A stretch of DNA of 64,000 bases, taken from contig JANQMJ010000018.1 in the NCBI GenBank assembly GCA_028280115.1, positions 1-64,000 on the forward strand. Reading direction: 5' to 3'. Source of the stretch: Parvularculaceae bacterium (GTDB lineage: Bacteria; Pseudomonadota; Alphaproteobacteria; Caulobacterales; Parvularculaceae). The translations under genes were made by a program, and so were the position numbers. Of the stretch, positions 1 to 64,000 are shown piece by piece. Below the pieces are notes generated by a model. It had not been told where the DNA came from. It searched no databases and saw only the letters and a list, made by a program, of their open reading frames with translations. Every line of letters starts with the position of its first letter. The first letter of the stretch is position 1.

Positions 1-636
1 TTGGCTGCCGCCGCCATACGCTTTATGACGGGTCCTGGGCGGAATGGGGCGATGAACGCCACACCGAAGAGGAGCATCCCGTCATTGACGGAAAGTAACA
101 ACCAACAGCGCATCGACGTGACCATCACCTATCTTGAGCAGACCCAGCGGCCGGTCTTGCCGACGCCGGGGCGGCCGCCCTGCAAGCTCGCCCTCTTGCG
201 CGTGGAAAACCCGCCGATCCATTTTTACCGCTATTGTTACCGTCTTGTGGGCGATCCCTATAACTGGGTCAGCCGGCGGCGCCTGGACGATGAAGCGCTG
301 TCGCGGATCATTCACGATCCGTCCGTATACATCTATGTTCTCTATGTCGACGGCGCGCCGGGCGGTTTCGCTGAGATCGACGCGCGCAACGCCGAAAATT
401 GCGATATCAAGTTTTTCGGCCTGGCGCCGGATTTTCTCGGCCGCGGTCTTGGGCGGTATTTCCTGACCAATATCGTCGAGCGCGCCTGGAGCATCGGGCC
501 GAAGCGGGTGCGTCTGGAAACCTGCACGCTCGATCACGCCGCGGCGCTGCCGCTTTATCAAAAGCTGGGCTTTCGGGTCTATGACCGTCAGGCGGGCGTC
601 GTCGAACTGATCGACCAGCCGCCCGCGCCCCTATGA
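1..636 (+). CDS. GNAT family N-acetyltransferase (5' end uncertain)
   Basis: Acetyl-CoA-dependent N-acetyltransferase fold; the substrate cannot be told. Numbering from base 1, the acyl-CoA loop (motif A) is seen around residues 142-155 as APDFLGRGLGRYF, preceded by a beta strand containing CDIKFFG, and the C-terminal GNAT signature LYQKLGF is at about 185-191. The frame is open to the left window edge, so the gene could begin upstream. Candidate starts are TTG at 1, ATG at 25 and ATG at 52; the ATG at 52 fits best because residues before it look unconserved. It stands alone, 64 bases before metC on the same strand. Family assignment is firm, specific role unknown. Confidence 0.8.
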   Translation: MAAAAIRFMTGPGRNGAMNATPKRSIPSLTESNNQQRIDVTITYLEQTQRPVLPTPGRPPCKLALLRVENPPIHFYRYCYRLVGDPYNWVSRRRLDDEALSRIIHDPSVYIYVLYVDGAPGGFAEIDARNAENCDIKFFGLAPDFLGRGLGRYFLTNIVERAWSIGPKRVRLETCTLDHAAALPLYQKLGFRVYDRQAGVVELIDQPPAPL

Positions 637-700
637 GGCTCTTAAAACCGCTTGAAAAACGCGGTATTGAAAGGCGTTTCGCAAAGAGCCGGTCAAGCGC

Positions 701-1864
701 ATGAAAGACGACACCAAGATCATCACCGCGGGCCGGGCGCATGGCCGCCGCGCCCATCCCGTCAATCCGCCGGTGGTGCGCGCCTCGACCATCCTTTTTC
801 CCACCTATGACGACTATCTCGAGGGCGTGCGGACGATCAATTACGGCCGGCTCGGCACGGCGACCCACCGCGCGCTGGAACAGGCGATCACCGGCCTTGA
901 AGGCGGCTTTGAAACGCGGCTCGCCCCGTCGGGGCTTCAGGCCTGTAACGCCGCGATCCTCGCCTTTGTCGGCGCCGGCGATCATGTGCTGATCACCGAC
1001 GCCGCTTATGATCCCACGCGGAAATTCTGCGAGAAATTTCTTACCCGCTTCGGCGTCGAGGTGGACTTTTATGATCCGCTGGCCGGCAAGGACGACATCG
1101 CGGCGCTGATGAAGCCGAACACCAAAGTCGTCTTCGCCGAGTCGCCCGGCTCGCTGACATTCGAGGTCCAGGACCTTCCCGCCCTGGCGCAGGCCGCCCA
1201 TGAAGGCGGCGCCGTCCTGATCGTCGACAACACCTGGAGCGGCGGATATTTCTGCAAGCCGATTGCGCTGGGCGCCGATGTCAGCGTTCAGGCGGGAACG
1301 AAATATATCGCCGGCCACGCGGACTGCCTGATCGGCACCATCACGTCCGCCAGCGAGGAAACCGCAAAGAAAATCTATTACGCCCTGTTGCAGCTTGGCT
1401 CCAATGTCGCCGCCGACGACGCCTATCTTGCGCTGCGCGGCTTGCGCACCTTGTCCGCCCGGCTCAAGCGCCATGAGGAAAGCGCGCTGGCGCTGGCGAA
1501 ATGGCTGGGCAAACGCGGCGAGGTCAAGCGCGTCATTCATCCGGCGCAAAAATCCTGTCCCGGCTATGCGCACTGGAAGCGCGATTTCACCGGCTCGTCC
1601 GGACTGTTCGGGGCCGTGCTGAAACCGGTTCCCCTGCCCGCGCTGAAAGCGTTTTTCAACGCGCTCAAGCTTTTCGGCATCGGCTTTTCCTGGGGCGGTT
1701 TTGAAAGCCTTTGCGTGCATGTCCATCCCGAGGAACATCGCAGCGCCGCGCCCTGGACCGAGGAAGGACCGGTCCTGCGGTTTCACGCCGGGCTTGAAGA
1801 TCTCGACGATCTGAAAAACGATCTCGAAGGGGCTTTCACGGCGATGGCGATCGCGCAAAAATAG
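701..1864 (+). CDS. metC: cystathionine beta-lyase
   Basis: PLP enzyme of the Cys/Met-metabolism family, cleaving cystathionine to homocysteine, pyruvate and ammonia in methionine synthesis. At 387 residues it has the usual length. The PLP-binding lysine is in GTKYIAGHAD (about K201), preceded by the cofactor-contacting aspartate of VDNTWSGG (about D176). The N-terminal PVNPPVVRASTILFPTYDDY block and NYGRLGTATH are typical of alphaproteobacterial MetC. Closely related gamma-synthases and gamma-lyases share this fold, so beta-lyase is the best, not the only, reading. It is followed after 20 bases by a lipoprotein gene that may be cotranscribed. Confidence 0.85.
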   Translation: MKDDTKIITAGRAHGRRAHPVNPPVVRASTILFPTYDDYLEGVRTINYGRLGTATHRALEQAITGLEGGFETRLAPSGLQACNAAILAFVGAGDHVLITDAAYDPTRKFCEKFLTRFGVEVDFYDPLAGKDDIAALMKPNTKVVFAESPGSLTFEVQDLPALAQAAHEGGAVLIVDNTWSGGYFCKPIALGADVSVQAGTKYIAGHADCLIGTITSASEETAKKIYYALLQLGSNVAADDAYLALRGLRTLSARLKRHEESALALAKWLGKRGEVKRVIHPAQKSCPGYAHWKRDFTGSSGLFGAVLKPVPLPALKAFFNALKLFGIGFSWGGFESLCVHVHPEEHRSAAPWTEEGPVLRFHAGLEDLDDLKNDLEGAFTAMAIAQK

Positions 1865-1884
1865 GCGCAATCAAGGAGAGTCCC

Positions 1885-2184
1885 ATGCGTATGGTGTTGA
1901 TGGCTTTTGTCCTGCTGGCCGCCGGCGGCTGCATGACCACGAAAGGCGCGCGCACGATCGTGAGCGATCCGCCCGGCGCGCTGGTCACGGTGGAAGGCTT
2001 CGGCGAATGCGAGACCCCGTGCCGGATCACGCTCGACACCCGCCGCGAGGTGACGGTCGCCAAGGCGGGCTATAAGGCGCAGCGCTTCGGCATCACGCCT
2101 GGCGGCCGGTCGGTCATGGTGGTGCTGGAACTTGCCGCCCCGACCGATGATGTGGACGCGATCGCCCTGCCGGAGCTTGACTAG
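1885..2184 (+). CDS. PEGA-domain lipoprotein
   Basis: A 99-residue exported protein. The N-terminus is a short hydrophobic signal ending in LLAAGGC, a plausible lipobox with Cys at residue 16, so it is probably a lipoprotein. The mature part contains the PEGA-like pattern SDPPGALVTVEGFGECETPCRI followed by a strand-rich repeat with KAGYKAQRF, typical of small surface PEGA domains. An AAGGAGAG ribosome site precedes the ATG. No enzymatic role is suggested. Its stop is followed by the first hairpin repeat of the window. Function unknown. Confidence 0.7.
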   Translation: MRMVLMAFVLLAAGGCMTTKGARTIVSDPPGALVTVEGFGECETPCRITLDTRREVTVAKAGYKAQRFGITPGGRSVMVVLELAAPTDDVDAIALPELD

Positions 2185-2212
2185 CGCAGGTTGCGGATCG
2201 CGCGATCCATAT

Positions 2213-2352
2213 CACCGCTCATTCCCGCGAAGGCGGGAATCCAGTCTTAATGAATAAAGTCGGGCTTCACCCGTCATTTTTCGTTCGCTGGATCCCGGCT
2301 CTGCGCTGCATCATCAAAGATGCTGCAGCGCGTCCGGGATGAGCGGGTGCTT
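2213..2352. repeat. intergenic hairpin repeat (two modules)
   Basis: Between the lipoprotein gene and the next gene lie two inverted-repeat modules: one starting TTCCCGCGAAGGCGGGAA and one running from GGATCCCGG to CGTCCGGGATGAG with an inner ATCATCAAAGATGCTGC hairpin. The same modules recur at many intergenic sites in this window. No gene is seen here. Confidence 0.7.
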
Positions 2353-2369
2353 CTAATCCCCAACCGACC

Positions 2370-2888
2370 TTAGACGCCCGTGGGCCGCGGCAACGCGTAG
2401 ATGTCGCGTTCGCGCCCGTCCGGAAACATGTCGCGCGCGATCACTTCACCGCCGAGTTTTAACGCCAAGGCGCGCGCCGCATTGTTGTCGTCGTCCATAT
2501 GGGTTTCCACCAGCGCCCATTTGAGTTCCCGGTACGCAAATGCGATCACGGCCTGGGACGCCTCCAGCGCATATCCTTGTCGGCGCGCGGCGGGAATAAT
2601 CCACCATGTCAGTTCCGAACGCGGCCAGCCTTCCGGCCAGACTAGCCCGCATCCGCCGGCCATTTCATTCGTCGCGCGCACGTAAACCGACCACATGCCA
2701 AAGCCGCGCATGCGCCAATGGCCGATATCGGCGGCGAGTTTTTTCCAGGCAAGATGCGCCGGCAGCGGCCCGCCATAGGCCGCGGAAGCCTCGGCGTCGG
2801 CGTAAAACGTTTTGTAAACGTCGTAATCGGCGGCCGACGGCGCCCGCAAGATTAAACGCTCCGTTTCAAGCTGGGGTATTTCCGTCAT
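2370..2888 (-). CDS. GNAT acetyltransferase, RimJ/RimL type
   Basis: A 172-residue protein opening with LETERLILRAPSAADYD, the standard start of the RimJ/RimL-like acetyltransferase group. The central strand SELTWWIIPAARRQGYALEAS carries the acetyl-CoA binding R-x-x-G-x-A loop (RRQGYA), and the C-terminal part reads VETHMDDDNNAARALALKLGG, the usual helix-strand with Asn-x-x-Ala. Members modify ribosomal proteins, small molecules or antibiotics; the substrate cannot be deduced here. Monocistronic, ending close to an intergenic repeat and starting 24 bases from a tRNA gene on the same strand. Confidence 0.82.
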   Translation of the reverse strand: MTEIPQLETERLILRAPSAADYDVYKTFYADAEASAAYGGPLPAHLAWKKLAADIGHWRMRGFGMWSVYVRATNEMAGGCGLVWPEGWPRSELTWWIIPAARRQGYALEASQAVIAFAYRELKWALVETHMDDDNNAARALALKLGGEVIARDMFPDGRERDIYALPRPTGV

Positions 2889-2911
2889 AACGTCTTGAGC
2901 GGCGGCGAAAC

Positions 2912-2988
2912 TGGCGACCCCGGCAGGACTCGAACCTGCAACCCTCGGCTTCGAAGGCCGATGCTCTATCCAATTGAGCTACGGAGCC
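2912..2988 (-). tRNA. tRNA-Arg (anticodon TCG)
   Basis: The minus strand folds as a full cloverleaf: acceptor GGCTCCG/CGGGGTC, D arm GCTC...GAGC, anticodon stem TCGGC/GCCGA around loop CTTCGAA with anticodon TCG (reads CGA and other CGN codons), T arm GCAGG-TTCGAGT-CCTGC, and an encoded 3' CCA. Its T arm is identical to that of the neighbouring tRNA-Arg(TCT). Confidence 0.95.
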
Positions 2989-3039
2989 GGATAAGCGTTC
3001 AGTTATTAGAGTACGTTCGCACGAAATGGAAACATTGAT

Positions 3040-3276
3040 CGTCATCCCGTGTGCGCTGCAGCGATTTATCGCTGCGGCGCTGACACGGGATCGCTCTGAT
3101 CGCCGTCGCGTCATAAATTTTGGCGATCCCGGATCAGCATTGCATCATCAAGGATGCTGCAATGCATCCGGGATGACGAGAATAGTTTGGTTTGCCGAGC
3201 CCAAGTCAGCCCCGCGCGCGAAGGCGCGCAAATTATGAAATGCGCGAAGGCGCGCAAAATTTGAAATAGGCGAAGG
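3040..3276. repeat. intergenic hairpin repeats
   Basis: The gap between two tRNA genes holds a complete two-module unit (about 3040-3180) bounded by GTCATCCCGTG and CATCCGGGATGACG, with inner hairpins of the type CAGCGATTTATCGCTG and GCATCATCAAGGATGC. It is followed at about 3213-3275 by small hairpins of the type GCGCGAAGGCGCGC separated by AT-rich spacers. No protein gene is credible here; the open frames crossing it are repeat sequence. Confidence 0.75.
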
Positions 3277-3277
3277 C

Positions 3278-3354
3278 TGGCGACCCCGGCAGGACTCGAA
3301 CCTGCAACCATCGGCTTAGAAGGCCGGTGCTCTATCCGGTTGAGCTACGGGGCC
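3278..3354 (-). tRNA. tRNA-Arg (anticodon TCT)
   Basis: Cloverleaf on the minus strand: acceptor GGCCCCG/CGGGGTC, D arm GCTC/GAGC, anticodon loop CTTCTAA with anticodon TCT (AGA/AGG codons), T arm identical to the upstream tRNA-Arg(TCG), encoded CCA. The anticodon stem CCGGC/GCCGA leaves a C-A mismatch at its outermost pair. Confidence 0.93.
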
Positions 3355-3360
3355 GAACCG

Positions 3361-3669
3361 CTAATGCGTCCAGGGCAGGCGCCGGCGATAGGCGAAATTG
3401 TCCGCATAGGCTTTCGGTCTGACCGTGGGCTTGCGTTCCGGCTCGACGCGATAGGCGAGCCCGTGTTTTTCCGCATAGGCGACCGCTTCGTCCTTGGTGT
3501 CGAAAAACAGCCGCACCTGGCTGGCGTCCATATCCTGCGCGCCTGTCCAGCCCATCAGCGGATCGATGCGCCGGGCGGTCCTGGCGTCAAATTCCAGCAC
3601 CCAGGCCTTGGTGTTGGCCCGGCCTGACTGCATGGCGGTTTTCGCCGGCTTGAAAATGCGCGCAAACAT
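3361..3669 (-). CDS. NADH dehydrogenase-associated subunit, NDUFS4-like (ETC complex I conserved region)
   Basis: A 102-residue soluble protein matching the ETC_C1_NDUFS4 family, an accessory subunit at the peripheral arm of respiratory complex I in alphaproteobacteria and mitochondria. Recognisable features are the start ARIFKPAKTAMQSGRANTK, the central WVLEFDARTARRIDPLMGWTG, the FDTKDEAVAYAEKHGLAYRV segment and the end YADNFAYRRRLPWTH. The length is usual. It lies between tRNA-Arg and tRNA-Pro genes, all on the minus strand, far from any nuo operon in the window. Role in complex assembly or stability is inferred from the family. Confidence 0.9.
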   Translation of the reverse strand: MFARIFKPAKTAMQSGRANTKAWVLEFDARTARRIDPLMGWTGAQDMDASQVRLFFDTKDEAVAYAEKHGLAYRVEPERKPTVRPKAYADNFAYRRRLPWTH

Positions 3670-3717
3670 GACGCTTCGTTCTTTGTTCCTCGTGCCGCCG
3701 CCAGCCTGGCGGAGCGA

Positions 3718-3794
<77 letters not shown>

Positions 3795-3864
3795 GCGTTC
3801 CGGCGGCTGCTCACATCGGCCATCTTAGCGCCGATGTAAAGGTCCGCCCATAGGCGCATGGCCG

Positions 3865-4338
3865 TTAACGCTTGTTGAAGATGGGATGGCGCACGCGATC
3901 GCCGGTCTCAACGCCCAGCCGCGCGAAGGTTCCGCCATTGACCTCCAAGACCGCCAGAACCGGCCCGCCCGACGGAATCGATTCCAGTGAGCGGGGCGTC
4001 GTGTTTTCCGCGATGCGCGTGATCACGCCGGTTTCGTCGATGAACGCCATGTCGAGGGAGATCAGGGTGTTCTTCATCCACATGGAAATAACCTGGGGCC
4101 GCTTAAAGTCGAACAGCATGCCGGCGTCTTCGGCAAGCTCGGTGCGGTACATCAGGCCGGTCGTAATTTCCTCAGGCTCGTCGGCGATTTCCACCCTGAA
4201 GCGATGTTCGGCGCCATCCGATTCGATGATCGCCACGTCCGGGGAAATATCGCCCGGCGCGACCGGCTGGGCGCAGGCCGAGCCGATCATCAGCATGAAA
4301 ATAAGCGCCAGCCGTGAAAATACGCCCGCCATACGCAT
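3865..4338 (-). CDS. DUF192 family exported protein
   Basis: A 157-residue protein with a hydrophobic N-terminus ending in GSAC at residue 23, compatible with lipoprotein processing or simple export. The DUF192 signature is clear: RTELAEDAGMLFDF, then MWMKNTLISLDMAFID and the C-terminal VLEVNGGTFARLGVETGDRV. Members are small beta-barrel-like proteins of unknown biochemical role, often encoded beside cold-shock genes in alphaproteobacteria, as here (17 bases downstream of the cold-shock gene, same strand). The two are probably one transcription unit. Confidence 0.85.
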   Translation of the reverse strand: MRMAGVFSRLALIFMLMIGSACAQPVAPGDISPDVAIIESDGAEHRFRVEIADEPEEITTGLMYRTELAEDAGMLFDFKRPQVISMWMKNTLISLDMAFIDETGVITRIAENTTPRSLESIPSGGPVLAVLEVNGGTFARLGVETGDRVRHPIFNKR

Positions 4339-4355
4339 TACGAGAAACCTTGCCG

Positions 4356-4898
4356 TCAGTTTTCCGGATCGGCTCTTATTTCAATCGCCAACAGGCCTTT
4401 CGGTCCGTCGGCGAAGGAAACCTGCAGGCGCTGATGTTGCACCAACTCGCCGAGCCCGCAGCGCCGCACCACTTCCATATGCACGAAAATGTCCGGCGTG
4501 CCCTCGCCGCGCGTCAGGAACCCATAGCCCTTTGCGCGATTGAACCATTTAACGGAAGCCTTGGCGAAATCGCCGGCCGGCGTCTGGCTGATCATCGGCG
4601 TTGTCGGCGCGATGGAGGTGGCGGTCGACTCGTCGATTTCGATCAGCTTCAGCGCCTGCAGCCCTTTGGGGCGGCGCACCACTTCGCATTCCACCGTTGC
4701 GCCCTCGCGCGCCGTGCTGCGGCCCGCCGCTTTCAGACAAGAAGAGTGAATAAGGATGTCACTGTCGCCGTTGGCGGGCACAATAAAGCCGTATCCTTTG
4801 GCAGGATCGAACCATTTAATGACCCCTGTCAGCGTAAAACTTTCTTCCTCAGTATCCGGCGACGGTGCATCAGGCGGTTGTCCGATACTCTCTGCCAT
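4356..4898 (-). CDS. double cold-shock domain protein
   Basis: A 180-residue protein with two complete cold-shock domains. The first (about 24-85) contains [15 protein letters not shown] and DILIHSSCL; the second (about 112-176) contains [15 protein letters not shown] and [12 protein letters not shown]-x-x-x-KGYGF is the RNP1-type nucleic acid-binding motif and D-I-F/L-V/I-H is RNP2. Paired domains in one chain are a known alphaproteobacterial arrangement and probably bind single-stranded RNA or DNA. It precedes a DUF192 gene in the same direction. About 200 bases of AT-rich sequence upstream (4899-5096) hold no gene and probably its promoter and leader. Confidence 0.9.
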
Positions 4899-5096
4899 AC
4901 TCGTGAACCCCCCAGTCGCGCGCTGAGATATTATGACTTGTTTTTATTAACTATAATCTAGAAGCACAGAAAGTCAGTCCCCCTGGCGCAAAGAATGCAC
5001 CATATTTGATTATTAATTTGAGAATTTCCCCAGAAAGTTGCAGTGATTAGATAACATTACGACGAGATTTCTTCGCCGCCACGCAGAAAATCGTCT

Positions 5097-5540
5097 TTAC
5101 GCGATCCGTTGCGATTCTAGGTCGGAAAGGAATTTGGAAATCAAAAGCAGGAAAACTTCAAAATCGGATTCGATGTTTGCGGACGAAACGCCCCCTGACG
5201 AATTGCGGTCCATTTGCAAGGCGACGTCTCCGTCGCGGTCGACATAGACCCGGCCGAATTTCACGTCGTTATTGAACTTATTCAAAAGCTCAAGACTGAT
5301 GTCTTCGCCGCGGATGCCCCGCAGCCACGTAATATAGGAAATATCCGCGTCCGCCCCGGCGATCCAGATAATGATGGCATAACCGCCGACATCGACCCGA
5401 AGCTTGTCGGAGTCGTAATCACGGACATTATGGCCCGCATCCGACAGGATTTTGGCGACTTCGCTCTTGGAAACCCCAGCCGCATGCGCCGGCGCGAACG
5501 CCAGCATCAAAACAGCCGCGATTGTCATAACAACACGCAT
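5097..5540 (-). CDS. YbjN domain exported protein
   Basis: I chose the ATG at 5540, giving MRVVMTIAAVLMLAFAPAHA, a clean signal peptide cut near AHA-AG; an upstream ATG at 5573 would bury this. The mature part fits the YbjN fold: an N-terminal helix (SKSEVAKILSDAGHNV), strands GYAIIIWIAG and GRVYVDRDGDVALQMD, and a long C-terminal helix FEVFLLLISKFLSDLESQ. YbjN proteins are sensory-transduction-like or chaperone-like proteins without a known reaction. Monocistronic. Confidence 0.78.
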   Translation of the reverse strand: MRVVMTIAAVLMLAFAPAHAAGVSKSEVAKILSDAGHNVRDYDSDKLRVDVGGYAIIIWIAGADADISYITWLRGIRGEDISLELLNKFNNDVKFGRVYVDRDGDVALQMDRNSSGGVSSANIESDFEVFLLLISKFLSDLESQRIA

Positions 5541-5671
5541 GATGACGCCCCTCCAGCGAGTTCCCGCGAACATGATTAGTTAACGGCAAAAACGGGTTGA
5601 AATCAATCGCATGGCGCAACGCGCCTAATCCCGGCGCAACACGCGGATTTTTGCGGGTTTTTCAGGGGAAC

Positions 5672-5746
5672 TGGCAGGCCCTAGGGGAATCGAACCCCTC
5701 TTTCCAGGTTGAAAACCTGGCGTCCTAACCGATAGACGAAGGGCCC
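5672..5746 (-). tRNA. tRNA-Glu (anticodon TTC)
   Basis: Minus-strand cloverleaf: acceptor GGGCCCT/AGGGCCT, D arm GTCT...GGAC, anticodon stem CCAGG/CCTGG around TTTTCAA (anticodon TTC), T arm GAGGG-GTTCGAT-TCCCCT, encoded CCA. It is 75 bases long and lies about 100 bases downstream of recJ. Confidence 0.95.
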
Positions 5747-5844
5747 GCGCTGTGCGCCCGCATTTCGGCGAGGGCGCTGTATAGGCGAGCCGACGCCGCC
5801 GGGGCAAGCCCTTTTGGGGGGCGCCAAGCGATTCCGGCCTCTTC

Positions 5845-7686
5845 TCAGACCGCCGGCGCGGCGTCGACGATGTGGAGCTGGGCCGCATCCCCGCCGCGCC
5901 AGCTATCGGCGCGGACCTTGCCAGCGACATGGAGGCGCCCGCCGCCCGCCAGCGCAGCGCCAAGCGCTTCGCCCGCGGCCCGGAACGCGATGGCGCGGGC
6001 CTTCTCGCCGCTGTCGCCGACCAGGGTCAGCGCCACATGATTTTGGCCGACGGTCTTGACATATTCCGCGCGCATATGGGCGAGCGCGAAAACCGGTTCC
6101 GGATTTTTCGGTCCGAACGGGCCGGCGCGCGCGATCATATCGGCGAACCGTTTGGTCACCGCGTCCGGCGCGATGACCGCGTCGAGGTCGAGCATCCGGT
6201 CCGCACGGGCATGCTCTACATCCTGGGCAAGGCGTTGATTCAACCGCTGGCGCAGCGTGTCGATCTTGTCGGGCGCAATCGTCAGTCCCGCCGCCATGGC
6301 GTGACCGCCGCCGGCGATCAACAGGCCGTCGTTTTTCGCCGCGCCGATCGCCGCGCCGAGATCGACGCCGGCGATGGACCGTCCCGAGCCTTTGCCGGTA
6401 TCGCCGTCAACGCCGATGACGATAGAGGGCCGGTCGTAAATATCCTTGAGCCGTCCGGCGACGATCCCGACCACGCCCGGATGCCAGCCCTCGCCCGCGG
6501 CGATGATGATGTCGTCTCCATCGTGACCGCCTTCGTTCACGGCGCGGATTGCCGCTTCCTGGACCTGCGCTTCGATCGCCTGGCGCTCGGCGTTCATGAC
6601 ATGGAGTTTTTCAACCAGAAACGCCCGTCTTTCTTGGTCGCGCGTCGTTAACAGTTCGAACGCCAGACGCGCATGGCCGATCCGGCCGGCGGCGTTGATC
6701 CGCGGCCCCAGAAGAAACCCGAGATCATAGGTCGAGGGCGGCCCTTTCATGCCAGCCCGGGCGCCGAGCGCTGCAAGGCCCGGATTGCCCCCCATGCCCA
6801 GGACCTTGAGTCCCTGCGCGGTGAGGATGCGCGCAAGGCCGGTCATCGGCATCACATCGCAAACAAGGCCGAGCGCGGCGAGATCGAGCAAGCCGAAAAG
6901 ATCGGGCTCGGGATGGTTCGCGAACCGGCCCGCCTCGCGCAACAGGCGATTGACCGCGATCGCGGTCATGAAGGCGAGCCCGGCGGCGGAAAGATCCGTC
7001 AGTCCCGATCCGTCATCGGTCCGGTTGGGATTGATCGTCGCCGTCGCGCCGCGCGGCGGCGGACCGTCCATGAGATGATGATCGATGACGACGACGTCGA
7101 CGCCTTCGGCGGCGGCCTGCTCGACCGGCTCGTGCGCCGAAGCGCCGCAATCGACCGTGACGATCACCCTGGCGCCGCGTTCTTTCAGCGTCCTGAACGC
7201 CGCAATCGACGGGCCGTAGCCTTCGGTCATGCGGTCGGGCAGATAAACGTCGAGGGGCGCGCGAACGGCGTCGAAATAAAGCTTGAGGATCGCCGCGGCC
7301 GATGTTCCGTCCACATCGTAATCGCCGAACAGGCCGACCTGTTCGCCGGCAAGGATTGCATCGGCGATGCGCCTTGCGCCGCGCTCCATGTCGGCGAGCG
7401 TATATGGATCCGGCAGGGCGCTGCGCAATGTCGGATGAAGATAGGCGTCGGCGTCGTCATGCCTGACGCCGCGCGCGGCAAGCACCCGCGCCAGGAGCGG
7501 TCCGATGGTTTCATGCTGCGCCATCGCCGCCGTTGCGCGCGCATCGGCCGCGCGCAGCCGCCAGCGCCGTCCGGACGCCGGCGCGCCCATGGGCGGCAGC
7601 GTCATGAACGGTCCATCGAAGATGTCGGCGGCGTGTGCGGCGGCTGAACTCATCTCAATAGGAAGCGCCGATTCGGAAGAACCCAT
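5845..7686 (-). CDS. recJ: single-stranded-DNA-specific exonuclease RecJ
   Basis: 5'-3' single-strand DNA exonuclease of the DHH phosphoesterase superfamily, acting in recombination and mismatch repair. At 613 residues it has the expected length. Metal-binding motifs are visible: LFGDYDVDGTSAAA (motif I), TVDCGASAHEPV (motif II), and VVIDHHLMDG, the DHH box. DHHA1 motifs follow in the C-terminal half, including SGRSIAGVDLG and GGGHAMAAGLTI. The gene lies downstream of glpX on the same strand, a common alphaproteobacterial order, but here DUF3297 and about 270 bases of repeats separate them. Start at 7686 is not certain; an in-frame ATG lies 11 codons further in. Confidence 0.95.
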   Translation of the reverse strand: MGSSESALPIEMSSAAAHAADIFDGPFMTLPPMGAPASGRRWRLRAADARATAAMAQHETIGPLLARVLAARGVRHDDADAYLHPTLRSALPDPYTLADMERGARRIADAILAGEQVGLFGDYDVDGTSAAAILKLYFDAVRAPLDVYLPDRMTEGYGPSIAAFRTLKERGARVIVTVDCGASAHEPVEQAAAEGVDVVVIDHHLMDGPPPRGATATINPNRTDDGSGLTDLSAAGLAFMTAIAVNRLLREAGRFANHPEPDLFGLLDLAALGLVCDVMPMTGLARILTAQGLKVLGMGGNPGLAALGARAGMKGPPSTYDLGFLLGPRINAAGRIGHARLAFELLTTRDQERRAFLVEKLHVMNAERQAIEAQVQEAAIRAVNEGGHDGDDIIIAAGEGWHPGVVGIVAGRLKDIYDRPSIVIGVDGDTGKGSGRSIAGVDLGAAIGAAKNDGLLIAGGGHAMAAGLTIAPDKIDTLRQRLNQRLAQDVEHARADRMLDLDAVIAPDAVTKRFADMIARAGPFGPKNPEPVFALAHMRAEYVKTVGQNHVALTLVGDSGEKARAIAFRAAGEALGAALAGGGRLHVAGKVRADSWRGGDAAQLHIVDAAPAV

Positions 7687-7734
7687 TGCCGTTCCCCGCC
7701 GGCAATTTTCCCCCAGGAGAGCGCCTGGCGATTA

Positions 7735-7960
7735 ATCAGCAACGCAAAACCGCTCAACCCGCTTTCCCGGCGCCGCGCGCGAAGGCGCGCTATTTATAAT
7801 TTGACCGCATTCGCGGTCGGGCCGGGACCCAGCGAACAGATAATGTCGGGCGAAGCCCGTCTTTTTATGTTGACTGGACCCCGACTTTCGTCGGGGAGGT
7901 CGGGGGAAATGAGCGGGGATATCAATTGTCCCATCCGCAAGCGACTCTGGCGCGCCCGCG
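7735..7960. repeat. intergenic hairpin repeat, family 2
   Basis: The gap between recJ and the DUF3297 gene is repetitive. It starts with CGCTCAACCCG, then a GCGCGCGAAGGCGCGC hairpin, an AT-rich spacer, a CCGCATTCGCGG hairpin, GTCGGGCGAAGCCCG and GGACCCCGACTTTCGTCGGG. A second copy lies at 58478-58612, with partial copies at 12620-12680 and 63690-64000. No gene. Confidence 0.75.
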
Positions 7961-8203
7961 CTACCCGGCGGTTTTGAAATAAGGCTCGACCGCGCCATTG
8001 AGCTTGATGGTCAAGGGCTTGCCGCGCCGGTTAAGGGTTTTGCCCGCGGCGACTTTGATCCAGCCTTCCGACACGCAATATTCCTCGACATTGGTCTTTT
8101 CTTCGCCGTTAAAGCGCACGCCAATATCGCGCCGGTCGACCATCGGATCGTAATAATCGCTGTCCGGATCGATGCTGAGACGGTCGGGAAGCGCTTCGCT
8201 CAC
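7961..8203 (-). CDS. DUF3297 family protein
   Basis: An 80-residue cytosolic protein matching DUF3297 from end to end: ALPDRLSIDPDSDYYD, then IGVRFNGEEKTNVEEYCVSEGW, KTLNRRGKPLTIKLNGAVEPYF. Its biochemical role is unknown. The start ATG overlaps the glpX stop (ATGA, 4 bases), so it is cotranscribed and probably translationally coupled with glpX. Confidence 0.88.
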   Translation of the reverse strand: MSEALPDRLSIDPDSDYYDPMVDRRDIGVRFNGEEKTNVEEYCVSEGWIKVAAGKTLNRRGKPLTIKLNGAVEPYFKTAG

Positions 8204-9183
8204 AAAATGTCCCCGCCGTTGCGTCTGGTATGCGCCCGGATATAGCGCACCGTGCCGGTCTTCGAGCGCATGACGATGGTGTGCGTATGGACCAGATCTC
8301 GCTCCCAGCGCACGCCGTCGAGCATGGTGCCGTTGGTCACGCCCGTAGCGGCGAAAAAGACGTCGCCGGACGCCAACTCTTTAAGATCATATTTGCGGTT
8401 GAGATCGGTGATGCCGGCCCGGTCCGCGCGCTCACGCTCGTCGTCGCTGCGAAAATGCAGCCGGCCCTGCATCTGACCGCCGACGCAGCGCAACGCGGCG
8501 GCGGCGAGCACGCCTTCCGGCGCCCCGCCCCGGCCGACATAAAGATCGATGCCGGTGGCGGGCTCGGTGGTGTGAAAAACGCCGGCGACGTCGCCGTCGG
8601 AAATCATATTGACGCGCGCGCCCACCTTGCGCGCCCCGGCGATGATCGGCGCGTGGCGGGTTCGGTCAAGCACGCACAGGGTAATTTCGCCGGGCGGCGC
8701 GCCTTTGGCTTTGGCGAGCGAGAGAATGTTTTCCTCGACGGGCGCGTCGAGATCGACGACGCCTTTGGGATAGCCCGGGCCGATGGCGATCTTGTCCATA
8801 TAAGTGTCGGGGGCATGGAGCAGCGTTCCGTGCTGCGCCATGGCGACGACGGCGAGCGCATTGGCCATGGCTTTGGCGGTGAGGGTCGTTCCTTCGAGCG
8901 GATCGAGGGCGATATCGACCTTGGGCCCATGGCCGCTGCCGACCTTTTCGCCGATATAGAGCATCGGCGCTTCGTCGCGTTCGCCCTCGCCGATGACCAC
9001 CGTGCCGTCAATTTCAAGCTTGTTGAACGCATCGCGAAGCGCAACGACGGCGGCGTGATCGGCGCCTTCCTTGTCGCCGCGCCCGATCATGGTGGAGGCG
9101 GCGACGGCGGCGGCTTCGGTGCAGCGGCCCACCTCCATGGTGAGCACGCGATCAAGATAGGCGGCTTCAGATTCTATCGACAT
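8200..9183 (-). CDS. glpX: class II fructose-1,6-bisphosphatase
   Basis: Mg/Mn-dependent phosphatase hydrolysing fructose-1,6-bisphosphate to fructose-6-phosphate in gluconeogenesis. The 327 residues show the GlpX signatures: CTEAAAVAASTMIGRGDK near residue 18, DGTVVIGEGERDEAPMLYIGE, and the metal-site DIALDPLEGTTL. In the C-terminal part RGGAPEGVLAAAALRC is also typical. Some GlpX enzymes additionally hydrolyse sedoheptulose-1,7-bisphosphate. It heads a two-gene operon with DUF3297. Confidence 0.95.
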   Translation of the reverse strand: MSIESEAAYLDRVLTMEVGRCTEAAAVAASTMIGRGDKEGADHAAVVALRDAFNKLEIDGTVVIGEGERDEAPMLYIGEKVGSGHGPKVDIALDPLEGTTLTAKAMANALAVVAMAQHGTLLHAPDTYMDKIAIGPGYPKGVVDLDAPVEENILSLAKAKGAPPGEITLCVLDRTRHAPIIAGARKVGARVNMISDGDVAGVFHTTEPATGIDLYVGRGGAPEGVLAAAALRCVGGQMQGRLHFRSDDERERADRAGITDLNRKYDLKELASGDVFFAATGVTNGTMLDGVRWERDLVHTHTIVMRSKTGTVRYIRAHTRRNGGDIL

Positions 9184-9212
9184 ACAGCGTTTTAATCCCT
9201 TTATCGTCGGCG

Positions 9213-9662
9213 CTATTTTTCCGACAGCGCCGGCGCCTGCTCGGCGCGTTCGCGTCTGACGGCCGCTTCGTCCCGATCGATTTGATCAACAAGGCTGTCG
9301 CGACCGGCGTCCAACAACGCGCGTCCTTCCCGTTCGGCTTCCACCGCGGCTGCATCCGCGTCAAGCGTTTGCGTCAGTCCGTCGCGGGCCGTAACGGTCT
9401 CCGCCAGAGCAGCGTCGACCTCCTTCACCGGCGGCGGCTCGGGCGGATCGCCCGCCGCGGGCGTCTGAGAGAGCACGGGAAAGCGCTTGCGCTCGACGTC
9501 CTGATATTGTGCGATCTCTTCAGCAATCGCCGGATTTTGCGGCTTTTCGTCAGCGATATGTTCGTATTTGACGATGCCCGGCGGCGCCAGTCGCGACCAT
9601 TGAAAGCTCGTACAGCCCGAAATGGCCAATCCCGCGGCCAAAACAGCTAGCCGCGCAAGCAT
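9213..9662 (-). CDS. putative lipoprotein, charged coiled-coil
   Basis: With the ATG at 9662 the protein begins MLARLAVLAAGLAISGC, a lipobox with Cys at residue 17, so it is probably an outer or inner membrane-anchored lipoprotein of about 149 residues. The rest is polar: a proline-rich stretch (DPPEPPPVKEVD) followed by an Ala/Glu/Arg/Asp-rich helix to the end, likely a coiled coil. I recognise no family. It is divergent from phaC, and its start region overlaps the predicted phaC promoter. Confidence 0.6.
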   Translation of the reverse strand: MLARLAVLAAGLAISGCTSFQWSRLAPPGIVKYEHIADEKPQNPAIAEEIAQYQDVERKRFPVLSQTPAAGDPPEPPPVKEVDAALAETVTARDGLTQTLDADAAAVEAEREGRALLDAGRDSLVDQIDRDEAAVRRERAEQAPALSEK

Positions 9663-9669
9663 GGTTTGT

Positions 9670-9699
9670 TTTACACCCGCCAACAGAGCGCCCTATAAT
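9670..9699 (+). promoter_or_regulatory. predicted phaC promoter
   Basis: TTTACA at 9670-9675 and TATAAT at 9694-9699 are separated by 18 bases, close to the sigma-70 consensus, 42 bases upstream of the phaC ATG. No start-site data exist, so this is an inference from sequence. Confidence 0.45.
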
Positions 9700-9740
9700 T
9701 GTGAATTGTGCAACGCCATCTTTAACCCCTATCCGGCCTT

Positions 9741-11723
9741 ATGACGCAAGTTGACGATAAGCCCGCCCCCGCCAAAAAACGCGCAAAACCCAGAAAGAAA
9801 GCGGTCAAACGCGCCAAGAAGGCGAAAACCGCCGCCGCCGGCGCAGCGCCCAAGGCGGAACTGGCGCCTCATTCGGCGAACGGCGCTCAACAAAAACAAC
9901 ACCCTGAAGAGAAAAAAATCAGCGATCACAAGCCGTTTTATGAAGACTTTGACGCCCTGACTGAATATCTGGCCGACATTACCGACAAGAGCGGGGACGT
10001 CATCCGCGAATATGTCACCCATCGTCACGGACTGCATCAGGTCACCGGCGACCTTCCCGTCGATCCGCTCAATATCGGTGCGGCGTTCCAGGAAGTGCTC
10101 AAAGGGCTAGCGGCCGATCCCGGCGTCGTCATGCAGCGCCAGTTCGAGTTGTGGGGCGAATACGCCAAGCTGATGGCGGGCGTCTCACGGCGCATGGCGG
10201 GGGAGACCGTTACGCCGACCATATCGCCGACCGAAGGCGACAAACGCTTTTCCCATCCTGCATGGCGCGAAAACCCCGTGCTCGATTTCGTCAAGCAATC
10301 CTATCTGATCTTCGCCCATTGGCTGGGGGAAACGATTACCCGGCTGGACGGCATGAACGAGCATGAAAAAGCCAGGGCGGAATTTTACGCCCGCCAGTTC
10401 ATCGACGCTTTGGCGCCGTCGAATTTCGCCATGCTCAATCCGGAAGTCGTCGAGGCGACCCTCGAATCCAAAGGCGAAAACCTGCTCAAGGGTCTTAAGA
10501 ACCTCTTAGAGGACATCGACCGCGGTCACGGCGAACTGGCGATCCGCCAGGCCGACCTTGAGCATTTCAAGCTCGGCGAGAACATCGCCACGACGCCCGG
10601 CAAGGTGGTTTATCAAAACGACATCATGCAGCTGATCCAGTATGAGCCGAGTACGGATGAAGTCGCCCGCTATCCGCTGCTGATCATGCCGCCCTGGATC
10701 AACAAGTTCTACATTCTCGATCTGCAGCCGAAAAACTCCTTGATCAAATGGGCGGTCGATCAGGGCCGCACGGTTTTTGTGGTGTCCTGGGTCAACCCCG
10801 GCCCGGAGCTGAAGGACAAGACCTTCCAGGACTATATCCATGAGGGCCTGTTCGGTGCGCTCGACGCCATCAAGCAAGCGACCGGCGAGGAAAAGATCGA
10901 CACCATCGGCTATTGCATCGCCGGCACCATGCTGGCGACGGCGCTGGCGCTGATGGTGAAAAAGAACGACAGGCGCATCAACTCGGCGACGTTTTTCACC
11001 GCCCAGGCGGATTTCGAAGATGCCGGGGATTTGCGCTTGTTCGTCGACGACGCCCAGATCGAGGCCATCGAAAAGCAGGTGGACGCGGCCGGCGGCGTTC
11101 TGGAAGGACGCGCCATCACGACGACCTTCAACATGCTGCGCTCAAACGACCTCATCTGGCAGTTCTTCATCGACAATTACCTAAAGGGCAAGGATCCCGC
11201 GAAATTCGATCTGCTTTATTGGAATTCGGATTCAACCCGGTTGTCCAAGACTGTGCACCTTTATTATCTGCGGGAGTATTATCAAAAGAACGCGCTGGCC
11301 AAAGGCGAGATGGTGATGGACGGCGAAACCCTCGATATCGGCGAGGTCGACATTCCCATCTTCATGCAGGCCGGTGAGACCGATCACATCGCGCCGCATA
11401 ATTCCGTTTACCGCACCGCAAGGCTGTTCGCCGCCAAGGGCAACGATGCGGTGACCTATGTGCTTGCCGGTTCCGGTCATATCGCCGGCGTCGTCAATCA
11501 TCCCGACCGGCGCAAATATCACTATCTGATCAACCCGGCCCTGCCCGCTTCGCTGGACGAATGGAAGGACGGCGCCGAACGTTTCTCCGGATCGTGGTGG
11601 CCCTATTGGATCGATTGGCTCAACAAGGTCAGCCCGGGCAAGACCGCCGCCCGCAAGCCCGGCGACGGCCAGCTGGACATCATCGAAGATGCGCCGGGAA
11701 GCTACGTGCAGGTAAAGGCGTAG
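9741..11723 (+). CDS. phaC: class I poly-(3-hydroxyalkanoate) synthase with basic N-terminal tail
   Basis: Polymerises hydroxyacyl-CoA into PHA at the granule surface. The lipase-like box is GYCIAG with the catalytic Cys at about residue 392; the other triad members are Asp in GETDHIAPH (about 548) and His in GSGHIAGVVN (about 580). Class I signatures include PLLIMPPWINKFYILDL and WSDWW-like C-terminal SGSWWPYWIDW. At 660 residues it is longer than the usual 560-600; the excess is a lysine, alanine and proline-rich tail (about 1-60) resembling the AKP repeats of histone H1-like and PhaF-type proteins. No phasin, phaA or phaB is adjacent; about 1 kb of repeats follows. Confidence 0.95.
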   Translation: MTQVDDKPAPAKKRAKPRKKAVKRAKKAKTAAAGAAPKAELAPHSANGAQQKQHPEEKKISDHKPFYEDFDALTEYLADITDKSGDVIREYVTHRHGLHQVTGDLPVDPLNIGAAFQEVLKGLAADPGVVMQRQFELWGEYAKLMAGVSRRMAGETVTPTISPTEGDKRFSHPAWRENPVLDFVKQSYLIFAHWLGETITRLDGMNEHEKARAEFYARQFIDALAPSNFAMLNPEVVEATLESKGENLLKGLKNLLEDIDRGHGELAIRQADLEHFKLGENIATTPGKVVYQNDIMQLIQYEPSTDEVARYPLLIMPPWINKFYILDLQPKNSLIKWAVDQGRTVFVVSWVNPGPELKDKTFQDYIHEGLFGALDAIKQATGEEKIDTIGYCIAGTMLATALALMVKKNDRRINSATFFTAQADFEDAGDLRLFVDDAQIEAIEKQVDAAGGVLEGRAITTTFNMLRSNDLIWQFFIDNYLKGKDPAKFDLLYWNSDSTRLSKTVHLYYLREYYQKNALAKGEMVMDGETLDIGEVDIPIFMQAGETDHIAPHNSVYRTARLFAAKGNDAVTYVLAGSGHIAGVVNHPDRRKYHYLINPALPASLDEWKDGAERFSGSWWPYWIDWLNKVSPGKTAARKPGDGQLDIIEDAPGSYVQVKA

Positions 11724-11844
11724 GGCTTTGTATCGTTAGCGCTTCGGGCATTTGCTCTGAATCGCAGACCTTCCCCGCCGCTCATCCCGGACGCGTAGGG
11801 ACGATCGGGGATGGGTTTTGGAAAAGCCTATCCGCAATATCATC

Positions 11845-11980
11845 TTCATCCTGAGGGATTTTCCGTTTTCCTGGAAAACGGAAAATCGTCTCGAAGGATG
11901 GGCCGCGGGCGCCTGCGGCCGATCCTTCGTGGCCCAGCCGCATCCTGCCGGATGACGGCTGGGCGCCTCAGGATGAGGGT
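11845..11980. repeat. CATCCTGAGG-type hairpin repeat
   Basis: Bounded by TTCATCCTGAGG and CCTCAGGATGAGG. Inside are the hairpin TTTTCCGTTTTCCTGGAAAACGG and a GGCCGCGGGCGCCTGCGGCC hairpin. A related unit lies at 46897-46987. The rest of 11724-11845 shows no gene, only a partial CTCATCCCGGACGCG module. Confidence 0.65.
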
Positions 11981-12009
11981 GCTTTTGATTGAAATGGTGC
12001 ACACCAATA

Positions 12010-12615
12010 ACAGGAAATAAGAAGGGCGAAATACAACCTCGGGAGGGTATTTCGCCCGCAAACCCGCATTCGGTCGATAGATATCGAACACCTTCGGAAC
12101 GGCCGTATAATGCCTTCCAGCGTCGATGAAGGCCAAGGCAAAAGGAAGGGCGGCCGGTCCTGCGGAAAACGCAAGCGCCGCAATGAAATCAGCAAAAGGC
12201 TTCCTGAGATGCTCATGCGCGAGGGCGGGCGAAGCCCTCGTCTCGCGCGGGCTCTTTGACATTGTGAACATGCTTCCGAACGGCGCGGCTGTCTCTCGCG
12301 CGCTGAACGGGAACGCGGCGCCTGCGCTTATCCCAGCCGTCATCCCGTGCGCGCTGCAGCGTGAAACGCTGCTGCGCTGACACGGGATCGCTTGAAGCAA
12401 AGCTGGCGCATGCGGATGGCGATCCCGGATCGGCAAAGCAGCATTCCATGCTGCCCCGACCGCGAAGGCGGTCAAATGATGATTTGCGCGCATTCGCGCG
12501 CGGGGCATCCGGGATGACGCGAGGCAGTCAAATGGCGCCCCACATTCGGGAATTTTCGGCTTGAAACAGGGAAACTCTCCAAACGCGAAGGGGGTAAATG
12601 GCGCCCCGCTTTTCC
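12010..12615. repeat. composite ~610-bp repeat, copy A (inverted copy at 54319-54935)
   Basis: Three blocks appear here in order: (1) 12010-12311, containing the palindrome TCGATAGATATCGA (12074-12087) and a boxA-like GCTCTTTGACATTGTGAA (from 12251); (2) 12341-12520, a two-module GTCATCCCG...CGGGATGAC unit with an inserted cassette of two small hairpins; (3) 12531-12615, beginning AATGGCGCCCCACATTC. Copy B carries the same three blocks in the same relative order on the other strand. A frame is open through block 1 in both copies, but most differences change residues, so a DNA or RNA element is more likely than a protein gene. Confidence 0.8.
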
Positions 12616-12681
12616 CGGCGCCTGCGCACGCGGGCGCGGGAATGAGCGGAGATATGGATTACGCGATCTGCAACCGACTCT

Positions 12682-12785
12682 AAAGCATGTCTCGTTTAAT
12701 CGGATTCACTCGACATGCTTTAGGTCTTTTTTTTTCGCGTGTCTTTTGCGCAAAACCGGTATCCACTTTTGCGCGACACGCTCTA
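12682..12785. repeat. tandem inverted-repeat element downstream of the monooxygenase gene
   Basis: Two inverted repeats in a row: AAAGCATGTC/GACATGCTTT (12682-12691 and 12712-12721), then GCGTGTC...GACACGC enclosing TTTTGCGCAAAACCGG and ACTTTTGCGC. An uninterrupted T run lies between. Sequences of this kind (AAGTGG-x-x-ACCGGTTTTGCGC on the other strand) are a familiar dispersed intergenic element of alphaproteobacteria, from memory. Its end coincides with the stop of the monooxygenase gene, so it may act as its transcription terminator. The short stretch 12620-12680 before it is a partial family 2 repeat. Confidence 0.65.
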
Positions 12786-14291
12786 GGCCCTTGCGGTCAG
12801 CGGCTTTTCGGCGCCGCTCGGTTCCGCCGAACTCGGCGCGGCATCGAACGCCAAGGCGCGATCGGCCACCGGGGCAAAGCGCAGCCGGTAAATCTCCAAA
12901 AGATAGTTCTGCGGCTGGCGCCACGGCGCGCGCGGGCCCTGCTTGGGCAGCTTGTCGGCGACGCGCACGATATAGCCGGACGAAAACGCCTCGAAAATAT
13001 TGCTCGTTGCGATGTTTTCCGGCGCAACCGGCGTCACCGATTGATAACCGCGCCGGTCCATATAGTTGAGCAGGCGGCAGACATATTCGCTGATGAGATC
13101 GCTGCGCAGGGTCCACGACGCGTTGAGATAGCCGAATATGGACGCCATGTTGGGCGCGCCGGACATCATCACGCCTTTATAGGTGATCGCCTTTCCCGGC
13201 TCGAACCGGCGGCCGTCGACTGTCAGCGCCGCGCCGCCGAGCGGTTCCACCGCCAGGCCGGTCGCCGTCACGATGATGTCGGCCTTGAGTTCTTCGCCCG
13301 ACGTTAGCCGGACGCCGTCTTCGGTGAAACGCTCGATGTGATCGGTGACGACCGAGGCGCGCCCGGTGCGGATCGCCGCGAACAGATCCTCGTCGGGCGT
13401 CAGGCATAGCCGCTGCTCCCAGGGAAAATAGGTCGGCGTGAAATGGGTTTCGACGTCATAGTCGGGCGGCAATTGTTCGCGCATCAGCCTGATCAGTTTT
13501 TGCTTTGAGTTTTTCTTCATCAGCCGCGTGATGGCGAACGAGAACAGCTGAAACAAAATGCGCTCCCAGCGCACCAGACGGTAAGCAAGATCGGTCGGCA
13601 ATAGCCGCTGCAACCTTTTTGCGATCCTGCTTTCCGCCGGCATGGAGAACATATAGGTCGGCGAGCGCTGCAGCATGGTGATGTGCTGCGTCTTGTCGGC
13701 CATGGCGGGGATCAGCGTCACCGCGGTGGCGCCAGAACCGATCACGACCACGCGCTTGTCGGCGTAATCGAGATCTTCCGGCCAGTGCTGCGGGTGAACG
13801 ATCCGGCCCTTATAACGATCCGTGTCGGCAAAGTCGGGCGTATAGCCGGCGTCGTAGCAGTAATAGCCCGAACACATCCACAGAAAGTTGCAGGTCCGTA
13901 AGACCGGCGCGCCGTCATGCAGTGCGGTAACGGTCCAGCGCGCGGTTTGCGACGACCACGACGCCTCTGTGACCAGGTGGCGATAACGGATTTTTTTGTC
14001 GACGCCGTAATCGGTCGCCACGCCGCGCAGATAGTTGAGGATCGACGGACCGTCGGCGATGGCCTTTTTATCGCGCCACGGCCGGAAGGCGTAGCCCAGC
14101 GTGTACATGTCGCTGTCAGAGCGCACGCCGGGGTAGCGGAAAAGATCCCAGGTGCCGCCTGACGCCGCCCTGCCCTCGAGAATGGCGTAGCGTTTTCCGG
14201 GACAGCGTTTTTGCAGATGCACGGCCGCGCCGATCCCGGAAAGACCGGCCCCGACGATGAGGACGTCGAAATGCTCCGGCGGCGGCGCCAT
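12783..14291 (-). CDS. flavin-dependent monooxygenase (FMO/Baeyer-Villiger type)
   Basis: The ATG at 14291 is preceded by AGGAAG and directly starts the flavoprotein fold. The FAD-binding motif is VLIVGAGLSGIGAAVHL; the NADP-binding one is VVVIGSGATAVTL. Between them YKGRIVHPQHWPED matches the F-x-G-x-x-x-H-x-x-x-W/P fingerprint of flavin monooxygenases and Baeyer-Villiger enzymes, which oxygenate ketones, sulfides or amines using NADPH and O2. The C-terminal part fits group-A alkane/ketone-metabolising homologues. The substrate cannot be given. Monocistronic, ending in a dispersed repeat element. Confidence 0.85.
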   Translation of the reverse strand: MAPPPEHFDVLIVGAGLSGIGAAVHLQKRCPGKRYAILEGRAASGGTWDLFRYPGVRSDSDMYTLGYAFRPWRDKKAIADGPSILNYLRGVATDYGVDKKIRYRHLVTEASWSSQTARWTVTALHDGAPVLRTCNFLWMCSGYYCYDAGYTPDFADTDRYKGRIVHPQHWPEDLDYADKRVVVIGSGATAVTLIPAMADKTQHITMLQRSPTYMFSMPAESRIAKRLQRLLPTDLAYRLVRWERILFQLFSFAITRLMKKNSKQKLIRLMREQLPPDYDVETHFTPTYFPWEQRLCLTPDEDLFAAIRTGRASVVTDHIERFTEDGVRLTSGEELKADIIVTATGLAVEPLGGAALTVDGRRFEPGKAITYKGVMMSGAPNMASIFGYLNASWTLRSDLISEYVCRLLNYMDRRGYQSVTPVAPENIATSNIFEAFSSGYIVRVADKLPKQGPRAPWRQPQNYLLEIYRLRFAPVADRALAFDAAPSSAEPSGAEKPLTARA

Positions 14292-14479
14292 AGGTAAACT
14301 TCCTAGTTTTGCCGTTTTACCGCGCCGCAAGGTCTGTGTCGAACGGTTGCGGCGCCGTTGCGCAAGCCTCAATCCGCTCTCGCCAAAGCGCGCGAATCTA
14401 TTGACGTTGCGGCGTGTCGTTTACGTTTCGTTAACCAATTCGAATCACTTTTTCGCTTTGCACGACGCCGGGGCGGGCG

Positions 14480-14722
14480 ATGAGTAAAATAGACATCACA
14501 ACGCATGATCTGTTCATGCGACTGGGCGGGACCTCGCAATTGCGGCGGGCCCGGGCGGACGCCGTGTTTCGCCGGCTGCGCATCGAACAACGCGACCAGA
14601 TCGCCGACGCGCTGGCGCGCGGGGCGCGTCTGGTGGACGCCTCGACCCTGGATGTCGGCGATAACGGAGATGATGCGCGCAAGACGCAGCCTGCCCGCAA
14701 AGCGCTCAAAACCGCGCGCTAG
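14480..14722 (+). CDS. small hypothetical protein
   Basis: An 80-residue, charged, soluble protein with no signal peptide. The core is an Arg/Ala-rich helical stretch ([29 protein letters not shown]), followed by an Asp/Lys-rich tail. GGGGCGGGCG precedes the ATG, a passable ribosome site. It ends in a 4-base convergent overlap with grxD (shared CTAG). I recognise no family; it may be real because codon use is like its neighbours. Confidence 0.45.
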
Positions 14723-15054
14723 GCGGCGACTTTTACGCCTTTTTGTTCAAAGAACGTCCGCAACTCGCCGGATTCGAACATTTCCCGGACAATGTCGCAG
14801 CCGCCGACAAATTCGCCTTTGACGTAAAGCTGCGGCACGGTCGGCCAGTCGGAATAGTCCTTGATGCCCTGGCGCAGCTCGTCGGATTCGAGCACGTTTT
14901 CCGTACCGTAATCCACGCCGAGATAATCGAGGATCTGCACCACCACAGAGGAAAACCCGCATTGCGGGAACTGCGGCGTGCCTTTCATGAACAGCATCAC
15001 CGGATTGCCCTCGACCTTGGCCTTGATATCCGCCTGAACGGCATTCTCGATCAT
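14719..15054 (-). CDS. grxD: monothiol glutaredoxin, Grx4 family
   Basis: A 111-residue monothiol glutaredoxin with active site QCGFSS (Cys about 32), the FMKGTP glutathione-contact segment, WPTVPQLYV with the cis-proline, and GGCDIV. CGFS glutaredoxins bind a [2Fe-2S] cluster with glutathione and pass clusters on, usually with BolA partners. The start at 15054 ([10 protein letters not shown]) fits the family; the longer open frame upstream is not homologous. In many alphaproteobacteria grxD lies beside purL-bolA; here it is about 41 kb away. Confidence 0.93.
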
Positions 15055-15085
15055 TGCGCGCCTCCTGTTACGCCGTCCGTTACAG

Positions 15086-15958
15086 CTAGGCGCCGCGCCT
15101 ATCACCGTCAAGGGCGGCGGCAAGGGCCTTAAGGCCTTCTTCCAGCGCCGTCGGCCCCAATAGGATCGGCGGCGCGCTCGCCGGCGTCTTGTCCCTGCCG
15201 GCGCGGGCAAGCTGCGCCGCGTGAAGGGGCAGGTTCAGCCCTGCCCGCTCGACCAGCCGCACAGCCGGGGCCAGCGCTGCGGCCGGAACAGGGATCACCA
15301 GCGGCCGGGCGCGCGCGGCATTGGCGGCGGCTTTATAGAGCGCGCGCATGCTCACCGGCGCGGGACCGGCGACGGCGCGGATCGGCGGCGCTTCGGGCGG
15401 TTCGAAAAGGACATTAACCGCGATTTCGGCGAGATCGCGGTAATAGACCGGCTGCTGCAAGGCGTCGCCGCCCGCAAGGAACGCGACAGGAGAGCGCCGC
15501 ATCATCTGGATCAGCCGGCTTAAATTGCCGTCGCCCGGATAACCGTAAATCATGGTCGGGCGCAGAATGCGCGCCGCCGGCGCGGCCTTGAGAACCGCCC
15601 CTTCGGCGGCGCGAAGACGCGCGTAGACTTCGGCCTCAGGATCGACAGCCACATTGTTGCTGGAAAAAAAGATCGCGCGCTGGTGGTCGCGCAATGCGCG
15701 GGCCGCATTTTGTGCAATCGTCAGGATCGGCGTGAAGATCGCCGCGTCGCTGTCTTGAAGAAGATTGTCGAGCCCTGCCCGATCTTTGAGATCAAGCTGC
15801 GCCGAACCCGCCCCGAGGGCGTCAAGACGCTCCTTGAGCCCTTGTCTTTTCGTTCGATAGGCGGCTTTAACGCCGACGCCCTTTGCACGCAGAATGCGGA
15901 CGATTTCATAGCCGAGCGCGCTTCCGGCGCCGACGACAAGGACGCGGTCGATGGACAT
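15086..15958 (-). CDS. NAD(P)-binding Rossmann protein (atypical SDR/epimerase-like)
   Basis: A 290-residue protein starting [23 protein letters not shown], a G-x-G-x-x-G-like dinucleotide-binding motif, with later SDR-like features ([21 protein letters not shown] and [18 protein letters not shown], the latter typical of extended SDR epimerase/dehydratases). A classical YxxxK is not obvious, so a binding or regulatory role like NmrA/complex I NDUFA9-type proteins is possible. It sits 31 bases upstream of grxD on the same strand and may be cotranscribed. Confidence 0.75.
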
Positions 15959-16042
15959 GGGGGCGGTCTAGCCTATGCCGCCCCGGCGGGAAAAGGCCGT
16001 CACGAAGCATGTCCTCGGGCCGGCCTTCGAAAAACACCGCCC

Positions 16043-16519
16043 CTAGACATTAGGTCGGGTGCTGACGGCCGCCTTCCGCTTTTGCGGCCGCAGCCGCCCC
16101 GTCATCATCAATCCGTCTCGAATGTTAAGGCCGATCAAGGTCAGGTTGACCGCGCCGGCGATGAGTTCAATCGTTTGCACGCCGTAGAACCAGGCGTCAA
16201 AAACGCCTTGGCTTGACCGGCTTGCGAGAAAGAACGCCGACGGAACCAGGATAAAAATGCCGTTTAACGCAATGAACGGCATGCGCTTTTTCTTGGCGCC
16301 GACGCGCCCGCCGGTGCGTTTGCCGCCCAGTTTCATGCCGGATGCGCCGGCGATCGCCAGCGATGGAATAAGCGCAATCATCCCCCAGAGGATCGCCGCT
16401 TTCACCGCGGCGATCGTCTCATAAGAGCCGAATAACTCCGAGATGACGGTCGACGTCCAGAAAACCACGATCAGCGCGAAACCGGTAACGCCGGCGATTG
16501 CATGCACGCGTTTTAACAT
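16043..16519 (-). CDS. four-helix membrane protein, MarR-operon
   Basis: A 158-residue integral membrane protein. Hydrophobic segments are at about 8-25, 40-60, 85-103 and 115-137, with a basic cytosolic loop GGKRTGGRVGAKKKR and a Lys/Arg-rich C-terminus. I do not recognise the family. It is the third gene of an apparent operon after a MarR regulator and an ABM-domain protein (gaps of 30 and 15 bases), which suggests control by that regulator. Confidence 0.65.
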   Translation of the reverse strand: MLKRVHAIAGVTGFALIVVFWTSTVISELFGSYETIAAVKAAILWGMIALIPSLAIAGASGMKLGGKRTGGRVGAKKKRMPFIALNGIFILVPSAFFLASRSSQGVFDAWFYGVQTIELIAGAVNLTLIGLNIRDGLMMTGRLRPQKRKAAVSTRPNV

Positions 16520-16549
16520 CTCACTCTCCTCATCCTGAAAGAAGCGTTT

Positions 16550-16921
16550 TCAACCGGCAACGCAGATTCCCGGAACCTCCACTTTGCGAAAAAGATGGGG
16601 CCGGGAGACGGCGCTCGAAGGATAAGATTCAATCTGCTTTTGGAACTCAGGATGTTCAAAAGCCGCCTTGAATGCCTCAACGCTCTGCCAGACGGCGTAG
16701 TTCATGAACGCCGAGCTATCGCCGATGCCGCGATGAAGCTGTGTCCAGATAAAGCCGGGTTGGCGCTTCATGAATTCAGCATCGCGCGTCCAGGCTTCGA
16801 TCACGCCGTCGGCATCGCCTGGGTCCGCGGTAAACACGTTGACAAGGACAACCGGCGAGTCGTCTTCATTGAGTTGATCGACGACGCTTATTTTCTCATC
16901 GAGATTTGCGAATTTCACCAT
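16550..16921 (-). CDS. antibiotic biosynthesis monooxygenase (ABM) domain protein
   Basis: A 123-residue ferredoxin-like alpha/beta barrel protein. SPVVLVNVFTADPGDADGVIEAW starts the domain, FIWTQLHRGIGDSSAFMNYAVWQS is the characteristic second half, and FEHPEFQKQ follows. Members include cofactor-independent monooxygenases and heme-degrading enzymes; the reaction here is not determined. It lies between a MarR regulator and a membrane protein, so it may respond to an aromatic or quinone-like compound sensed by MarR. Confidence 0.8.
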   Translation of the reverse strand: MVKFANLDEKISVVDQLNEDDSPVVLVNVFTADPGDADGVIEAWTRDAEFMKRQPGFIWTQLHRGIGDSSAFMNYAVWQSVEAFKAAFEHPEFQKQIESYPSSAVSRPHLFRKVEVPGICVAG

Positions 16922-16936
16922 TTCAGTCTCCAGTAT

Positions 16937-17425
16937 TTAGCGATCGCCGTCGGCGGCGTTCCGGCAGCGTTCATGAACAGTCCGCAGGAGGTTCACGGAT
17001 TCGGCAAGGGCCTGCGGATCGAGTCCTTTACCGAGCGCATTCGCCCATTTGATCTGACGAATGTCTGCTTTCCCATAAGCATCGCGTCCCTTTTTGGTCA
17101 GCGCGACGAGCTTTGCCCGCTTGTGATCGGGGTTGTCTTCGAACGTCACCAAACCATCCGATTGGAGATCGTTCGCGACGCGCTGCACCGCCTGACGCGA
17201 CAGACCCATCCTGCGCCCAATCTGAGCGACAGTGATCGGCCGTCCCTCGAACGCGATGGCGCCGAGGACCTGCCACCGCGCGCTGGTGAGATCGAGATCG
17301 AGCACCAACGCGTCGCCTGAGGCGAGCAAGGCGCCGTTCAACCGAAAGATCTCGAGAATGAGTTCGGTCAATTGCGCGCCGTTCTGGGTGTGCCTGATGC
17401 TTTGTGGTTTTTGCATGATGGGCAT
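16937..17425 (-). CDS. MarR family transcriptional regulator
   Basis: A winged-helix regulator of about 160 residues. The recognition region reads RPITVAQIGRRMGLSRQAVQRVANDLQSDGLV, followed by the wing EDNPDHKRAKLVALTKKG, both typical of MarR. Start choice is ambiguous: TTG at 17440 lies inside a perfect palindrome, ATG at 17425 and ATG at 17416 follow it; none has a good ribosome site. It probably represses its own operon with the ABM and membrane protein genes. Confidence 0.88.
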   Translation of the reverse strand: MPIMQKPQSIRHTQNGAQLTELILEIFRLNGALLASGDALVLDLDLTSARWQVLGAIAFEGRPITVAQIGRRMGLSRQAVQRVANDLQSDGLVTFEDNPDHKRAKLVALTKKGRDAYGKADIRQIKWANALGKGLDPQALAESVNLLRTVHERCRNAADGDR

Positions 17426-17433
17426 ATGGTTAT

Positions 17434-17451
17434 TTGACAATATATTGTCAA
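17434..17451. promoter_or_regulatory. probable MarR operator, perfect 18-bp palindrome
   Basis: TTGACAATATATTGTCAA is a perfect palindrome 8 bases upstream of the ATG at 17425. MarR dimers commonly bind such TTG-N-CAA palindromes. It also contains TTGACA on both strands, so binding would block a promoter here. Binding is inferred from position and symmetry. Confidence 0.6.
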
Positions 17452-17664
17452 TATGACCTAATGCGACAACCTGTCCCGGGCTGTGCTGCGTGTCTGGCTC
17501 AACATTCGCATGCCCCCATGGACTGTCATGCCCGGACGTGTTCCACTGCTGTCCGGTTTAAATTTTCAGCTTCATAGTACTGCGAGCTTTTATTGGGCTC
17601 GCGTGGATTTGCGTCCTTTGGAACGTGAAGACCGACTGCGCTTGTATTTGCCGATCGGCCCAAT

Positions 17665-17790
17665 ACCCCCTTCGCCGGCTTCGCCGGCACTTCCCCCGTA
17701 AACGGGGGAAGAAACCCTTGCGGCAATCGCCGCTCCTCCCCCGCTTGCGGGGGAGGTGTCCCCCGGACTTGATCCGGGGGACGGAGGGGG
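17665..17790. repeat. intergenic hairpin repeats
   Basis: Consecutive hairpins: CGCCGGCTTCGCCGGC, TTCCCCCGTAAACGGGGGAA, a GCGGCAATCGCCGC hairpin, CTCCCCCGCTTGCGGGGGAG and CCCCCGGACTTGATCCGGGGG. The remaining gap between the MarR promoter and the M16 peptidase gene (17452-17892) shows no credible gene. Confidence 0.7.
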
Positions 17791-17892
17791 TCAGCTTTCA
17801 ATACGACGGGATCGTCAACTATTCATTTTGCACGACGGTTTGAATGGCTGGATTGTCGGGAGGTTTGTCCTCGGGCCGGCCGCAGGGCGCCT

Positions 17893-19140
17893 TTACCCGC
17901 GAAACGTCTGCTCGACGTCGGCGATCTCGCCCGGTCCGACCATCGCCGCTGAAAACGGACCCGACAGCGCCCGCTCGGCGCAGCGCTTGACGTCGCCAAG
18001 CGAAACCGCGGCAAGCCGCGTCAGGACTTCCTCCGGCGCGAGGGTGCGCCCGAAGGTGAAGAGCTGGCCGGCGGCGGCGTCGATGCGCGAAGACGGGTTT
18101 TCAAGACTCATCATCAGCGACGCGCGCAACATCGCCCGCGCGCGATCAAGTTCTTCCTGGGTTGGATTTTCAGCGAGGTCTTCGATCTCAGCCCGGATCA
18201 ATTGCGCCGCCTGCGCCATCTGGACATCGTCGGCGGCGACAAAGGCGCCGGTCAGGCCGCATTGCTCATAGCCGTCGGCGAAGGCGTAAACCGAATAGGC
18301 AAGCCCGCGCTCTTCGCGGATGATCTGGAACAGGCGCGACGACATGCCCCCGCCGAGAATATCGGCGAAAATCCGCGTTGCGAAAAAGTCCTCGTGCCGC
18401 GCGGACACGCCGGGAAAGGCCAGCGCCAGATGGGTTTGCTCGATGTCGCGAGCGTCGTGACGCACGCCTCCTTTAAAATTCGGCGCGGGCTTGGGATCGC
18501 CCGCCCCGCACTTCGCAACCGCGCCGAACTGGCGCTCGACCATGGCGGCAAAGCCATCCGCATCGACGGCGCCCGCAGCCGCGACGATGATTTCGTCGGG
18601 CCGATAACACCGGCGCATAAACCCGCGCAAACTATCCGGCGTCTGGGCGCGAACCGTTTCCGGCGTGCCGAGGATCGACCGCGCCAGCGTATGGCCTTCC
18701 CAGCTCGCCGCCTGGAGCAATTCGAACACGACGTCGTCCGGCAGATCCGCCGCCTCGCCGATTTCCTGAACGATAACGTCCTGTTCCTTGGCCAGCTCTT
18801 CGCCGTTGAACACCGGATTTTGCAAAATGTCCGCGAGAATATCGAGGCCCAGTTCGATATCGTCTTTGAGCAGACGAACATAATAGCCGGTGCGCTGCTG
18901 GCTGGTCGCCGCATTGATAAAACCGCCCACGGATTCGATTTCTTCGGCGATCTGGCGCGCGCTGCGCCGCCCTGTTCCCTTGAACGCCATATGCTCGAGC
19001 AAATGCGCGATGCCGTGTTCTTCCGGCCGCTCGTCGACGGACCCGGCATGGGTCCACACGCCGAGCGCGACGGTCTCGAGCGACGCCATGGGATCGGCGT
19101 AAATGCGAACGCCGTTGGCCAGCGTCGTTAGCGCGCTCAT
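17893..19140 (-). CDS. M16 family zinc metallopeptidase
   Basis: A 415-residue processing-peptidase-like protein. The inverted zinc motif H-x-x-E-H is HLLEH at residues 46-50, and the downstream acidic ligand lies in the ELAKEQDVIVQEIGEA segment. The start ALTTLANGVRIYADP is usual. Such single-chain M16 enzymes are homologues of the mitochondrial processing peptidase beta subunit and degrade peptides. It overlaps thrC by 4 bases and is translationally coupled to it, a standard alphaproteobacterial pair. Confidence 0.92.
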   Translation of the reverse strand: MSALTTLANGVRIYADPMASLETVALGVWTHAGSVDERPEEHGIAHLLEHMAFKGTGRRSARQIAEEIESVGGFINAATSQQRTGYYVRLLKDDIELGLDILADILQNPVFNGEELAKEQDVIVQEIGEAADLPDDVVFELLQAASWEGHTLARSILGTPETVRAQTPDSLRGFMRRCYRPDEIIVAAAGAVDADGFAAMVERQFGAVAKCGAGDPKPAPNFKGGVRHDARDIEQTHLALAFPGVSARHEDFFATRIFADILGGGMSSRLFQIIREERGLAYSVYAFADGYEQCGLTGAFVAADDVQMAQAAQLIRAEIEDLAENPTQEELDRARAMLRASLMMSLENPSSRIDAAAGQLFTFGRTLAPEEVLTRLAAVSLGDVKRCAERALSGPFSAAMVGPGEIADVEQTFRG

Positions 19141-20549
19141 CGCCCGCTCCGATGCTCAAGATGCTTAAGGATCAGCGTCTTGACCGCCTTGGCGTCGGCC
19201 GGCGCGGTCAGCACGGTTTCCGGCCGGTCGAACAGGTCCGCGAAAGCAGGCGGCAAGTCCGGCCGCACGCCGGTCGCCTGCTCGACGGCGTCGGGAAATT
19301 TCGCCGGATGCGCCGTCGACAAGGCAACCACCTTGCCCGCAAGCGCGCCGGTCTCACGCAAGGCGCGCGCCGCGCGCCGTCCGACCGCCGTATGCGGATC
19401 GATCAGGGCGCCGGTTTCCGCATGATGGCGCTTGATTTCCGCAAGCGTTTCCGCCTCGGAAACAGCGAAAGAGGCAAAATCCGTCGCCATGCGTGCGCGT
19501 ATGTTGTCGTCCAAATGCATGGCGCGGGTATTCTTGAACGCTTCCATCATCGCGCGCAGCGCGGCGCCGTCGCGGTCCAGCGCCTCGAACAGCAACCGCT
19601 CGAAATTGCTCGCGACCTGAATGTCCATGGACGGCGAACGGGTCGGCGCCACGGCGGCGGGAACATAATCGCCGGCGGTCAGCGCGCGGTGCAAAATGTC
19701 GTTGGCGTTGGTGGCGACGCCAAGCCGTTTTATCGGCAGGCCCATCCGTTTGGCCGCGTAGCCCGCAAAGACGTCGCCGAAATTGCCGGTGGGTACGACA
19801 AAACTCACGGTCTCGTTTTCTTCCGCAAGGGCGGCATGGGCGGTGACGTAATAGACCGTCTGCGCCGCCAGCCGCGCCCAGTTGATCGAATTGACCCCGC
19901 TCAGGCGCGCGGTCTCGGCGAAGGCGCGGTCGGCGAACAGGTCCTTGACGATCGCCTGGCAATCGTCGAACGCGCCCTTGACCGCGATATTGCAGACATT
20001 GGGCGCATCGACCGTCGTCATCATCCGACGCTGCACGTCGCTGACGCGCCCTTCCGGATGCAGGACGACAATGTCCACCCGATCGCAGGCGGTCAGCGCG
20101 TAGATCGCCGCCGCCCCGGTATCGCCCGAGGTTGCAGCGATAATCGTCAGGCGCTCGCCGCGGCGGCCAAGCACGGCGCCGAACATCCGTCCCAGCACCT
20201 GCATGGCGAAGTCCTTGAACGCCAGGGTGGGCCCGTGAAACAGCTCCAGGATCCAGTCTTCCTCGCCGACCTGAACGATTGGCGCGACATCGCGATGATC
20301 GAACCCGCCATAGGCGTCCGCCGCCAGGGCGCGCAGGTCCGCCTCGGAAAATACCGCGCCGGTAAAACGCGCCATGACCGCCGCGGCGACCTCGCTATAG
20401 GCTTTGCCCCTGAATGCGGCGATCTCGCCCGGCGCGAATTGCGGCCAGCGTGCAGGCATATAAAGCCCGCCATCGGGGGCCAGCCCCGCCAGCAGCACGT
20501 TTTCAAAGTCCGCCGCCGGCGCGTTGGCGCGCGTTGAAAGATAATCCAT
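19137..20549 (-). CDS. thrC: threonine synthase
   Basis: PLP enzyme converting O-phosphohomoserine to threonine. The start MDYLSTRANAPAADFENVLL at 20549 matches the family. The PLP lysine is in GPTLAFKDFAMQVLGRM, and SGDTGAAAIYAL, CNIAVKGAFDDCQAIVKDLF and FVVPTGNFGDVFAGY are all typical class-II threonine synthase blocks. Length (470) is usual. Upstream gene of the thrC-M16 pair. Confidence 0.95.
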   Translation of the reverse strand: MDYLSTRANAPAADFENVLLAGLAPDGGLYMPARWPQFAPGEIAAFRGKAYSEVAAAVMARFTGAVFSEADLRALAADAYGGFDHRDVAPIVQVGEEDWILELFHGPTLAFKDFAMQVLGRMFGAVLGRRGERLTIIAATSGDTGAAAIYALTACDRVDIVVLHPEGRVSDVQRRMMTTVDAPNVCNIAVKGAFDDCQAIVKDLFADRAFAETARLSGVNSINWARLAAQTVYYVTAHAALAEENETVSFVVPTGNFGDVFAGYAAKRMGLPIKRLGVATNANDILHRALTAGDYVPAAVAPTRSPSMDIQVASNFERLLFEALDRDGAALRAMMEAFKNTRAMHLDDNIRARMATDFASFAVSEAETLAEIKRHHAETGALIDPHTAVGRRAARALRETGALAGKVVALSTAHPAKFPDAVEQATGVRPDLPPAFADLFDRPETVLTAPADAKAVKTLILKHLEHRSGR

Positions 20550-20563
20550 GGTCCCGCTTTGAC

Positions 20564-21601
20564 CTAAAATTCGCCGGCGGGCAAATCGCAAATCAGGAAT
20601 TTGTCGTCATAGAGCGCGCCGATCAACATTATGCCGTCAAGCCGGACCGCAACGCTGGACGCGGAAAGTTCCTCGCCGTCGTCGCGATAGACCGACTGCA
20701 GCGCCCCTTCGGGCGTCAGCCGGAAGACCTGCGACGGGGAAAGCGCCGCCGGATTGGCGCCATGTCGGGGTATCTTTAACGGTTTGGGATGGGCGCCGAC
20801 CCACACCGCGCCCTCATGGTCCACGGCGATATTGTCCGGCGCCGCAGGCACGCGCACGTCGCCGGCCGGGGTCAGCGCGCCGGTTTCAAGATCTCGGTCG
20901 AAAAGGCGTATCGTCCCGCCGGCGGTTTCCGCCGCATAGAGCCGTTCGCCGTCGGCGCTGACGTCGACGCCGTTGGCGAAACGTAAATTCTCCGCCGCCA
21001 TCCGCCACACAGCCCCGTCGGCGTAGAGGATCTGGCCCGATCCGGTTCGGGTCAGGAAATGGAACGGCGCCAGCGCCGAATGGCGGCCCGGCTTGACATC
21101 GTTAGTGACGTAAAAGCTGCGCGGACCGACCGCGACAACGTCATTCGGACTCGTCAGGCGCCGTTCGGTAAAGGTCTCAAGGTGAACGAGCCCGCCGTCG
21201 GCGGCGACATCGAACATTTCCACCGCCCGGTTGGCGTCATTGACCACGAACAGCCGCCGCGTCTTTTCATCTTCGTAATAATCAAGGCCAATGGGCTTAA
21301 ACGTTTCCGGAACGCCGCCGGTGATGTCCCGCCAGCCGCGTTCATTGAGCGGATCGTCAAGGTCGAACAGATGAACCGCGCCGCGAGCGTCTTCATCGCG
21401 CCGGTCGAGCGAGGAAATAAACGCCCGGCGCCGCACCGGATCGAGCTCGATATCCTCCGGTCCGTCGATGCCGGTCACCGGCGCGCACTGGCCTTCGAAG
21501 GACCGGCTGACGCCGCTGAAATAATGAAAGGAATGAAGCGTTGCGACGATTGCGGCCCCGACAACGAGCAGCAATGCAGCAAAGACCGCGGCAAGGCGCA
21601 T
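20564..21601 (-). CDS. arylesterase/paraoxonase-like beta-propeller protein
   Basis: A 345-residue protein with a single N-terminal hydrophobic segment (about 5-25), likely an anchor or uncleaved signal, followed by a six-bladed propeller. Characteristic segments are TGIDGPEDIELDPVRRRAFI, TSPNDVVAVGPRSFYVTND and FANGVDVSADGERLYAAET, where Glu/Asn/Asp ligate calcium in paraoxonases and SMP-30-type lactonases. Probable lactone or ester hydrolase in the periplasm; substrate unknown. It ends 14 bases from the thrC start on the same strand. Confidence 0.78.
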   Translation of the reverse strand: MRLAAVFAALLLVVGAAIVATLHSFHYFSGVSRSFEGQCAPVTGIDGPEDIELDPVRRRAFISSLDRRDEDARGAVHLFDLDDPLNERGWRDITGGVPETFKPIGLDYYEDEKTRRLFVVNDANRAVEMFDVAADGGLVHLETFTERRLTSPNDVVAVGPRSFYVTNDVKPGRHSALAPFHFLTRTGSGQILYADGAVWRMAAENLRFANGVDVSADGERLYAAETAGGTIRLFDRDLETGALTPAGDVRVPAAPDNIAVDHEGAVWVGAHPKPLKIPRHGANPAALSPSQVFRLTPEGALQSVYRDDGEELSASSVAVRLDGIMLIGALYDDKFLICDLPAGEF

Positions 21602-21721
21602 AAGACATCAACTCTAGTGCTGGAACGGCCGGGCGACGGGAGTAACGCCCAAGACCAAAGCGGGTCCCCTATACCATTCGCGCCTGCCGCTCGCTAGAGC
21701 CGACGGCTTCGTTTCACGGGG

Positions 21722-21750
21722 TTGCGAAATCGCTTGATCGCGCGTATAGG
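21722..21750 (+). promoter_or_regulatory. predicted rpmE promoter
   Basis: TTGCGA at 21722-21727 and TATAGG at 21745-21750 with a 17-base spacer, about 48 bases before the rpmE ATG. The same TATAGG -10 appears before rpsU. Predicted by eye only. Confidence 0.4.
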
Positions 21751-21797
21751 CCCCGCTCCTATTCAATACGCCCGCCGCCGGGCGAGAGGCCGACGCG

Positions 21798-22022
21798 ATG
21801 AAAAAAGACATCCATCCCGATTATCACACGATCAAGATCGTGATGACCGACGGCACGACGTTCGAAACCCGTTCGACCTACGACAAAGCCGGGGCGACGC
21901 TCAATCTCGACATCGATCCCCTGAGCCATCCGGCCTGGACCGGCGGTCCCCAGCGCCTGTCCGAGCGCGGCCGCGTGTCGAAGTTCAATCAGAAATTCGG
22001 CTCGTTCGGGCTTAAGAAATAA
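21798..22022 (+). CDS. rpmE: 50S ribosomal protein L31
   Basis: A 74-residue ribosomal protein beginning [19 protein letters not shown], with the Asp/Pro block [13 protein letters not shown] and the C-terminal [11 protein letters not shown]. The zinc-binding cysteines of long L31 are absent, so this is the Cys-free form common in alphaproteobacteria. Preceded by a promoter-like sequence; convergent with rcdA (gap of 2 bases). Confidence 0.96.
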
Positions 22023-22024
22023 AC

Positions 22025-22531
22025 TTAACGGGTCTTCCCGAACGCCCTCAACAGCGCGCGCTGCTGGCCGGCGGCGTCGCTTTCGCGCATGCGCGATTCA
22101 CCGGCTGAAAAAAGATCGGCGTCAAGCCGGCTGATGCGTTCGTAAAGCTGATGGGTCGCTTCCATCAGCGCGACCAGCGCTTCGGGCAGGCCCTCGCTGT
22201 GAAAGTCGCTGCGCCATTCGGTCGATGCATCGAGCCGGTATTTCTGATCTGAGGCTTCTGTAAGCGCCATTTCGCCTTCACGCACGGCGCGCAGCACCAA
22301 AAGCCATGAGGCGATTTGCATCAGCAAGGTCGTCAGGCGCATGGAAGCGCCGGCATACGAAAGCGCGGCGTCGCGCGGCAGCGCCTTGGACGCCGTGCGC
22401 CCCTCGCCATCGAGATAATTGGCGGTCTCCTCGACCAGCCCCATGCCCTCTCGAAAGGTGCGCGCGAACAGTTCGGACTGCACGAACGTCGCCGCGCCCG
22501 AATTTGATTCTTCCGCTCCAAACAAAGTCAT
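22025..22531 (-). CDS. rcdA: DUF1465 family protein, RcdA-like CtrA degradation adaptor
   Basis: A helical protein of about 168 residues with the DUF1465 core FVQSELFARTFREGMGLVEETANYLDGEGR and the SYAGASMRLTTLLMQIASWLL helix. In Caulobacter the family member RcdA helps ClpXP degrade the cell-cycle regulator CtrA, together with CpdR and PopA. The assignment to that role is by family; not every DUF1465 protein has been tested. The ATG at 22531 (MTLFGAEESNSG) is preferred over an upstream one. Confidence 0.8.
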   Translation of the reverse strand: MTLFGAEESNSGAATFVQSELFARTFREGMGLVEETANYLDGEGRTASKALPRDAALSYAGASMRLTTLLMQIASWLLVLRAVREGEMALTEASDQKYRLDASTEWRSDFHSEGLPEALVALMEATHQLYERISRLDADLFSAGESRMRESDAAGQQRALLRAFGKTR

Positions 22532-22715
22532 AGCCCCGCTGTTTCTCACCTTGGGTTCAGGATGCCCTCCCACGGCCTGACTGGCAAGCGGGCTTCTGCG
22601 GCAATCGATATCGGCCGCGCATCGATGCGCGCCGCCGCAAAACAGTCCGCAGCAACGCCTGTGCCAGCAACCGCCGCGCGAAATCGCCCCGGCGCCTTCG
22701 CTTAAGCAACAGCGA

Positions 22716-23672
22716 TCAGGCGCCGCTTGTCAGCCGGCGATAGACGATGGCGCGCAAGGAGGTCTGAACAGCGAAAATATAAACGTTGAAGAAGACGCTT
22801 GCGGCAAAGAGGATCGCGAAAAAAATGAGGCTGCCCAGCGCCGCCGCGCCGCCCATGGTCGCCATGACCGTAGCAATCGCCTGCACAATCGCCGCCGCGA
22901 TCTCGAAGATGAGCGAAAGGACGATTACGAAGATAAAAAAGAGGATATAGATGCCGAATATCGACCAGGCATGCCCGAACGTCATGGAAAAGGAGCCAAA
23001 CAGCAACAGTCGGTTTTCCGCCGCTGATCCCGGCGGGAAAGGGATCAGCTTGATATTAACGTAAAGCATGGGAATTAACGCGATCAGGCCGACAAGCAAA
23101 AAAGACCGCATCATCGACATCACCGCATAGAACGCTTCCATGTCCCATGCGGCGCCGCTGTCAGCGTTCATGACGGCCTGGAAAAAATCCTTAAATTCCC
23201 TGAACAGATCGCCAGGACCCGAGCCGCCGAGCGCCATTGAGACCATCGCCGCGGCGCACCAGATCAGGCCGCTAAGGACCGTAATAATCAAATAGGACAA
23301 GAACACGCGCACCGCCGGTCCGTCCAGGCGCAGCTGACAAAAGCCCGGCCTGTCCTCGCCGAGCGCCGCGAGGCGGTAAACCGACGCGACGACGCCGCAG
23401 AACAACAACGAGATCAACAGATAAATTAAGACGGCCATAACGACGGTCACGCCGACCGAAAAGCGCAACACGTCACTGATCTCTTCGACACTTTCGATTG
23501 CATATTGTTCGTTAAAGACGGCCGTATTGACCGCCAGGAGCAAGAATGCGGCGATCAACAGGATCGATACGGCCACCGTCGCCCAGCCGTAGCGGAACAC
23601 GGTCCACCATCGCTTCAGTCCGAACTGAAACGCTTCATTGAGCGTATCGCCTGCCGGCAGTCGTTCCGACAT
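22716..23672 (-). CDS. polytopic membrane protein, unknown
   Basis: A 318-residue protein with six to seven hydrophobic segments (about 27-50, 70-100, 115-140, 170-190, and two or three between 230 and 300). The N-terminus (MSERLPAGDTLNEAFQFGLKRWWTVFRYG) and the C-terminal AVQTSLRAIVYRRLTSG are cytosol-like. I do not recognise the family. It is the second gene of a tandem pair with a related-looking membrane protein 20 bases upstream; both end with a motif of the type YGILYRE or AIVYRRL. Confidence 0.65.
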   Translation of the reverse strand: MSERLPAGDTLNEAFQFGLKRWWTVFRYGWATVAVSILLIAAFLLLAVNTAVFNEQYAIESVEEISDVLRFSVGVTVVMAVLIYLLISLLFCGVVASVYRLAALGEDRPGFCQLRLDGPAVRVFLSYLIITVLSGLIWCAAAMVSMALGGSGPGDLFREFKDFFQAVMNADSGAAWDMEAFYAVMSMMRSFLLVGLIALIPMLYVNIKLIPFPPGSAAENRLLLFGSFSMTFGHAWSIFGIYILFFIFVIVLSLIFEIAAAIVQAIATVMATMGGAAALGSLIFFAILFAASVFFNVYIFAVQTSLRAIVYRRLTSGA

Positions 23673-23692
23673 TTTTTCTTCTCCTTAGAAGC

Positions 23693-25045
23693 TTATGTCC
23701 TGCGCTCCCAAATCGCCGGTTCGAGGGCCTCCGGCGGGATTTCCTCTTCGCGCTCGCTTTCGCGGTACAGGATTCCGTACAAACTGGCGACAACGCCGAA
23801 ATAGAAGAATAGCCAGATTATCTGCAGAAAAAGATTTACGCCGTTTCTGATCCAGACAAAGAGCGGGCGCACCCAATCGCTCGTCACGCCGCTGTTTAAC
23901 AGGCGCGTCGTGACGGCGACCGCCTCTTCCAGCAGTCCCGTCACCCACGGGACGAATATTTTAAGCGCGCCAATATTGATAACAAGGATTTGGACGACGA
24001 AGAATGCGATGGAAATGGCGAGCAAAATGACCTGCAGGCGCACGATGTTCCATCCGCGCGAAACCCGCAAGGTATTGCCGAAACCCATTGATTTGCGGCA
24101 CACGGCGACGCCCGGATAGGGATAGAGCCGCAAATTGAAATAGAGCATCAACAAATAGGCGGCCACGCCCATGAACAGGACGGCGCCTTGCGGCGCTTGC
24201 GATACATCCGGCAGCAGAGCGCCGCCGACGCCGCGCGCAACGGTGAGCAGATTAACGATCCCTTCCCGGGCGAAAAAATACGCGCCGCCTGAAATAATGA
24301 TCACGCCGATGAGGGCGACCAAAGCGCGCACAATCGGCTGGCCTTCCTCCGGCGCGTATGGCCGGTTGCGCGGATGAAAATGCGCAAAGGCGATAAACCA
24401 GATCAGCAGCGCGAACGGCGCAATAACGCCGAGCGGTAATGCAAGGTTTACGATCCATTCGGCGCTTTCGGCAAGGCTTTCGCCGACCGTGACAAACTCA
24501 ATCGTATGGAGACTGTCAGGGTCCGGAAACGACGCCATGGTCTGCGACAGGGCGTCGGCGATATAATTCAGCGCATAGTTCGACGTTAAGAGTATCGGCG
24601 CGACAATCAGCAAGGCGACAAAAAGAAAGCTCAACAGGCCGGCGGCGATAAAGCGTAATTGATCGGGCCCGAACGCCATGCGGATGAGCCCCGGCGCGGG
24701 TTTTTCGCCAAGCCCCGAAAGCCGAACCAAAGGCGCCATGAAAGACGCGGTCAAAAGCGCAATCAGGATGAAATTGCCGGCGGTGATCGCCGCCATGGCT
24801 TCCGGCTGGTCCCTCCAGCCGCGCGCCCACATCTGTCCCAGCGCATTTTGCGCGATTAAATATGTTCTCGCATCGGCAAATGTGATGACCCGTCCGAGAA
24901 TGACGGAAAGATAGACGAACACGCTCGCCATATTAACGATCAGCACCAACACGACCGGGAGCCATGCGATGCGGGCCGTGGTCGCCATGCGTCGACCGCC
25001 AAAATTGAGCGCTTCCCCGACAACGGGAAATATACGCAATCCCAT
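23693..25045 (-). CDS. polytopic membrane protein, unknown
   Basis: A 450-residue membrane protein with about ten hydrophobic segments spread along the chain. It starts MGLRIFPVVGEALNFGGRRM and ends in a Glu-rich cytosolic tail (ESEREEEIPPEALEPA). The layout, and the placing of LRLYPYP and IKLIPFP loops in both, suggests it shares ancestry with the downstream 318-residue protein. Family not recognised; the pair may form a hetero-oligomeric membrane complex, which is only inference. Confidence 0.65.
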   Translation of the reverse strand: MGLRIFPVVGEALNFGGRRMATTARIAWLPVVLVLIVNMASVFVYLSVILGRVITFADARTYLIAQNALGQMWARGWRDQPEAMAAITAGNFILIALLTASFMAPLVRLSGLGEKPAPGLIRMAFGPDQLRFIAAGLLSFLFVALLIVAPILLTSNYALNYIADALSQTMASFPDPDSLHTIEFVTVGESLAESAEWIVNLALPLGVIAPFALLIWFIAFAHFHPRNRPYAPEEGQPIVRALVALIGVIIISGGAYFFAREGIVNLLTVARGVGGALLPDVSQAPQGAVLFMGVAAYLLMLYFNLRLYPYPGVAVCRKSMGFGNTLRVSRGWNIVRLQVILLAISIAFFVVQILVINIGALKIFVPWVTGLLEEAVAVTTRLLNSGVTSDWVRPLFVWIRNGVNLFLQIIWLFFYFGVVASLYGILYRESEREEEIPPEALEPAIWERRT

Positions 25046-25165
25046 AGGAATCGCCCCTCACTACCCCGAGCCTTCAAGGCTACAGCCAAATCAGCACCGC
25101 CGCAAACGTCGCCCCGCGCCCCGTCCGCGCCTTGCACCGGCAAAACGGTGCGTTAGAAGCAATTC

Positions 25166-26560
25166 ATGACGCATCGCGATGCTATCCACGTCATCGGCGC
25201 GGGCCTCGCCGGGGCCGAAGCCGCCTGGCAGGCGGCCCAGGCCGGCGCGCCCGTCGTGCTGCACGAAATGCGCCCTTTGCGCCAAACCGAAGCGCACAAG
25301 ACCGCGGCGTTCGCCGAACTGGTCTGCTCTAATTCATTCCGCTCGGACGATGCCCAGGCCAACGCGGTCGGGCTTTTGCATGAGGAAATGCGCCGCGCCG
25401 GGTCGCTGATCATGCGGGCGGCGGACGCGCATAAAGTGCCCGCCGGCGGCGCGCTCGCGGTCGATCGCGACGGGTTTTCGGGCGCTGTAACGAGCGCTGT
25501 CGAGGCCCATCCCAATATCGACATCAGCCGCGAAGAAATCGTCGGCCTGCCGCCCGAAGACTGGCGCCATGTCATCGTGGCAACCGGGCCGTTAACTTCG
25601 CCGCCGCTTGCACAGGCCATTCATGGGCTGACCGGCGAGGATGCGCTTGCCTTTTTCGACGCCATCGCGCCGATCGTTTATCGCGACACCATCGATTTCG
25701 AGATCGCCTGGATGCAGTCGCGTTACGACAAAAAGGGACCCGGCGGCGACGGCGCGGATTACATCAACTGCCCGCTCGACCAGCAACAATATGAAGCGTT
25801 CATCAAGGCATTGCTGGCAGGCGACAAAACCGAATTTAGAGACTGGGAAAAGGACACGCCTTATTTCGAGGGTTGCCTGCCGATCGAGGTCATGGCCGTG
25901 CGCGGCGCCCAAACCTTGCGCTTCGGTCCTATGAAGCCGGTCGGCCTGACCGATCCGCGCACCGGCGCGCGGCCTTACGCCGTCGTCCAGTTGCGCCAGG
26001 ACAATGCGCTCGGCACGCTCTACAATATGGTCGGTTTTCAGACTAAGCTTAAATACGGCGCTCAGGCGGCGATCTTCCGCACGATCCCCGGTCTTGGGCG
26101 CGCCGAATTCGCCCGGCTCGGCGGCATTCATCGCAATACATTTCTCAATGCCCCGGTCCTGCTCGATCAGACCCTGTGCCTGAGGGCGCGTCCCGCTTTG
26201 CGTTTCGCCGGCCAGATCACAGGCGTGGAAGGCTATCTTGAAAGCGCCGCCATCGGCCTCCTGGCGGGACGCTTCGCCGCCGCTGAAGCCGCCGGCGCAA
26301 TGATCGCCCCGCCGCCGGAAACGACCGCCCTGGGCGCCCTGCTCGGGCACATCACCGGCGGCCATGTAGGCGCGAAAACCTTTCAGCCCATGAACGTCAA
26401 TTTCGGCCTCTTTCCGACCATCGCTGTGCCGAAAACGGATGCTTCAGGCCGCCGTCTCAAGGGTAAGGAAAAGGGTCTCGCAAGAAAGCGCGCGATTTGC
26501 GCACGCGCCCTCACCGCCCTTAAGGCCTGGCTGGAACCGACTTCGCTCGCCGCCGAATAG
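25166..26560 (+). CDS. trmFO: methylenetetrahydrofolate--tRNA-(uracil-5-)-methyltransferase TrmFO
   Basis: Folate- and FAD-dependent enzyme that makes 5-methyluridine at position 54 in the T loop of tRNA. The FAD motif is [13 protein letters not shown] near the start; [25 protein letters not shown] carries the conserved Cys-Ser-Asn-Ser; [19 protein letters not shown] and [13 protein letters not shown] are strong family blocks, and the second conserved Cys is in NCPLD. At 464 residues it is full length. It ends at a strong hairpin. Confidence 0.96.
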
Positions 26561-26578
26561 GGCCTCCAATACGAAAAT

Positions 26579-26606
26579 GGCCGCAGCGAGAAGACTCGCT
26601 GCGGCC
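26579..26606 (+). terminator. hairpin downstream of trmFO
   Basis: GGCCGCAGCGAG and CTCGCTGCGGCC form a perfect 12-bp stem with an AAGA loop, 19 bases after the trmFO stop. No T run follows, so it may stabilise the RNA end or act with Rho rather than be a classical intrinsic terminator. Confidence 0.5.
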
Positions 26607-26722
26607 GCCCGACGTGCAGCAGGGGGAGATCACCGCACGGCCGGGATATCGTAAACTTTCATATGATCAGAGAAGCAATCGCTTATCTTGTCCAGTCCGT
26701 GAAAAAATGTTTAGGTCAAGCG

Positions 26723-26749
26723 CCCTAAAATCCTGCGGGGATTTAGGGA
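26723..26749. promoter_or_regulatory. inverted repeat upstream of the TetR gene, possible operator
   Basis: CCCTAAAATCC and GGATTTAGGG form a near-perfect inverted repeat with a short GC loop, about 50 bases before the TetR start. TetR regulators usually bind such sites upstream of their own gene; binding is inferred. Confidence 0.35.
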
Positions 26750-26797
26750 TGTGTGGCCGGGCCGTCAACTCGATGGGGGGGGGATTTTTTGCGTATC

Positions 26798-27487
26798 ATG
26801 TCGCGTGCGCAACAAAATATCGAGAAAAGAAAAGCGATTGGCGCGATCCGCGCGCATTTGAACGTGCTACGAGAGCACCGGCCATCTCTGATCCTGTCAA
26901 ACGGCAAATCGGCAAGAACACGGGCAAAAATCGAGCAAATCATTCGCTCCGCGCGAGCGGTATTCACACAAGCGGGCCATGCCGGCCTCTCCCTTAGAAA
27001 AGTCGCCGCGCATGCCGGGGTCGCGGTCGGCAATCTCAACTATTATTTCCCGACCAAACGCGCCCTGCTCGACGCGATGCTGCGCGAAACGCTGGCGAAC
27101 TATGTCGAGGAACACCTCGCCCAGTTCGAGGCCGACAGCGACTCGCCGCTCGACATCCTCTTGAACGTCATCGCGTTTTACGCCCGCAACGCAAAGGCCT
27201 CGCATCAATTTTTCTATCAGATGTGGGGCTATGCGGGTTGCGACGAAAAGGCGATGGAAACGGTGCGCAGTCTTTACCAGCCCATCGGGCGGTTCGTTTA
27301 TTATCTCGTCCGCGCCGCTAATCCCGAACTCAACGATGCGGAAATTCGGCGCGCGACCTTGCAGATTTTCGCGCTCGAGGAAGGCTATAAGCTGTTCATG
27401 GGCCTGGGGCCCAGGGACGCCGACGTGTTTGCGACGGCGGAAGAGGATATTCGCATACTGACACGACAGATCGTTTTCGCCGAATGA
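26798..27487 (+). CDS. TetR family transcriptional regulator
   Basis: About 229 residues from the ATG at 26798, which is preceded by a G-rich run as ribosome site. The HTH is offset by a 35-residue basic leader: TRAKIEQIIRSARAVFTQAGHAGLSLRKVAAHAGVAVGNLNYYFPTKRALLDAML has the TetR helix-turn-helix and the NxYYFxxK signature. The remaining helices form the ligand and dimer domain; the ligand is unknown. No divergent efflux or metabolic gene is adjacent, so the target is not obvious from context. Confidence 0.88.
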   Translation: MSRAQQNIEKRKAIGAIRAHLNVLREHRPSLILSNGKSARTRAKIEQIIRSARAVFTQAGHAGLSLRKVAAHAGVAVGNLNYYFPTKRALLDAMLRETLANYVEEHLAQFEADSDSPLDILLNVIAFYARNAKASHQFFYQMWGYAGCDEKAMETVRSLYQPIGRFVYYLVRAANPELNDAEIRRATLQIFALEEGYKLFMGLGPRDADVFATAEEDIRILTRQIVFAE

Positions 27488-27526
27488 TCTTCGCTCTTGC
27501 CTAAGGGCAAGAGGACGTTTGCCGAT

Positions 27527-27721
27527 CTAAAGCTTGAACAGCTTTTCCGCCTCGGAACGGGTGTCGCCGCGATCCTTCATCGCGGCCTCGCATCGGGCAA
27601 TTTCCGCTTTGAGCGACGCAATGCGCTCTTCAAGATCGCCGACCGACATGGTGTAAAGGTCTTGCTTGGCGAGAAATCCTAAGGTTAGGTCCGGTTTTTC
27701 ATTAATCGGTTCGTCGTCCAT
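27527..27721 (-). CDS. DUF1192 family small protein
   Basis: A 64-residue protein with the DUF1192 pattern: an acidic start (MDDEPINEKPDL), then LYTMSVGDLEERIASLKAEIARCEAAM, an amphipathic helix likely to form a coiled coil, and a short Ser/Glu tail. Function unknown. Divergent from the downstream quinone oxidoreductase gene, which is its usual neighbour in several alphaproteobacteria as I recall. Confidence 0.82.
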   Translation of the reverse strand: MDDEPINEKPDLTLGFLAKQDLYTMSVGDLEERIASLKAEIARCEAAMKDRGDTRSEAEKLFKL

Positions 27722-27805
27722 CGCGGGCGCTCCTTCAAGCGGCGCGGCAGTTTGCGAAATTGCGGCGGCCGGTTCAAGAATACGTCACAAACAAAGGCGC
27801 TTGCC

Positions 27806-28810
27806 GTGACCGACGCTCAACCCGCCCTTCCCGCCGAAATGGCCGCCGTTGAAATCACAACGCCCGGCGGCCCGAAGGTTTTAAAGCCTGCATCCCGGCC
27901 GGTCCCCGCGCCCGGGCCGAACGACGTGCTGATCAAAGTCGCCGCTGCGGGCGTTAATCGCCCGGACGTTCTGCAGCGCTTGGGACATTACCCACCCCCG
28001 CCCGGCGCGAGCGACATTCCCGGCCTTGAAGTCGCCGGCGCCGTCGCCGCCCTGGGCGCAGAGGTTTCTGGCTGGAAAATCGGCGATTCTGTTTGTGCGC
28101 TCCTGCCCGGCGGCGGCTATGCGCAATATGCGCTCGCCGACGCCGGGGCCTGCCTGCCGGCGCCGAAAGGCTTGAGCCTTGAAGAAGCCGCCGCTCTGCC
28201 AGAGACGGTTTTCACCGTGTGGGCGAACGTCTTCGACGACGCCGGGTTAAAGGCCGGCGAAACGCTGCTCGTGCATGGGGGAACCAGCGGCATTGGGGTC
28301 ACCGCGATCGCCATGGCCAAAGCGTTCGGCGCGAACGTCATCGCAACCGCAGGAAGCGATGAGAAATGCGCGGCCTGCCTGCGCCTCGGCGCGGACGCCG
28401 CTTATCATTATGAAAAGGACGCGTGGGAACAAGACATCGCAACTAAAGGCGGGGCCGATGTCGTGCTCGACATGGCCGGCGGCGATTTCGTCGCGCGCAA
28501 TCTTTCCTGCCTCAATCCCGGCGGCCGCCATGTTTCCATCGCGTTTTTGCGCGGCGCGATGGCGCGCGTGAACATCCTTGCGGTCATGCAAAAGCGCCTG
28601 CGCCTTTCCGGCTCGACCTTGCGGGCCCGGCCGGCGGCGGAAAAGGCGCGCCTTGCCGCCGATATCCGCCGCGAAGTTTGGCCGCGCATCAAACGGGGCG
28701 ACATAAGGCCGACGCTCGACAGCGCATTCGCGCTCGCCGAGGCCGCCAAGGCCCACGCCCGGATGGAGGCGGGCGGCCATATCGGCAAAATCATCCTCAA
28801 AGTCGACTGA
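27806..28810 (+). CDS. NAD(P)H quinone oxidoreductase, zinc-less MDR family
   Basis: Medium-chain dehydrogenase/reductase without catalytic zinc, of the PIG3/zeta-crystallin type, reducing quinones or enones with NADPH. The GTG at 27806 (VTDAQPALPAEM) is the likely start. Seen are VNRPDVLQRLGHYPPPPGASDIPGLEVAG, the catalytic-domain core, and the cofactor motif TLLVHGGTSGIGVTAIAMAKAFGANVIATA. HARMEAGGHIGKIILKV is the usual end. Substrate range is not predictable. Confidence 0.88.
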   Translation: MTDAQPALPAEMAAVEITTPGGPKVLKPASRPVPAPGPNDVLIKVAAAGVNRPDVLQRLGHYPPPPGASDIPGLEVAGAVAALGAEVSGWKIGDSVCALLPGGGYAQYALADAGACLPAPKGLSLEEAAALPETVFTVWANVFDDAGLKAGETLLVHGGTSGIGVTAIAMAKAFGANVIATAGSDEKCAACLRLGADAAYHYEKDAWEQDIATKGGADVVLDMAGGDFVARNLSCLNPGGRHVSIAFLRGAMARVNILAVMQKRLRLSGSTLRARPAAEKARLAADIRREVWPRIKRGDIRPTLDSAFALAEAAKAHARMEAGGHIGKIILKVD

Positions 28811-28962
28811 CGCGCCTTGGCGCGACCCGCCAGAACCGCTATAGGGACGGGCAATCGCGTGTCTTACGCGGCGCTTTCCCCGACAATCCGGCGGCAAGCG
28901 CGGCGCTCCGGAAGGGGCGCCGGACGAACGGATTTTGCTGACGACCAGCACTGGAGACAGAT

Positions 28963-29676
28963 ATGGCCGACCGACCGCTCATGCCCATCGCCACCGCCGT
29001 GTGGCTGATCGACAATACGGCCCTCACCTTCGATCAGATTGCCGAGTTCTGCGGGCTCCATCCCCTGCATGTCAAAGGCGTCGCCGACGGCGACGTGGGC
29101 GCGGGCGTGCGCGGCATCGATCCCATCACGACCCATCAGCTGACCCGCGAGGAGATCGAAAAGGGCGAGGCCGATCCCAAATACCAGCTTAAGCTTTCCC
29201 GGCCGAAAACCATCGTCGCGGACAAGCCGCGCAAGGGCCCGCGCTATACCCCGGTGTCCAAGCGCCAGAACCGTCCCGACGCTATCGCCTGGATGGTGCG
29301 CAACCATCCCGAAGTGCCCGATTCGCAAATCGCCAAGCTCCTTGGCACGACCAAAACCACCATTCAGGCCGTGCGCGACCGCACCCATTGGAACTCGGCC
29401 AATATCCAGCCGCAGGATCCGGTGGGGCTCGGTCTGTGCACGCAGATCGAACTCGACGCCGTGGTGCGCAAGGCGGCGGCGAAAAAAGCGAAAATGAAAC
29501 CCGCCGAACAACCGGCCGGTCCTTCGCTCAAACCGGCCGCGGAAACCACCGCGCCGACCGAACCGCCTGCGCCGGTCGCTGCGGAAGAAAAGGACGAAGC
29601 GCCGGCGGGCGAACTCGATCTCGATAAGGTCTTCGCCAAGCTGGGCGGCTCGGAAACCAGCAGCGACGAGCGCTAA
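28963..29676 (+). CDS. trcR: cell-cycle transcriptional regulator TrcR (DUF1013)
   Basis: A 237-residue protein whose first 165 residues match DUF1013: MPIATAVWLIDNTALTFDQIAEFCGLHPLHV, GIDPITTHQLTREEI, RPKTIVADKPRKGPRYTPVSKRQNRPDAIAWMVRNHPEV and TKTTIQAVRDRTHW, the last parts looking like helix-turn-helix DNA-binding segments. The family includes TrcR, described as a cell-cycle transcriptional regulator. The C-terminus is a low-complexity Ala/Pro/Glu tail. Convergent 4-base overlap with the SDR gene. Confidence 0.88.
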   Translation: MADRPLMPIATAVWLIDNTALTFDQIAEFCGLHPLHVKGVADGDVGAGVRGIDPITTHQLTREEIEKGEADPKYQLKLSRPKTIVADKPRKGPRYTPVSKRQNRPDAIAWMVRNHPEVPDSQIAKLLGTTKTTIQAVRDRTHWNSANIQPQDPVGLGLCTQIELDAVVRKAAAKKAKMKPAEQPAGPSLKPAAETTAPTEPPAPVAAEEKDEAPAGELDLDKVFAKLGGSETSSDER

Positions 29677-30461
29677 TCCTCGTCGTCTTCCTTCTTCGTC
29701 GCCGGTTCGATCTGCGCCAGGCGTCCGCCGTCCACGTAAAGCGTCTGGCCGGTGATATATGAGGCTGCGTCGCTGGCGAGAAAGAACACCACTTCCGCGA
29801 CCTCTTCCGGATCGCCGATCCGCTTGAGCGGCGTGACGTCGCGCAGGCGACGGCTTTCCGCATCGCCGGCGATGTCGCCTTTAATCGCGCCGACGCCGAC
29901 CGCATTAACCCGCACGTCGTGCGGCGAAAGCGCCAGCGCGATCGCCTTGGTGAGCTGATGCAGCCCACCCTGCGAGGCGGCGAATGCCACATGATCGGCC
30001 GCCGCGGTCACCGCCTCGACCGAACCGATATTGACGATCACGCCCGGCGGCGTGGGTTGCGTTTCGTTTTCCGCCTGTTTGACGAAGTGCTTGGCCACGG
30101 CCTGATCGATCAGGAAGGCGCCGCGAATATTGGCGGCGACGACGCGGTCGAAATCTTCTTCGCTGGTTTCGAAAAACGGCGCCGAGAAATGCATCATGCC
30201 GGTATGCGCCAGGACGTCGATCCGGCCGTAGGTTTCGAGCGCTTCGGCGATGATATTGTGCACATGCAGCCGATTGGCGACATCGGCGTGAACAAAGACG
30301 GCCTCGGCGCCGGCGGCGCTCAGTTCCTTGGCAAGGGCCTGACCGGTTTCTTCGTCAGTGTCCGCCAGCACCAACCGATCGCCAGCGGCGGCGAACCGCC
30401 TGGCGCACGCCGCGCCAACGCCTTTCGCTGCGCTGGTAATGATTACCGACCGGCCTGGCAT
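29673..30461 (-). CDS. SDR family oxidoreductase
   Basis: Classical short-chain dehydrogenase of about 262 residues from the ATG at 30461. The cofactor motif is TSAAKGVGAACARRFAAAG (T-G-x-x-x-G-x-G type, with Ser-Ala-Ala replacing the first Gly), the NNAG-equivalent is LAHTGMMHF, and the C-terminal ITGQTLYVDGGRLA is typical. The catalytic Ser (NIGSVEAV) is present but the usual Tyr-x-x-x-Lys is replaced: VAFAASQGGLHQLTK has Phe at the Tyr position. The enzyme may be inactive as an oxidoreductase or use different chemistry. Confidence 0.85.
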   Translation of the reverse strand: MPGRSVIITSAAKGVGAACARRFAAAGDRLVLADTDEETGQALAKELSAAGAEAVFVHADVANRLHVHNIIAEALETYGRIDVLAHTGMMHFSAPFFETSEEDFDRVVAANIRGAFLIDQAVAKHFVKQAENETQPTPPGVIVNIGSVEAVTAAADHVAFAASQGGLHQLTKAIALALSPHDVRVNAVGVGAIKGDIAGDAESRRLRDVTPLKRIGDPEEVAEVVFFLASDAASYITGQTLYVDGGRLAQIEPATKKEDDED

Positions 30462-30588
30462 AGATTTATCGCTTTCACAAAAAACGCCCCGCCGGGCGCG
30501 CATCATGCGCTGCCGTTACAGGCGAGGCGTTCGGTTCCATACTGTGTTCGTTGATCGGGTCCGGCGAAGCGACGCGCTCCGCTGTGGC

Positions 30589-30768
30589 TCAATTCGGTTT
30601 CATCTGTAAACGGAGTTCTTCCATCTGATCTTTAATACGAAGTTTTTCTCGTTTGAGTTCTACTACGCGGATTTCATCGAAGGCGGGGTGTTTTATCTCG
30701 GCGGCAATCGCAGCCTCCAGCTCTTGGTGTCGCTTGCTGAGCGTATCCATGTGAGCTTTTGTCGCCAT
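30589..30768 (-). CDS. YdcH (DUF465) family small protein
   Basis: A 59-residue protein, MATKAHMDTLSKRHQELEAAI... to LRLQMKPN, with the DUF465 pattern: a helical hairpin containing HQELEAAIAAE and VVELKREKLRIKDQMEEL. It is strongly charged and likely dimerises as a coiled coil. The ATG follows a perfect AGGAGG ribosome site 7 bases away. Function unknown. A second, longer family member is encoded at 31513. Confidence 0.85.
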   Translation of the reverse strand: MATKAHMDTLSKRHQELEAAIAAEIKHPAFDEIRVVELKREKLRIKDQMEELRLQMKPN

Positions 30769-30937
30769 AATCGGCCTCCTTTTTGAGATGATCGCTTATT
30801 AAACCACATTGCCCCGAGGATTGTCACGGCGACTTCAGTAAACACGCGTTGAGCATAACCGCGCCTTGGTTGACAGAACGCCTCCGGGACCCGCGCCAAC
30901 TCCTTGACTCTCCTTAAATTTTAGCGGCGAATAGGCC

Positions 30938-31516
30938 ATGGTCGAGAATCGCGCGGTCGATGAAATCGCAGACAGGACCGAGCCGGATTTCTGGTCCTGG
31001 TCGCTTGATCGCTATGGGCGCGAAGGCGCTGAGTCGGCGTGCTTGCGCCTGCAGGACGGATTCGGGCTCAACGTCAACATCCTCTTATGGGCGTGCTGGT
31101 GCGCAGAGCGCTATGACGCCGCGCCGGAATTGGCCATGCGCAAGGCGATCGATATCTGCGCGCAGTGGAACCGCGAAGTCACCGCCGCTCTGCGCGGCGC
31201 CAGACGGTATTTGAAAACCCAAGAGCAAGTCGCCGGCGCCAAAGCCTTGCGCGACGACATCAAGACCGCCGAGCTTGCCGCGGAAAAGATCGAACAGGCC
31301 GCGCTTGAAAACCTCGCCCATACAGCGCTGACGCCGGCGAGCGACAGCCATGCTGCGCATGTCCAAACCCGCGCGCGGCGCAACCTTGCCGCCTATGCGG
31401 CGCTCGCCGGTGCGGCCAAACGAGACGGTTTTTCCACTTCGTTGCTTCACGATTTGATCGACCATATCTTCGAAAATGGGTCCGAAGACGGCGCCGGAGA
31501 GGGTTTGGGGCGATGA
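30938..31516 (+). CDS. TIGR02444 family protein
   Basis: A 192-residue soluble protein. The N-terminal half carries the family pattern FWSWSLDRYGREGAESACLRLQDGFGLNVNILLWACW, followed by a helical stretch with ARRYLKTQEQ. The rest is Ala-rich helices. The function of the family is unknown. It overlaps the following YdcH gene by 4 bases and is therefore translationally coupled to it. Confidence 0.8.
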   Translation: MVENRAVDEIADRTEPDFWSWSLDRYGREGAESACLRLQDGFGLNVNILLWACWCAERYDAAPELAMRKAIDICAQWNREVTAALRGARRYLKTQEQVAGAKALRDDIKTAELAAEKIEQAALENLAHTALTPASDSHAAHVQTRARRNLAAYAALAGAAKRDGFSTSLLHDLIDHIFENGSEDGAGEGLGR

Positions 31517-31815
31517 TCGAGGACGATCCCCCGCATGACGGCAAGGACGAGAAAAAACCGCGTTTAACATTGCTCGACGAGAAGCAGTTTTCAGCGCGCG
31601 ATGAGGATTTCGCCGGCGCCAATGATGAGGCGCTGGCGATCCGTCTCGCCACCCTTGAAGAAGAACATCGCGATCTTGACGCAGCGATCCGCGCCCTTGA
31701 GCAAAGCGCGCCCTATGAGCGCCTGGCCATAGCCCGGCTGAAAAAGAAAAAGCTCCAGCTCAAGGATCAAATCCAGAAAATCAAAGACGCGATGCTGCCT
31801 GACATTATTGCTTAA
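31513..31815 (+). CDS. YdcH (DUF465) family protein with acidic N-terminus
   Basis: A 100-residue protein. The C-terminal half matches DUF465: ALAIRLATLEEEHRDLDAAIRALEQSAPYERLAIARLKKKKLQLKDQIQKI, the same helical hairpin as the 59-residue paralogue at 30589. The first 40 residues are acidic and unstructured-looking. Coupled to TIGR02444 by an ATGA overlap. Role unknown. Confidence 0.82.
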   Translation: MIEDDPPHDGKDEKKPRLTLLDEKQFSARDEDFAGANDEALAIRLATLEEEHRDLDAAIRALEQSAPYERLAIARLKKKKLQLKDQIQKIKDAMLPDIIA

Positions 31816-31821
31816 GGCGTC

Positions 31822-32538
31822 TTATCTGCGCCGCTTGGCCTCATACATGGCGTCGTCCGCGCGCTCCATGGTCTCCGCCGCGGAATGGCCGCGGCCGATT
31901 TCCACCGCGCCCCAGGAGACATGCGCGGCGAAAGTTGCATCCTTGAACGTCACCGGGGTTTCGGCGATCAGCGTCGCCAATTCTTCTCCCTTGTGTTGTG
32001 CAACCGCTTTGTCAGCCTGCATCAAGAGCACGCCGAATTCATCGCCGCCGAGACGACCGACGGCGTCAGTCTGGCGGACATTCGCCGTGATCACATTCGC
32101 CACATGGGCCAGCGCGGCGTCGCCGGCGCTGTGGCCCATCTTGTCGTTGATGATTTTCAAATCGTTGAGGTCGATGAAGATTAAGCTCGCCTGCATGGCG
32201 TAACGATCCATCATGCCGAGCGCGCGTTCGAGTTCGCGCGCGAAGGCGCGTCGGTTGTAAATATCGAGCAGCGGATCGCGGTCAGCAAGCTTTTCAAGAT
32301 CGCTCATGCGCTCCTGGGCCTGAGCGAGCTCTGCCCGCAACTCTTGCATTTCCGTCAGAAGCGACATCAGCGCGTCGCGCACGCGCGGGGTTAGCTCGCT
32401 TTCCGGCACGCCCAGAAGGGAGATGCGATCGACCGGTGAAACCGGCGCAGCTTTATCGGCCGCCGGTGATCCGGCGGCGCGGCTGGTCTTTGTCGCTTGC
32501 GCCGCTCGAGGCGCTTTTGGCGCATCGCCGACTTTCAT
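31822..32538 (-). CDS. GGDEF-domain diguanylate cyclase
   Basis: From the ATG at 32538 (after AAGGACGG) about 238 residues. An Ala/Pro-rich leader, then a short coiled coil (LLTEMQELRAELAQAQERMSDLEKL), then a GGDEF domain: RDPLLDIYNRRAF, FIDLNDLKIINDKMGHSAGDAAL and the intact active-site loop LGGDEFGVLL. The substrate-binding and metal residues are present, so it probably makes cyclic di-GMP from GTP. An RxxD inhibitory site four residues before GGDEF is RQTD (with linker), possibly functional. No sensor domain or membrane anchor is seen. Divergent from purE. Confidence 0.88.
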   Translation of the reverse strand: MKVGDAPKAPRAAQATKTSRAAGSPAADKAAPVSPVDRISLLGVPESELTPRVRDALMSLLTEMQELRAELAQAQERMSDLEKLADRDPLLDIYNRRAFARELERALGMMDRYAMQASLIFIDLNDLKIINDKMGHSAGDAALAHVANVITANVRQTDAVGRLGGDEFGVLLMQADKAVAQHKGEELATLIAETPVTFKDATFAAHVSWGAVEIGRGHSAAETMERADDAMYEAKRRR

Positions 32539-32826
32539 CGGTTCCGTCCTTTGTTCCGCCGGGCGTTCGCGCAACGGATCGCTTGAGCCTGTCCGTCATG
32601 CGCCGCGAATCGCTCACTGAATGTAATTTTATGCCCTCACCATATCAAATCTAACAGGATGGAAAGCTTTGATAGGCCCAAAGGACTTGAATTTTCGATT
32701 CGGCGCGGGTCCCGCTCCGTTCGTCGCTTCGCGCTTGAGACCGCTGTCGCCGCGCTTCATTTTGAAAGGGCGGATAAGGTCGCGCAGTGTCCCCTTCTGA
32801 CGCGTGACCGGCTCCCGCGTCCGGTG

Positions 32827-32877
32827 TGAGGAGGCGTCGGCTTTCGCGCCCCCGTCTGTTAGGCTGGCGTCTCCTCA
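32827..32877. other. strong hairpin in the gap before purE, possible RNA element
   Basis: TGAGGAGGCGTC can pair over 12 bases with GGCGTCTCCTCA (two or three G-U pairs), closing a 27-base loop. A second hairpin CCGGCGC/GCGCCGG follows at 32882-32917, just before the purE promoter. The 417-base gap 32539-32955 contains no credible protein gene, so a small RNA or leader is possible but unproven. Confidence 0.35.
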
Positions 32878-32900
32878 TTCCCCGGCGCATCGAAGCATTC

Positions 32901-32946
32901 TTGCCGCAGCGCGCCGGCCTGCTATAAGCCCCGTTTTCAAAACGGG
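32901..32946 (+). promoter_or_regulatory. predicted purE promoter with palindrome
   Basis: TTGCCG (32901-32906) and TATAAG (32923-32928) with a 16-base spacer. The expected transcript start falls in the palindrome CCCGTTTTCAAAACGGG (32930-32946), directly before the GGAGGG ribosome site. The palindrome could be an operator or mask the ribosome site. Confidence 0.4.
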
Positions 32947-32955
32947 CGGAGGGTC

Positions 32956-33453
32956 ATGGCGGACGCAAACACCACCCCGCAGGTCGGCATCATCATGGGA
33001 TCGCGATCGGACTGGCCGGTTATGGCGCACGCCGCTGAAATGCTGACCGAACTCGGGGTTCCTTATGAGACCAAAGTCGTTTCCGCCCATCGTACGCCGC
33101 AGCGTCTTTACGAATATGCAGAGACAGCAAAATCGCGCGGCCTCAAGGCGATCATCGCCGGGGCCGGCGGCGCGGCGCATCTGCCGGGCATGACCGCGGC
33201 GATAACGCCCCTGCCCGTCATCGGCGTGCCCATTCACTCAAAAGCGCTCAGCGGCCTCGACAGTCTGCTTTCCATCGTTCAGATGCCCAAGGGCGTGCCG
33301 GTGGCGACTGTCGCCATCGGCGAGGCGGGCGCGGCGAACGCCGGTCTTCTGGCGGCGGCGATGCTGGCGGCCCACGATGAAGCGTTGGCCGCGCGTCTTG
33401 ACGCATGGCGCGAAAAGCAAACCGCCGGCGTCGCCGAAACCGTCGAGGATTAG
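32956..33453 (+). CDS. purE: 5-(carboxyamino)imidazole ribonucleotide mutase
   Basis: Class I PurE, converting N5-CAIR to CAIR in purine synthesis. The 165 residues show [16 protein letters not shown] with the substrate-binding [19 protein letters not shown] with the catalytic His, and [24 protein letters not shown] site precedes the ATG. First gene of purE-purK (27-base gap). Confidence 0.97.
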
Positions 33454-33480
33454 CAAACCCTTCTTCAAGGCCCCGCGCGC

Positions 33481-34593
33481 ATGGCTACAGCACCAATCGT
33501 CGCCCCAGGCGGAACCGTCGGCGTTCTCGGCGGCGGACAGCTCGGCCGCATGCTCGCCATGGCGGCGGCCCAGCTGGGGCTTAAAACCGATGTCCTGTGT
33601 CCCGACCCGGCCGCGCCGGCGGGCGACGTCGCAGGAACGCTGACCCATGCATCCTATACGGACGAAGCCGCGCTTGCCGCTTTCGCCCGCGCTGTCGACG
33701 TCGTCACCTATGAGTTCGAAAACGTGCCCGCCGAAACGGTGGCGTTTTTAACCTCGCTCGGCGCGGTCGTGCGTCCCGGAGCCCTGGCGCTGGAAAAAGC
33801 CCAGGACCGCCTTCATGAGAAAGAGTTCGTCAATGGATTGGGCGCGAAGACGGCGGCGTTTCATCCGGTCGACGATCTTGCCTCCCTTGAGGCCGGCCTT
33901 TCCAGGGTCGGCCGGCCCGCCATTCTTAAAACCCGACGTCTTGGCTATGACGGCAAGGGCCAGACCCGACTGACCGATGCGGACAGCGACCTTCCGGGCG
34001 CCTACGAAAAGGCGATTGAATTTGCCTGGGCCGAAGTCGGCGCGGCGCCGTCCATTCTCGAAGCCTTCGCACCGTTCGAGCGGGAAATTTCGATCATCGG
34101 CGCGCGCGGCGCGGACGGCGATATCAAGCTTTACGATCCGGTCGAGAATGTCCACCGCAACGGCATTCTCAAAACCTCAACTGTGCCGGCGCGGATCGCC
34201 GAGGCGACCGCCGACAAGGCGCGCGCCGTTGCATCCGACATTCTCGGCGCGCTCGATTATGTGGGCGTCATCGGCGTTGAGTTTTTCGTGCTCAATGACG
34301 GCGCTGTCCTGGTCAATGAATTTGCGCCGCGGGTGCACAATTCCGGCCACTGGACGCTCGATGCCTGCACAGTTTCGCAGTTCGAGCAACATATCCGCGC
34401 CGTCGCCGGCTGGCCGCTGGCCGAACCGGCGCGTCATTCGGATGCCGTGATGGAAAACCTTATCGGCGAGGAAATCAGCGCCTGGCGTTCGCTCGCCGAA
34501 GAACCCGGCGCATGCCTTCATCTTTATGGCAAGCGCGACATCCGTTCCGGCCGAAAGATGGGCCACGTCACGCGGTTAACATCTCGCGGATAG
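33481..34593 (+). CDS. purK: 5-(carboxyamino)imidazole ribonucleotide synthase
   Basis: ATP-grasp enzyme making N5-CAIR from AIR, ATP and bicarbonate, the step before PurE. Seen are VGVLGGGQLGRMLAMAA, VTYEFENVPAE, PAILKTRRLGYDGKGQ (ATP loop), SILEAFAPFEREISII, and the metal-site FFVLNDGAVLVNEFAPRVHNSGHWT. 370 residues, usual length. Convergent with the COQ9 gene. Confidence 0.97.
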   Translation: MATAPIVAPGGTVGVLGGGQLGRMLAMAAAQLGLKTDVLCPDPAAPAGDVAGTLTHASYTDEAALAAFARAVDVVTYEFENVPAETVAFLTSLGAVVRPGALALEKAQDRLHEKEFVNGLGAKTAAFHPVDDLASLEAGLSRVGRPAILKTRRLGYDGKGQTRLTDADSDLPGAYEKAIEFAWAEVGAAPSILEAFAPFEREISIIGARGADGDIKLYDPVENVHRNGILKTSTVPARIAEATADKARAVASDILGALDYVGVIGVEFFVLNDGAVLVNEFAPRVHNSGHWTLDACTVSQFEQHIRAVAGWPLAEPARHSDAVMENLIGEEISAWRSLAEEPGACLHLYGKRDIRSGRKMGHVTRLTSRG

Positions 34594-34632
34594 GAATGCT
34601 CGCCGTTAAGGCGTCTTCCAATGCCTAATCGA

Positions 34633-35349
34633 TTATGCGGTCTCGTCGGACGGCTTTTTACCGCGCGCCGGGTAGCGCAGCTTAGCCAGCCACTCGATCG
34701 GTTTAGCCGGATCGATCCCCAGTTCGCGAAAGCGCGTTTTCGCCTTTTCGACCTGCATGACGTTTTCGATGCGCGCGTTGAGAAAGGCGTTGGTCGCCGC
34801 TTCGTGTTCGGAATCATCGGCCAACCAGCGCGCCAGCACGCTGGTCCACACGCCGGCGAGCATGGCGCGCTTGGAATAGTAATTAATATCCGTCGATTGA
34901 TCGTCCATGGCGCGCCACGCGGCGTCCGCGGTCTTCCAGGCCAGCCGCGCGCCGAGCATGCCGTGGGTCGGCAGCGCCAAAGCCGCCGCCGCCCGCCGAA
35001 CCGCCTCCTTGCAGGGGCGCAGGGCGTCGATCCGGGCGCGCAGCGCGAACGCGACCTTGTCGCGGATGCGCAGATCCGCGAATTCGGGGGCGTCCATAGC
35101 GCGGATCATCGCCGCATCGGTCGCATCCGACCAATAGCGCAATAGATCGCCGGGCCCGCCGGGAAACGCCGCTCTCGCCGTCGCCGAACCGATGCCGGCG
35201 CGCGCCGCCGCCCGATCGATCGTGACGCTGGTCCAGCCGTCGAACGGGACCAGCCCCAAGGCCTCGCCCAGGATCGCCCGCCGAGCAGGCTCGAACCCGT
35301 CGATGGCGTCGGAATTGGCCCTAATTTCTTGCTCTTTGGTCATTTGCAT
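34633..35349 (-). CDS. COQ9 family protein
   Basis: A 238-residue helical protein. The N-terminal part looks like a TetR-type DNA-binding bundle (GWTSVTIDRAAARAGIGSATARAAFPGGPGDLLRYW), as in all COQ9 members, but the C-terminal lipid-binding helices carry the COQ9 signature DQSTDINYYSKRAMLAGVWTSVLARWLAD. COQ9 binds ubiquinone intermediates and presents them to COQ7 in ubiquinone synthesis. In alphaproteobacteria it is commonly encoded by rpsU, as here. Confidence 0.9.
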   Translation of the reverse strand: MQMTKEQEIRANSDAIDGFEPARRAILGEALGLVPFDGWTSVTIDRAAARAGIGSATARAAFPGGPGDLLRYWSDATDAAMIRAMDAPEFADLRIRDKVAFALRARIDALRPCKEAVRRAAAALALPTHGMLGARLAWKTADAAWRAMDDQSTDINYYSKRAMLAGVWTSVLARWLADDSEHEAATNAFLNARIENVMQVEKAKTRFRELGIDPAKPIEWLAKLRYPARGKKPSDETA

Positions 35350-35378
35350 TGCTGGTGAGCCTTCTTTTCCGTTCTATA

Positions 35379-35407
35379 TAGACAGCAGCGGCGGCCTTTG
35401 GTATAGG
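35379..35407 (+). promoter_or_regulatory. predicted rpsU promoter
   Basis: TAGACA (35379-35384) and TATAGG (35402-35407), spaced by 17 bases, about 107 bases before the rpsU start, leaving a long leader. Confidence 0.4.
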
Positions 35408-35513
35408 CCGCGCTCCTTGCCCGTCCGCATGAAACGGACGTGTGCAAACCGGTTTCATCTCGCGTCGCGGTTGAATTCCGTGACGTTTTTGTATCAAAAG
35501 GAGGCCCTCGGCC

Positions 35514-35723
35514 TTGGTTCAGATTTACGTCCGCGACAATAATGTCGAACAGGCCCTAAAGGCGCTGAAAAAGAAAATGCAGCGCGAGGGCACGTTCCGC
35601 GAGATGAAACGCCGCAAATTCTACGAAAAACCGTCGGAAAAGAAGGCCCGCCAGAAAGCGGAAGCCGTCCGCCGGGCGCGCAAACTGATCCGCAAGCGCC
35701 AGCAGCGCGAAGGCCTGATCTGA
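35514..35723 (+). CDS. rpsU: 30S ribosomal protein S21
   Basis: A 69-residue, very basic ribosomal protein: [25 protein letters not shown], then [18 protein letters not shown] and [15 protein letters not shown]. The start is TTG at 35514, 9-10 bases after AAAAGGAGG; no ATG is available in the right place, so a TTG start is the natural reading. Followed by an intrinsic terminator. Confidence 0.95.
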
Positions 35724-35760
35724 CAGAAATTTCCTCCCTCGCCGCTTCCGGTCCGTTCCA

Positions 35761-35795
35761 AAATCCCGCATAATCGGCGGGATTTCTGTTTTCGG
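35761..35795 (+). terminator. intrinsic terminator of rpsU
   Basis: AAATCCCGC and GCGGGATTT form a perfect 9-bp stem with a 7-base loop, followed by CTGTTTTC. Located 38 bases after the rpsU stop. Confidence 0.65.
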
Positions 35796-35809
35796 TAAGG
35801 GGCTAAGTG

Positions 35810-35935
35810 ATGCGCGGCTTGTCGCTTTTGTTGGCTTTGGGCCTGTTTCTGGCGTCTTGCGAGACCATCAAAGGCGTCGGCCGTGATGTGGAAAGCGTCG
35901 GCGAGGCGATTGACGACGCCATCAACGATGATTGA
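35810..35935 (+). CDS. entericidin A/B family lipoprotein
   Basis: A 41-residue peptide: MRGLSLLLALGLFLASCETIKGVGRDVESVGEAIDDAI. The signal ends in LASC (Cys 17), a good lipobox, and the mature part C-E-T-I-K-G-V-G-R-D-V-x-S-V-G-x-A-I matches the entericidin family closely. In enterobacteria these small lipoproteins form a toxin/antidote pair; only one is present here, so that role is not implied. TAAGGGG precedes the ATG. Confidence 0.85.
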   Translation: MRGLSLLLALGLFLASCETIKGVGRDVESVGEAIDDAINDD

Positions 35936-36097
35936 GAATTCTTAAAAAACAATCGTCTAGCAGCCCGACTGCGGGTTCGCAGACCGTCGGGACAACGCCA
36001 ATTCGATCTTGGAAATCACGAAAATGTCGACTTTGTCGCCAAATCTGAACAAGGTGTCGCAAAATATTGACTAGCAACGGGGGCTCGCCCCGGGAAA

Positions 36098-37228
36098 ATG
36101 ACGCCAATTCAAGTCATATGGGGATTACGTGTGCGGGGACCAGTTGCGGGAACGCGTATCGTCTTAGGAGCGTTTGCGATCGCGGCGGCGATCGGCGCGG
36201 CGCCGGCCGTTGCGCAGCAGGAAGCGGATGAGCCCCAACTCAGTCCGATGTTTTTCGGCGAGACCGAAAAAGAGCGCCGCGAAAAAATCCGCCAGCAAGC
36301 CGAAGAGGAGGAAGAAGCCCGGCGCATTTCGGCGGAACAAGAACGCGATCGGCTGCCCGAACGGGCGACCGCCGACGAACCGGGCTTACGCCCTTTGGTC
36401 TTCGGCCCGGCTTGGGATGACGACGATGTGGACCTGACCGGCACGACCATCACGCTCGGCGAGGAAGACGACAATCGCGGCTTTTTCGGCGCGATCAATT
36501 TTCTCGTGCCCGAGGAAACCAATCTCAGCATCGGCCTCGGCCCGGTCTATGAGGCGGATTATTTCGGGTCCGACGATTATGAGATCAATCCCGACCCCCA
36601 GGCCTACATTCGGGTCAAGAATTTCGTGTTCCTCGATGACGACGGCGCCGACTTCACCTTGTTCGGTTTTTCCGGTTTTCGCTTCGGCCCGAGCTTGCGC
36701 GTGCGTCAAAGCCGCAAGGAGGAAGACAATCCGGCCCTTACGGGACTTGGCGATGTGGGCACCACGTTCGAATTCGGCGGCTTCGCCGCGACGACGTTTC
36801 TCGACCGGTTTTCCTTCAAGGCCAAGGTGCGCCACGGCATCAAGACCGGTCATCGCGGCACGGTCATCGACGGTTATCTGACGGCGCTGCTGTTCCGCGC
36901 CGGCCCGGTGTCCATGGCGGCGACCGGGCAAGCCACATGGATCGGGGACCGCTACGCCGACGCCTATTTTTCCGTCACGCCTCAACAGTCCGCGGCCAGC
37001 GGCGGTTTTCTGCCGGTCTATGACGCAAATGCGGGTTTTCGCGACGTCGGCGGCACGGTGACGGCCTATATCAACATTCGCGATCGCTGGTCGCTTAACC
37101 CTTATGCGTCCTATTCATACATAATGGACGACATTGCCGCGACACCGATTATCGACCAGTTCGGCGACCGCCACCAATTCAAGGTCGGCTTTCACGTCAT
37201 GCGCGAATTTCAGTTCAACATGAAATAG
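36098..37228 (+). CDS. MipA/OmpV family outer membrane protein
   Basis: A 376-residue outer membrane beta-barrel. The signal segment is about residues 20-40 (ending APAVAQQE); next comes a Glu/Arg-rich linker with EKERREKIRQQAEEEEEARRI, unusual for the family, then the barrel: LSIGLGPVYEADYFGSDDYEINPDPQAYIRVKN, FGPSLRVRQSRKEEDN, KVRHGIKTGHRG and the terminal strand QFKVGFHVMREFQFNMK. Members are scaffolding proteins or porin-like barrels. The charged linker may span periplasm or bind peptidoglycan (inference). Confidence 0.85.
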   Translation: MTPIQVIWGLRVRGPVAGTRIVLGAFAIAAAIGAAPAVAQQEADEPQLSPMFFGETEKERREKIRQQAEEEEEARRISAEQERDRLPERATADEPGLRPLVFGPAWDDDDVDLTGTTITLGEEDDNRGFFGAINFLVPEETNLSIGLGPVYEADYFGSDDYEINPDPQAYIRVKNFVFLDDDGADFTLFGFSGFRFGPSLRVRQSRKEEDNPALTGLGDVGTTFEFGGFAATTFLDRFSFKAKVRHGIKTGHRGTVIDGYLTALLFRAGPVSMAATGQATWIGDRYADAYFSVTPQQSAASGGFLPVYDANAGFRDVGGTVTAYINIRDRWSLNPYASYSYIMDDIAATPIIDQFGDRHQFKVGFHVMREFQFNMK

Positions 37229-37244
37229 CGCGCAAGGCGCGTCT

Positions 37245-38180
37245 TCAGGGCTTGCGGAATTTCAGCGTCATGCGGTCGGATTCGCCGATCGCCTGCATCT
37301 GCGCGCGCAGTTCGGGATCTTCCCGGCTCGTCGACAAAGAGGGAGGCAAGCGCCAGACAACGTCTTCTTCCGCCGGCGTATCATTCGAATTGGCGTTGAC
37401 CTCGCTTGAGTCGACGAATTCAAATCCCGCGCTTTCGACAAAGCTGATGATGTGCGACTGCTTGACATAGCCCTTGCCGCCCATCGCCCATTCGTCGGAG
37501 TGTTCTTCCGGCGCGCGATGTTGGACGATCCCCAAGACCCCGCCCGGTTTAAGCACGTTCTTGATGTCGTTAAGCGCCGTTGTGAAGTAGCCGCCCTCGC
37601 CTTCGAGGCGGTTGAAATGTTGCGCGGCGCGAACCATCAGGACGACGTCGGCGGTTGCATGCATGTCTTCGGGCAGAGAGCCGTAGAAGAACGCCGAAAA
37701 GGGCGCTTCATCCTCGCCGCGCTCGGCCTCCATTTCCCCGACCCAGCTTTGCGGCCAATTCTTATAGTCCTGCAGCCACTCTTCGGACGCATAGCGCCCG
37801 CCCATCGCCATGCGGTGCTCGATTGCATAGTTGGCGCCGATCACGCGGCCGTCGGGGCCGAGAAATTCGGAAAGGATGCCCGCATACCAGACATCGCCCG
37901 GCAGCGTGTCAGCCACCGTCATGCCCGGTTCGACGCCGAAGAACATCAGCGTTTCCTTGGGATGACGGTATTGATAGCGCGCCTTGGCATCATCCGATTG
38001 CGCGGCGAGCACGGCGTCGAGCTGCGCTTCCACGGATGGCGCAGCCTCCTCCGTAGCCGATGGTTCGCTGGACGAGGCTTCTTCTTCTGCGCCGCTCGGC
38101 GCTGCCGTGTCCGCAGCGTCGTCCTCTGCGCCGCATGCCATTAACGCCAGCGCCGCAGCGCCCAAGAACAGATGCTTCAT
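37245..38180 (-). CDS. exported SAM-dependent methyltransferase-like lipoprotein
   Basis: A 311-residue protein with signal MKHLFLGAAALALMAC (lipobox Cys 16), followed by a Ser/Glu/Ala-rich linker. The catalytic-like part resembles COG4798 predicted methyltransferases: HPKETLMFFGVEPGMTVADTLPGDVWYAGIL in place of a usual motif I, FNRLEGEGGYFTTALNDIKNVLKPGGVLGIVQHRAPE and KYVKQSHIISFVESAGFEFV. An exported SAM methyltransferase is odd since SAM is cytosolic; the domain may have another function. Confidence 0.82.
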   Translation of the reverse strand: MKHLFLGAAALALMACGAEDDAADTAAPSGAEEEASSSEPSATEEAAPSVEAQLDAVLAAQSDDAKARYQYRHPKETLMFFGVEPGMTVADTLPGDVWYAGILSEFLGPDGRVIGANYAIEHRMAMGGRYASEEWLQDYKNWPQSWVGEMEAERGEDEAPFSAFFYGSLPEDMHATADVVLMVRAAQHFNRLEGEGGYFTTALNDIKNVLKPGGVLGIVQHRAPEEHSDEWAMGGKGYVKQSHIISFVESAGFEFVDSSEVNANSNDTPAEEDVVWRLPPSLSTSREDPELRAQMQAIGESDRMTLKFRKP

Positions 38181-38216
38181 GATTGGTCCCCTTGGCTGAA
38201 ACGATCCGGATTTACG

Positions 38217-39611
38217 CTACAATGCCTTGACGATCTCCTCGCACATTTTCTTGGCGTCGCCGAATAACATCATTGTGTTGTCGCGGAAAAACAGCTCGTT
38301 TTGCACCCCGGCGTAACCCGAGGCCATGGAGCGCTTGACGAACAACACCGTGCCGGCGAATTCAACGTCGAGGATCGGCATGCCGTAAATCGGCGAGGTT
38401 TTATCGGTTTTCGCCGCCGGGTTGGTCACGTCGTTGGCGCCGACCACGAAGGCGACGTCGGCGGTGTGAAATTCCGCATTGATATCCTCAAGCTCGAACA
38501 CTTCGTCATAAGGCACCTGGGCCTCGGCGAGCAGGACGTTCATATGTCCGGGCATGCGGCCGGCGACCGGATGGACAGCGTATTTCACCTCGACGCCCTC
38601 GGCCTTGAGCTTGTCGGCCATTTCCTTGAGCGAATGCTGGGCTTGCGCGACCGCAAAGCCGTAACCCGGCACGATGATGACCTTGCCGGCGTTCTTCATG
38701 ACAAAGGCCGCATCCTCCGCCGATCCCTGTTTCACGGGCCGTTCCTCGACGCCGCCGGGCGCAGCCTCTTCGCCGCCGAAACCACCGAGAATGACCGAGA
38801 TAAAGCCGCGGTTCATGCCCTTGCACATGATGTAGGAAAGGATCGCCCCCGACGAACCGACCAGCGCGCCGGTGATGATCAGCGCCATATTCTCCAGCGT
38901 GAAGCCGATGCCCGCCGCCGCCCAGCCCGAATAGGAGTTGAGCATCGAAATAACCACCGGCATGTCCGCGCCGCCGATCGGAATGATGATGAGAAAGCCG
39001 AGCGCGAACGCGGCCAGGGTCATCAGCATGAACGTCGTCGGCGACTGCTCCCAGGTCATGAGCATGCCTATCATCAGGACAATGAACAGGGCGAGGCCGA
39101 GATTGATCGCATGACGGAACGGCAGGATGATCGGCTTGCCGGACATGCGCCCGTCAAGCTTGAGAAAGGCGATCACCGAGCCGGAAAACGTAATGGCGCC
39201 GATGGCGACGCCGAGCGACATTTCAACGACTGACGGCAAGTAAATATCGCCGGGTTCGCCGATGTTGAACGCGCCCGGCGCCAAAAACGCCGCCCAGGCG
39301 ACGAACACGGCCGCCATGCCGACCAGCGAGTGAAACGCAGCCACGAGCTGCGGCATCGCCGTCATGGGAATGCGCCGCGCGATATAAACCCCCGGCGCGG
39401 CGCCTGCAGCGACCGCAAGAAGAATAAAAAACCAGGTGCCGAATCCCTTGTTTTCCAGCAAAAACAGGGTCGTCAGCACGGCGATGCCCATGCCGATCAT
39501 GCCGAAGCGGTTGCCCTGGCGCGATGATTCCGGCGAGGAAAGGCCCCTCAGGGCGAGGATGAAAAGAATGCCCGCGACGACATAAAGGAGAGCGGGAAGA
39601 TTATGTGCCAT
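38217..39611 (-). CDS. pntB: NAD(P) transhydrogenase subunit beta
   Basis: Membrane subunit carrying the NADP-binding domain III. The N-terminal two thirds are transmembrane helices with the conserved SGSVIAFLKLDGRMSGKPI loop, and the C-terminal domain III has VIIVPGYGFAVAQAQHSLKEM, KYAVHPVAGRMPGHMNVLLAEA and FVVGANDVTNPAA, the NADP(H) site. 464 residues, usual. Last gene of pntAA-pntAB-pntB, which couples hydride transfer from NADH to NADP+ to proton import and supplies NADPH. Confidence 0.96.
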   Translation of the reverse strand: MAHNLPALLYVVAGILFILALRGLSSPESSRQGNRFGMIGMGIAVLTTLFLLENKGFGTWFFILLAVAAGAAPGVYIARRIPMTAMPQLVAAFHSLVGMAAVFVAWAAFLAPGAFNIGEPGDIYLPSVVEMSLGVAIGAITFSGSVIAFLKLDGRMSGKPIILPFRHAINLGLALFIVLMIGMLMTWEQSPTTFMLMTLAAFALGFLIIIPIGGADMPVVISMLNSYSGWAAAGIGFTLENMALIITGALVGSSGAILSYIMCKGMNRGFISVILGGFGGEEAAPGGVEERPVKQGSAEDAAFVMKNAGKVIIVPGYGFAVAQAQHSLKEMADKLKAEGVEVKYAVHPVAGRMPGHMNVLLAEAQVPYDEVFELEDINAEFHTADVAFVVGANDVTNPAAKTDKTSPIYGMPILDVEFAGTVLFVKRSMASGYAGVQNELFFRDNTMMLFGDAKKMCEEIVKAL

Positions 39612-39620
39612 TGCGAGCCT

Positions 39621-40097
39621 CTACCGCTCTTTCTTCTTGTACATACTGAGCATCCTCTGAGTGACCAGAAATCCGCCGAATATGTTAACGCTGGCCAGCG
39701 TAACGCCGGCGAACCCTAGAAATTTCGGCCAGCCCCCGGCCGTCGAGTCCGCAAGATCGGCCCCAAGGGCGATCAGCGCGCCGACAATCACCACGGAGGA
39801 AATCGCGTTGGTCACCGACATCAGCGGCGTATGAAGCGCCGGTGTCACCGACCAGACGACGTAATAGCCGACGAAAATCGCCAGCACGAAAATCGTGAAT
39901 AAAAAGACGAATTCAGAAATCGGACTGGCCGCGGCAAGCTGGGCCAGCTGATCGGCGATCTCGCGCGCCTGCTCGGCGGCGGCGGCGGCGGTTTCCGCAT
40001 CGCCCGTCGCGCTCGCGGCGGCGGTTTCGGCGGCCTCAGCGGCCTGTTCGGCGGCCTCGGCGGCTTCTTCGACGGTTTCTCTGTTTTGTGCGGCCAT
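39621..40097 (-). CDS. pntAB: NAD(P) transhydrogenase subunit alpha part 2, with Ala/Glu-rich N-terminal extension
   Basis: Membrane part of the split alpha subunit (158 residues). Four helices between about 65 and 150 contain [48 protein letters not shown], the standard PntAB core. The first about 60 residues are an unusual Ala/Glu-rich stretch ([19 protein letters not shown]), probably a long helix or coiled coil. Usual PntAB is 90-110 residues. It starts on the last base of pntAA (TAATG, one-base overlap), so translation is coupled. Confidence 0.93.
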
Positions 40098-41311
40098 TAT
40101 TCGCTCTCCGCGGCGGGTTGTTCGGTGGCGCCGGTGTCGGCTTTTTCAGCGGCCGGTTCGGGCTTGGCGGCCGGCGCGCCGGCCTCGGCGAACCCCGGAT
40201 GGATGACATTGCCGTCACGGGTGAGCGCAATGCCTTTGATGATTTCGTCGTCCCAGTCGATGACGAGTTCGCTCTTTTCCTTGTCCCAGAAAGCCGAAAC
40301 GAAATTGAAGATGTTGCGCGCCAGAAGGTTCGAAGCGTCGGCCGGAAGCCGGCCCGGCACATTCGTAAAGCCGAGAATGGTCACGCCGTCGATCTCGATC
40401 GCCTCGCCCGGCTGGGTCAGCGCGACATTGCCGCCCTGCTCCGCCGCAAGATCGACGATCACCGATCCCGGCTTCATCACTTGCACCATTTCCTGACTGA
40501 TGAGTTTCGGCGCCGGGCGGCCCGGGATCAGCGCGGTGGTGATGACGACGTCCTGCTTTTTCAAATGTTCGGTGACGAATTCCGCCTGGCGGCGCTGGAA
40601 GTCTTTGGACATTTCCTTGGCGTAACCGCCTTCGGTTTGCGCTTCTTTCATCGCTTCTTCGTCGACGGTGATGAAGGTTGCGCCCAGACTTTCGACTTCC
40701 TCCTTAGAAGCGAAACGAACGTCGGTTGCGGAAACGATGGCGCCGAGACGGCGCGCGGTGGCGATCGCCTGCAGGCCCGCGACCCCGGCACCCATGATGA
40801 ACACCTTGGCCGCTGCAATCGTGCCCGCCGCCGTCATCATCATCGGCACCGCCCGGCCATAATAGGCCGAAGCGTCGATCACCGCCTTATAGCCGGCAAG
40901 GTTGGACTGGGACGAAAGAACGTCCATCGATTGCGCCCGGGTGATGCGCGGCATGAGATCGAGCGCCATCGCGTCAACGCCGAGACGAGCGTATGCGGGG
41001 ACGGAATCAGGATCGTTATAAGGCGCAAGGACCGCCAGCAGCCGTGCGCCGCGGCCAAAAACCCGGAGCTCCTCGCTTGACGGGCGCTGCACTTTGATAA
41101 TGAGATCGGCGGACTGGGCCGTGTCGGCCGCGCTTTTGCCGATCTCTGCGCCCGCTTCCGAAAAGGCTTCGTCGCTAAACCGCGCGCCCTCGCCCGCGCC
41201 CGCCTGCACGGCGACCGTCGCGCCGAGCCCGACGAATTTCTTGACAGTTTCCGGCGAAGCCGCAACCCGTGTTTCGCCGGACCGCGTTTCCTTGAGGACG
41301 GCTATTTTCAT
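40097..41311 (-). CDS. pntAA: NAD(P) transhydrogenase subunit alpha part 1
   Basis: Soluble NAD(H)-binding domain I subunit, 404 residues from [23 protein letters not shown] at 41311. Seen are [14 protein letters not shown], the NAD motif [30 protein letters not shown], and [16 protein letters not shown] with [18 protein letters not shown]. The C-terminal 35 residues form an Ala/Pro/Glu tail ([21 protein letters not shown]) not found in the minimal domain. First catalytic gene of the pnt operon. Confidence 0.95.
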
Positions 41312-41349
41312 CTGGCCTCCGGCGGCGAAATGACCGCATGATTTGAATG

Positions 41350-41574
41350 CTAATGGGAGAAGAAGATTTTCACGATAAAGTAGACGAACACATATGTCGC
41401 CGCGCCGGCGAAAAGCGACAGCCAAATGCCGTGGGCGAGTACGAGATTGGTGAAGAACATCGTCAGCGCCAAGGTGAACGGCACGCCGATCTCTGAAGAG
41501 GCCCGCATGATCGCCTCATAGGATTTTCGATGTTCCTCCGCATCGGCGGCGCGCTGCGCAACTTCGTCGACCAT
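41350..41574 (-). CDS. aa3-type cytochrome oxidase subunit IV-like small membrane protein
   Basis: A 74-residue protein: a charged N-terminus with EEHRKSYEAIMRASSEIG, resembling the HRKTYEAF-x-K segment of bacterial cox subunit IV, followed by two hydrophobic segments (about 30-50, 54-70). The classical form has one helix, so the fit is partial; alternatively it is a transhydrogenase-associated subunit. It stands directly upstream of pntAA, 38 bases apart, an arrangement common in alphaproteobacteria. AAGGACAGG precedes the ATG. Confidence 0.72.
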   Translation of the reverse strand: MVDEVAQRAADAEEHRKSYEAIMRASSEIGVPFTLALTMFFTNLVLAHGIWLSLFAGAATYVFVYFIVKIFFSH

Positions 41575-41640
41575 GTCCTGTCCTTATGTTTTGGGCGTTT
41601 TTTACGGTATTCAACACTTTACGCAAGCCTGACATACCGT

Positions 41641-42630
41641 TCAGACGCCGGCCCGGATAGGCCAGCAACTTAAAAGGGTGCGCATCGTCGAGATGAACGC
41701 CATAGGCTGATCCATCATCAAATGATGATAGGCGTCGGGAATGATCACGAACGGCGACCGGCCCATCGCCTGATCGCGCAAATGCGACAGCGCAGTGCCC
41801 TGAACGAAAAACGACTTTTCCCCATAAATGAAGGCGAGCGGGCAGCGCGCGGCGCGCAGAAGATTGCGCTCGAACTGGATGTGAAGATCCCTGCCTTGAT
41901 CAGGATCAAATTTCCACGTCCAGCCCTGCCCCCCGGATTGGTCCGGCGCCTGGCGCAATCCTTCTCTCGCAATGTAATCAACGAGATAGAGATGTTCCGC
42001 CGGCTGGTTGGGCAGAAACCGAAAGCGCGCGATCGGCTCCTCAAGCGTTTCATAGACCCGCATCAGCGTAGCGCCGGCGGCCTTTTTGCCGGTGTCGGCG
42101 CGGGTCACCGTATAGCCTTCGTCGGGGTCCGGCACGCCGAGCGGGCTGTCGACCACCACCACTCCGCCGAGCCGATCGCCCTCGCGCTCCACGGCGGCCA
42201 GGGCGATCCAGCCGCCGAAGCTGTGGCCGACGACGATGGGCCGTCCGCCGCGGTTAAGACCCGCCGCCTCGATGACGGCGAACATCTCATCCACCAAGAG
42301 ATCGAGGGAATAGTGCTTGCGCCAGCCCGAATCGCCCATCCCGGAAAGATCAAGCGCCGCGACCCGCCGGTTTTCGGCCAGAAACGGCGCGAACGGCCGC
42401 CACCAGTTGCGGTGGGCGCGCCCGCCATGGACGAACAACAGGCCGCGGCGGTCAGGTTCGCCCCAGGCCGAATAACGGATTTTCGCGCCGGCGACCTCGA
42501 TCTCCTCCTCAATCGACGGTGCGGCGATCGCATGTTCGAACCATGCCGGGGCCGGCGGTTTTTCTCCGCCGAGATGCGCAAGGGGCCGGATATGCTTTTT
42601 TTTCGCCTGGGGTTCGCTGCGCGCCGCCAT
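41641..42630 (-). CDS. alpha/beta hydrolase
   Basis: About 329 residues from the ATG at 42630. The core is LLFVHGGRAHRNWWRPFAPFLAENRRVAALDLSGMGDSGWR with the oxyanion HGG, then the nucleophile elbow VVGHSFGGWIAL (Ser in G-x-S-x-G). DSPLGVPDP and the late DAYHHLMMDQP with the catalytic His complete the triad. The natural substrate is unknown. A poorly conserved basic leader upstream of MAARSEPQ is not used. Confidence 0.85.
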   Translation of the reverse strand: MAARSEPQAKKKHIRPLAHLGGEKPPAPAWFEHAIAAPSIEEEIEVAGAKIRYSAWGEPDRRGLLFVHGGRAHRNWWRPFAPFLAENRRVAALDLSGMGDSGWRKHYSLDLLVDEMFAVIEAAGLNRGGRPIVVGHSFGGWIALAAVEREGDRLGGVVVVDSPLGVPDPDEGYTVTRADTGKKAAGATLMRVYETLEEPIARFRFLPNQPAEHLYLVDYIAREGLRQAPDQSGGQGWTWKFDPDQGRDLHIQFERNLLRAARCPLAFIYGEKSFFVQGTALSHLRDQAMGRSPFVIIPDAYHHLMMDQPMAFISTMRTLLSCWPIRAGV

Positions 42631-42865
42631 CGCTTGGTGTCTTTCCGCTATCCGCACCGCCCGGTGATAGCGCAGGTTCGATCCCTCGCAAATAGGCGTA
42701 AACAGCGCACGGGCGGCGGCGGTTAACAACTATTTAATTCGTAAACGAATGGTTAGCATGGCTTGGCCGAAAGAGCGTTTCGATATGACACGGTTTTAAA
42801 CCGATCTTTACCCGCTTGGCCCATGCTGCGCCTCAACGGTTCCGAATAAAAGAGGCAAGCCCGGC

Positions 42866-44341
42866 ATGGTTAACACCGTCCTTATCGTTGATGACGATCC
42901 TACTCAGCGCCGTCTGATGCGCGGCGTATGTGAAAAAGCCGGATATCCTGTTCTGCAGGCGGATAGCGGCGAAAGCGCGCTCGATCTGGTCAGAAGCCAG
43001 CAGGGTCAAGATGTCGGTCTTATCATGCTCGATCTACGCATGCCGGGACTTGGCGGCATGGAAACGCTCAAACGGGTTAAATCCTTCCGCGAAGACATGC
43101 CGGTCATCGTGCTGACCGCACAGGGCGGCATCGATACGGTGGTCGAAGCGATGCAAAGCGGGGCGACGGATTTTTTCGTCAAGCCGGCTTCGCCCGAGCG
43201 CATTGTGGTTTCGATCAATAATGCGTTGAGCCTGACGACGCTGAAAGGCGAAGTCTCGCGCCTCAAGCGCAAGCAGGAAGGCTCGATGGATTTCGACGAC
43301 CTGATCGGCGACAGCGCGGCCCTGCGCCATGTCGTCAAGCTCGGCCAGCGCGCGGCGGCGTCTAACATTCCAATCCTGATTTCCGGCGAGTCCGGCACCG
43401 GCAAGGAAATGGTCGCGCGCGCCATTCAAGGTTCATCCGACCGCGCCGGCAGGCCGTTCATCACGGTCAATTGCGGCGCGATCCCGGAAAATCTCGTCGA
43501 AAGCATTCTTTTCGGCCACGAAAAAGGCTCCTTCACGGGCGCCAGCGCCAAGCATGTGGGCAAATTCCAGGAAGCGGACAGCGGCACGATCTTTCTCGAC
43601 GAAGTCGGCGAGCTGTCCCAGGAGATGCAGGTCAAACTGCTGCGGGTCCTGCAGGAAGGCGAAGTCGATCCGATCGGCGCCAAGCGTCCGGCCAGGGTCG
43701 ATGTCCGGGTTATCTCGGCGACCAACCGCAACCTCGCCGATGACGTCAAAAAAGGCGGCTTCCGCGAAGATTTGTTTTACCGCCTCAATGTGTTTCCGAT
43801 TCATGTGCCGCCCTTGCGCGACCGGCCGGAGGACATTCCGGGGCTGATCGATCATTTCATCGGCCGCTATAACGCCGAGGAACGCCGCGCCGTTCGCGGC
43901 GTGCGCCATGAGGTGCTCGAAGTTCTGGCCATGCAATCCTGGCCGGGCAATGTGCGCCAGCTTGAAAACGCGATTTTTCGCGCCGTTGTGCTGGCCGATA
44001 ACGCCTATCTGTCAGCGGATGATTTCCCGCTGCTCGCCGATGAATTTCGCAGCGCCGGCATCGAGGCCGGTCCGCCGTTGGTTTCCGGTCCTGAAGACGC
44101 CGACGTGGACTTCGCTGCGACCGAAGACGACGCCGAAATCGCAGCGCGCGATACGGTTGCGGTTTTCGATCGCGAAGGCCATCTGCGATCGTTGCAGGAT
44201 ATCGAGAAGGACCTCATCCGGCTCGCGATCGACACCTATGAAGGCAAAATGTCGGAAGTCGCGCGCCGCCTCGGCATGGGCCGCTCGACGCTTTATCGCA
44301 AGCTGCGCGAGCACGACATCGAGATCAAGCGGGCGAGTTAA
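42866..44341 (+). CDS. sigma-54-dependent response regulator (NtrC type, GSFTGA loop)
   Basis: Three-part activator. Receiver 1-120: TVLIVDDDPTQRRL, phospho-acceptor Asp about 56 in IMLDLRMPG, Lys about 106 in FFVKPAS. AAA+ domain about 145-380: Walker A GESGTGKE (174-181), sigma-54 contact loop GSFTGA (221-226) where most have GAFTGA, Walker B GTIFLDEVGEL, R-finger region FREDLFYRLNVFPIHVPPLRDR. C-terminal Fis-type HTH: MSEVARRLGMGRSTLYRKLREHDIE. No kinase is adjacent, so it is an orphan response regulator; the target genes are not in view. Confidence 0.93.
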   Translation: MVNTVLIVDDDPTQRRLMRGVCEKAGYPVLQADSGESALDLVRSQQGQDVGLIMLDLRMPGLGGMETLKRVKSFREDMPVIVLTAQGGIDTVVEAMQSGATDFFVKPASPERIVVSINNALSLTTLKGEVSRLKRKQEGSMDFDDLIGDSAALRHVVKLGQRAAASNIPILISGESGTGKEMVARAIQGSSDRAGRPFITVNCGAIPENLVESILFGHEKGSFTGASAKHVGKFQEADSGTIFLDEVGELSQEMQVKLLRVLQEGEVDPIGAKRPARVDVRVISATNRNLADDVKKGGFREDLFYRLNVFPIHVPPLRDRPEDIPGLIDHFIGRYNAEERRAVRGVRHEVLEVLAMQSWPGNVRQLENAIFRAVVLADNAYLSADDFPLLADEFRSAGIEAGPPLVSGPEDADVDFAATEDDAEIAARDTVAVFDREGHLRSLQDIEKDLIRLAIDTYEGKMSEVARRLGMGRSTLYRKLREHDIEIKRAS

Positions 44342-44349
44342 GGGGCGCT

Positions 44350-44568
44350 GTCATTGCCGGACTTGTTCCGGGTGAAAGAGCCCACCTCCCCCTTGAGGGG
44401 AGGTCGAAACTGCAAAGCAGTTTCGGGAGGGGGGCTTTCAGACAGCACCTGCATCGCTTGCAAGGATGCAACCCAACCCCCACCCGAAATTCGCTGATGT
44501 GACTGTCACGCACTCTTGCAAAGGCGCGCCCAGCGAATTTCGACCTCCCCTCAAGGGGGAGGTGAGCC
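44350..44568. repeat. intergenic hairpin repeats, left of the DUF559 gene
   Basis: Contains CACCTCCCCCTTGAGGGGAG with ACTGCAAAGCAGTTT, then CCCCACCCGAAATTCGCTGA...CAGCGAATTTCGACC and CCTCCCCTCAAGGGGGAGG. The latter unit recurs in direct orientation at 44938-44988, so the DUF559 gene lies between direct repeats. Confidence 0.7.
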
Positions 44569-44919
44569 AACTGTCGGGTCGCGCAAATATTTGAGAATTT
44601 CGTCCAGAACGCCGTCCAAGTTGGTGAAAATGTCCGCATTCCAATAACGGACAACGCGAAATCCTACTGACTCAAGCCAAGCGTCGCGTCGCTCGTCATG
44701 GCGCCGCTGAGCGTTGTCGCCGTGCTGCGAGCCATCCAATTCGATCACCAGTCTCTTATCAAGGCAGATAAAGTCGACGATGTAATCGCCCATCGGGTGC
44801 TGTCGGCGAAACCGAAAACCTTCAAGCTGTTTTCCGCGCAACGAACGCCATAGCCGCCTTTCGGCGTCCGTCATGTTTCGGCGCAAGGCGCGGGCGCGTT
44901 CATTCGCCATATCAAGCAA
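44551..44919 (-). CDS. DUF559 domain protein (Vsr/restriction-like nuclease fold)
   Basis: A 122-residue protein of the DUF559 family, which has the very-short-patch-repair/restriction endonuclease fold. Recognisable are RNMTDAERRLWRSLRGKQLEGFRFRRQHPMGDYIVDF and LDKRLVIELDGSQH with the catalytic-type D...E-x-D/Q arrangement, followed by ERRDAWLESVGFRVVRYWNADI. Its natural role is unknown. The stop codon and last five residues lie within a hairpin repeat, and a direct copy of that repeat lies just upstream of the gene, so it may have been inserted together with repeats. Confidence 0.85.
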   Translation of the reverse strand: MLDMANERARALRRNMTDAERRLWRSLRGKQLEGFRFRRQHPMGDYIVDFICLDKRLVIELDGSQHGDNAQRRHDERRDAWLESVGFRVVRYWNADIFTNLDGVLDEILKYLRDPTVGSPPP

Positions 44920-44937
44920 TAAGTTGTCGGGAAGCTA

Positions 44938-44988
44938 GCCCCCACCCGAAATTCGCTACGCGACTTTCGACCTCCCCTCAAGGGAGAA
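44938..44988. repeat. short direct repeat copy upstream of the DUF559 gene
   Basis: CCCCCACCCGAAATTCGCT...TTTCGACCTCCCCTCAAGGG matches the unit at 44475-44566 in the same orientation, about 460 bases away, shortened in the middle. Confidence 0.65.
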
Positions 44989-45019
44989 GCAGGGCAACGT
45001 CAAACGCTGCTGTCGCCTG

Positions 45020-45286
45020 TCACGCCTCGCCGAGGGCGGACAGATAAAGATCGAGCAAGGCTTCCTGTTCCTGGCGGTCGGCGCGGTCCATTTTTCGAAT
45101 TCGAACCACCTTGCGCATGGTTTTAACATCATAGCCTTCGCCCTTGGCCTCGGCGTAGACTTCCTTGACGTCGTTCATGATCGCCGCCTTTTCCTCCTCC
45201 AGGCGCTCGACCCGTTCGATGAACGACCGCAGCCGGTCCCCGGCGACTGTCGTCGCGCCCTCTACGCTGGTCGATCCGTCCGCCAC
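45020..45286 (-). CDS. gapR: nucleoid-associated protein GapR (DUF2312)
   Basis: An 88-residue protein from GTG at 45286, preceded by AAGGAG at correct spacing; an upstream ATG at 45313 lacks this. [69 protein letters not shown] is the full DUF2312 core. GapR binds overtwisted, AT-rich DNA ahead of polymerases and supports replication and segregation in Caulobacter. Here it is monocistronic. Confidence 0.92.
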
Positions 45287-45395
45287 GCTGTCGCTCCTTA
45301 TTGGTCCGGACACGGATGACTGTCGCCGCGCCGGGCCTTAAGGAATAGAAAGCGCCGCGCCCGACGCGCAAGCGGGAAAGCGAAAATGGGGAAAA

Positions 45396-45941
45396 TTAAA
45401 TCTCTTGACCGTCGAGTTCGCGGCGCAGCGCCCGGGCGCGCATGCGCGCGGATTCATTATGGGGATTCCACTCCAGAACCTTTTGGTACATCTCATAGGC
45501 GTCGCGCTTGGCGCCGGACGCGTAAAGGATCTCCGCCAGCGTCATGCGCACGACGAACTGGCGCGGTTCGAGTTCAAGCGCCTTGGAAAAATCCTCTATC
45601 GCACCGGCGCGATTGTCGGTTCCTAGGCGCAACTCGCCGCGCAGCACATAACCTTGCGCGAAATTCGGCGCCAGGCCGATGACATGATCGACCAGCATCA
45701 GGGCCAGATCGAAAGCGCCGTTCCGGGCGCTCGCCTCGGCCCGGCTGTAAAGAAGATCAACCGTATCGCTCTGGGCGTCCGCCCAGATTTCCGCGATGCG
45801 TGCGATATTTTCCTCGGCGCGCAGGGCGTCGCCGGTGCGCAATTCCTCGAACAGCATGTCGAGGCGCGGATCGGTCTGATCCGCCTTGGCCGCGCCCAGC
45901 AGCGCGGCAAACCCAACAATGACGCACACAGGCCTTCGCAT
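45396..45941 (-). CDS. exported TPR-repeat protein
   Basis: About 181 residues from the ATG at 45941. A signal segment (MRRPVCVIVGFAALLGAAKA), then three or four tetratricopeptide units: the clearest is NRAGAIEDFSKALELEPRQFVVRMTLAEILYASG with the A-x-x-D-F/Y-x-x-A-L-x-L-x-P pattern. Such proteins are periplasmic adaptors. No partner is obvious; it lies upstream of a repeat-free small gap before rpmJ. Confidence 0.78.
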   Translation of the reverse strand: MRRPVCVIVGFAALLGAAKADQTDPRLDMLFEELRTGDALRAEENIARIAEIWADAQSDTVDLLYSRAEASARNGAFDLALMLVDHVIGLAPNFAQGYVLRGELRLGTDNRAGAIEDFSKALELEPRQFVVRMTLAEILYASGAKRDAYEMYQKVLEWNPHNESARMRARALRRELDGQEI

Positions 45942-45996
45942 CGACCAAAGCCTAATGGGCAAGTCCTTAAAAACCAAGGAAGATATCGCCGGGCGG

Positions 45997-46122
45997 TTAA
46001 CCCTGGCGCGCTTTGAACCGCCGCTGGGTCTTGTTGATCACATAGACGCGGCCCTTGCGGCGAATGACGCGGCAGTCTTTGTGTCGTTTTTTCAACGACT
46101 TAAGCGAGCTGCGGACTTTCAT
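45997..46122 (-). CDS. rpmJ: 50S ribosomal protein L36 (type B)
   Basis: A 41-residue basic protein: [19 protein letters not shown], then [21 protein letters not shown]. This is L36 of the alphaproteobacterial long type with one Cys, lacking the full zinc set. It is encoded alone, away from other ribosomal genes. Confidence 0.95.
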
Positions 46123-46179
46123 CGGACGGGCCCTTGGTTCCTTGCGAGGCGCGGGAGATAGTCGAAGCCCCGCGGGGTG

Positions 46180-46887
46180 TCAACCACCGCGGATCCGGCG
46201 CGTTTCGCCAGGTTCCCGCGCGAGCCGGTCTTCGCCAACCGGATAGACCCCGTCCGCGCCCATGACCCAGGCGGTGACGGTTTGGAAAAGCGGCGCAAAG
46301 GCCGCATCGAGCACGTTGAGCCCGCCCGTATAGGCGCCCATGGCCGGCATGACGAGGCGTTCGCCGTCACTCGCAAAACAGCGCCGGCGCAAGATCCGGC
46401 CTTCGGCCATGACCCGGGCGCAAGGGTGAAGATGGCCTGCGATCTCTCCTGGCGACGCATGCGGCGCCGGCTCATGGCGGAAGATCAGCGATCCGATGCG
46501 CATTTCGGTTTCGGCCGCAGCGGCGAACCGCGCCGGCGGCGCCGGGTCGTGATTGCCGAGAATCCAGACCCAGTCTGTGGTCCCGACCAGGCTTTCGAGC
46601 GTTTGCGCATCCTGTTCGTCCATGCGCGCCTCGGCGCCGGCGTCATGGAACGCATCGCCCAGGGAAATCACCCGCCTTGGCCCATATCGGCGGATCAGCG
46701 CGCCGAGCCGCATCAGCGTGGCGCGCGTATCATAGGGCGGCAGCATGACGCCGCGCGCGGCGTAGCTTGACCCTTTTTCGATATGCAGATCGGAAACGAT
46801 CAGCGTTTCCTCGCGCGGCCAGTAAAGCGCGCCCAGGGGGTCCGGCGTTAAGGCTTCGCCGTTGATGACAATTTCCAGGTTCCGCAC
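46180..46887 (-). CDS. pdeM: ligase-associated DNA damage response endonuclease PdeM
   Basis: A 235-residue metallophosphoesterase of the YkuE/PdeM type. Metal motifs are LIVSDLHIEKGSSYA, VISLGDAFHD, WILGNHDPAP and GEIAGHLHP. The family is usually encoded with an Lhr-like helicase, an ATP-dependent ligase and a ligase-associated exonuclease. Here the helicase is 0.9 kb upstream, with a SAM methyltransferase gene and a repeat between; no ligase or exonuclease is visible. Confidence 0.88.
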   Translation of the reverse strand: MRNLEIVINGEALTPDPLGALYWPREETLIVSDLHIEKGSSYAARGVMLPPYDTRATLMRLGALIRRYGPRRVISLGDAFHDAGAEARMDEQDAQTLESLVGTTDWVWILGNHDPAPPARFAAAAETEMRIGSLIFRHEPAPHASPGEIAGHLHPCARVMAEGRILRRRCFASDGERLVMPAMGAYTGGLNVLDAAFAPLFQTVTAWVMGADGVYPVGEDRLAREPGETRRIRGG

Positions 46888-46896
46888 GCGCCGCCT

Positions 46897-47112
46897 ATCC
46901 TTCGAGACGCATCTTCGCCTTCATCCTGAGGGTGAGCGGAGCGAACGTCTCGAAGGACGAAGGCGAAGATGCTCCTCAGGATGAAGGGATTTCTTGCGGA
47001 TGGAAAGTCTCAAATTTTTCGGCTGTCATTGCCGGACTTGTTCCGGCAATCCAGGTATTCGCTTAACGTCTTCCAAATCTGGATCACCGGGACAAGCCCG
47101 GTGATGACAACC
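46897..47112. repeat. intergenic hairpin repeats
   Basis: Unit one: CATCTTCGCCTTCATCCTGAGG...CCTCAGGATGAAGG with AGACG/CGTCT arms and GAAGGCGAAGATG. Unit two (about 47022-47110): TGTCATTGCCGGACTTGTTCCGGCAA and CACCGGGACAAGCCCGGTGATGACA. No gene. Confidence 0.7.
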
Positions 47113-47156
47113 TAAATTTGGCTAAGTCGACCCCATCGCCTGGACGACGAGCACGA

Positions 47157-47786
47157 TCAGACGGCGCCCTTGCCCGTCGCCAGCAATACCGAATGCCCTG
47201 TGCAGTCCGGATCGTCCGGCGCAAAAAGGATCTCCGAAAAACCGTCGCGCGCCAGCAAATCGCGATATTCTTCCGCCGAAAGACTTGCATGGTAGACCGT
47301 CTCCCCGACGACCGTACCAGTTGTCTCGCCTTCGCGCGGGCCGACGGTCAGCAACATCGCGCCGCCGGGTCGGATACGCGCGGCAAGGGCGGGAATCGCG
47401 GCCCGCTGTTCTTCCTTCGACAGATGAAAGAACCCGTCCCAACTGATAACGCCGTCGAATTCGCCTTCCACTGACAATCGCCGCATATCCTGCACCAGCC
47501 ACTGCGCTTGCGGAAAACGTTTCGCGGCGATGGCGATCATCTCCGCCGCATAGTCGACGCCCACAAGCGCATATCCGCTCTTGAGAAAATACGCGCCTAA
47601 TGGCTCGCCCGTCCCGCAACCAAGATCAAGCACGCGGCCGCCCGGCGGCAAAACGTTCAAAAACCGGTCGAGCCACGCCTTCTCCACAAGCGTTTTCGGA
47701 CGGCGCCGATCCCATGCCGCCGCCTGCCGCTCGTAAACAGCTTTTGTCCGTGCCCTTGCCTCTTCAAACGTCTTTGATGCGTTCAT
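47157..47786 (-). CDS. class I SAM-dependent methyltransferase
   Basis: A 209-residue Rossmann methyltransferase. Motif I is GGRVLDLGCGTGEPLGAYFLKSG, the acidic SAM-binding residue follows in YALVGVDYAAEMI, and motif III/IV is FDGVISWDGFFHLSKEEQRAAIPALAARIRPGGAML. Substrate unknown. It begins 10 bases after the helicase stop on the same strand, thus probably in the same operon, between helicase and pdeM. Confidence 0.88.
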   Translation of the reverse strand: MNASKTFEEARARTKAVYERQAAAWDRRRPKTLVEKAWLDRFLNVLPPGGRVLDLGCGTGEPLGAYFLKSGYALVGVDYAAEMIAIAAKRFPQAQWLVQDMRRLSVEGEFDGVISWDGFFHLSKEEQRAAIPALAARIRPGGAMLLTVGPREGETTGTVVGETVYHASLSAEEYRDLLARDGFSEILFAPDDPDCTGHSVLLATGKGAV

Positions 47787-47796
47787 TCTTGACCCC

Positions 47797-50268
47797 TCAC
47801 CCCATCGCCGTTGCGATCAGATCGTCGGAAGCCGCTTTGAGCATCTCTTCATTCGCCGAGCGGGCGACGAATTCGCGGCTGATTTCCAGCATCACCGGCA
47901 CAGCGAGCGGCGAGACCCGATCAAGCGGCGCATGATCGATACGGCCTTTCACGCGCGTCAACAGATCTTGCAGGCGCTTGAGGTCGAGAAAGCCGGTCGA
48001 GGCGTCCTGCCAGGCCGCGCGCATGAGAAGATGGTCCGGCTCGTGCTCGCGCAGCACGTCGTAAATCAGGTCCGAGGAAAACGCGATCTGCCGGCCGGAT
48101 TTTTCCTGGCCCGGATGTTTGCGCTCGATCAGGCCGGCAATGACGGCGCAATTGCGAAAGGTGCGTTTCATCAGCAAGGCGTCCTGCAACCACGACTCAA
48201 GATCGTCGCCGAGCATGTCCTCATGGAACAGCGCTTCCATATCGACGTCGCTCATGTCTTTGCGGCCCCAGATCGACAGGGCGTATTCGGTCGGACCGAA
48301 ACCGATAGGCTGCATGCCAAGGCGTTCAAGGCGCCGCGTCAACAACATGCCCAGCGTCTGGTGCGCCAGCCAGCCGTCAAACGGATAGCAGACCAGGAAA
48401 TGCCGGTCTTTGTAAGGGAAGGTCTCGACCAGCAGTTGGTCGGGCTTGGGAATGCGGGCGACCTCGCGCTGTTTTTCCAGCCAGAAGCGCACCTGTTCGG
48501 GATAAGCCGTCCAAGCGTCGGTGTCGTAGATCATCTGCCGCACCCGGTCGGCGAGATAGGTCGTCCACGGAAACTTGTTGCCCATCCAGCTCGGGATTTT
48601 CGGGCTTTCCCCCGCCGCGCGGGTGACGATGGCGTCATTGCCGTCGACCCGTTCGAGCCGCAAGACCTCGCCGGCGAAATAAAAGACGTCTCCCGGCGAC
48701 AGCGCTTCGAAGAACCATTCCTCCGCCTCGCCAAGCTTGCGACCCGGACGTTTCGGCCCCTTGGCGCCGGCAAGCCGCACGTTGAGCGAAGGGGCCTGGA
48801 CGATCGTCCCGACATTCATGCGATATTGCTGAACGACCCGGCCATCGCGAATGCGGTACCGCCCGTCCGCCTGTTTGACGATGCGGCGATAGCGTTCGTA
48901 CCGTTTGAGCGCATAGCCGCCGGTGGCGACGAATTCGACCGCGTCGTCAAAGTCCTGGCGGGAAAGATCCGCATAGGGCGCGGCCGAGACGACCTCCTTA
49001 TAAAGATCATCCGGCGCGAAGGGCTCGGCGCAGGCCGCGCCGAGAATATGCTGGGCGAGCACGTCAAGCGTTCCCCTGCCCGGCGGTTCGCCGTCAAGCG
49101 CGCCTTCGTCGATCGCCTGTTTGGCGGCGATGCATTCAAGCACCTCCATGCGGTTGGCCGGCGCGAGCAGCGCGCGGCTCGGCTCGTTCATGCGGTGATT
49201 GGCCCGGCCGATACGCTGGGTCAGGCGGCTTGCGCCCTTAGGTGCGCCCATCTGGATGACCAGATCCACATCGCCCCAATCGATGCCGAGATCGAGGGTC
49301 GAGGTGCACACCACGGCGCGCAGATCACCGCTCACCATGGCCGCCTCGACCTTGCGCCGCCGGTCCACTTCCAGGGATCCGTGATGCAGGGCGATCGGCA
49401 GATTGTCTTCATTGAGCCGCCACAGCGCCGCGAACGTCGCCTCCGCCTGGCTGCGCGTGTTGACGAACACCAGGGTCAAGTTCGACGCCTTGATGCGGTC
49501 GTAAACTTCCATGAAGGCGTGCCGGCCCGAATGGCCCGACCAGGGAATGCGTTCGTCTGACGCCAGGACCTCCACTTGCGGTTTTGCGCCGGCCACGCCG
49601 CGGATGAGCTTAGCGGAAATCGCGTCCGGCGCATTCTGCGGCGTCAAATAGTCGATCAGCGGACGCGCGTCGGGCACCGTCGCCGACAAACCGGCGAGGC
49701 GCAACTTAGGCGCTATCTTCCGCAGGCGGGCGATGGCGAGCGACAACAAATGCCCGCGCTTGTTCGGAATCAAGGCGTGCAACTCATCAAGAATGAGGCG
49801 TTCAAGGCCTTTAAAATAATTGCGCGCATCCGGCGCGGCGAGCAGCAGCGACAGGCTTTCCGGCGTCGTCAGCAAGATGTCCGGCGGATTATATTTCTGG
49901 CGCTGGCGACGCGCCGGCGGCGTATCGCCGGTGCGGGTTTCGATCAAAATATCAAGGCCCATTTCCTGCGCCGGGGCTTGCAGATTGCGGGCGATATCCA
50001 CCGCCAGCGCCTTGAGCGGCGAAACATAAAGCGTGTGCAGACGGCCTTCTTTCGGCGGCTTTCTTCCGTCGAGCGCAATCAGGCTCGGCAGAAACCCGGC
50101 CAGCGTCTTGCCGCCCCCGGTAGGCGCGATGAGAAGATGGGACAGCCCTTCCCGGTCCGCCGCCAGACATTCAAGCTGATGCGGGCGGGCGCGCCAGCCG
50201 CGTTCGGCGAACCAGGCAGCGAATTTGTCAGGCAGCAACGCGCCGCCATGTCCTGCGTCGTCGGGCAC
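47797..50268 (-). CDS. ligase-associated DNA damage response DEXH box helicase (Lhr-like)
   Basis: An 823-residue SF2 helicase of the Lhr family. Walker A is LLIAPTGGGKTLAGFLPSLI, motif II LILDELHALI, motif III LAGLSATV, motif VI THRIGRANHRM-like TQRIGRANHRM, and the Lhr core continues with the C-terminal winged-helix and beta-barrel region (WFFEALSPGDVFYFAGEVLRLER). The short form without extra domains matches the ligase-associated type, thought to work with an ATP-dependent DNA ligase, an exonuclease and PdeM in repair. Confidence 0.92.
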   Translation of the reverse strand: MPDDAGHGGALLPDKFAAWFAERGWRARPHQLECLAADREGLSHLLIAPTGGGKTLAGFLPSLIALDGRKPPKEGRLHTLYVSPLKALAVDIARNLQAPAQEMGLDILIETRTGDTPPARRQRQKYNPPDILLTTPESLSLLLAAPDARNYFKGLERLILDELHALIPNKRGHLLSLAIARLRKIAPKLRLAGLSATVPDARPLIDYLTPQNAPDAISAKLIRGVAGAKPQVEVLASDERIPWSGHSGRHAFMEVYDRIKASNLTLVFVNTRSQAEATFAALWRLNEDNLPIALHHGSLEVDRRRKVEAAMVSGDLRAVVCTSTLDLGIDWGDVDLVIQMGAPKGASRLTQRIGRANHRMNEPSRALLAPANRMEVLECIAAKQAIDEGALDGEPPGRGTLDVLAQHILGAACAEPFAPDDLYKEVVSAAPYADLSRQDFDDAVEFVATGGYALKRYERYRRIVKQADGRYRIRDGRVVQQYRMNVGTIVQAPSLNVRLAGAKGPKRPGRKLGEAEEWFFEALSPGDVFYFAGEVLRLERVDGNDAIVTRAAGESPKIPSWMGNKFPWTTYLADRVRQMIYDTDAWTAYPEQVRFWLEKQREVARIPKPDQLLVETFPYKDRHFLVCYPFDGWLAHQTLGMLLTRRLERLGMQPIGFGPTEYALSIWGRKDMSDVDMEALFHEDMLGDDLESWLQDALLMKRTFRNCAVIAGLIERKHPGQEKSGRQIAFSSDLIYDVLREHEPDHLLMRAAWQDASTGFLDLKRLQDLLTRVKGRIDHAPLDRVSPLAVPVMLEISREFVARSANEEMLKAASDDLIATAMG

Positions 50269-50317
50269 CGCCGGAAACTAATGCGGCGCTGCGGAAATTG
50301 GAAATGGCCTTGAAATC

Positions 50318-50464
50318 CGTCATCCCGTGCGCTGTGCGGCGTGTAATGCCGCACTGCTGACACGGGATCGTTTAAACAAAGCCTGCGCCGGCGGATGGCG
50401 ATCCCGGATCAGCGATGCATCACCCCGGACTCGATCCGGGGCGCTGCATCGCACCCGGGATGAC
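50318..50464. repeat. intergenic two-module hairpin repeat with inserted cassette
   Basis: Starts GTCATCCCGTGCGCTG and ends ACCCGGGATGACG. Module two contains an extra nested hairpin CCCCGGACTCGATCCGGGG inside its loop. The two modules meet at GGATGGCGATCCCGG. No gene in this gap. Confidence 0.75.
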
Positions 50465-50493
50465 GGAGCGTTTTAACGCCCGCCGTTTCGGTC

Positions 50494-51105
50494 TTAAAGG
50501 TTCTGAGCGCCGACCATGGCGAACAGCATCGGTACGGACAAAAGCGTATTGGTGCGTGAAAAGAGCATCGCCGTGCGCGCCGATTTGGCTTTGTCATCCG
50601 CGGCTATGTCCGGATACTTATTGTCGATATTGAGCGCCTTTTGCTGGTTCGGCCAAATGACGAACCAGACATTGAACCACATGATCGTGCCGAGCCACAT
50701 GCCGATGCCGATCAGCGTATAGTTGGGAACAAAAGTGCCCACGAGGCCCAAACTCAGCGCATTGAAGAAATAACCGTTGAGCCAGGCGACAATGAGGCCG
50801 GTAATGATGGTCGACATCGCGGCCCAGCGAAACCAGAACAGCGCCTTGGGCGCAATGTGTTTGCCGACCGCCGGCTTTTGCTCATCCGGAATGCCCGGCA
50901 TCATCGGAATCTGCACGAAATTGAAATACCAGAGCAATCCGATCCACATCACGCCGGACAAGACATGCAGCCAGCGGAACAGGAACCGCCAGAACACCAT
51001 GTCCAAGGTGCCGCCCCAAACAACAACGTATAATAGCAGCAACACCAGTGCGAGGATGGACCCAGCGATCACCGTGTTGCGCAGATTGGTTAGAATTCCC
51101 GCCAC
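50494..51105 (-). CDS. puuD: PuuD-like urate hydroxylase membrane domain
   Basis: About 203 residues from GTG at 51105, which follows AGGAGAG. Five to six membrane segments with the family blocks WRFLFRWLHVLSGVMWIGLLWYFNFVQ, LFWFRWAAMSTIITGLIVAWLNGYFF and IGIGMWLGTIMWFNVWFVIWPNQQKALNI. PuuD urate hydroxylase oxidises urate and carries a C-terminal cytochrome c; here that domain is missing, so this is the membrane part only and may use another electron carrier or do something else. No other purine-degradation gene is adjacent. Confidence 0.75.
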   Translation of the reverse strand: MAGILTNLRNTVIAGSILALVLLLLYVVVWGGTLDMVFWRFLFRWLHVLSGVMWIGLLWYFNFVQIPMMPGIPDEQKPAVGKHIAPKALFWFRWAAMSTIITGLIVAWLNGYFFNALSLGLVGTFVPNYTLIGIGMWLGTIMWFNVWFVIWPNQQKALNIDNKYPDIAADDKAKSARTAMLFSRTNTLLSVPMLFAMVGAQNL

Positions 51106-51357
51106 CTTTGCCTCTCCTGTCGTGAGTTTTGCCGTGCGGCGGCGACTGACCCCCGCACGATTTCTGAAAATGAGCAATTACAAAGTATTAGAGCGCGAGT
51201 CTGGACCCGCTGGCAAGATCGTCGGCGAAAGCTCTCGCGGCGCCATGGCGGGCGCTGACTATATTCGGCGCGCCGGCCGTGGCAAAAGTAACCCGGCGAG
51301 AGCGCGCAACCCTTGCCCAAGGCGCGCCCGAACATAGCAAGCAGGGATTGCGGCTTC

Positions 51358-52725
51358 ATGACTGCTAAAGGTTCCAGCGCCGACGGCGCCCGCCAGCGCT
51401 GGTCTTCGCGATTCGCCTTTCTCATGGCGACCATCGGCGCCGCCGTCGGGCTGGGCAATCTCTGGCGTTTTCCGTTTCAAACCGGCGAGAACGGCGGCGC
51501 GGCCTTCGTGCTGATCTATCTCCTGTGTGTCGTCTTTATCGCTTATCCGATCCTGATCGGCGAAATCGCCATTGGACGGCGCAAGGGTCTTTCCGCCCTC
51601 GGTTCCATTCGCGAACTGGCGAAAGAGGCCGGACATGCCTCGTTCTGGGCGATCGCCGGCCTGATCGGCATTGCGGCGAGTTATCTCGTGCTGACGACCT
51701 ATAGCGTCGTCGCCGGCCAGATCCTGTCGTTCTCGTTCATGTCCTTCATGGGCGTGTTCGCCGAACGCGAGCCGGACGCGTCGCTGCCGCTTTATAGCGG
51801 CGTCTATCCGCTTTTATGGTTCAGCCTGTTTCTCGGGCTGACCATGCTGGTGGTCGCGCGCGGATTACAGTCGGGCATCGAACGGCTGGTGACGACGCTG
51901 ATGCCGGTGTTTTTCTTCATGCTCGCAGGGCTCAGCGTTTACGCGCTGGCGACCGGCGCCGCCGGCGAAGCGATCGATTATCTCTTCGCGCCGCGCTTTA
52001 GCGAGCTTTCCCCCGAAGTCGTGCTCGCCGCCCTGGGCCAGGCGTTTTACTCGGTCGCGGTCGGCACCGCAGGGATGATCACCTACGGCGCCTATCTCGA
52101 CAAGAAAGAGAGCATCGCCCTTAACAGCGCCTATATCGCCGGCGCGGATACGCTCGTCGCCATCGTCTCCGGGCTGATGATTTTTCCCATCGTCTTTTCC
52201 TCCGCCATCAGCCCTGACGCCGGTATGGGACTGATTTTCGACACGCTGCCGGCGGTTTTCATGTCCATGCCCGCCGGTTCGGTGGTCGGCGGTTTGTTTT
52301 ATTTTCTCGCCTTCATCGCGGCGCTGACCTCGTCGATCATCATGCTGTTGGTCGCGGTCGTTCTTGTGGAGGAATGGCTGGGGCTGAAACGCCTACCCGC
52401 TGTCTTATTACTCGGGGCCATCGCCTGGATCGCCGGGGCCGCGGGACTGTCCGTTGAAGGACTCGCCGAAACCATCGATTACATCGCCGGCAGCATCCTG
52501 TTGCCGCTCGCCGCTCTGCTCGGCGCCGTCTTCGCCGGCTGGATCGTTCCTCGCGCCATGATGCGCGACGAACTGCATAATGCGAGCGAATACACGTTCC
52601 GGTTCTGGCGGTTTTTTATTCGCTACTTTGCACCCGTCGCGGTCTCGATCACGCTGCTTCTCGGCCTTGATGCGAGGTTCAACTTCGGCCTTAACGCCTT
52701 TATCGCCGGACTGACCGGCAGCTGA
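51358..52725 (+). CDS. sodium-dependent transporter (NSS/SNF family)
   Basis: A 455-residue symporter of the neurotransmitter:sodium family with about eleven membrane helices, starting at ATG 51358. TM1 is FAFLMATIGAAVGLGNLWRFPFQTGENGG, including the unwound sodium-binding part, and TM6 is LGQAFYSVAVGTAGMITYGAYL. The substrate of bacterial homologues is usually an amino acid; here unknown. It is followed by a closely related gene on the same strand, a tandem duplication. Confidence 0.9.
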   Translation: MTAKGSSADGARQRWSSRFAFLMATIGAAVGLGNLWRFPFQTGENGGAAFVLIYLLCVVFIAYPILIGEIAIGRRKGLSALGSIRELAKEAGHASFWAIAGLIGIAASYLVLTTYSVVAGQILSFSFMSFMGVFAEREPDASLPLYSGVYPLLWFSLFLGLTMLVVARGLQSGIERLVTTLMPVFFFMLAGLSVYALATGAAGEAIDYLFAPRFSELSPEVVLAALGQAFYSVAVGTAGMITYGAYLDKKESIALNSAYIAGADTLVAIVSGLMIFPIVFSSAISPDAGMGLIFDTLPAVFMSMPAGSVVGGLFYFLAFIAALTSSIIMLLVAVVLVEEWLGLKRLPAVLLLGAIAWIAGAAGLSVEGLAETIDYIAGSILLPLAALLGAVFAGWIVPRAMMRDELHNASEYTFRFWRFFIRYFAPVAVSITLLLGLDARFNFGLNAFIAGLTGS

Positions 52726-52922
52726 GCAAAAAACCTCAATAACAACAAAGCGTTGGGCCGTATTCAGAAGACAGTCGTTAACGCCGACGCACCCTTTACG
52801 CGCCGCCGAAAAGGACGGTTTTTTCTATTCTTGCCCGCCGGCTCATGCCAAAACCCTTGAAAAGGTTCTGGTTTTTCGCCCAGATCGGGCGCGAGGGGAA
52901 CCGTCGACAGGGAGGATCATCC

Positions 52923-54287
52923 ATGGCCGGTGCAACGCCGCAATGGACTTCACGATTTGCATTTCTCATGGCCGCGATCGGTTCGGCGGTCGGACTGGGC
53001 AATCTTTGGCGTTTCCCGTTTCAGACCGGCGAGAACGGCGGCGCGGCCTTCGTCATCGTTTATCTGATCTGCGTCGTTTTCGTCGCCTATCCGATTTTGA
53101 TGGGCGAATTGTCCGTGGGACGCCATAAGGGGCTTTCCGCTGTCGGATCGACGCGTCAACTCGCCAAGGACATCGGCAAGTCGGAAGCCTGGGGGATCGT
53201 CGGCTGGGCCGGCCTTCTCGCAGCATTCACCATCCTGACGACCTACTCCATCATCGCCGGTCAGGTGATCGCCTATGGCGTGATGTCGTTCATGGGGGAA
53301 TTCGCCGGGCGCGTCGCCTCCGACGCGGCCCAGGTCGCGCCGCTTTATAATGACGCAACGCCGCTTCATCCTCTTCTTTGGCATACGGGTTTCATGGCGA
53401 TTACGATCGTGGTCGTCTCCGCCGGCCTTCATGGCGGCATTGAGCGGGTCGTCACCATCCTCATGCCCTTGTTTTTCGTCATGCTGGCCGGACTGTGCGT
53501 TTATGCGCTGGCGACCGGCGCCGCCGGCGAAGCGGTCGCCTATCTCTTTACCCCCGACTTTTCAGCGCTCACGCCGGCGATGGTGCTTGCCGCCCTGGGC
53601 CAGGCGTTTTTCTCCATCGGCGTCGGCGGGGCGATCATGATCACTTACGGTTCATTCCTGTCGAAGGACGAAAATATCGGCAGCAGCGGCGCGATCATCG
53701 CCGGTTCCGACACCATGGTCGCAATCGTCGCCGGCCTGATGATTTTTCCGATCGTTTTCGCCAACGGCCTCGATCCCGCCGCTGGGGCCGGACTCATTTT
53801 CGGCGCCTTGCCGGCTGTGTTCGCGGGCATGCCGGCGGGATCGATCATCGGCGGGTTGTTCTTCTTCCTGGCGTTCATCGCCGCGCTCACCTCGTCGATC
53901 TCGCTGCTGCTCGCCGTCGCCTCCGCCGGCCAGGAGCAGCTCGGCCTGGGCAAAACCCTTTCGGCCGTCATCTTCGGCGCGCTTGCCTGGACCGTCGGCG
54001 CGGCCACGGTGCTGATCTCCGGCCTTGGCGGCTGGGTCGACTTTGTCGGCGGCAGCATTTTCCTGCCCATGGGCGGCTTGCTGATCGCCGTCTTCGCCGG
54101 CTGGGTCGTGCCTCGGGAGATCATGCGCAAGGAGCTTCGCAACACCAATCGCTGGCTGTTCCGTTTCTGGCGGTTTTTCATCCGCTATGCGGCGCCGATC
54201 GCGGTGGCGCTGATCATCGTGCTCGGCGTCGATGAAAAATTCAATTTCGGGCTAAACGCCTTCATCACCGGACTGACGGGGGGCTGA
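52923..54287 (+). CDS. sodium-dependent transporter (NSS/SNF family), paralogue
   Basis: A 454-residue paralogue of the preceding transporter, starting at ATG 52923 after AGGGAGGA. TM1 FAFLMAAIGSAVGLGNLWRFPFQTGENGGAAFV and the end FNFGLNAFITGLTGG mirror its neighbour; LLTTYS and LSALTPAMVLAALGQAFFSIGVGGAIMITYGSFL correspond in place. The main differences are in TM2-TM3 loops and the extracellular region (APLYNDATPLHPLL), suggesting different substrates. The 197 bases between the two hold a possible promoter but no gene. Confidence 0.9.
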   Translation: MAGATPQWTSRFAFLMAAIGSAVGLGNLWRFPFQTGENGGAAFVIVYLICVVFVAYPILMGELSVGRHKGLSAVGSTRQLAKDIGKSEAWGIVGWAGLLAAFTILTTYSIIAGQVIAYGVMSFMGEFAGRVASDAAQVAPLYNDATPLHPLLWHTGFMAITIVVVSAGLHGGIERVVTILMPLFFVMLAGLCVYALATGAAGEAVAYLFTPDFSALTPAMVLAALGQAFFSIGVGGAIMITYGSFLSKDENIGSSGAIIAGSDTMVAIVAGLMIFPIVFANGLDPAAGAGLIFGALPAVFAGMPAGSIIGGLFFFLAFIAALTSSISLLLAVASAGQEQLGLGKTLSAVIFGALAWTVGAATVLISGLGGWVDFVGGSIFLPMGGLLIAVFAGWVVPREIMRKELRNTNRWLFRFWRFFIRYAAPIAVALIIVLGVDEKFNFGLNAFITGLTGG

Positions 54288-54318
54288 GGCCGACGCTGCT
54301 CAACCCGGCAAAGCCGGC

Positions 54319-54935
54319 AAAAGCGGGGCGCCATTGGCCCTCTTCGCGTTTGGAGACTTTCCCGGTTTCAAGCCGAAAATTCCCAAATGTGGGGCGCCAT
54401 TTCGCGACTGCTCCGCGTCATCCCGGACGCCCCGCGCGCGAATGCGCGCGAATCATCATTTGACCGCCTTCGCGGTCGGGACAGCATCTTTGATGATGCA
54501 ATGCTGCCTGCCCCCGACTTGATCGGGGGATCCGGGACCGCCATCGGCCGGCGCCGGCGTTGTTTCAAGCGATCCCGGATCAGCAAAGCAGCATTTCATG
54601 CCGCGCAGCGCACGGGATGACGGCGGCAGTGTGAGGCAGGCGCAGCCTTCCCGTTCAGCGCGCAAGCTATCCCCGCACCGTTGGGAAACAATGTTCACAA
54701 TGTCAAAGAGCATGCGCGGGCGGATGGAAATCCCATCCCTCGCACATGAGCATCTCAGGAGGTCTTTGCGGTGTTTGCGACGTTCCGTTTTTATGGGAGT
54801 CCGTCGCATCGTATTGGCCTTCATCGACGCTGGAAGGGAGTATACGGCCTCCCGGAAGGTGTTCGATATCTATCGACGCAATGCGGGTTTCAAGGCCGAA
54901 TACCCTCCTGGGGTTGTATTCGTTGAGGCAAGTTC
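54319..54935. repeat. composite ~610-bp repeat, copy B (inverted copy of 12010-12615)
   Basis: Same three blocks as copy A on the opposite strand: GGGGCGCCATT...GGGGCGCCATTT (54319-54405), a two-module GTCATCCCG...GGGATGACG unit with inserted cassette and CCCCCGACTTGATCGGGGG (54418-54622), and the block with a boxA-like motif (ATGTTCACAATGTCAAAGAG at 54691-54710 is its complement) and the palindrome TCGATATCTATCGA (54863-54876). Confidence 0.8.
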
Positions 54936-54959
54936 GCCTTATCGGGACGTGGGTTTTGA

Positions 54960-55093
54960 ACGTCATCCCGGATGCAACGCAGCATGGAATGCTGCTTTGC
55001 TGATCCGGGATCGCTTGAAACAAACTCGGCGCCGACCGATGGCGATCCCGTGTCGGCAGCGCGTCATTTCACGCCGCGCAGCGCACGGGATGA
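54960..55093. repeat. two-module hairpin repeat
   Basis: CGTCATCCCGGATGCAACGC...GATCCGGGATCGC followed by GATCCCGTGTCGG...GCACGGGATGACG; the two modules are in reverse order compared with the units at 3040 and 50318. Confidence 0.75.
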
Positions 55094-55117
55094 CGCACGA
55101 TATTTTTTCAGCACAGA

Positions 55118-55405
55118 TCAGTGCATGAGCGTTTCGTAAAGATCGTCCCAGTCCGGATTAATGGATTCGATCAGCTGGTTTTTCCACGCACGGCGCCACT
55201 TCTTGATTTATTTTTCGCGCGCAATGGCGTCTTCGATCCGGTCATATTGTTCACAATAAAGAAGCTTCGTAAGCCCGTATCGTTTGCAGAATTGAGACCC
55301 TTCGCCGGTTTTATGCTGATAAACCCGCGCGCCGATTTCCGCCGTCACGCCGGTATAGAGCGGGCCATTCCTGCGGTTTCCCATAAAGTAAACATAGCCG
55401 GCCAT
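55118..55405 (-). pseudogene. GIY-YIG nuclease family protein, interrupted by a nonsense codon
   Basis: A UvrC-like small GIY-YIG protein. The N-terminal part reads MAGYVYFMGNRRNGPLYTGVTAEIGARVYQHKTGEGSQFCKRYGLTKLLYCEQYDRIEDAIAREK, with Y-V-Y and Y-T-G-V-T for the GIY-YIG motif. A TAA at 55208-55210 then stops it. The same frame continues with IKKWRRAWKNQLIESINPDW and ends LYETLMH at a TGA (55118-55120). The missing codon is where relatives have Gln in REKQIKKW, so a single CAA to TAA change explains it. The gene lies between two hairpin repeats. Either broken or read through. Confidence 0.85.
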
Positions 55406-55436
55406 ATTCGCGACAATAACGACAATGTCCGCCTAC

Positions 55437-55595
55437 CGTCATCCCGTGCGCGGCCCAGCATCTTCGATGATGCGCCGCAGACACGGGATCACCCTGCTCC
55501 AGCCCCCTTTGGACAGTGATCCCGGATCCCCCGATCAAGTCGGGGGCAGGCAGCATTGCATCACTTCGTGCTGCAAAGCATCCGGGATGACGCCG
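55437..55595. repeat. two-module hairpin repeat with inserted cassette
   Basis: GTCATCCCGTGCGCGG...CACGGGATC and GATCCCGGATC...CATCCGGGATGACG, with an inserted CCCCCGATCAAGTCGGGGG and GCAGCATTGCATCACTTCGTGCTGC. It lies between the GIY-YIG pseudogene and purL. Confidence 0.75.
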
Positions 55596-55640
55596 TCACT
55601 GATTTTGGGAGATTGGAATTTGGCGGGTTAAAACGCGCCC

Positions 55641-58385
55641 CTACCCCCGCCCCTCCGTTTCAAGCGCCAGCGCATGAAGCTCGCCGCCCATGCGGCCTTT
55701 CAAGGCGCGGTACACCAACTGATGTTGTTGCACACGCGACTTGCCGTCGAACGCCGAGGAAACGATGCGCGCGCGGTAGTGATCGCCGTCGCCGGCGAGA
55801 TCCTCGATCTCGATTTCCGCATCGGGCATCGCCTCGAGAATGAGCTTTCTGATGTCGTCGGCGGCCATGGGCATGGGACTGGTCTCCTTCGCGGTTTCGC
55901 CGTTCATGTATGCCGGCAGGGCGGATTCGAAAATATCATTGAGATCAAGCAGCGACAGCGCATCCTTGCCGTCCAGCAGAAGGTCCGGGCCGCCGAAACG
56001 GCCGATCTTCGAGGCCTGAATGCCCGCCATCGCGGCTTTGAGCAGCAGCGTGTCGGCGGCGGCGGGCGCGGCGGCGACGAGATAGCGGCCCTGGTCCTCG
56101 CCGAACCAGAAAGCGGCCTTGCGCTGTTTGACCGGCGTCGTGAGATTGAGCCCCCGGCCCGAGGCCAGCGCCATTTCCGCGGCGGCGACGATCAGCCCGC
56201 CGTCGGCGACATCGTGACAGGCCGTGACCAGCCCTTCATCGATCAGCTTGCGGATGAGTTCGCCGGCCTTGCGCTCGCCCGCAAGATCGACCGGCGGCGG
56301 CGCGCCCTCCGCGATGCCGAAAAGATCGCGCAGGTAAAGCGACTGGCCGAGCCAGCCGCGGGTCACGCCCACGGCGATCAGTTCCTCGCCGGCCTCCGCC
56401 CCGCCGATGCGCACCGCCTTGGCGGCGTCTTCAAGGACGCCCACGCCGCCGACCGCGGGAGTGGGCGGGATGGCGACGCCATTGGTCTCGTTATAAAGCG
56501 AGACATTGCCCGACACGACCGGATAGCCGAGCGCCGAACACGCCTCGCTCATGCCTTCGACGGCGGCGACGAACTGGCCCATGATTTCCGGCCGCTCGGG
56601 ATTGCCGAAATTGAGACAGTTAGTGATCGCCAGGGGCGCCGCGCCGACCGCGCAGATATTGCGATAGCTTTCCGCCACGGCCTGCTTGCCGCCTTCGCGC
56701 GGATCGGCCTTGACGTAGCGCGGCGTCACGTCGGTTGAGATGGCGAGCGCGCGGTTGGCGCCATGCACGCGCACCAGCGCCGCATCGCCGCCGGGGCCGA
56801 TCACGGTGTCGCCCATGACGGTGTGGTCGTACTGCTCCCAGATCCAGCGCCGCGAACACAAATCCGGGCTCGCCATGAGCCGCGCCAGCGCCGTCAGGAC
56901 GGTGTCGGCGCCTGGGGTCTCTGCAAGCGGGACTTCCTCTTCGCGCTTTTCCACATCGGCCGCCTGGATAATGTCCGTCGCTGCGAGGTTGCGCGCGGCG
57001 TCTTCAAGCCCGCCGAAGACGTCGCCGTTCGACTGTGCGCGCACATAGATGCGCGCTTCGCCGGCGGAAACGTTAAGGCCCGCCGCCTCGACGGCGCAGT
57101 TGTCGCCCAAACGGTCTTCGATCAGCGTCTTGGCGATGGTTTGCATCTCGTCGCGCGATTTGTCCGGCGCGCGCAGGACGACCTGCGCTTCGTTGAAACG
57201 CATGACCGGATCGCTCAGCGGCGCCGGTTTGGCCGGCTCGTCGTAAGGCCGGTCGTAATTCGGAGCCTCGTCGGCCAGCGGCCTGACCGGCATGTCGGCG
57301 ACCGTCTCGCCCTTGTGCCTGATGACCAGCCGGCCGCTGTCGGTGGTTAAGCCGATGACCGCAAAATCGACGCCCCATTTTTCGAAAATCGCCCGCGCTT
57401 CGTCTTCCCGGCCGGGCTTTAACACCATGAGCATGCGCTCCTGGCTTTCCGACAGCATCATGTCATAGCCCGTCATGTTCTCTTCGCGCTGGGGCACCTT
57501 GTCGAGATCGAGTTCGAAACCCCCTCCTCCTTTAGCCGCCATTTCGACCGAGGACGAGGTAAGCCCCGCCGCGCCCATGTCCTGAATGGCGATGATGGCG
57601 TCGGACGCCATCAGTTCAAGACAGGCTTCGAGCAGCAGTTTTTCCGTAAACGGATCGCCCACCTGAACCGTGGGGCGCTTTTCATCGGACGCTTCGTCGA
57701 ATTCGGCGCTCGCCATGGTGGCGCCGTGAATGCCGTCGCGGCCGGTCTTGGAGCCTACATAGACCACCGGATTGCCGGCCCCGCGCGCGGCGGAATAAAA
57801 AATCCGCGCCTTTTGCGCCACGCCCACGGTCATCGCGTTAACGAGAATATTGCCGTTATAGCCGGCATCGAAATTGGTTTCGCCGCCGACCGTGGGCACG
57901 CCCATGCAGTTGCCGTAACCGCCGATGCCGCCGACCACGCCGGAAACCAGATGACGGGTTTTGGGATGGCCCCACGCGCCGAAGCGCAGCGCATTCATAT
58001 TGGCCACGGGCCGCGCGCCCATGGTGAAGACGTCGCGCATGATCCCGCCGACGCCGGTCGCCGCGCCCTGATAGGGCTCGATGAAGCTCGGATGGTTATG
58101 GCTTTCCATCTTGAAAACGGCGGCGAGCGGAATGCCGTCGGCGTCGGCGCCAATATCGATGACGCCGGCGTTCTCGCCCGGCCCCTGCACCACCCAGGGC
58201 GCGGAGGTCGGCAGTTTTTTCAAATGCCGGCGCGAAGACTTGTAAGAGCAGTGTTCAGACCACATGACCGAGAAGACGCCGAGTTCGAGCAGATTGGGCT
58301 CGCGGCCCATATGGGCTTTGACCTCTTCGTATTCTTCCGGTTTGAGGCCGTGCGCGGCGACGATTTCCGGCGTGATGGCGGTCAT
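55641..58385 (-). CDS. purL: phosphoribosylformylglycinamidine synthase II fused to a C-terminal BolA domain
   Basis: PurL converts FGAR to FGAM with ATP and ammonia. Numbering the longest frame from 58442, PurL covers about 20-848: [69 protein letters not shown], then [18 protein letters not shown] and [34 protein letters not shown]. About 95 extra residues lie between the halves (411-506). No stop follows the usual end LPAYMNG; the frame continues with a complete BolA domain: [54 protein letters not shown]. An AAGGAGA site stands before an internal ATG (55874). MTAITPEI at 58385 is the homologous start. Confidence 0.9.
55866..55889 (-). promoter_or_regulatory. internal ribosome site before the BolA domain
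   Basis: On the minus strand AAGGAGA (55889-55883) is followed 8 bases later by ATG (55874) and again ATG at 55868, both in the PurL frame. Standalone BolA could be made from here even though the frame is fused upstream. Confidence 0.55.
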
Positions 58386-58477
58386 TGACGGTCCGTTGGC
58401 GAATTGCGCGGCTTCCATAGGCCGGTTGGCGCGCCCGCGCAATTCTTCCGGTTAGCGCCGGGCGCTTAATCGGCAAC

Positions 58478-58612
58478 GCAAAACCTCTCAACCCGTTTTT
58501 CCGGCGAAAGCCGGAATCCAGCAAATGGATAATGTCGGGCAAAGCCCGGCTTTTTATTTTGACTGGACCCCGACTTTCGTCGGGGAAAGCGGGAATGCGA
58601 TTCGCCCAATCC
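58478..58612. repeat. intergenic hairpin repeat, family 2
   Basis: AACGCAAAACCTCTCAACCCG, TTTCCGGCGAAAGCCGGAA, GTCGGGCAAAGCCCGGC, GGACCCCGACTTTCGTCGGG: the same order as in 7735-7960. No gene in this gap. Confidence 0.75.
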
Positions 58613-58710
58613 ACAACCTGCCCTAGCGCCGGCAAAGATAATCCTCCGGCAATCTCATGCGCATGCCGGCGATCAGCAGCGGCTGTTGCCAGGCGATTGT
58701 GCGCAGCGCG

Positions 58711-59832
58711 CTATTTCTTCGCCGGCCAGGGTTCGGCGTAAACCGCGCGGCTGACCGCCATGGACGGTCCCTCCCCGCAGACCCCGCCGACCACCGGCGA
58801 ACCCCAGACCATGATCGACTTGCCGAGCCATTCCTCGGCCGGCCGGTCCGCCGAAACCCGCCACAGGCCGCCATTGCCGGTCCGCAGGAGCAGGCAACCC
58901 TCATAGGAATCGATGATCTCGCCGGTCAACGTCATGGTCGCCGGCCCGCGCGGCGCGGCGCTCGACGGCGCGATGCCGATCTTGCCGTAATCGGGCAGGC
59001 GATAATCCGACGTCGCCGTCGCGGTCGTGCTGTAATGAGCCGCCGGAACGTCGGATGCGGATTCGGCGCCGTCGGATATATTCGTCAGTGTGCAGCTGAA
59101 TTCATCGCCCTCGGAAAGTTGTTCGACCGCCGCGAGGGCTTCGGCCGGCGTCGTGATGATATTGCGTATTTTAGCGCTCACGCCGGTTTTGCTTTTCTCC
59201 TGCAGCGTGCAGTTTACAAGCCGCACGCCAGGCGCCATCGACGGTGTCGGCGTCGATGTCGGCGCTCCCGTAAACCGTATCGTAGGGCTCGCCACGCCGG
59301 CATTGTGAATGCGCGCCGCTGAAAGTTTCTGATAGCTCATTGCGCCCGTCGCCGAATACCGCCCGCCCTGGGGCGCTTCCGGGGCCAGCCATATGGGCCG
59401 TCCCGAGGCCGCATTATGATCGCGCACCCGAATGCGATGCGCGGCCCGGCCGTCGCCGCCGCGCACGTCCGTCAGTACGTCGTCGACGGTCATGCCGGTA
59501 TCGTCGGTAAAGGGCGTGCGCCCCGCCGGGCCCGCCGCTGTCTGAGTTTCCGGCGCCGGCAATGCGGCGCTCAAGGGCGCATATGCGTCGATCTCATCGG
59601 GCAGCGCCAGATATTCGCCCGGCCGGACGTCGCTCGGATCAACGCCGGGATTGGCTTCGCGCAAGTCCGCAAGCCGGACATTGCAGCGCTTGGCGACGTC
59701 CGCGAGCGTTGTCGGCGTATCGACCGGATAGCTGCCGCCGCAGCGATTGGCCGCCGCCGGGCTCGCCGCCGCAACGGCGCCCGCGCCAATCGCCAGCAAA
59801 CCTGCCATTCGCCATTTCCGAAATGCGCTCAT
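58711..59832 (-). CDS. exported LysM-domain protein
   Basis: About 373 residues from ATG at 59832, after GGAGGGG. A signal segment (MAGLLAIGAGAVAAASPAAA) precedes a LysM-like module: YPVDTPTTLADVAKRCNVRLADLREANPGVDPSDVRPGEYLALPD, a peptidoglycan-binding fold. The middle is low-complexity Ser/Thr/Pro, and the C-terminal 70 residues (ATMTLTGEIIDSYEGCLLLRTGNGGLWRV...) resemble an OB-like beta barrel. Probably a cell-wall-bound periplasmic protein. Monocistronic. Confidence 0.75.
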   Translation of the reverse strand: MSAFRKWRMAGLLAIGAGAVAAASPAAANRCGGSYPVDTPTTLADVAKRCNVRLADLREANPGVDPSDVRPGEYLALPDEIDAYAPLSAALPAPETQTAAGPAGRTPFTDDTGMTVDDVLTDVRGGDGRAAHRIRVRDHNAASGRPIWLAPEAPQGGRYSATGAMSYQKLSAARIHNAGVASPTIRFTGAPTSTPTPSMAPGVRLVNCTLQEKSKTGVSAKIRNIITTPAEALAAVEQLSEGDEFSCTLTNISDGAESASDVPAAHYSTTATATSDYRLPDYGKIGIAPSSAAPRGPATMTLTGEIIDSYEGCLLLRTGNGGLWRVSADRPAEEWLGKSIMVWGSPVVGGVCGEGPSMAVSRAVYAEPWPAKK

Positions 59833-60366
59833 CGGACCCCTCCATCCAGAATCGTCTATGGTTAATAACACGGATTTCGCCATTTTGAGCCATTATTTCG
59901 GCTCGCAGACAATCGCCCGGCGCGCCTTGCGGCCCGGCATTTATTCACATTTGATGATAAAATATGCACATAGTGATCTGAAATTAAGCAATTTTCAGAA
60001 TACACGCGCCGCCGCTTTGCAGGGTCGCCCAAGACATCCGGGCCAGGCGCCTTGGACTTTTGCCGCTTAGCTTATCGGCCGCGCCGCCGACGGGCCGTCG
60101 CCCCTGTTGGTCTTGCCTCGTTTGCTAAAAATATGATGAGAATTTTCATCAAATTTTCTTCCGCCGAAAAAGCCGCATTAAGGTAAGTTTTCCGTATACG
60201 ACATTTCACGTCAATATCTATGCGAAAACTTAAACGGTCGCTAGCGATAAGCACAGCATGTATTAGTGCTGATTTTAATTTCTTAACCAAGATAAATTAC
60301 CCGCCATTAACGTAACAAACGATAAAACGTTGCGTGAGGCTTTGTGTATCGCGCGGAAGTTTCGTC
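59833..60366. other. 534-base AT-rich intergenic gap without a gene
   Basis: Sequence between the LysM gene and the TadG-like gene, diverging. It is clearly more AT-rich than the surroundings (for example 59940-60000 and 60120-60300). Features: the inverted repeat CTGAAATTAAGCAATTTTCAG (59978-59998) and a TGATGAGAATTTTCATCA palindrome-like site (60134-60151). It probably holds divergent promoters; nothing else is seen. Confidence 0.5.
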
Positions 60367-62466
60367 ATGCAAACCAACACATCGTTCAACGACGTCAAGT
60401 CGTCAATCAACCGTCTTAGCCAAAAACGCGTTGCGAATGCGCGGCGCGGGGGTTTCCTCCAAAACCGCGACGGCAATATCGCCATTCTATTCGTGTTCAT
60501 GTCGACAATGCTGTTTTTATTTGTCGGCGGCGCGATCGATTATTCGCGATGGAACGCCGTGCGCTCGGACATGATCGAATCGATGGACGCGGCGAGCCTG
60601 GCCGTGGCGCAGCTCGCCTCCGCGGACGACGACCTGTCGGAATCGCAGCTGCAGGATTACGGGCGCCGCTTCTTCGAAGAGAACTTCAATTATGAAGGCC
60701 AGCTTCAGTCCGGCTGGGAGATCAATTTCGATCTGTCGAACAAACAGTTTATCGGCGCCTGCGTTGACGGCTCGCTCGGCACCCACCTGCTCGGCGTCGC
60801 CGGCATTCACAAACTCGACGTCGACAAATGCGTGGAGATCACCAAAAAGGGCGCCGGCCGCATCGAACTGGCGCTGGTGCTCGACATTACCGGTTCAATG
60901 AACGGTTTTGCCGGCGGCGAACGCAAGATCGACAGCCTGAAAGACGGCGTGGACGCATTGCTTGACGTTCTCTTCGACGACGAAGAAGTCAGCGACAATG
61001 TCCGCGTCGGCGTCGTGCCGTTCAACCAGCATGTCAATCCCGGCGGCGCGGGCAGTTGGGACAACGCCAATTGGGGCGACATAAACGCCAACGCGTTCTA
61101 TCACGGCTATCGCTTCTTCCATGTCGATGAAAATGTCACGATCGACATGAATACGAAGGTCAATCACTATCGCCTGTACGACTCCGATCCCCATAATGAT
61201 TGGGAGGGCTGCATGGAAGCCCGTCCCTACCCGCTTGACGAGCTCGACACGGCGCCGGGCTCCGCCACGACCGTGGCCTTCCTCAATGACATGATGGCGG
61301 TTCCCACCGTCGCCGACGAACCGAACACGCTCGTGCGTCAGGCGTTTCTGGATCAGCCCAACATCACGCCGGCTTTGACGCTGTCGACGCTGGCCTCGGC
61401 GAACAACTCTCGCTTCGTGCCCATGTTCCTCGGCGACGGCCCGAATTGCGACTTCGGCGCCTGCGTTTACGGCGGCAGCGGCTGGGTCGACGGAATCCGC
61501 TGGTATGGCTACTGGTTCGACGATCCGGACCAGGATGGCGGTTTCGGCCACGACATCGATGAGGCCGGCTATAATGGCTACATCAATGGCGATTATGTCC
61601 TGGATCATACCTATACGCGCAGTTCAGGCGGGGTGAATTTTCAGAATTACGTGAAAGTGGTCAATCACTTCCGCGAAGTCCTGCAAGGCAACATCACCGA
61701 CTCGGATTTCGAGGATTGGCTGGACCGTCATGGGGCCACGTCATACGGCGCGCAGGAATATATCCTGCGCGCGGGCTATCCGGGCGTGTGGAATCCTTCG
61801 ACGCAGAAATACGAAGGAAAGTACGAGCTCACCAAGGACGACGGGCCGGGCCCGAATTACCGCTGCCCCGAAGCGATCCTGCCCCTGACCGCCACCCGCG
61901 ACGAGATAGACGGCGGGGACGGCGACGGCGGCATCATGGGCGATCTGAGCCCCGGCGGTTGGACCAATATTCCCGCGGGCGCGATCTGGGGCTGGCGGGT
62001 CGTGTCGCCGGATGCGCCTTTCACCGAAGCCATCGGCCCCAGCGAGACGGGTCCGGATGGCTCGGTGTACGAAGACTGGCAAAAGGCCGTCGTGATCATG
62101 ACGGACGGCAATAACGACTTCGACGATCAGGACACCCACTGGGGCTCCGACCCGACGTTCCACGGATATTCGCTCGAGGAGCGCATGGGCGACGGCATCG
62201 ACGACGCCGATGACGGCCCGGACAATATGGAAGACGAAGCCGACAACAAAGTCCTGCGCATTTGCCGGCGCATGAAGCAGGAAGACATTCTTGTTTACAC
62301 GATTGTCTTCGACGTCAACGCCGGCAGCACGGTTGAGAACATCTTCAAGGCCTGCGCGACTAAGCCCACATCGCCCTACTTTTTCAACGCGCCGGACGGC
62401 GACGACCTTGAAGACGCCTTTAAGGACATTGCCGCGGATCTCGTGGACCTCCATGTGAGCAAGTAA
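60367..62466 (+). CDS. TadG-like pilus assembly protein with VWA domain
   Basis: A 699-residue protein from ATG 60367. The N-terminal membrane segment FLQNRDGNIAILFVFMSTMLFLFVGGAIDYSRWNAVRSDM is the TadE/TadG-like helix with the RDG-N-I-A signature and the Ala-rich AASLAVAQL helix. A von Willebrand A-like domain follows, beginning IELALVLDITGSMNGFAGG with an MIDAS-type D-x-T-G-S, and a late VIMTDGNNDFDDQDTHWG. Asp/Gly-rich inserts (about 400-640) look calcium-binding-like or surface-exposed. It probably acts in assembly of Flp/Tad pili; the pilin and secretion genes are not in the window. Confidence 0.85.
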   Translation: MQTNTSFNDVKSSINRLSQKRVANARRGGFLQNRDGNIAILFVFMSTMLFLFVGGAIDYSRWNAVRSDMIESMDAASLAVAQLASADDDLSESQLQDYGRRFFEENFNYEGQLQSGWEINFDLSNKQFIGACVDGSLGTHLLGVAGIHKLDVDKCVEITKKGAGRIELALVLDITGSMNGFAGGERKIDSLKDGVDALLDVLFDDEEVSDNVRVGVVPFNQHVNPGGAGSWDNANWGDINANAFYHGYRFFHVDENVTIDMNTKVNHYRLYDSDPHNDWEGCMEARPYPLDELDTAPGSATTVAFLNDMMAVPTVADEPNTLVRQAFLDQPNITPALTLSTLASANNSRFVPMFLGDGPNCDFGACVYGGSGWVDGIRWYGYWFDDPDQDGGFGHDIDEAGYNGYINGDYVLDHTYTRSSGGVNFQNYVKVVNHFREVLQGNITDSDFEDWLDRHGATSYGAQEYILRAGYPGVWNPSTQKYEGKYELTKDDGPGPNYRCPEAILPLTATRDEIDGGDGDGGIMGDLSPGGWTNIPAGAIWGWRVVSPDAPFTEAIGPSETGPDGSVYEDWQKAVVIMTDGNNDFDDQDTHWGSDPTFHGYSLEERMGDGIDDADDGPDNMEDEADNKVLRICRRMKQEDILVYTIVFDVNAGSTVENIFKACATKPTSPYFFNAPDGDDLEDAFKDIAADLVDLHVSK

Positions 62467-62477
62467 GGGTGGCGGGT

Positions 62478-63077
62478 ATGTTTCAGCGCCGAAAAAGCAA
62501 CGGCAAAGTCTCTCGACGCCCCGCGTGGCGCCGCGGCCTGATCGGCGATCGACGCGGGGCCGCGGCGGTTGAGTTCGCAATCGTCTCGCCCTTGTTCTTG
62601 TTCCTCATGTTCTCGCTGTTCGAGGTCGGATGGTTCTTTTTCGCCAATTCGGTCGTCGACGCGTCGGTGGCCGACGCCGGACGTTTGGTGAAGACAGGCC
62701 AGATCCAGCGGCTCAATGGCGACGATGAGGAGAAGTTCGAGGCGCTCTACGACCAAGTCTGCAACGTATTGCAAACGTTCGGCGATTGCGACGACAGACT
62801 CACCGTCGAAGTGCAGACCTACACCTCGTTCGCCGATTTGGCGGCGGATTCGGGAGCGGCCACCTGCGCCGATGCGCCGCCCGATCAGCTTGACCTTATT
62901 CCTTTTTCGCCGGGCGGGGAGTTGGAAATCGTGCGCGTGCGCGTGTGTTTTATCTACACCACGGTGAACCCGGTGGTGGGCATCAACCTTTCCGAGGACG
63001 GAACGAATAAACGCCGCCTGATCTCGACCATGATTTTCAGGAACGAGCCTTATGAGCGAAACACCGATACAACGTGA
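62478..63077 (+). CDS. TadE-like protein
   Basis: A protein of about 199 residues from ATG 62478 (AAGGG upstream). The pattern is GDRRGAAAVEFAIVSPLFLFLMFSLFEVGWFFFANSVVDASVADAGRLVKTGQIQ, the TadE pseudopilin-like helix with cleavage-like glycine and the Glu at +5-like position. The C-terminal portion carries four cysteines that could make disulfides in the periplasm. Follows the TadG-like gene by 11 bases. Confidence 0.85.
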   Translation: MFQRRKSNGKVSRRPAWRRGLIGDRRGAAAVEFAIVSPLFLFLMFSLFEVGWFFFANSVVDASVADAGRLVKTGQIQRLNGDDEEKFEALYDQVCNVLQTFGDCDDRLTVEVQTYTSFADLAADSGAATCADAPPDQLDLIPFSPGGELEIVRVRVCFIYTTVNPVVGINLSEDGTNKRRLISTMIFRNEPYERNTDTT

Positions 63078-63663
63078 GCCTGCAATGAAAAAATCCTTTC
63101 TCAGACTCGCCCGCCAAGGCCTGAAATGCCGCAGCGGCATGGCCGCAACCGAATTCGCCCTGCTCTTGCCGGCGCTGACGGTGTTGTTTTTCGGCATGCT
63201 CGAAACCTCCGACGCCATGCTGATGAACCGGCGCGTGGCCGTCGCCGTGAACACCATGGCTGACCTTGCCGCCCAGACCCAGGACCTGACCTATAATGAC
63301 GTCGATAATCTGATCGACGGCGTCAAGACCATCATCGAGCCGCACGATCCGGGGGTGTTGAGCATTAATATCGTCAGCGTCGAATTGGACGATGACGACA
63401 ATCCGGTGGTTCACTGGAGCCGCAACCAGGACGGCAATGAACCCTACACGACCGACGCCGGTTATGTCGGGCTGAGCGACGATACCGTGCTGAATGAAAA
63501 CGGCTCGCTCATCGTCGTGGAAATGACCTATCCCTATACGCCGCCCTTTACGGACTTTTTCGTCAAAAATCCTTTTAACTTCACGCGGCAGTCGGTGCGC
63601 TGGCCGCGCCTTTCCCCGAAAGTGCAGCTCTGCAACGATGACGGCGACGACTGCACCGATTAG
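63052..63663 (+). CDS. TadE/TadG-like protein
   Basis: A 203-residue protein from ATG 63052 (AGGAACG upstream), overlapping the TadE stop by 26 bases; an ATG at 63085 is the alternative. SGMAATEFALLLPALTVLFFGMLETSDAMLMNRRVAVAVNTMADLAAQTQD is the TadE-like helix. The rest is a polar extracellular domain. It completes a three-gene pilus cluster; the stop is followed by repeats. Confidence 0.85.
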   Translation: MSETPIQREPAMKKSFLRLARQGLKCRSGMAATEFALLLPALTVLFFGMLETSDAMLMNRRVAVAVNTMADLAAQTQDLTYNDVDNLIDGVKTIIEPHDPGVLSINIVSVELDDDDNPVVHWSRNQDGNEPYTTDAGYVGLSDDTVLNENGSLIVVEMTYPYTPPFTDFFVKNPFNFTRQSVRWPRLSPKVQLCNDDGDDCTD

Positions 63664-63689
63664 AACGCCGGCAAGCTCAGGATGAAGAG

Positions 63690-64000
63690 TCGGGTCCAAC
63701 CAACATAAAAAGACGGGCTTGGCCCGACATTATCCGTTCGCTGGATTCAGCAAACCCTCCATCGTCATTCCGGGGCGCGCCTTTGGCGCGAACCCGGAAT
63801 CCATGGCGCCTTGTTTAAGGCTTGGTCCATGGATCCCGGATCGGCAAAGCAGCATTTCATGCTGCATTGCATCCGGGATGACGGCTGCGATATCCGTCGG
63901 GCGCAGCTTTCGCGCCCCGCGCGCGAAGCGCGCTAACGATTATTCGACCGCCTTCGCGGTCGGGGCGGGGTCCAGCAAGCGGATAAGAACGGGTTGAGCG
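63690..64000. repeat. intergenic hairpin repeats to the window end
   Basis: A reverse-oriented family 2 unit (AAAAAGACGGGCTTGGCCCGA), then two-module units CGTCATTCCGGGGCGC...AACCCGGAAT and GGATCCCGG...ATGCTGCATTGCATCCGGGATGACG, then the GCGCGCGAAGCGCGC and CCGCCTTCGCGG hairpins with an AT-rich spacer. No gene is credible. Confidence 0.75.

Follow-up and report, generated by a model that had tools for sequence, protein, structure and literature searches.

Dispersed copies of a gene transfer agent (GTA) promoter, some with a boxA leader, in a Parvularculaceae genome and its congeners

Two inverted copies and the family to which they belong

The 64,000-nucleotide stretch of Parvularculaceae DNA analysed here (the window) had been reported in a preliminary description to carry a composite element at two places, A and B, on opposite strands and with three blocks in the same order, which raises the question of what kind of sequence has been copied and whether it does anything where it now sits. 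Pairwise alignment of A (12030-12619, plus strand) with B (54920-54313, minus strand) returned 77% identity over 621 aligned columns (E=8.7e-137): both copies are real, and their likeness extends well beyond the short hairpin modules. A repeat search of the window recovered five collinear inverted arms (107 nt at 86%, 77 nt at 79%, 96 nt at 82%, 82 nt at 94% and 90 nt at 92% complementarity), which bear out the common block order. The core of A reaches slightly upstream of 12010, the conserved linker (CAATAA...) beginning near 12000 (Table 1). The boxA holds up as well, matching at 20 of 20 positions in A and 18 of 20 in B, the middle hairpin unit is indeed REP-like, and no transposase lies near either copy, as had been noted. 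Rfam gave no match to the element at gathering level. As for coding on either strand, Pfam gave no match for the long ORFs overlapping A and B, and inspection by eye found no reading frame common to the copies.

Table 1. Features of copies A and B, in window coordinates
Copy	Feature	Position	Strand	Basis
A	Conserved upstream linker CACACCAATAACAGGAAATAAG..., part of the promoter region, about -110	12000..12031	+	Alignment of own copies and congeners
A	GTA-type promoter	12032..12118	+	R1 match, 70.8 bits
A	17-nt operator GTCGATAGATATCGAAC, DnaA-box-like, overlapping the -35 region, same as at the own GTA cluster promoter	12073..12089	+	
A	-10 box TATAAT	12106..12111	+	Sequence read, aligned
A	Leader: GCGTCGATGAAGGC motif and hairpin ahead of boxA	12112..12248	+	
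A	boxA GGGCTCTTTGACATTGTGAA	12249..12268	+	
A	REP-like palindromic modules GTCATCCCG...CGGGATGAC, also alone elsewhere	12337..12524	+	
A	3' block, two AATGGCGCCCC repeats	12530..12616	+	
B	GTA-type promoter	54832..54918	-	R1 match, 65.9 bits
B	Operator GTCGATAGATATCGAAC	54861..54877	-	
B	-10 box TATACT	54839..54844	-	
B	boxA ATGCTCTTTGACATTGTGAA, 18/20, core intact	54694..54713	-	
B	REP-like palindromic modules	54420..54624	-	
B	3' block, two AATGGCGCCCC repeats	54313..54402	-	

Although both copies are real, the element is not confined to two places: it forms a family some 30 strong, built around a promoter of the gene transfer agent (GTA), a domesticated phage (see below). In the own genome (2.99 Mb in 30 contigs), sequence searches gave about 34 matches to the first block and about 46 to the third, the latter including lone hairpin pieces, and copies numbered 32 by a promoter model (R1, see below) and 29 by an HMM of the third block. 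Aligned copies consist of a 5' block some 105 nt long, a boxA leader (in about a third of them), REP-like palindromes, and a 3' block that holds two AATGGCGCCCC repeats, of which the 5' and 3' blocks are conserved whereas the palindromes vary from copy to copy. The palindromes are independently abundant repeats, occurring with or without the promoter element; in the window they lie at 12337-12529, 50317-50429, 54961-55095 and 63803-63966, and several copies have them as their left border. The 3' block is a module of the own lineage. As regards an insertion sequence or MITE, no transposase was seen, and the aligned copies show no clear ends. Some copies are near-identical, and such pairs interrupt the assembly: contigs C16 and C3 end within one shared stretch, from which C30 and C20 appear to carry on, and contigs C29 and C4 start inside a shared 3' block. 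Recombination between A and B could, as first suggested, cause an inversion, but the pair is not special in this respect, since A and B share no exact match longer than 30 nt and some 30 more copies exist. The GTA promoter, the size of the family and the separate existence of the hairpins all escaped the preliminary description because they are visible only in searches of the whole genome and of sister genomes.

Two further repeats were seen in the window. One, at 12635-12793, adjoins A, has weak matches to the Brucella sRNAs CI27/CI408 (32.5 bits against a cut-off of 59.8) and has a 48-nt inverted partner at 2182-2229; the other (GCCGGGACCCAGCGAACAGATAATGTCGGGC...) is dispersed in three copies, 87-92% alike, at 7821-7904, 58510-58593 and 63692-63748.

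The first block and the GTA main cluster

One copy of the element (L071, at G000:C19:56598) ends in TATGATGCTTCCCATGATG, which is the start of the first ORF of the GTA cluster of this genome. The identity of the cluster is confirmed by genes for terminase, HK97 portal, protease, capsid, tail tube and NlpC/P60, together with matches to GTA_TIM (PF13547) and GTA_megatron (NF048004). From own and sister-genome copies we built R1, a sequence-only promoter model of 89 positions, which matched 32 sites in the own genome and, among 23 congeners, gave about 8-31 matches in each of 20, one in G002, and none in G017 or G021. Across 16 genomes of other families it gave a single marginal match (E=0.04). 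In at least six congeners (G003, G009, G014, G016, G022 and G023) an R1 match directly precedes the homologous terminase gene, and in G022 and G004 R1 also precedes DUF2793 genes; the set of downstream proteins used here includes some spurious antisense ORFs. Because the training set of R1 contained the own GTA promoter but none from these six congeners, their matches are independent; by its position in seven genomes, the identity of the first block as the promoter of the GTA main cluster is well supported.

Most copies have no evident gene behind the promoter. In short copies without boxA (L068:2264-2700 and similar), ATGATGAA stands 7-9 nt after the -10 box, as it does at the GTA cluster, which suggests that a leaderless start codon was copied along with the promoter. 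The scarcity of R1 promoters in G002, G017 and G021, compared with their sisters, would be explained if these genomes had lost the GTA or used another operator. The exact 5' pattern had no match in GTDB, and a viral origin was rejected: the operator 20-mer is absent from IMG/VR, and the boxA 18-mer, common there, never occurred with R1 in the 80 loci examined.

The GTA promoter of Caulobacter has a GafY site at -123 to -113 (near -120), an IHF site and a degenerate -35; that genome has about 18 other GafY/IHF promoters, and GafZ acts in antitermination with NusA/E/G (PMC11150451). Like the promoters of the Caulobacter crescentus GafY/IHF/GafZ and Rhodobacter capsulatus GafA systems, the one described here stands upstream of the same GTA cluster, with a far-upstream activator site (putative here) and a degenerate -35, and the Caulobacter regulon likewise has dispersed promoters (about 20); antitermination is part of that system, as is predicted here. 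Unlike in Caulobacter or Rhodobacter, most copies here have no GTA gene behind them, many have a boxA leader, and they sit in a REP mosaic and turn over between species.

Operator and boxA leader

Overlapping the -35 region is a 17-nt box, GTCGATAGATATCGAAC, which occurs at the own GTA promoter and is exact in 28 of 31 own orphans. In sister genomes this operator reads GTGGATAGTTATCCACC (G003), GTMGATACGTATCAACG (G016) or GTGCGTAGTTATCCACG (G022), variants that resemble the DnaA box, TTATCCACA. Over five genomes, 58 of 60 orphans are nearest to the GTA box of their own genome, the operator being uniform within a genome and different between genomes. Such sharing inside one genome could reflect common descent instead of selection; orphans at matching gene positions, few as these are, bear the variant of their own species (L079/L210 beside nuoE, and L082/L203), and an operator that has changed with the species in this way argues for selection.

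GafA of Rhodobacter has a DnaA-like HTH (PMC9638019), and the own genome encodes a 139-aa ORF with PF08299, a DnaA-like HTH domain; a GafA/GafY-like protein of DnaA type is a candidate for binding the operator. A search of the own genome for a DUF6456 (GafZ-like) protein found none. Alignment of the copies brought out a further conserved element upstream, near -110, which may correspond to the Caulobacter GafY site.

A boxA leader is carried by about 12 own copies, among which are A and B, and this class recurs in many congeners in the order promoter, GCGTCGATGAAGGC-like motif, variable stretch, hairpin, and boxA with the core GGCTNTTTGACATYGTGAA. The boxA is near-invariant in sequence and lies 102-130 nt downstream of the promoter match in most class members, own and sister copies alike, on a reading that omits minus-strand loci among L177-L204 (read as plus); a second reading covers both strands. 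The leader hairpin is recurrent with modest covariation (72.6% of cells paired against 67.8% when shuffled, with none of 500 shuffles reaching the score), although sliding by two columns gives 63% and a score nearly as high. Exact matches to the boxA 20-mer were found in eight GTDB contigs, from Parvularculaceae, Marinicaulis (now Hyphococcus) and unclassified Alphaproteobacteria MAGs.

Judged by its sequence, this boxA is a predicted antitermination site that would act via NusB/NusE. It has the core GCTCTTTGA in common with rRNA leaders, as well as an upstream hairpin; in contrast to them, it is tied to the GTA promoter, has no rRNA behind it and continues ACATTGTGAA, whereas the rRNA leaders of the genus read GGGCTCTTTGAAAATTGAATAT. 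Neither an rRNA leader nor 16S sequence was found in the element. An rRNA-leader origin of the boxA was rejected on the difference from the genus leaders and on the lack of a 16S motif near the eight exact GTDB matches.

Genomic sites and competing explanations

Neighbouring genes were called with a simple codon-usage script. Of the 29 own orphans with a gene called on both sides, 17 have convergent neighbours; among the 51 gene pairs of the window, 9 are convergent (binomial p=9e-7; p=0.02 when the excess is measured against gap length). Convergent sites make up 10 of 12 in the boxA class, 9 of 10 tandem sites outside the GTA cluster are co-oriented, and most copies sit at gene 3' ends. A lies between phaC and an FMO-like gene, and B faces a gene of the sodium:neurotransmitter-symporter family; the window holds two tandem paralogous transporter genes at 51313-54287 (62% identical), the second belonging to the SNF sodium symporter family. 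Elsewhere, a ribosomal S4-domain gene (L065:2939-3556) and a PurF-like gene (L076:840-2399) each have an orphan boxA copy directed into their 3' end. R1 had no match within about 1.5 kb of orthologs of A's upstream gene in 22 congeners, or of homologs of B's neighbour in 20, in each case as far as the contig reaches, so that A and B look like gains of the own lineage.

We consider it probable that A and B are orphan GTA-regulon promoters giving non-coding, boxA-equipped transcripts, and we infer that such orphan copies would fire together with the GTA. The GTA activator (GafA- or GafY-like, of DnaA type), once made, would bind the operator GTCGATAGATATCGAAC and bring RNA polymerase to the TATAAT box, just as at the capsid/tail cluster of the GTA. 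The transcript from A or B would be non-coding, with a leader of about 130 nt, a hairpin and then boxA, at which NusB/NusE-type factors would load and render the polymerase resistant to termination, so that transcription would continue across the REP hairpins toward the convergent neighbour gene. Counting against this explanation are the negative search for a GafZ-like protein, the modest covariation of the leader hairpin, operator sharing that descent might account for, and the three congeners with no more than one R1 copy. Whether the neighbours would feel this is a further step that we regard as possible if doubtful: on GTA induction, boxA-protected non-coding transcripts from about 30 sites might enter convergent housekeeping genes in antisense orientation, such as the genes of a PurF-like amidotransferase, a methyltransferase and a ribosomal S4-like protein, and thereby turn the host down or ready DNA for packaging.

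The main rival, somewhat unlikely in our judgement, is a neutral mosaic intergenic repeat in which a fragment captured the GTA promoter and spread, inert, by recombination or by a transposase in trans. Like E. coli BIME, rhizobial RIME and pneumococcal BOX elements, the family is modular, dispersed and intergenic, with palindromic cores; its mosaic build with REP-like palindromes, the apparent gain of A and B, the prevalence of gene 3' ends, the near-identical pairs that break the assembly and the lineage-specific 3' block all favour this explanation, and convergent intergenic gaps are also places where neutral repeats survive, which counts against orphan promoters. The conserved module here, unlike in those elements, is the promoter of a known regulon and is genus-wide. 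An inert repeat fits poorly with a promoter and boxA class kept across the genus without the 3' block, an operator that tracks the GTA promoter of each species, a conserved boxA spacing and the co-orientation at tandem sites.

A second alternative, that some 30 extra operators act as decoys, titrating the GTA activator to set a threshold that restricts GTA production and lysis to rare cells, would make sense of so many identical operators and of the death of GTA producers on particle release (PMC11150451), but a pure decoy needs no conserved -10 box, leader motif or boxA, and we hold it to be improbable. That the copies are remnants of rRNA operons (a leader with boxA plus a trailer) is highly improbable, the shared boxA core notwithstanding, given a promoter that maps to the GTA cluster, a promoter and leader unlike those of rRNA in the genus, and exact boxA matches away from any 16S motif.

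Dispersed GTA-regulon promoters as such are already known, in Caulobacter (PMC11150451); a limited literature search turned up no description of orphan GTA promoters that carry boxA leaders, nor of such promoters having been amplified within a REP mosaic. GTA regulation has so far been studied as the control of particle genes. Orphan promoters that share the GTA operator throughout a genus, a third to half of them with boxA RNA, imply that GTA activation may drive non-coding transcription at many sites, and the orphan copies offer ready target sites for probing both recognition by the activator and the role of the extra transcription.
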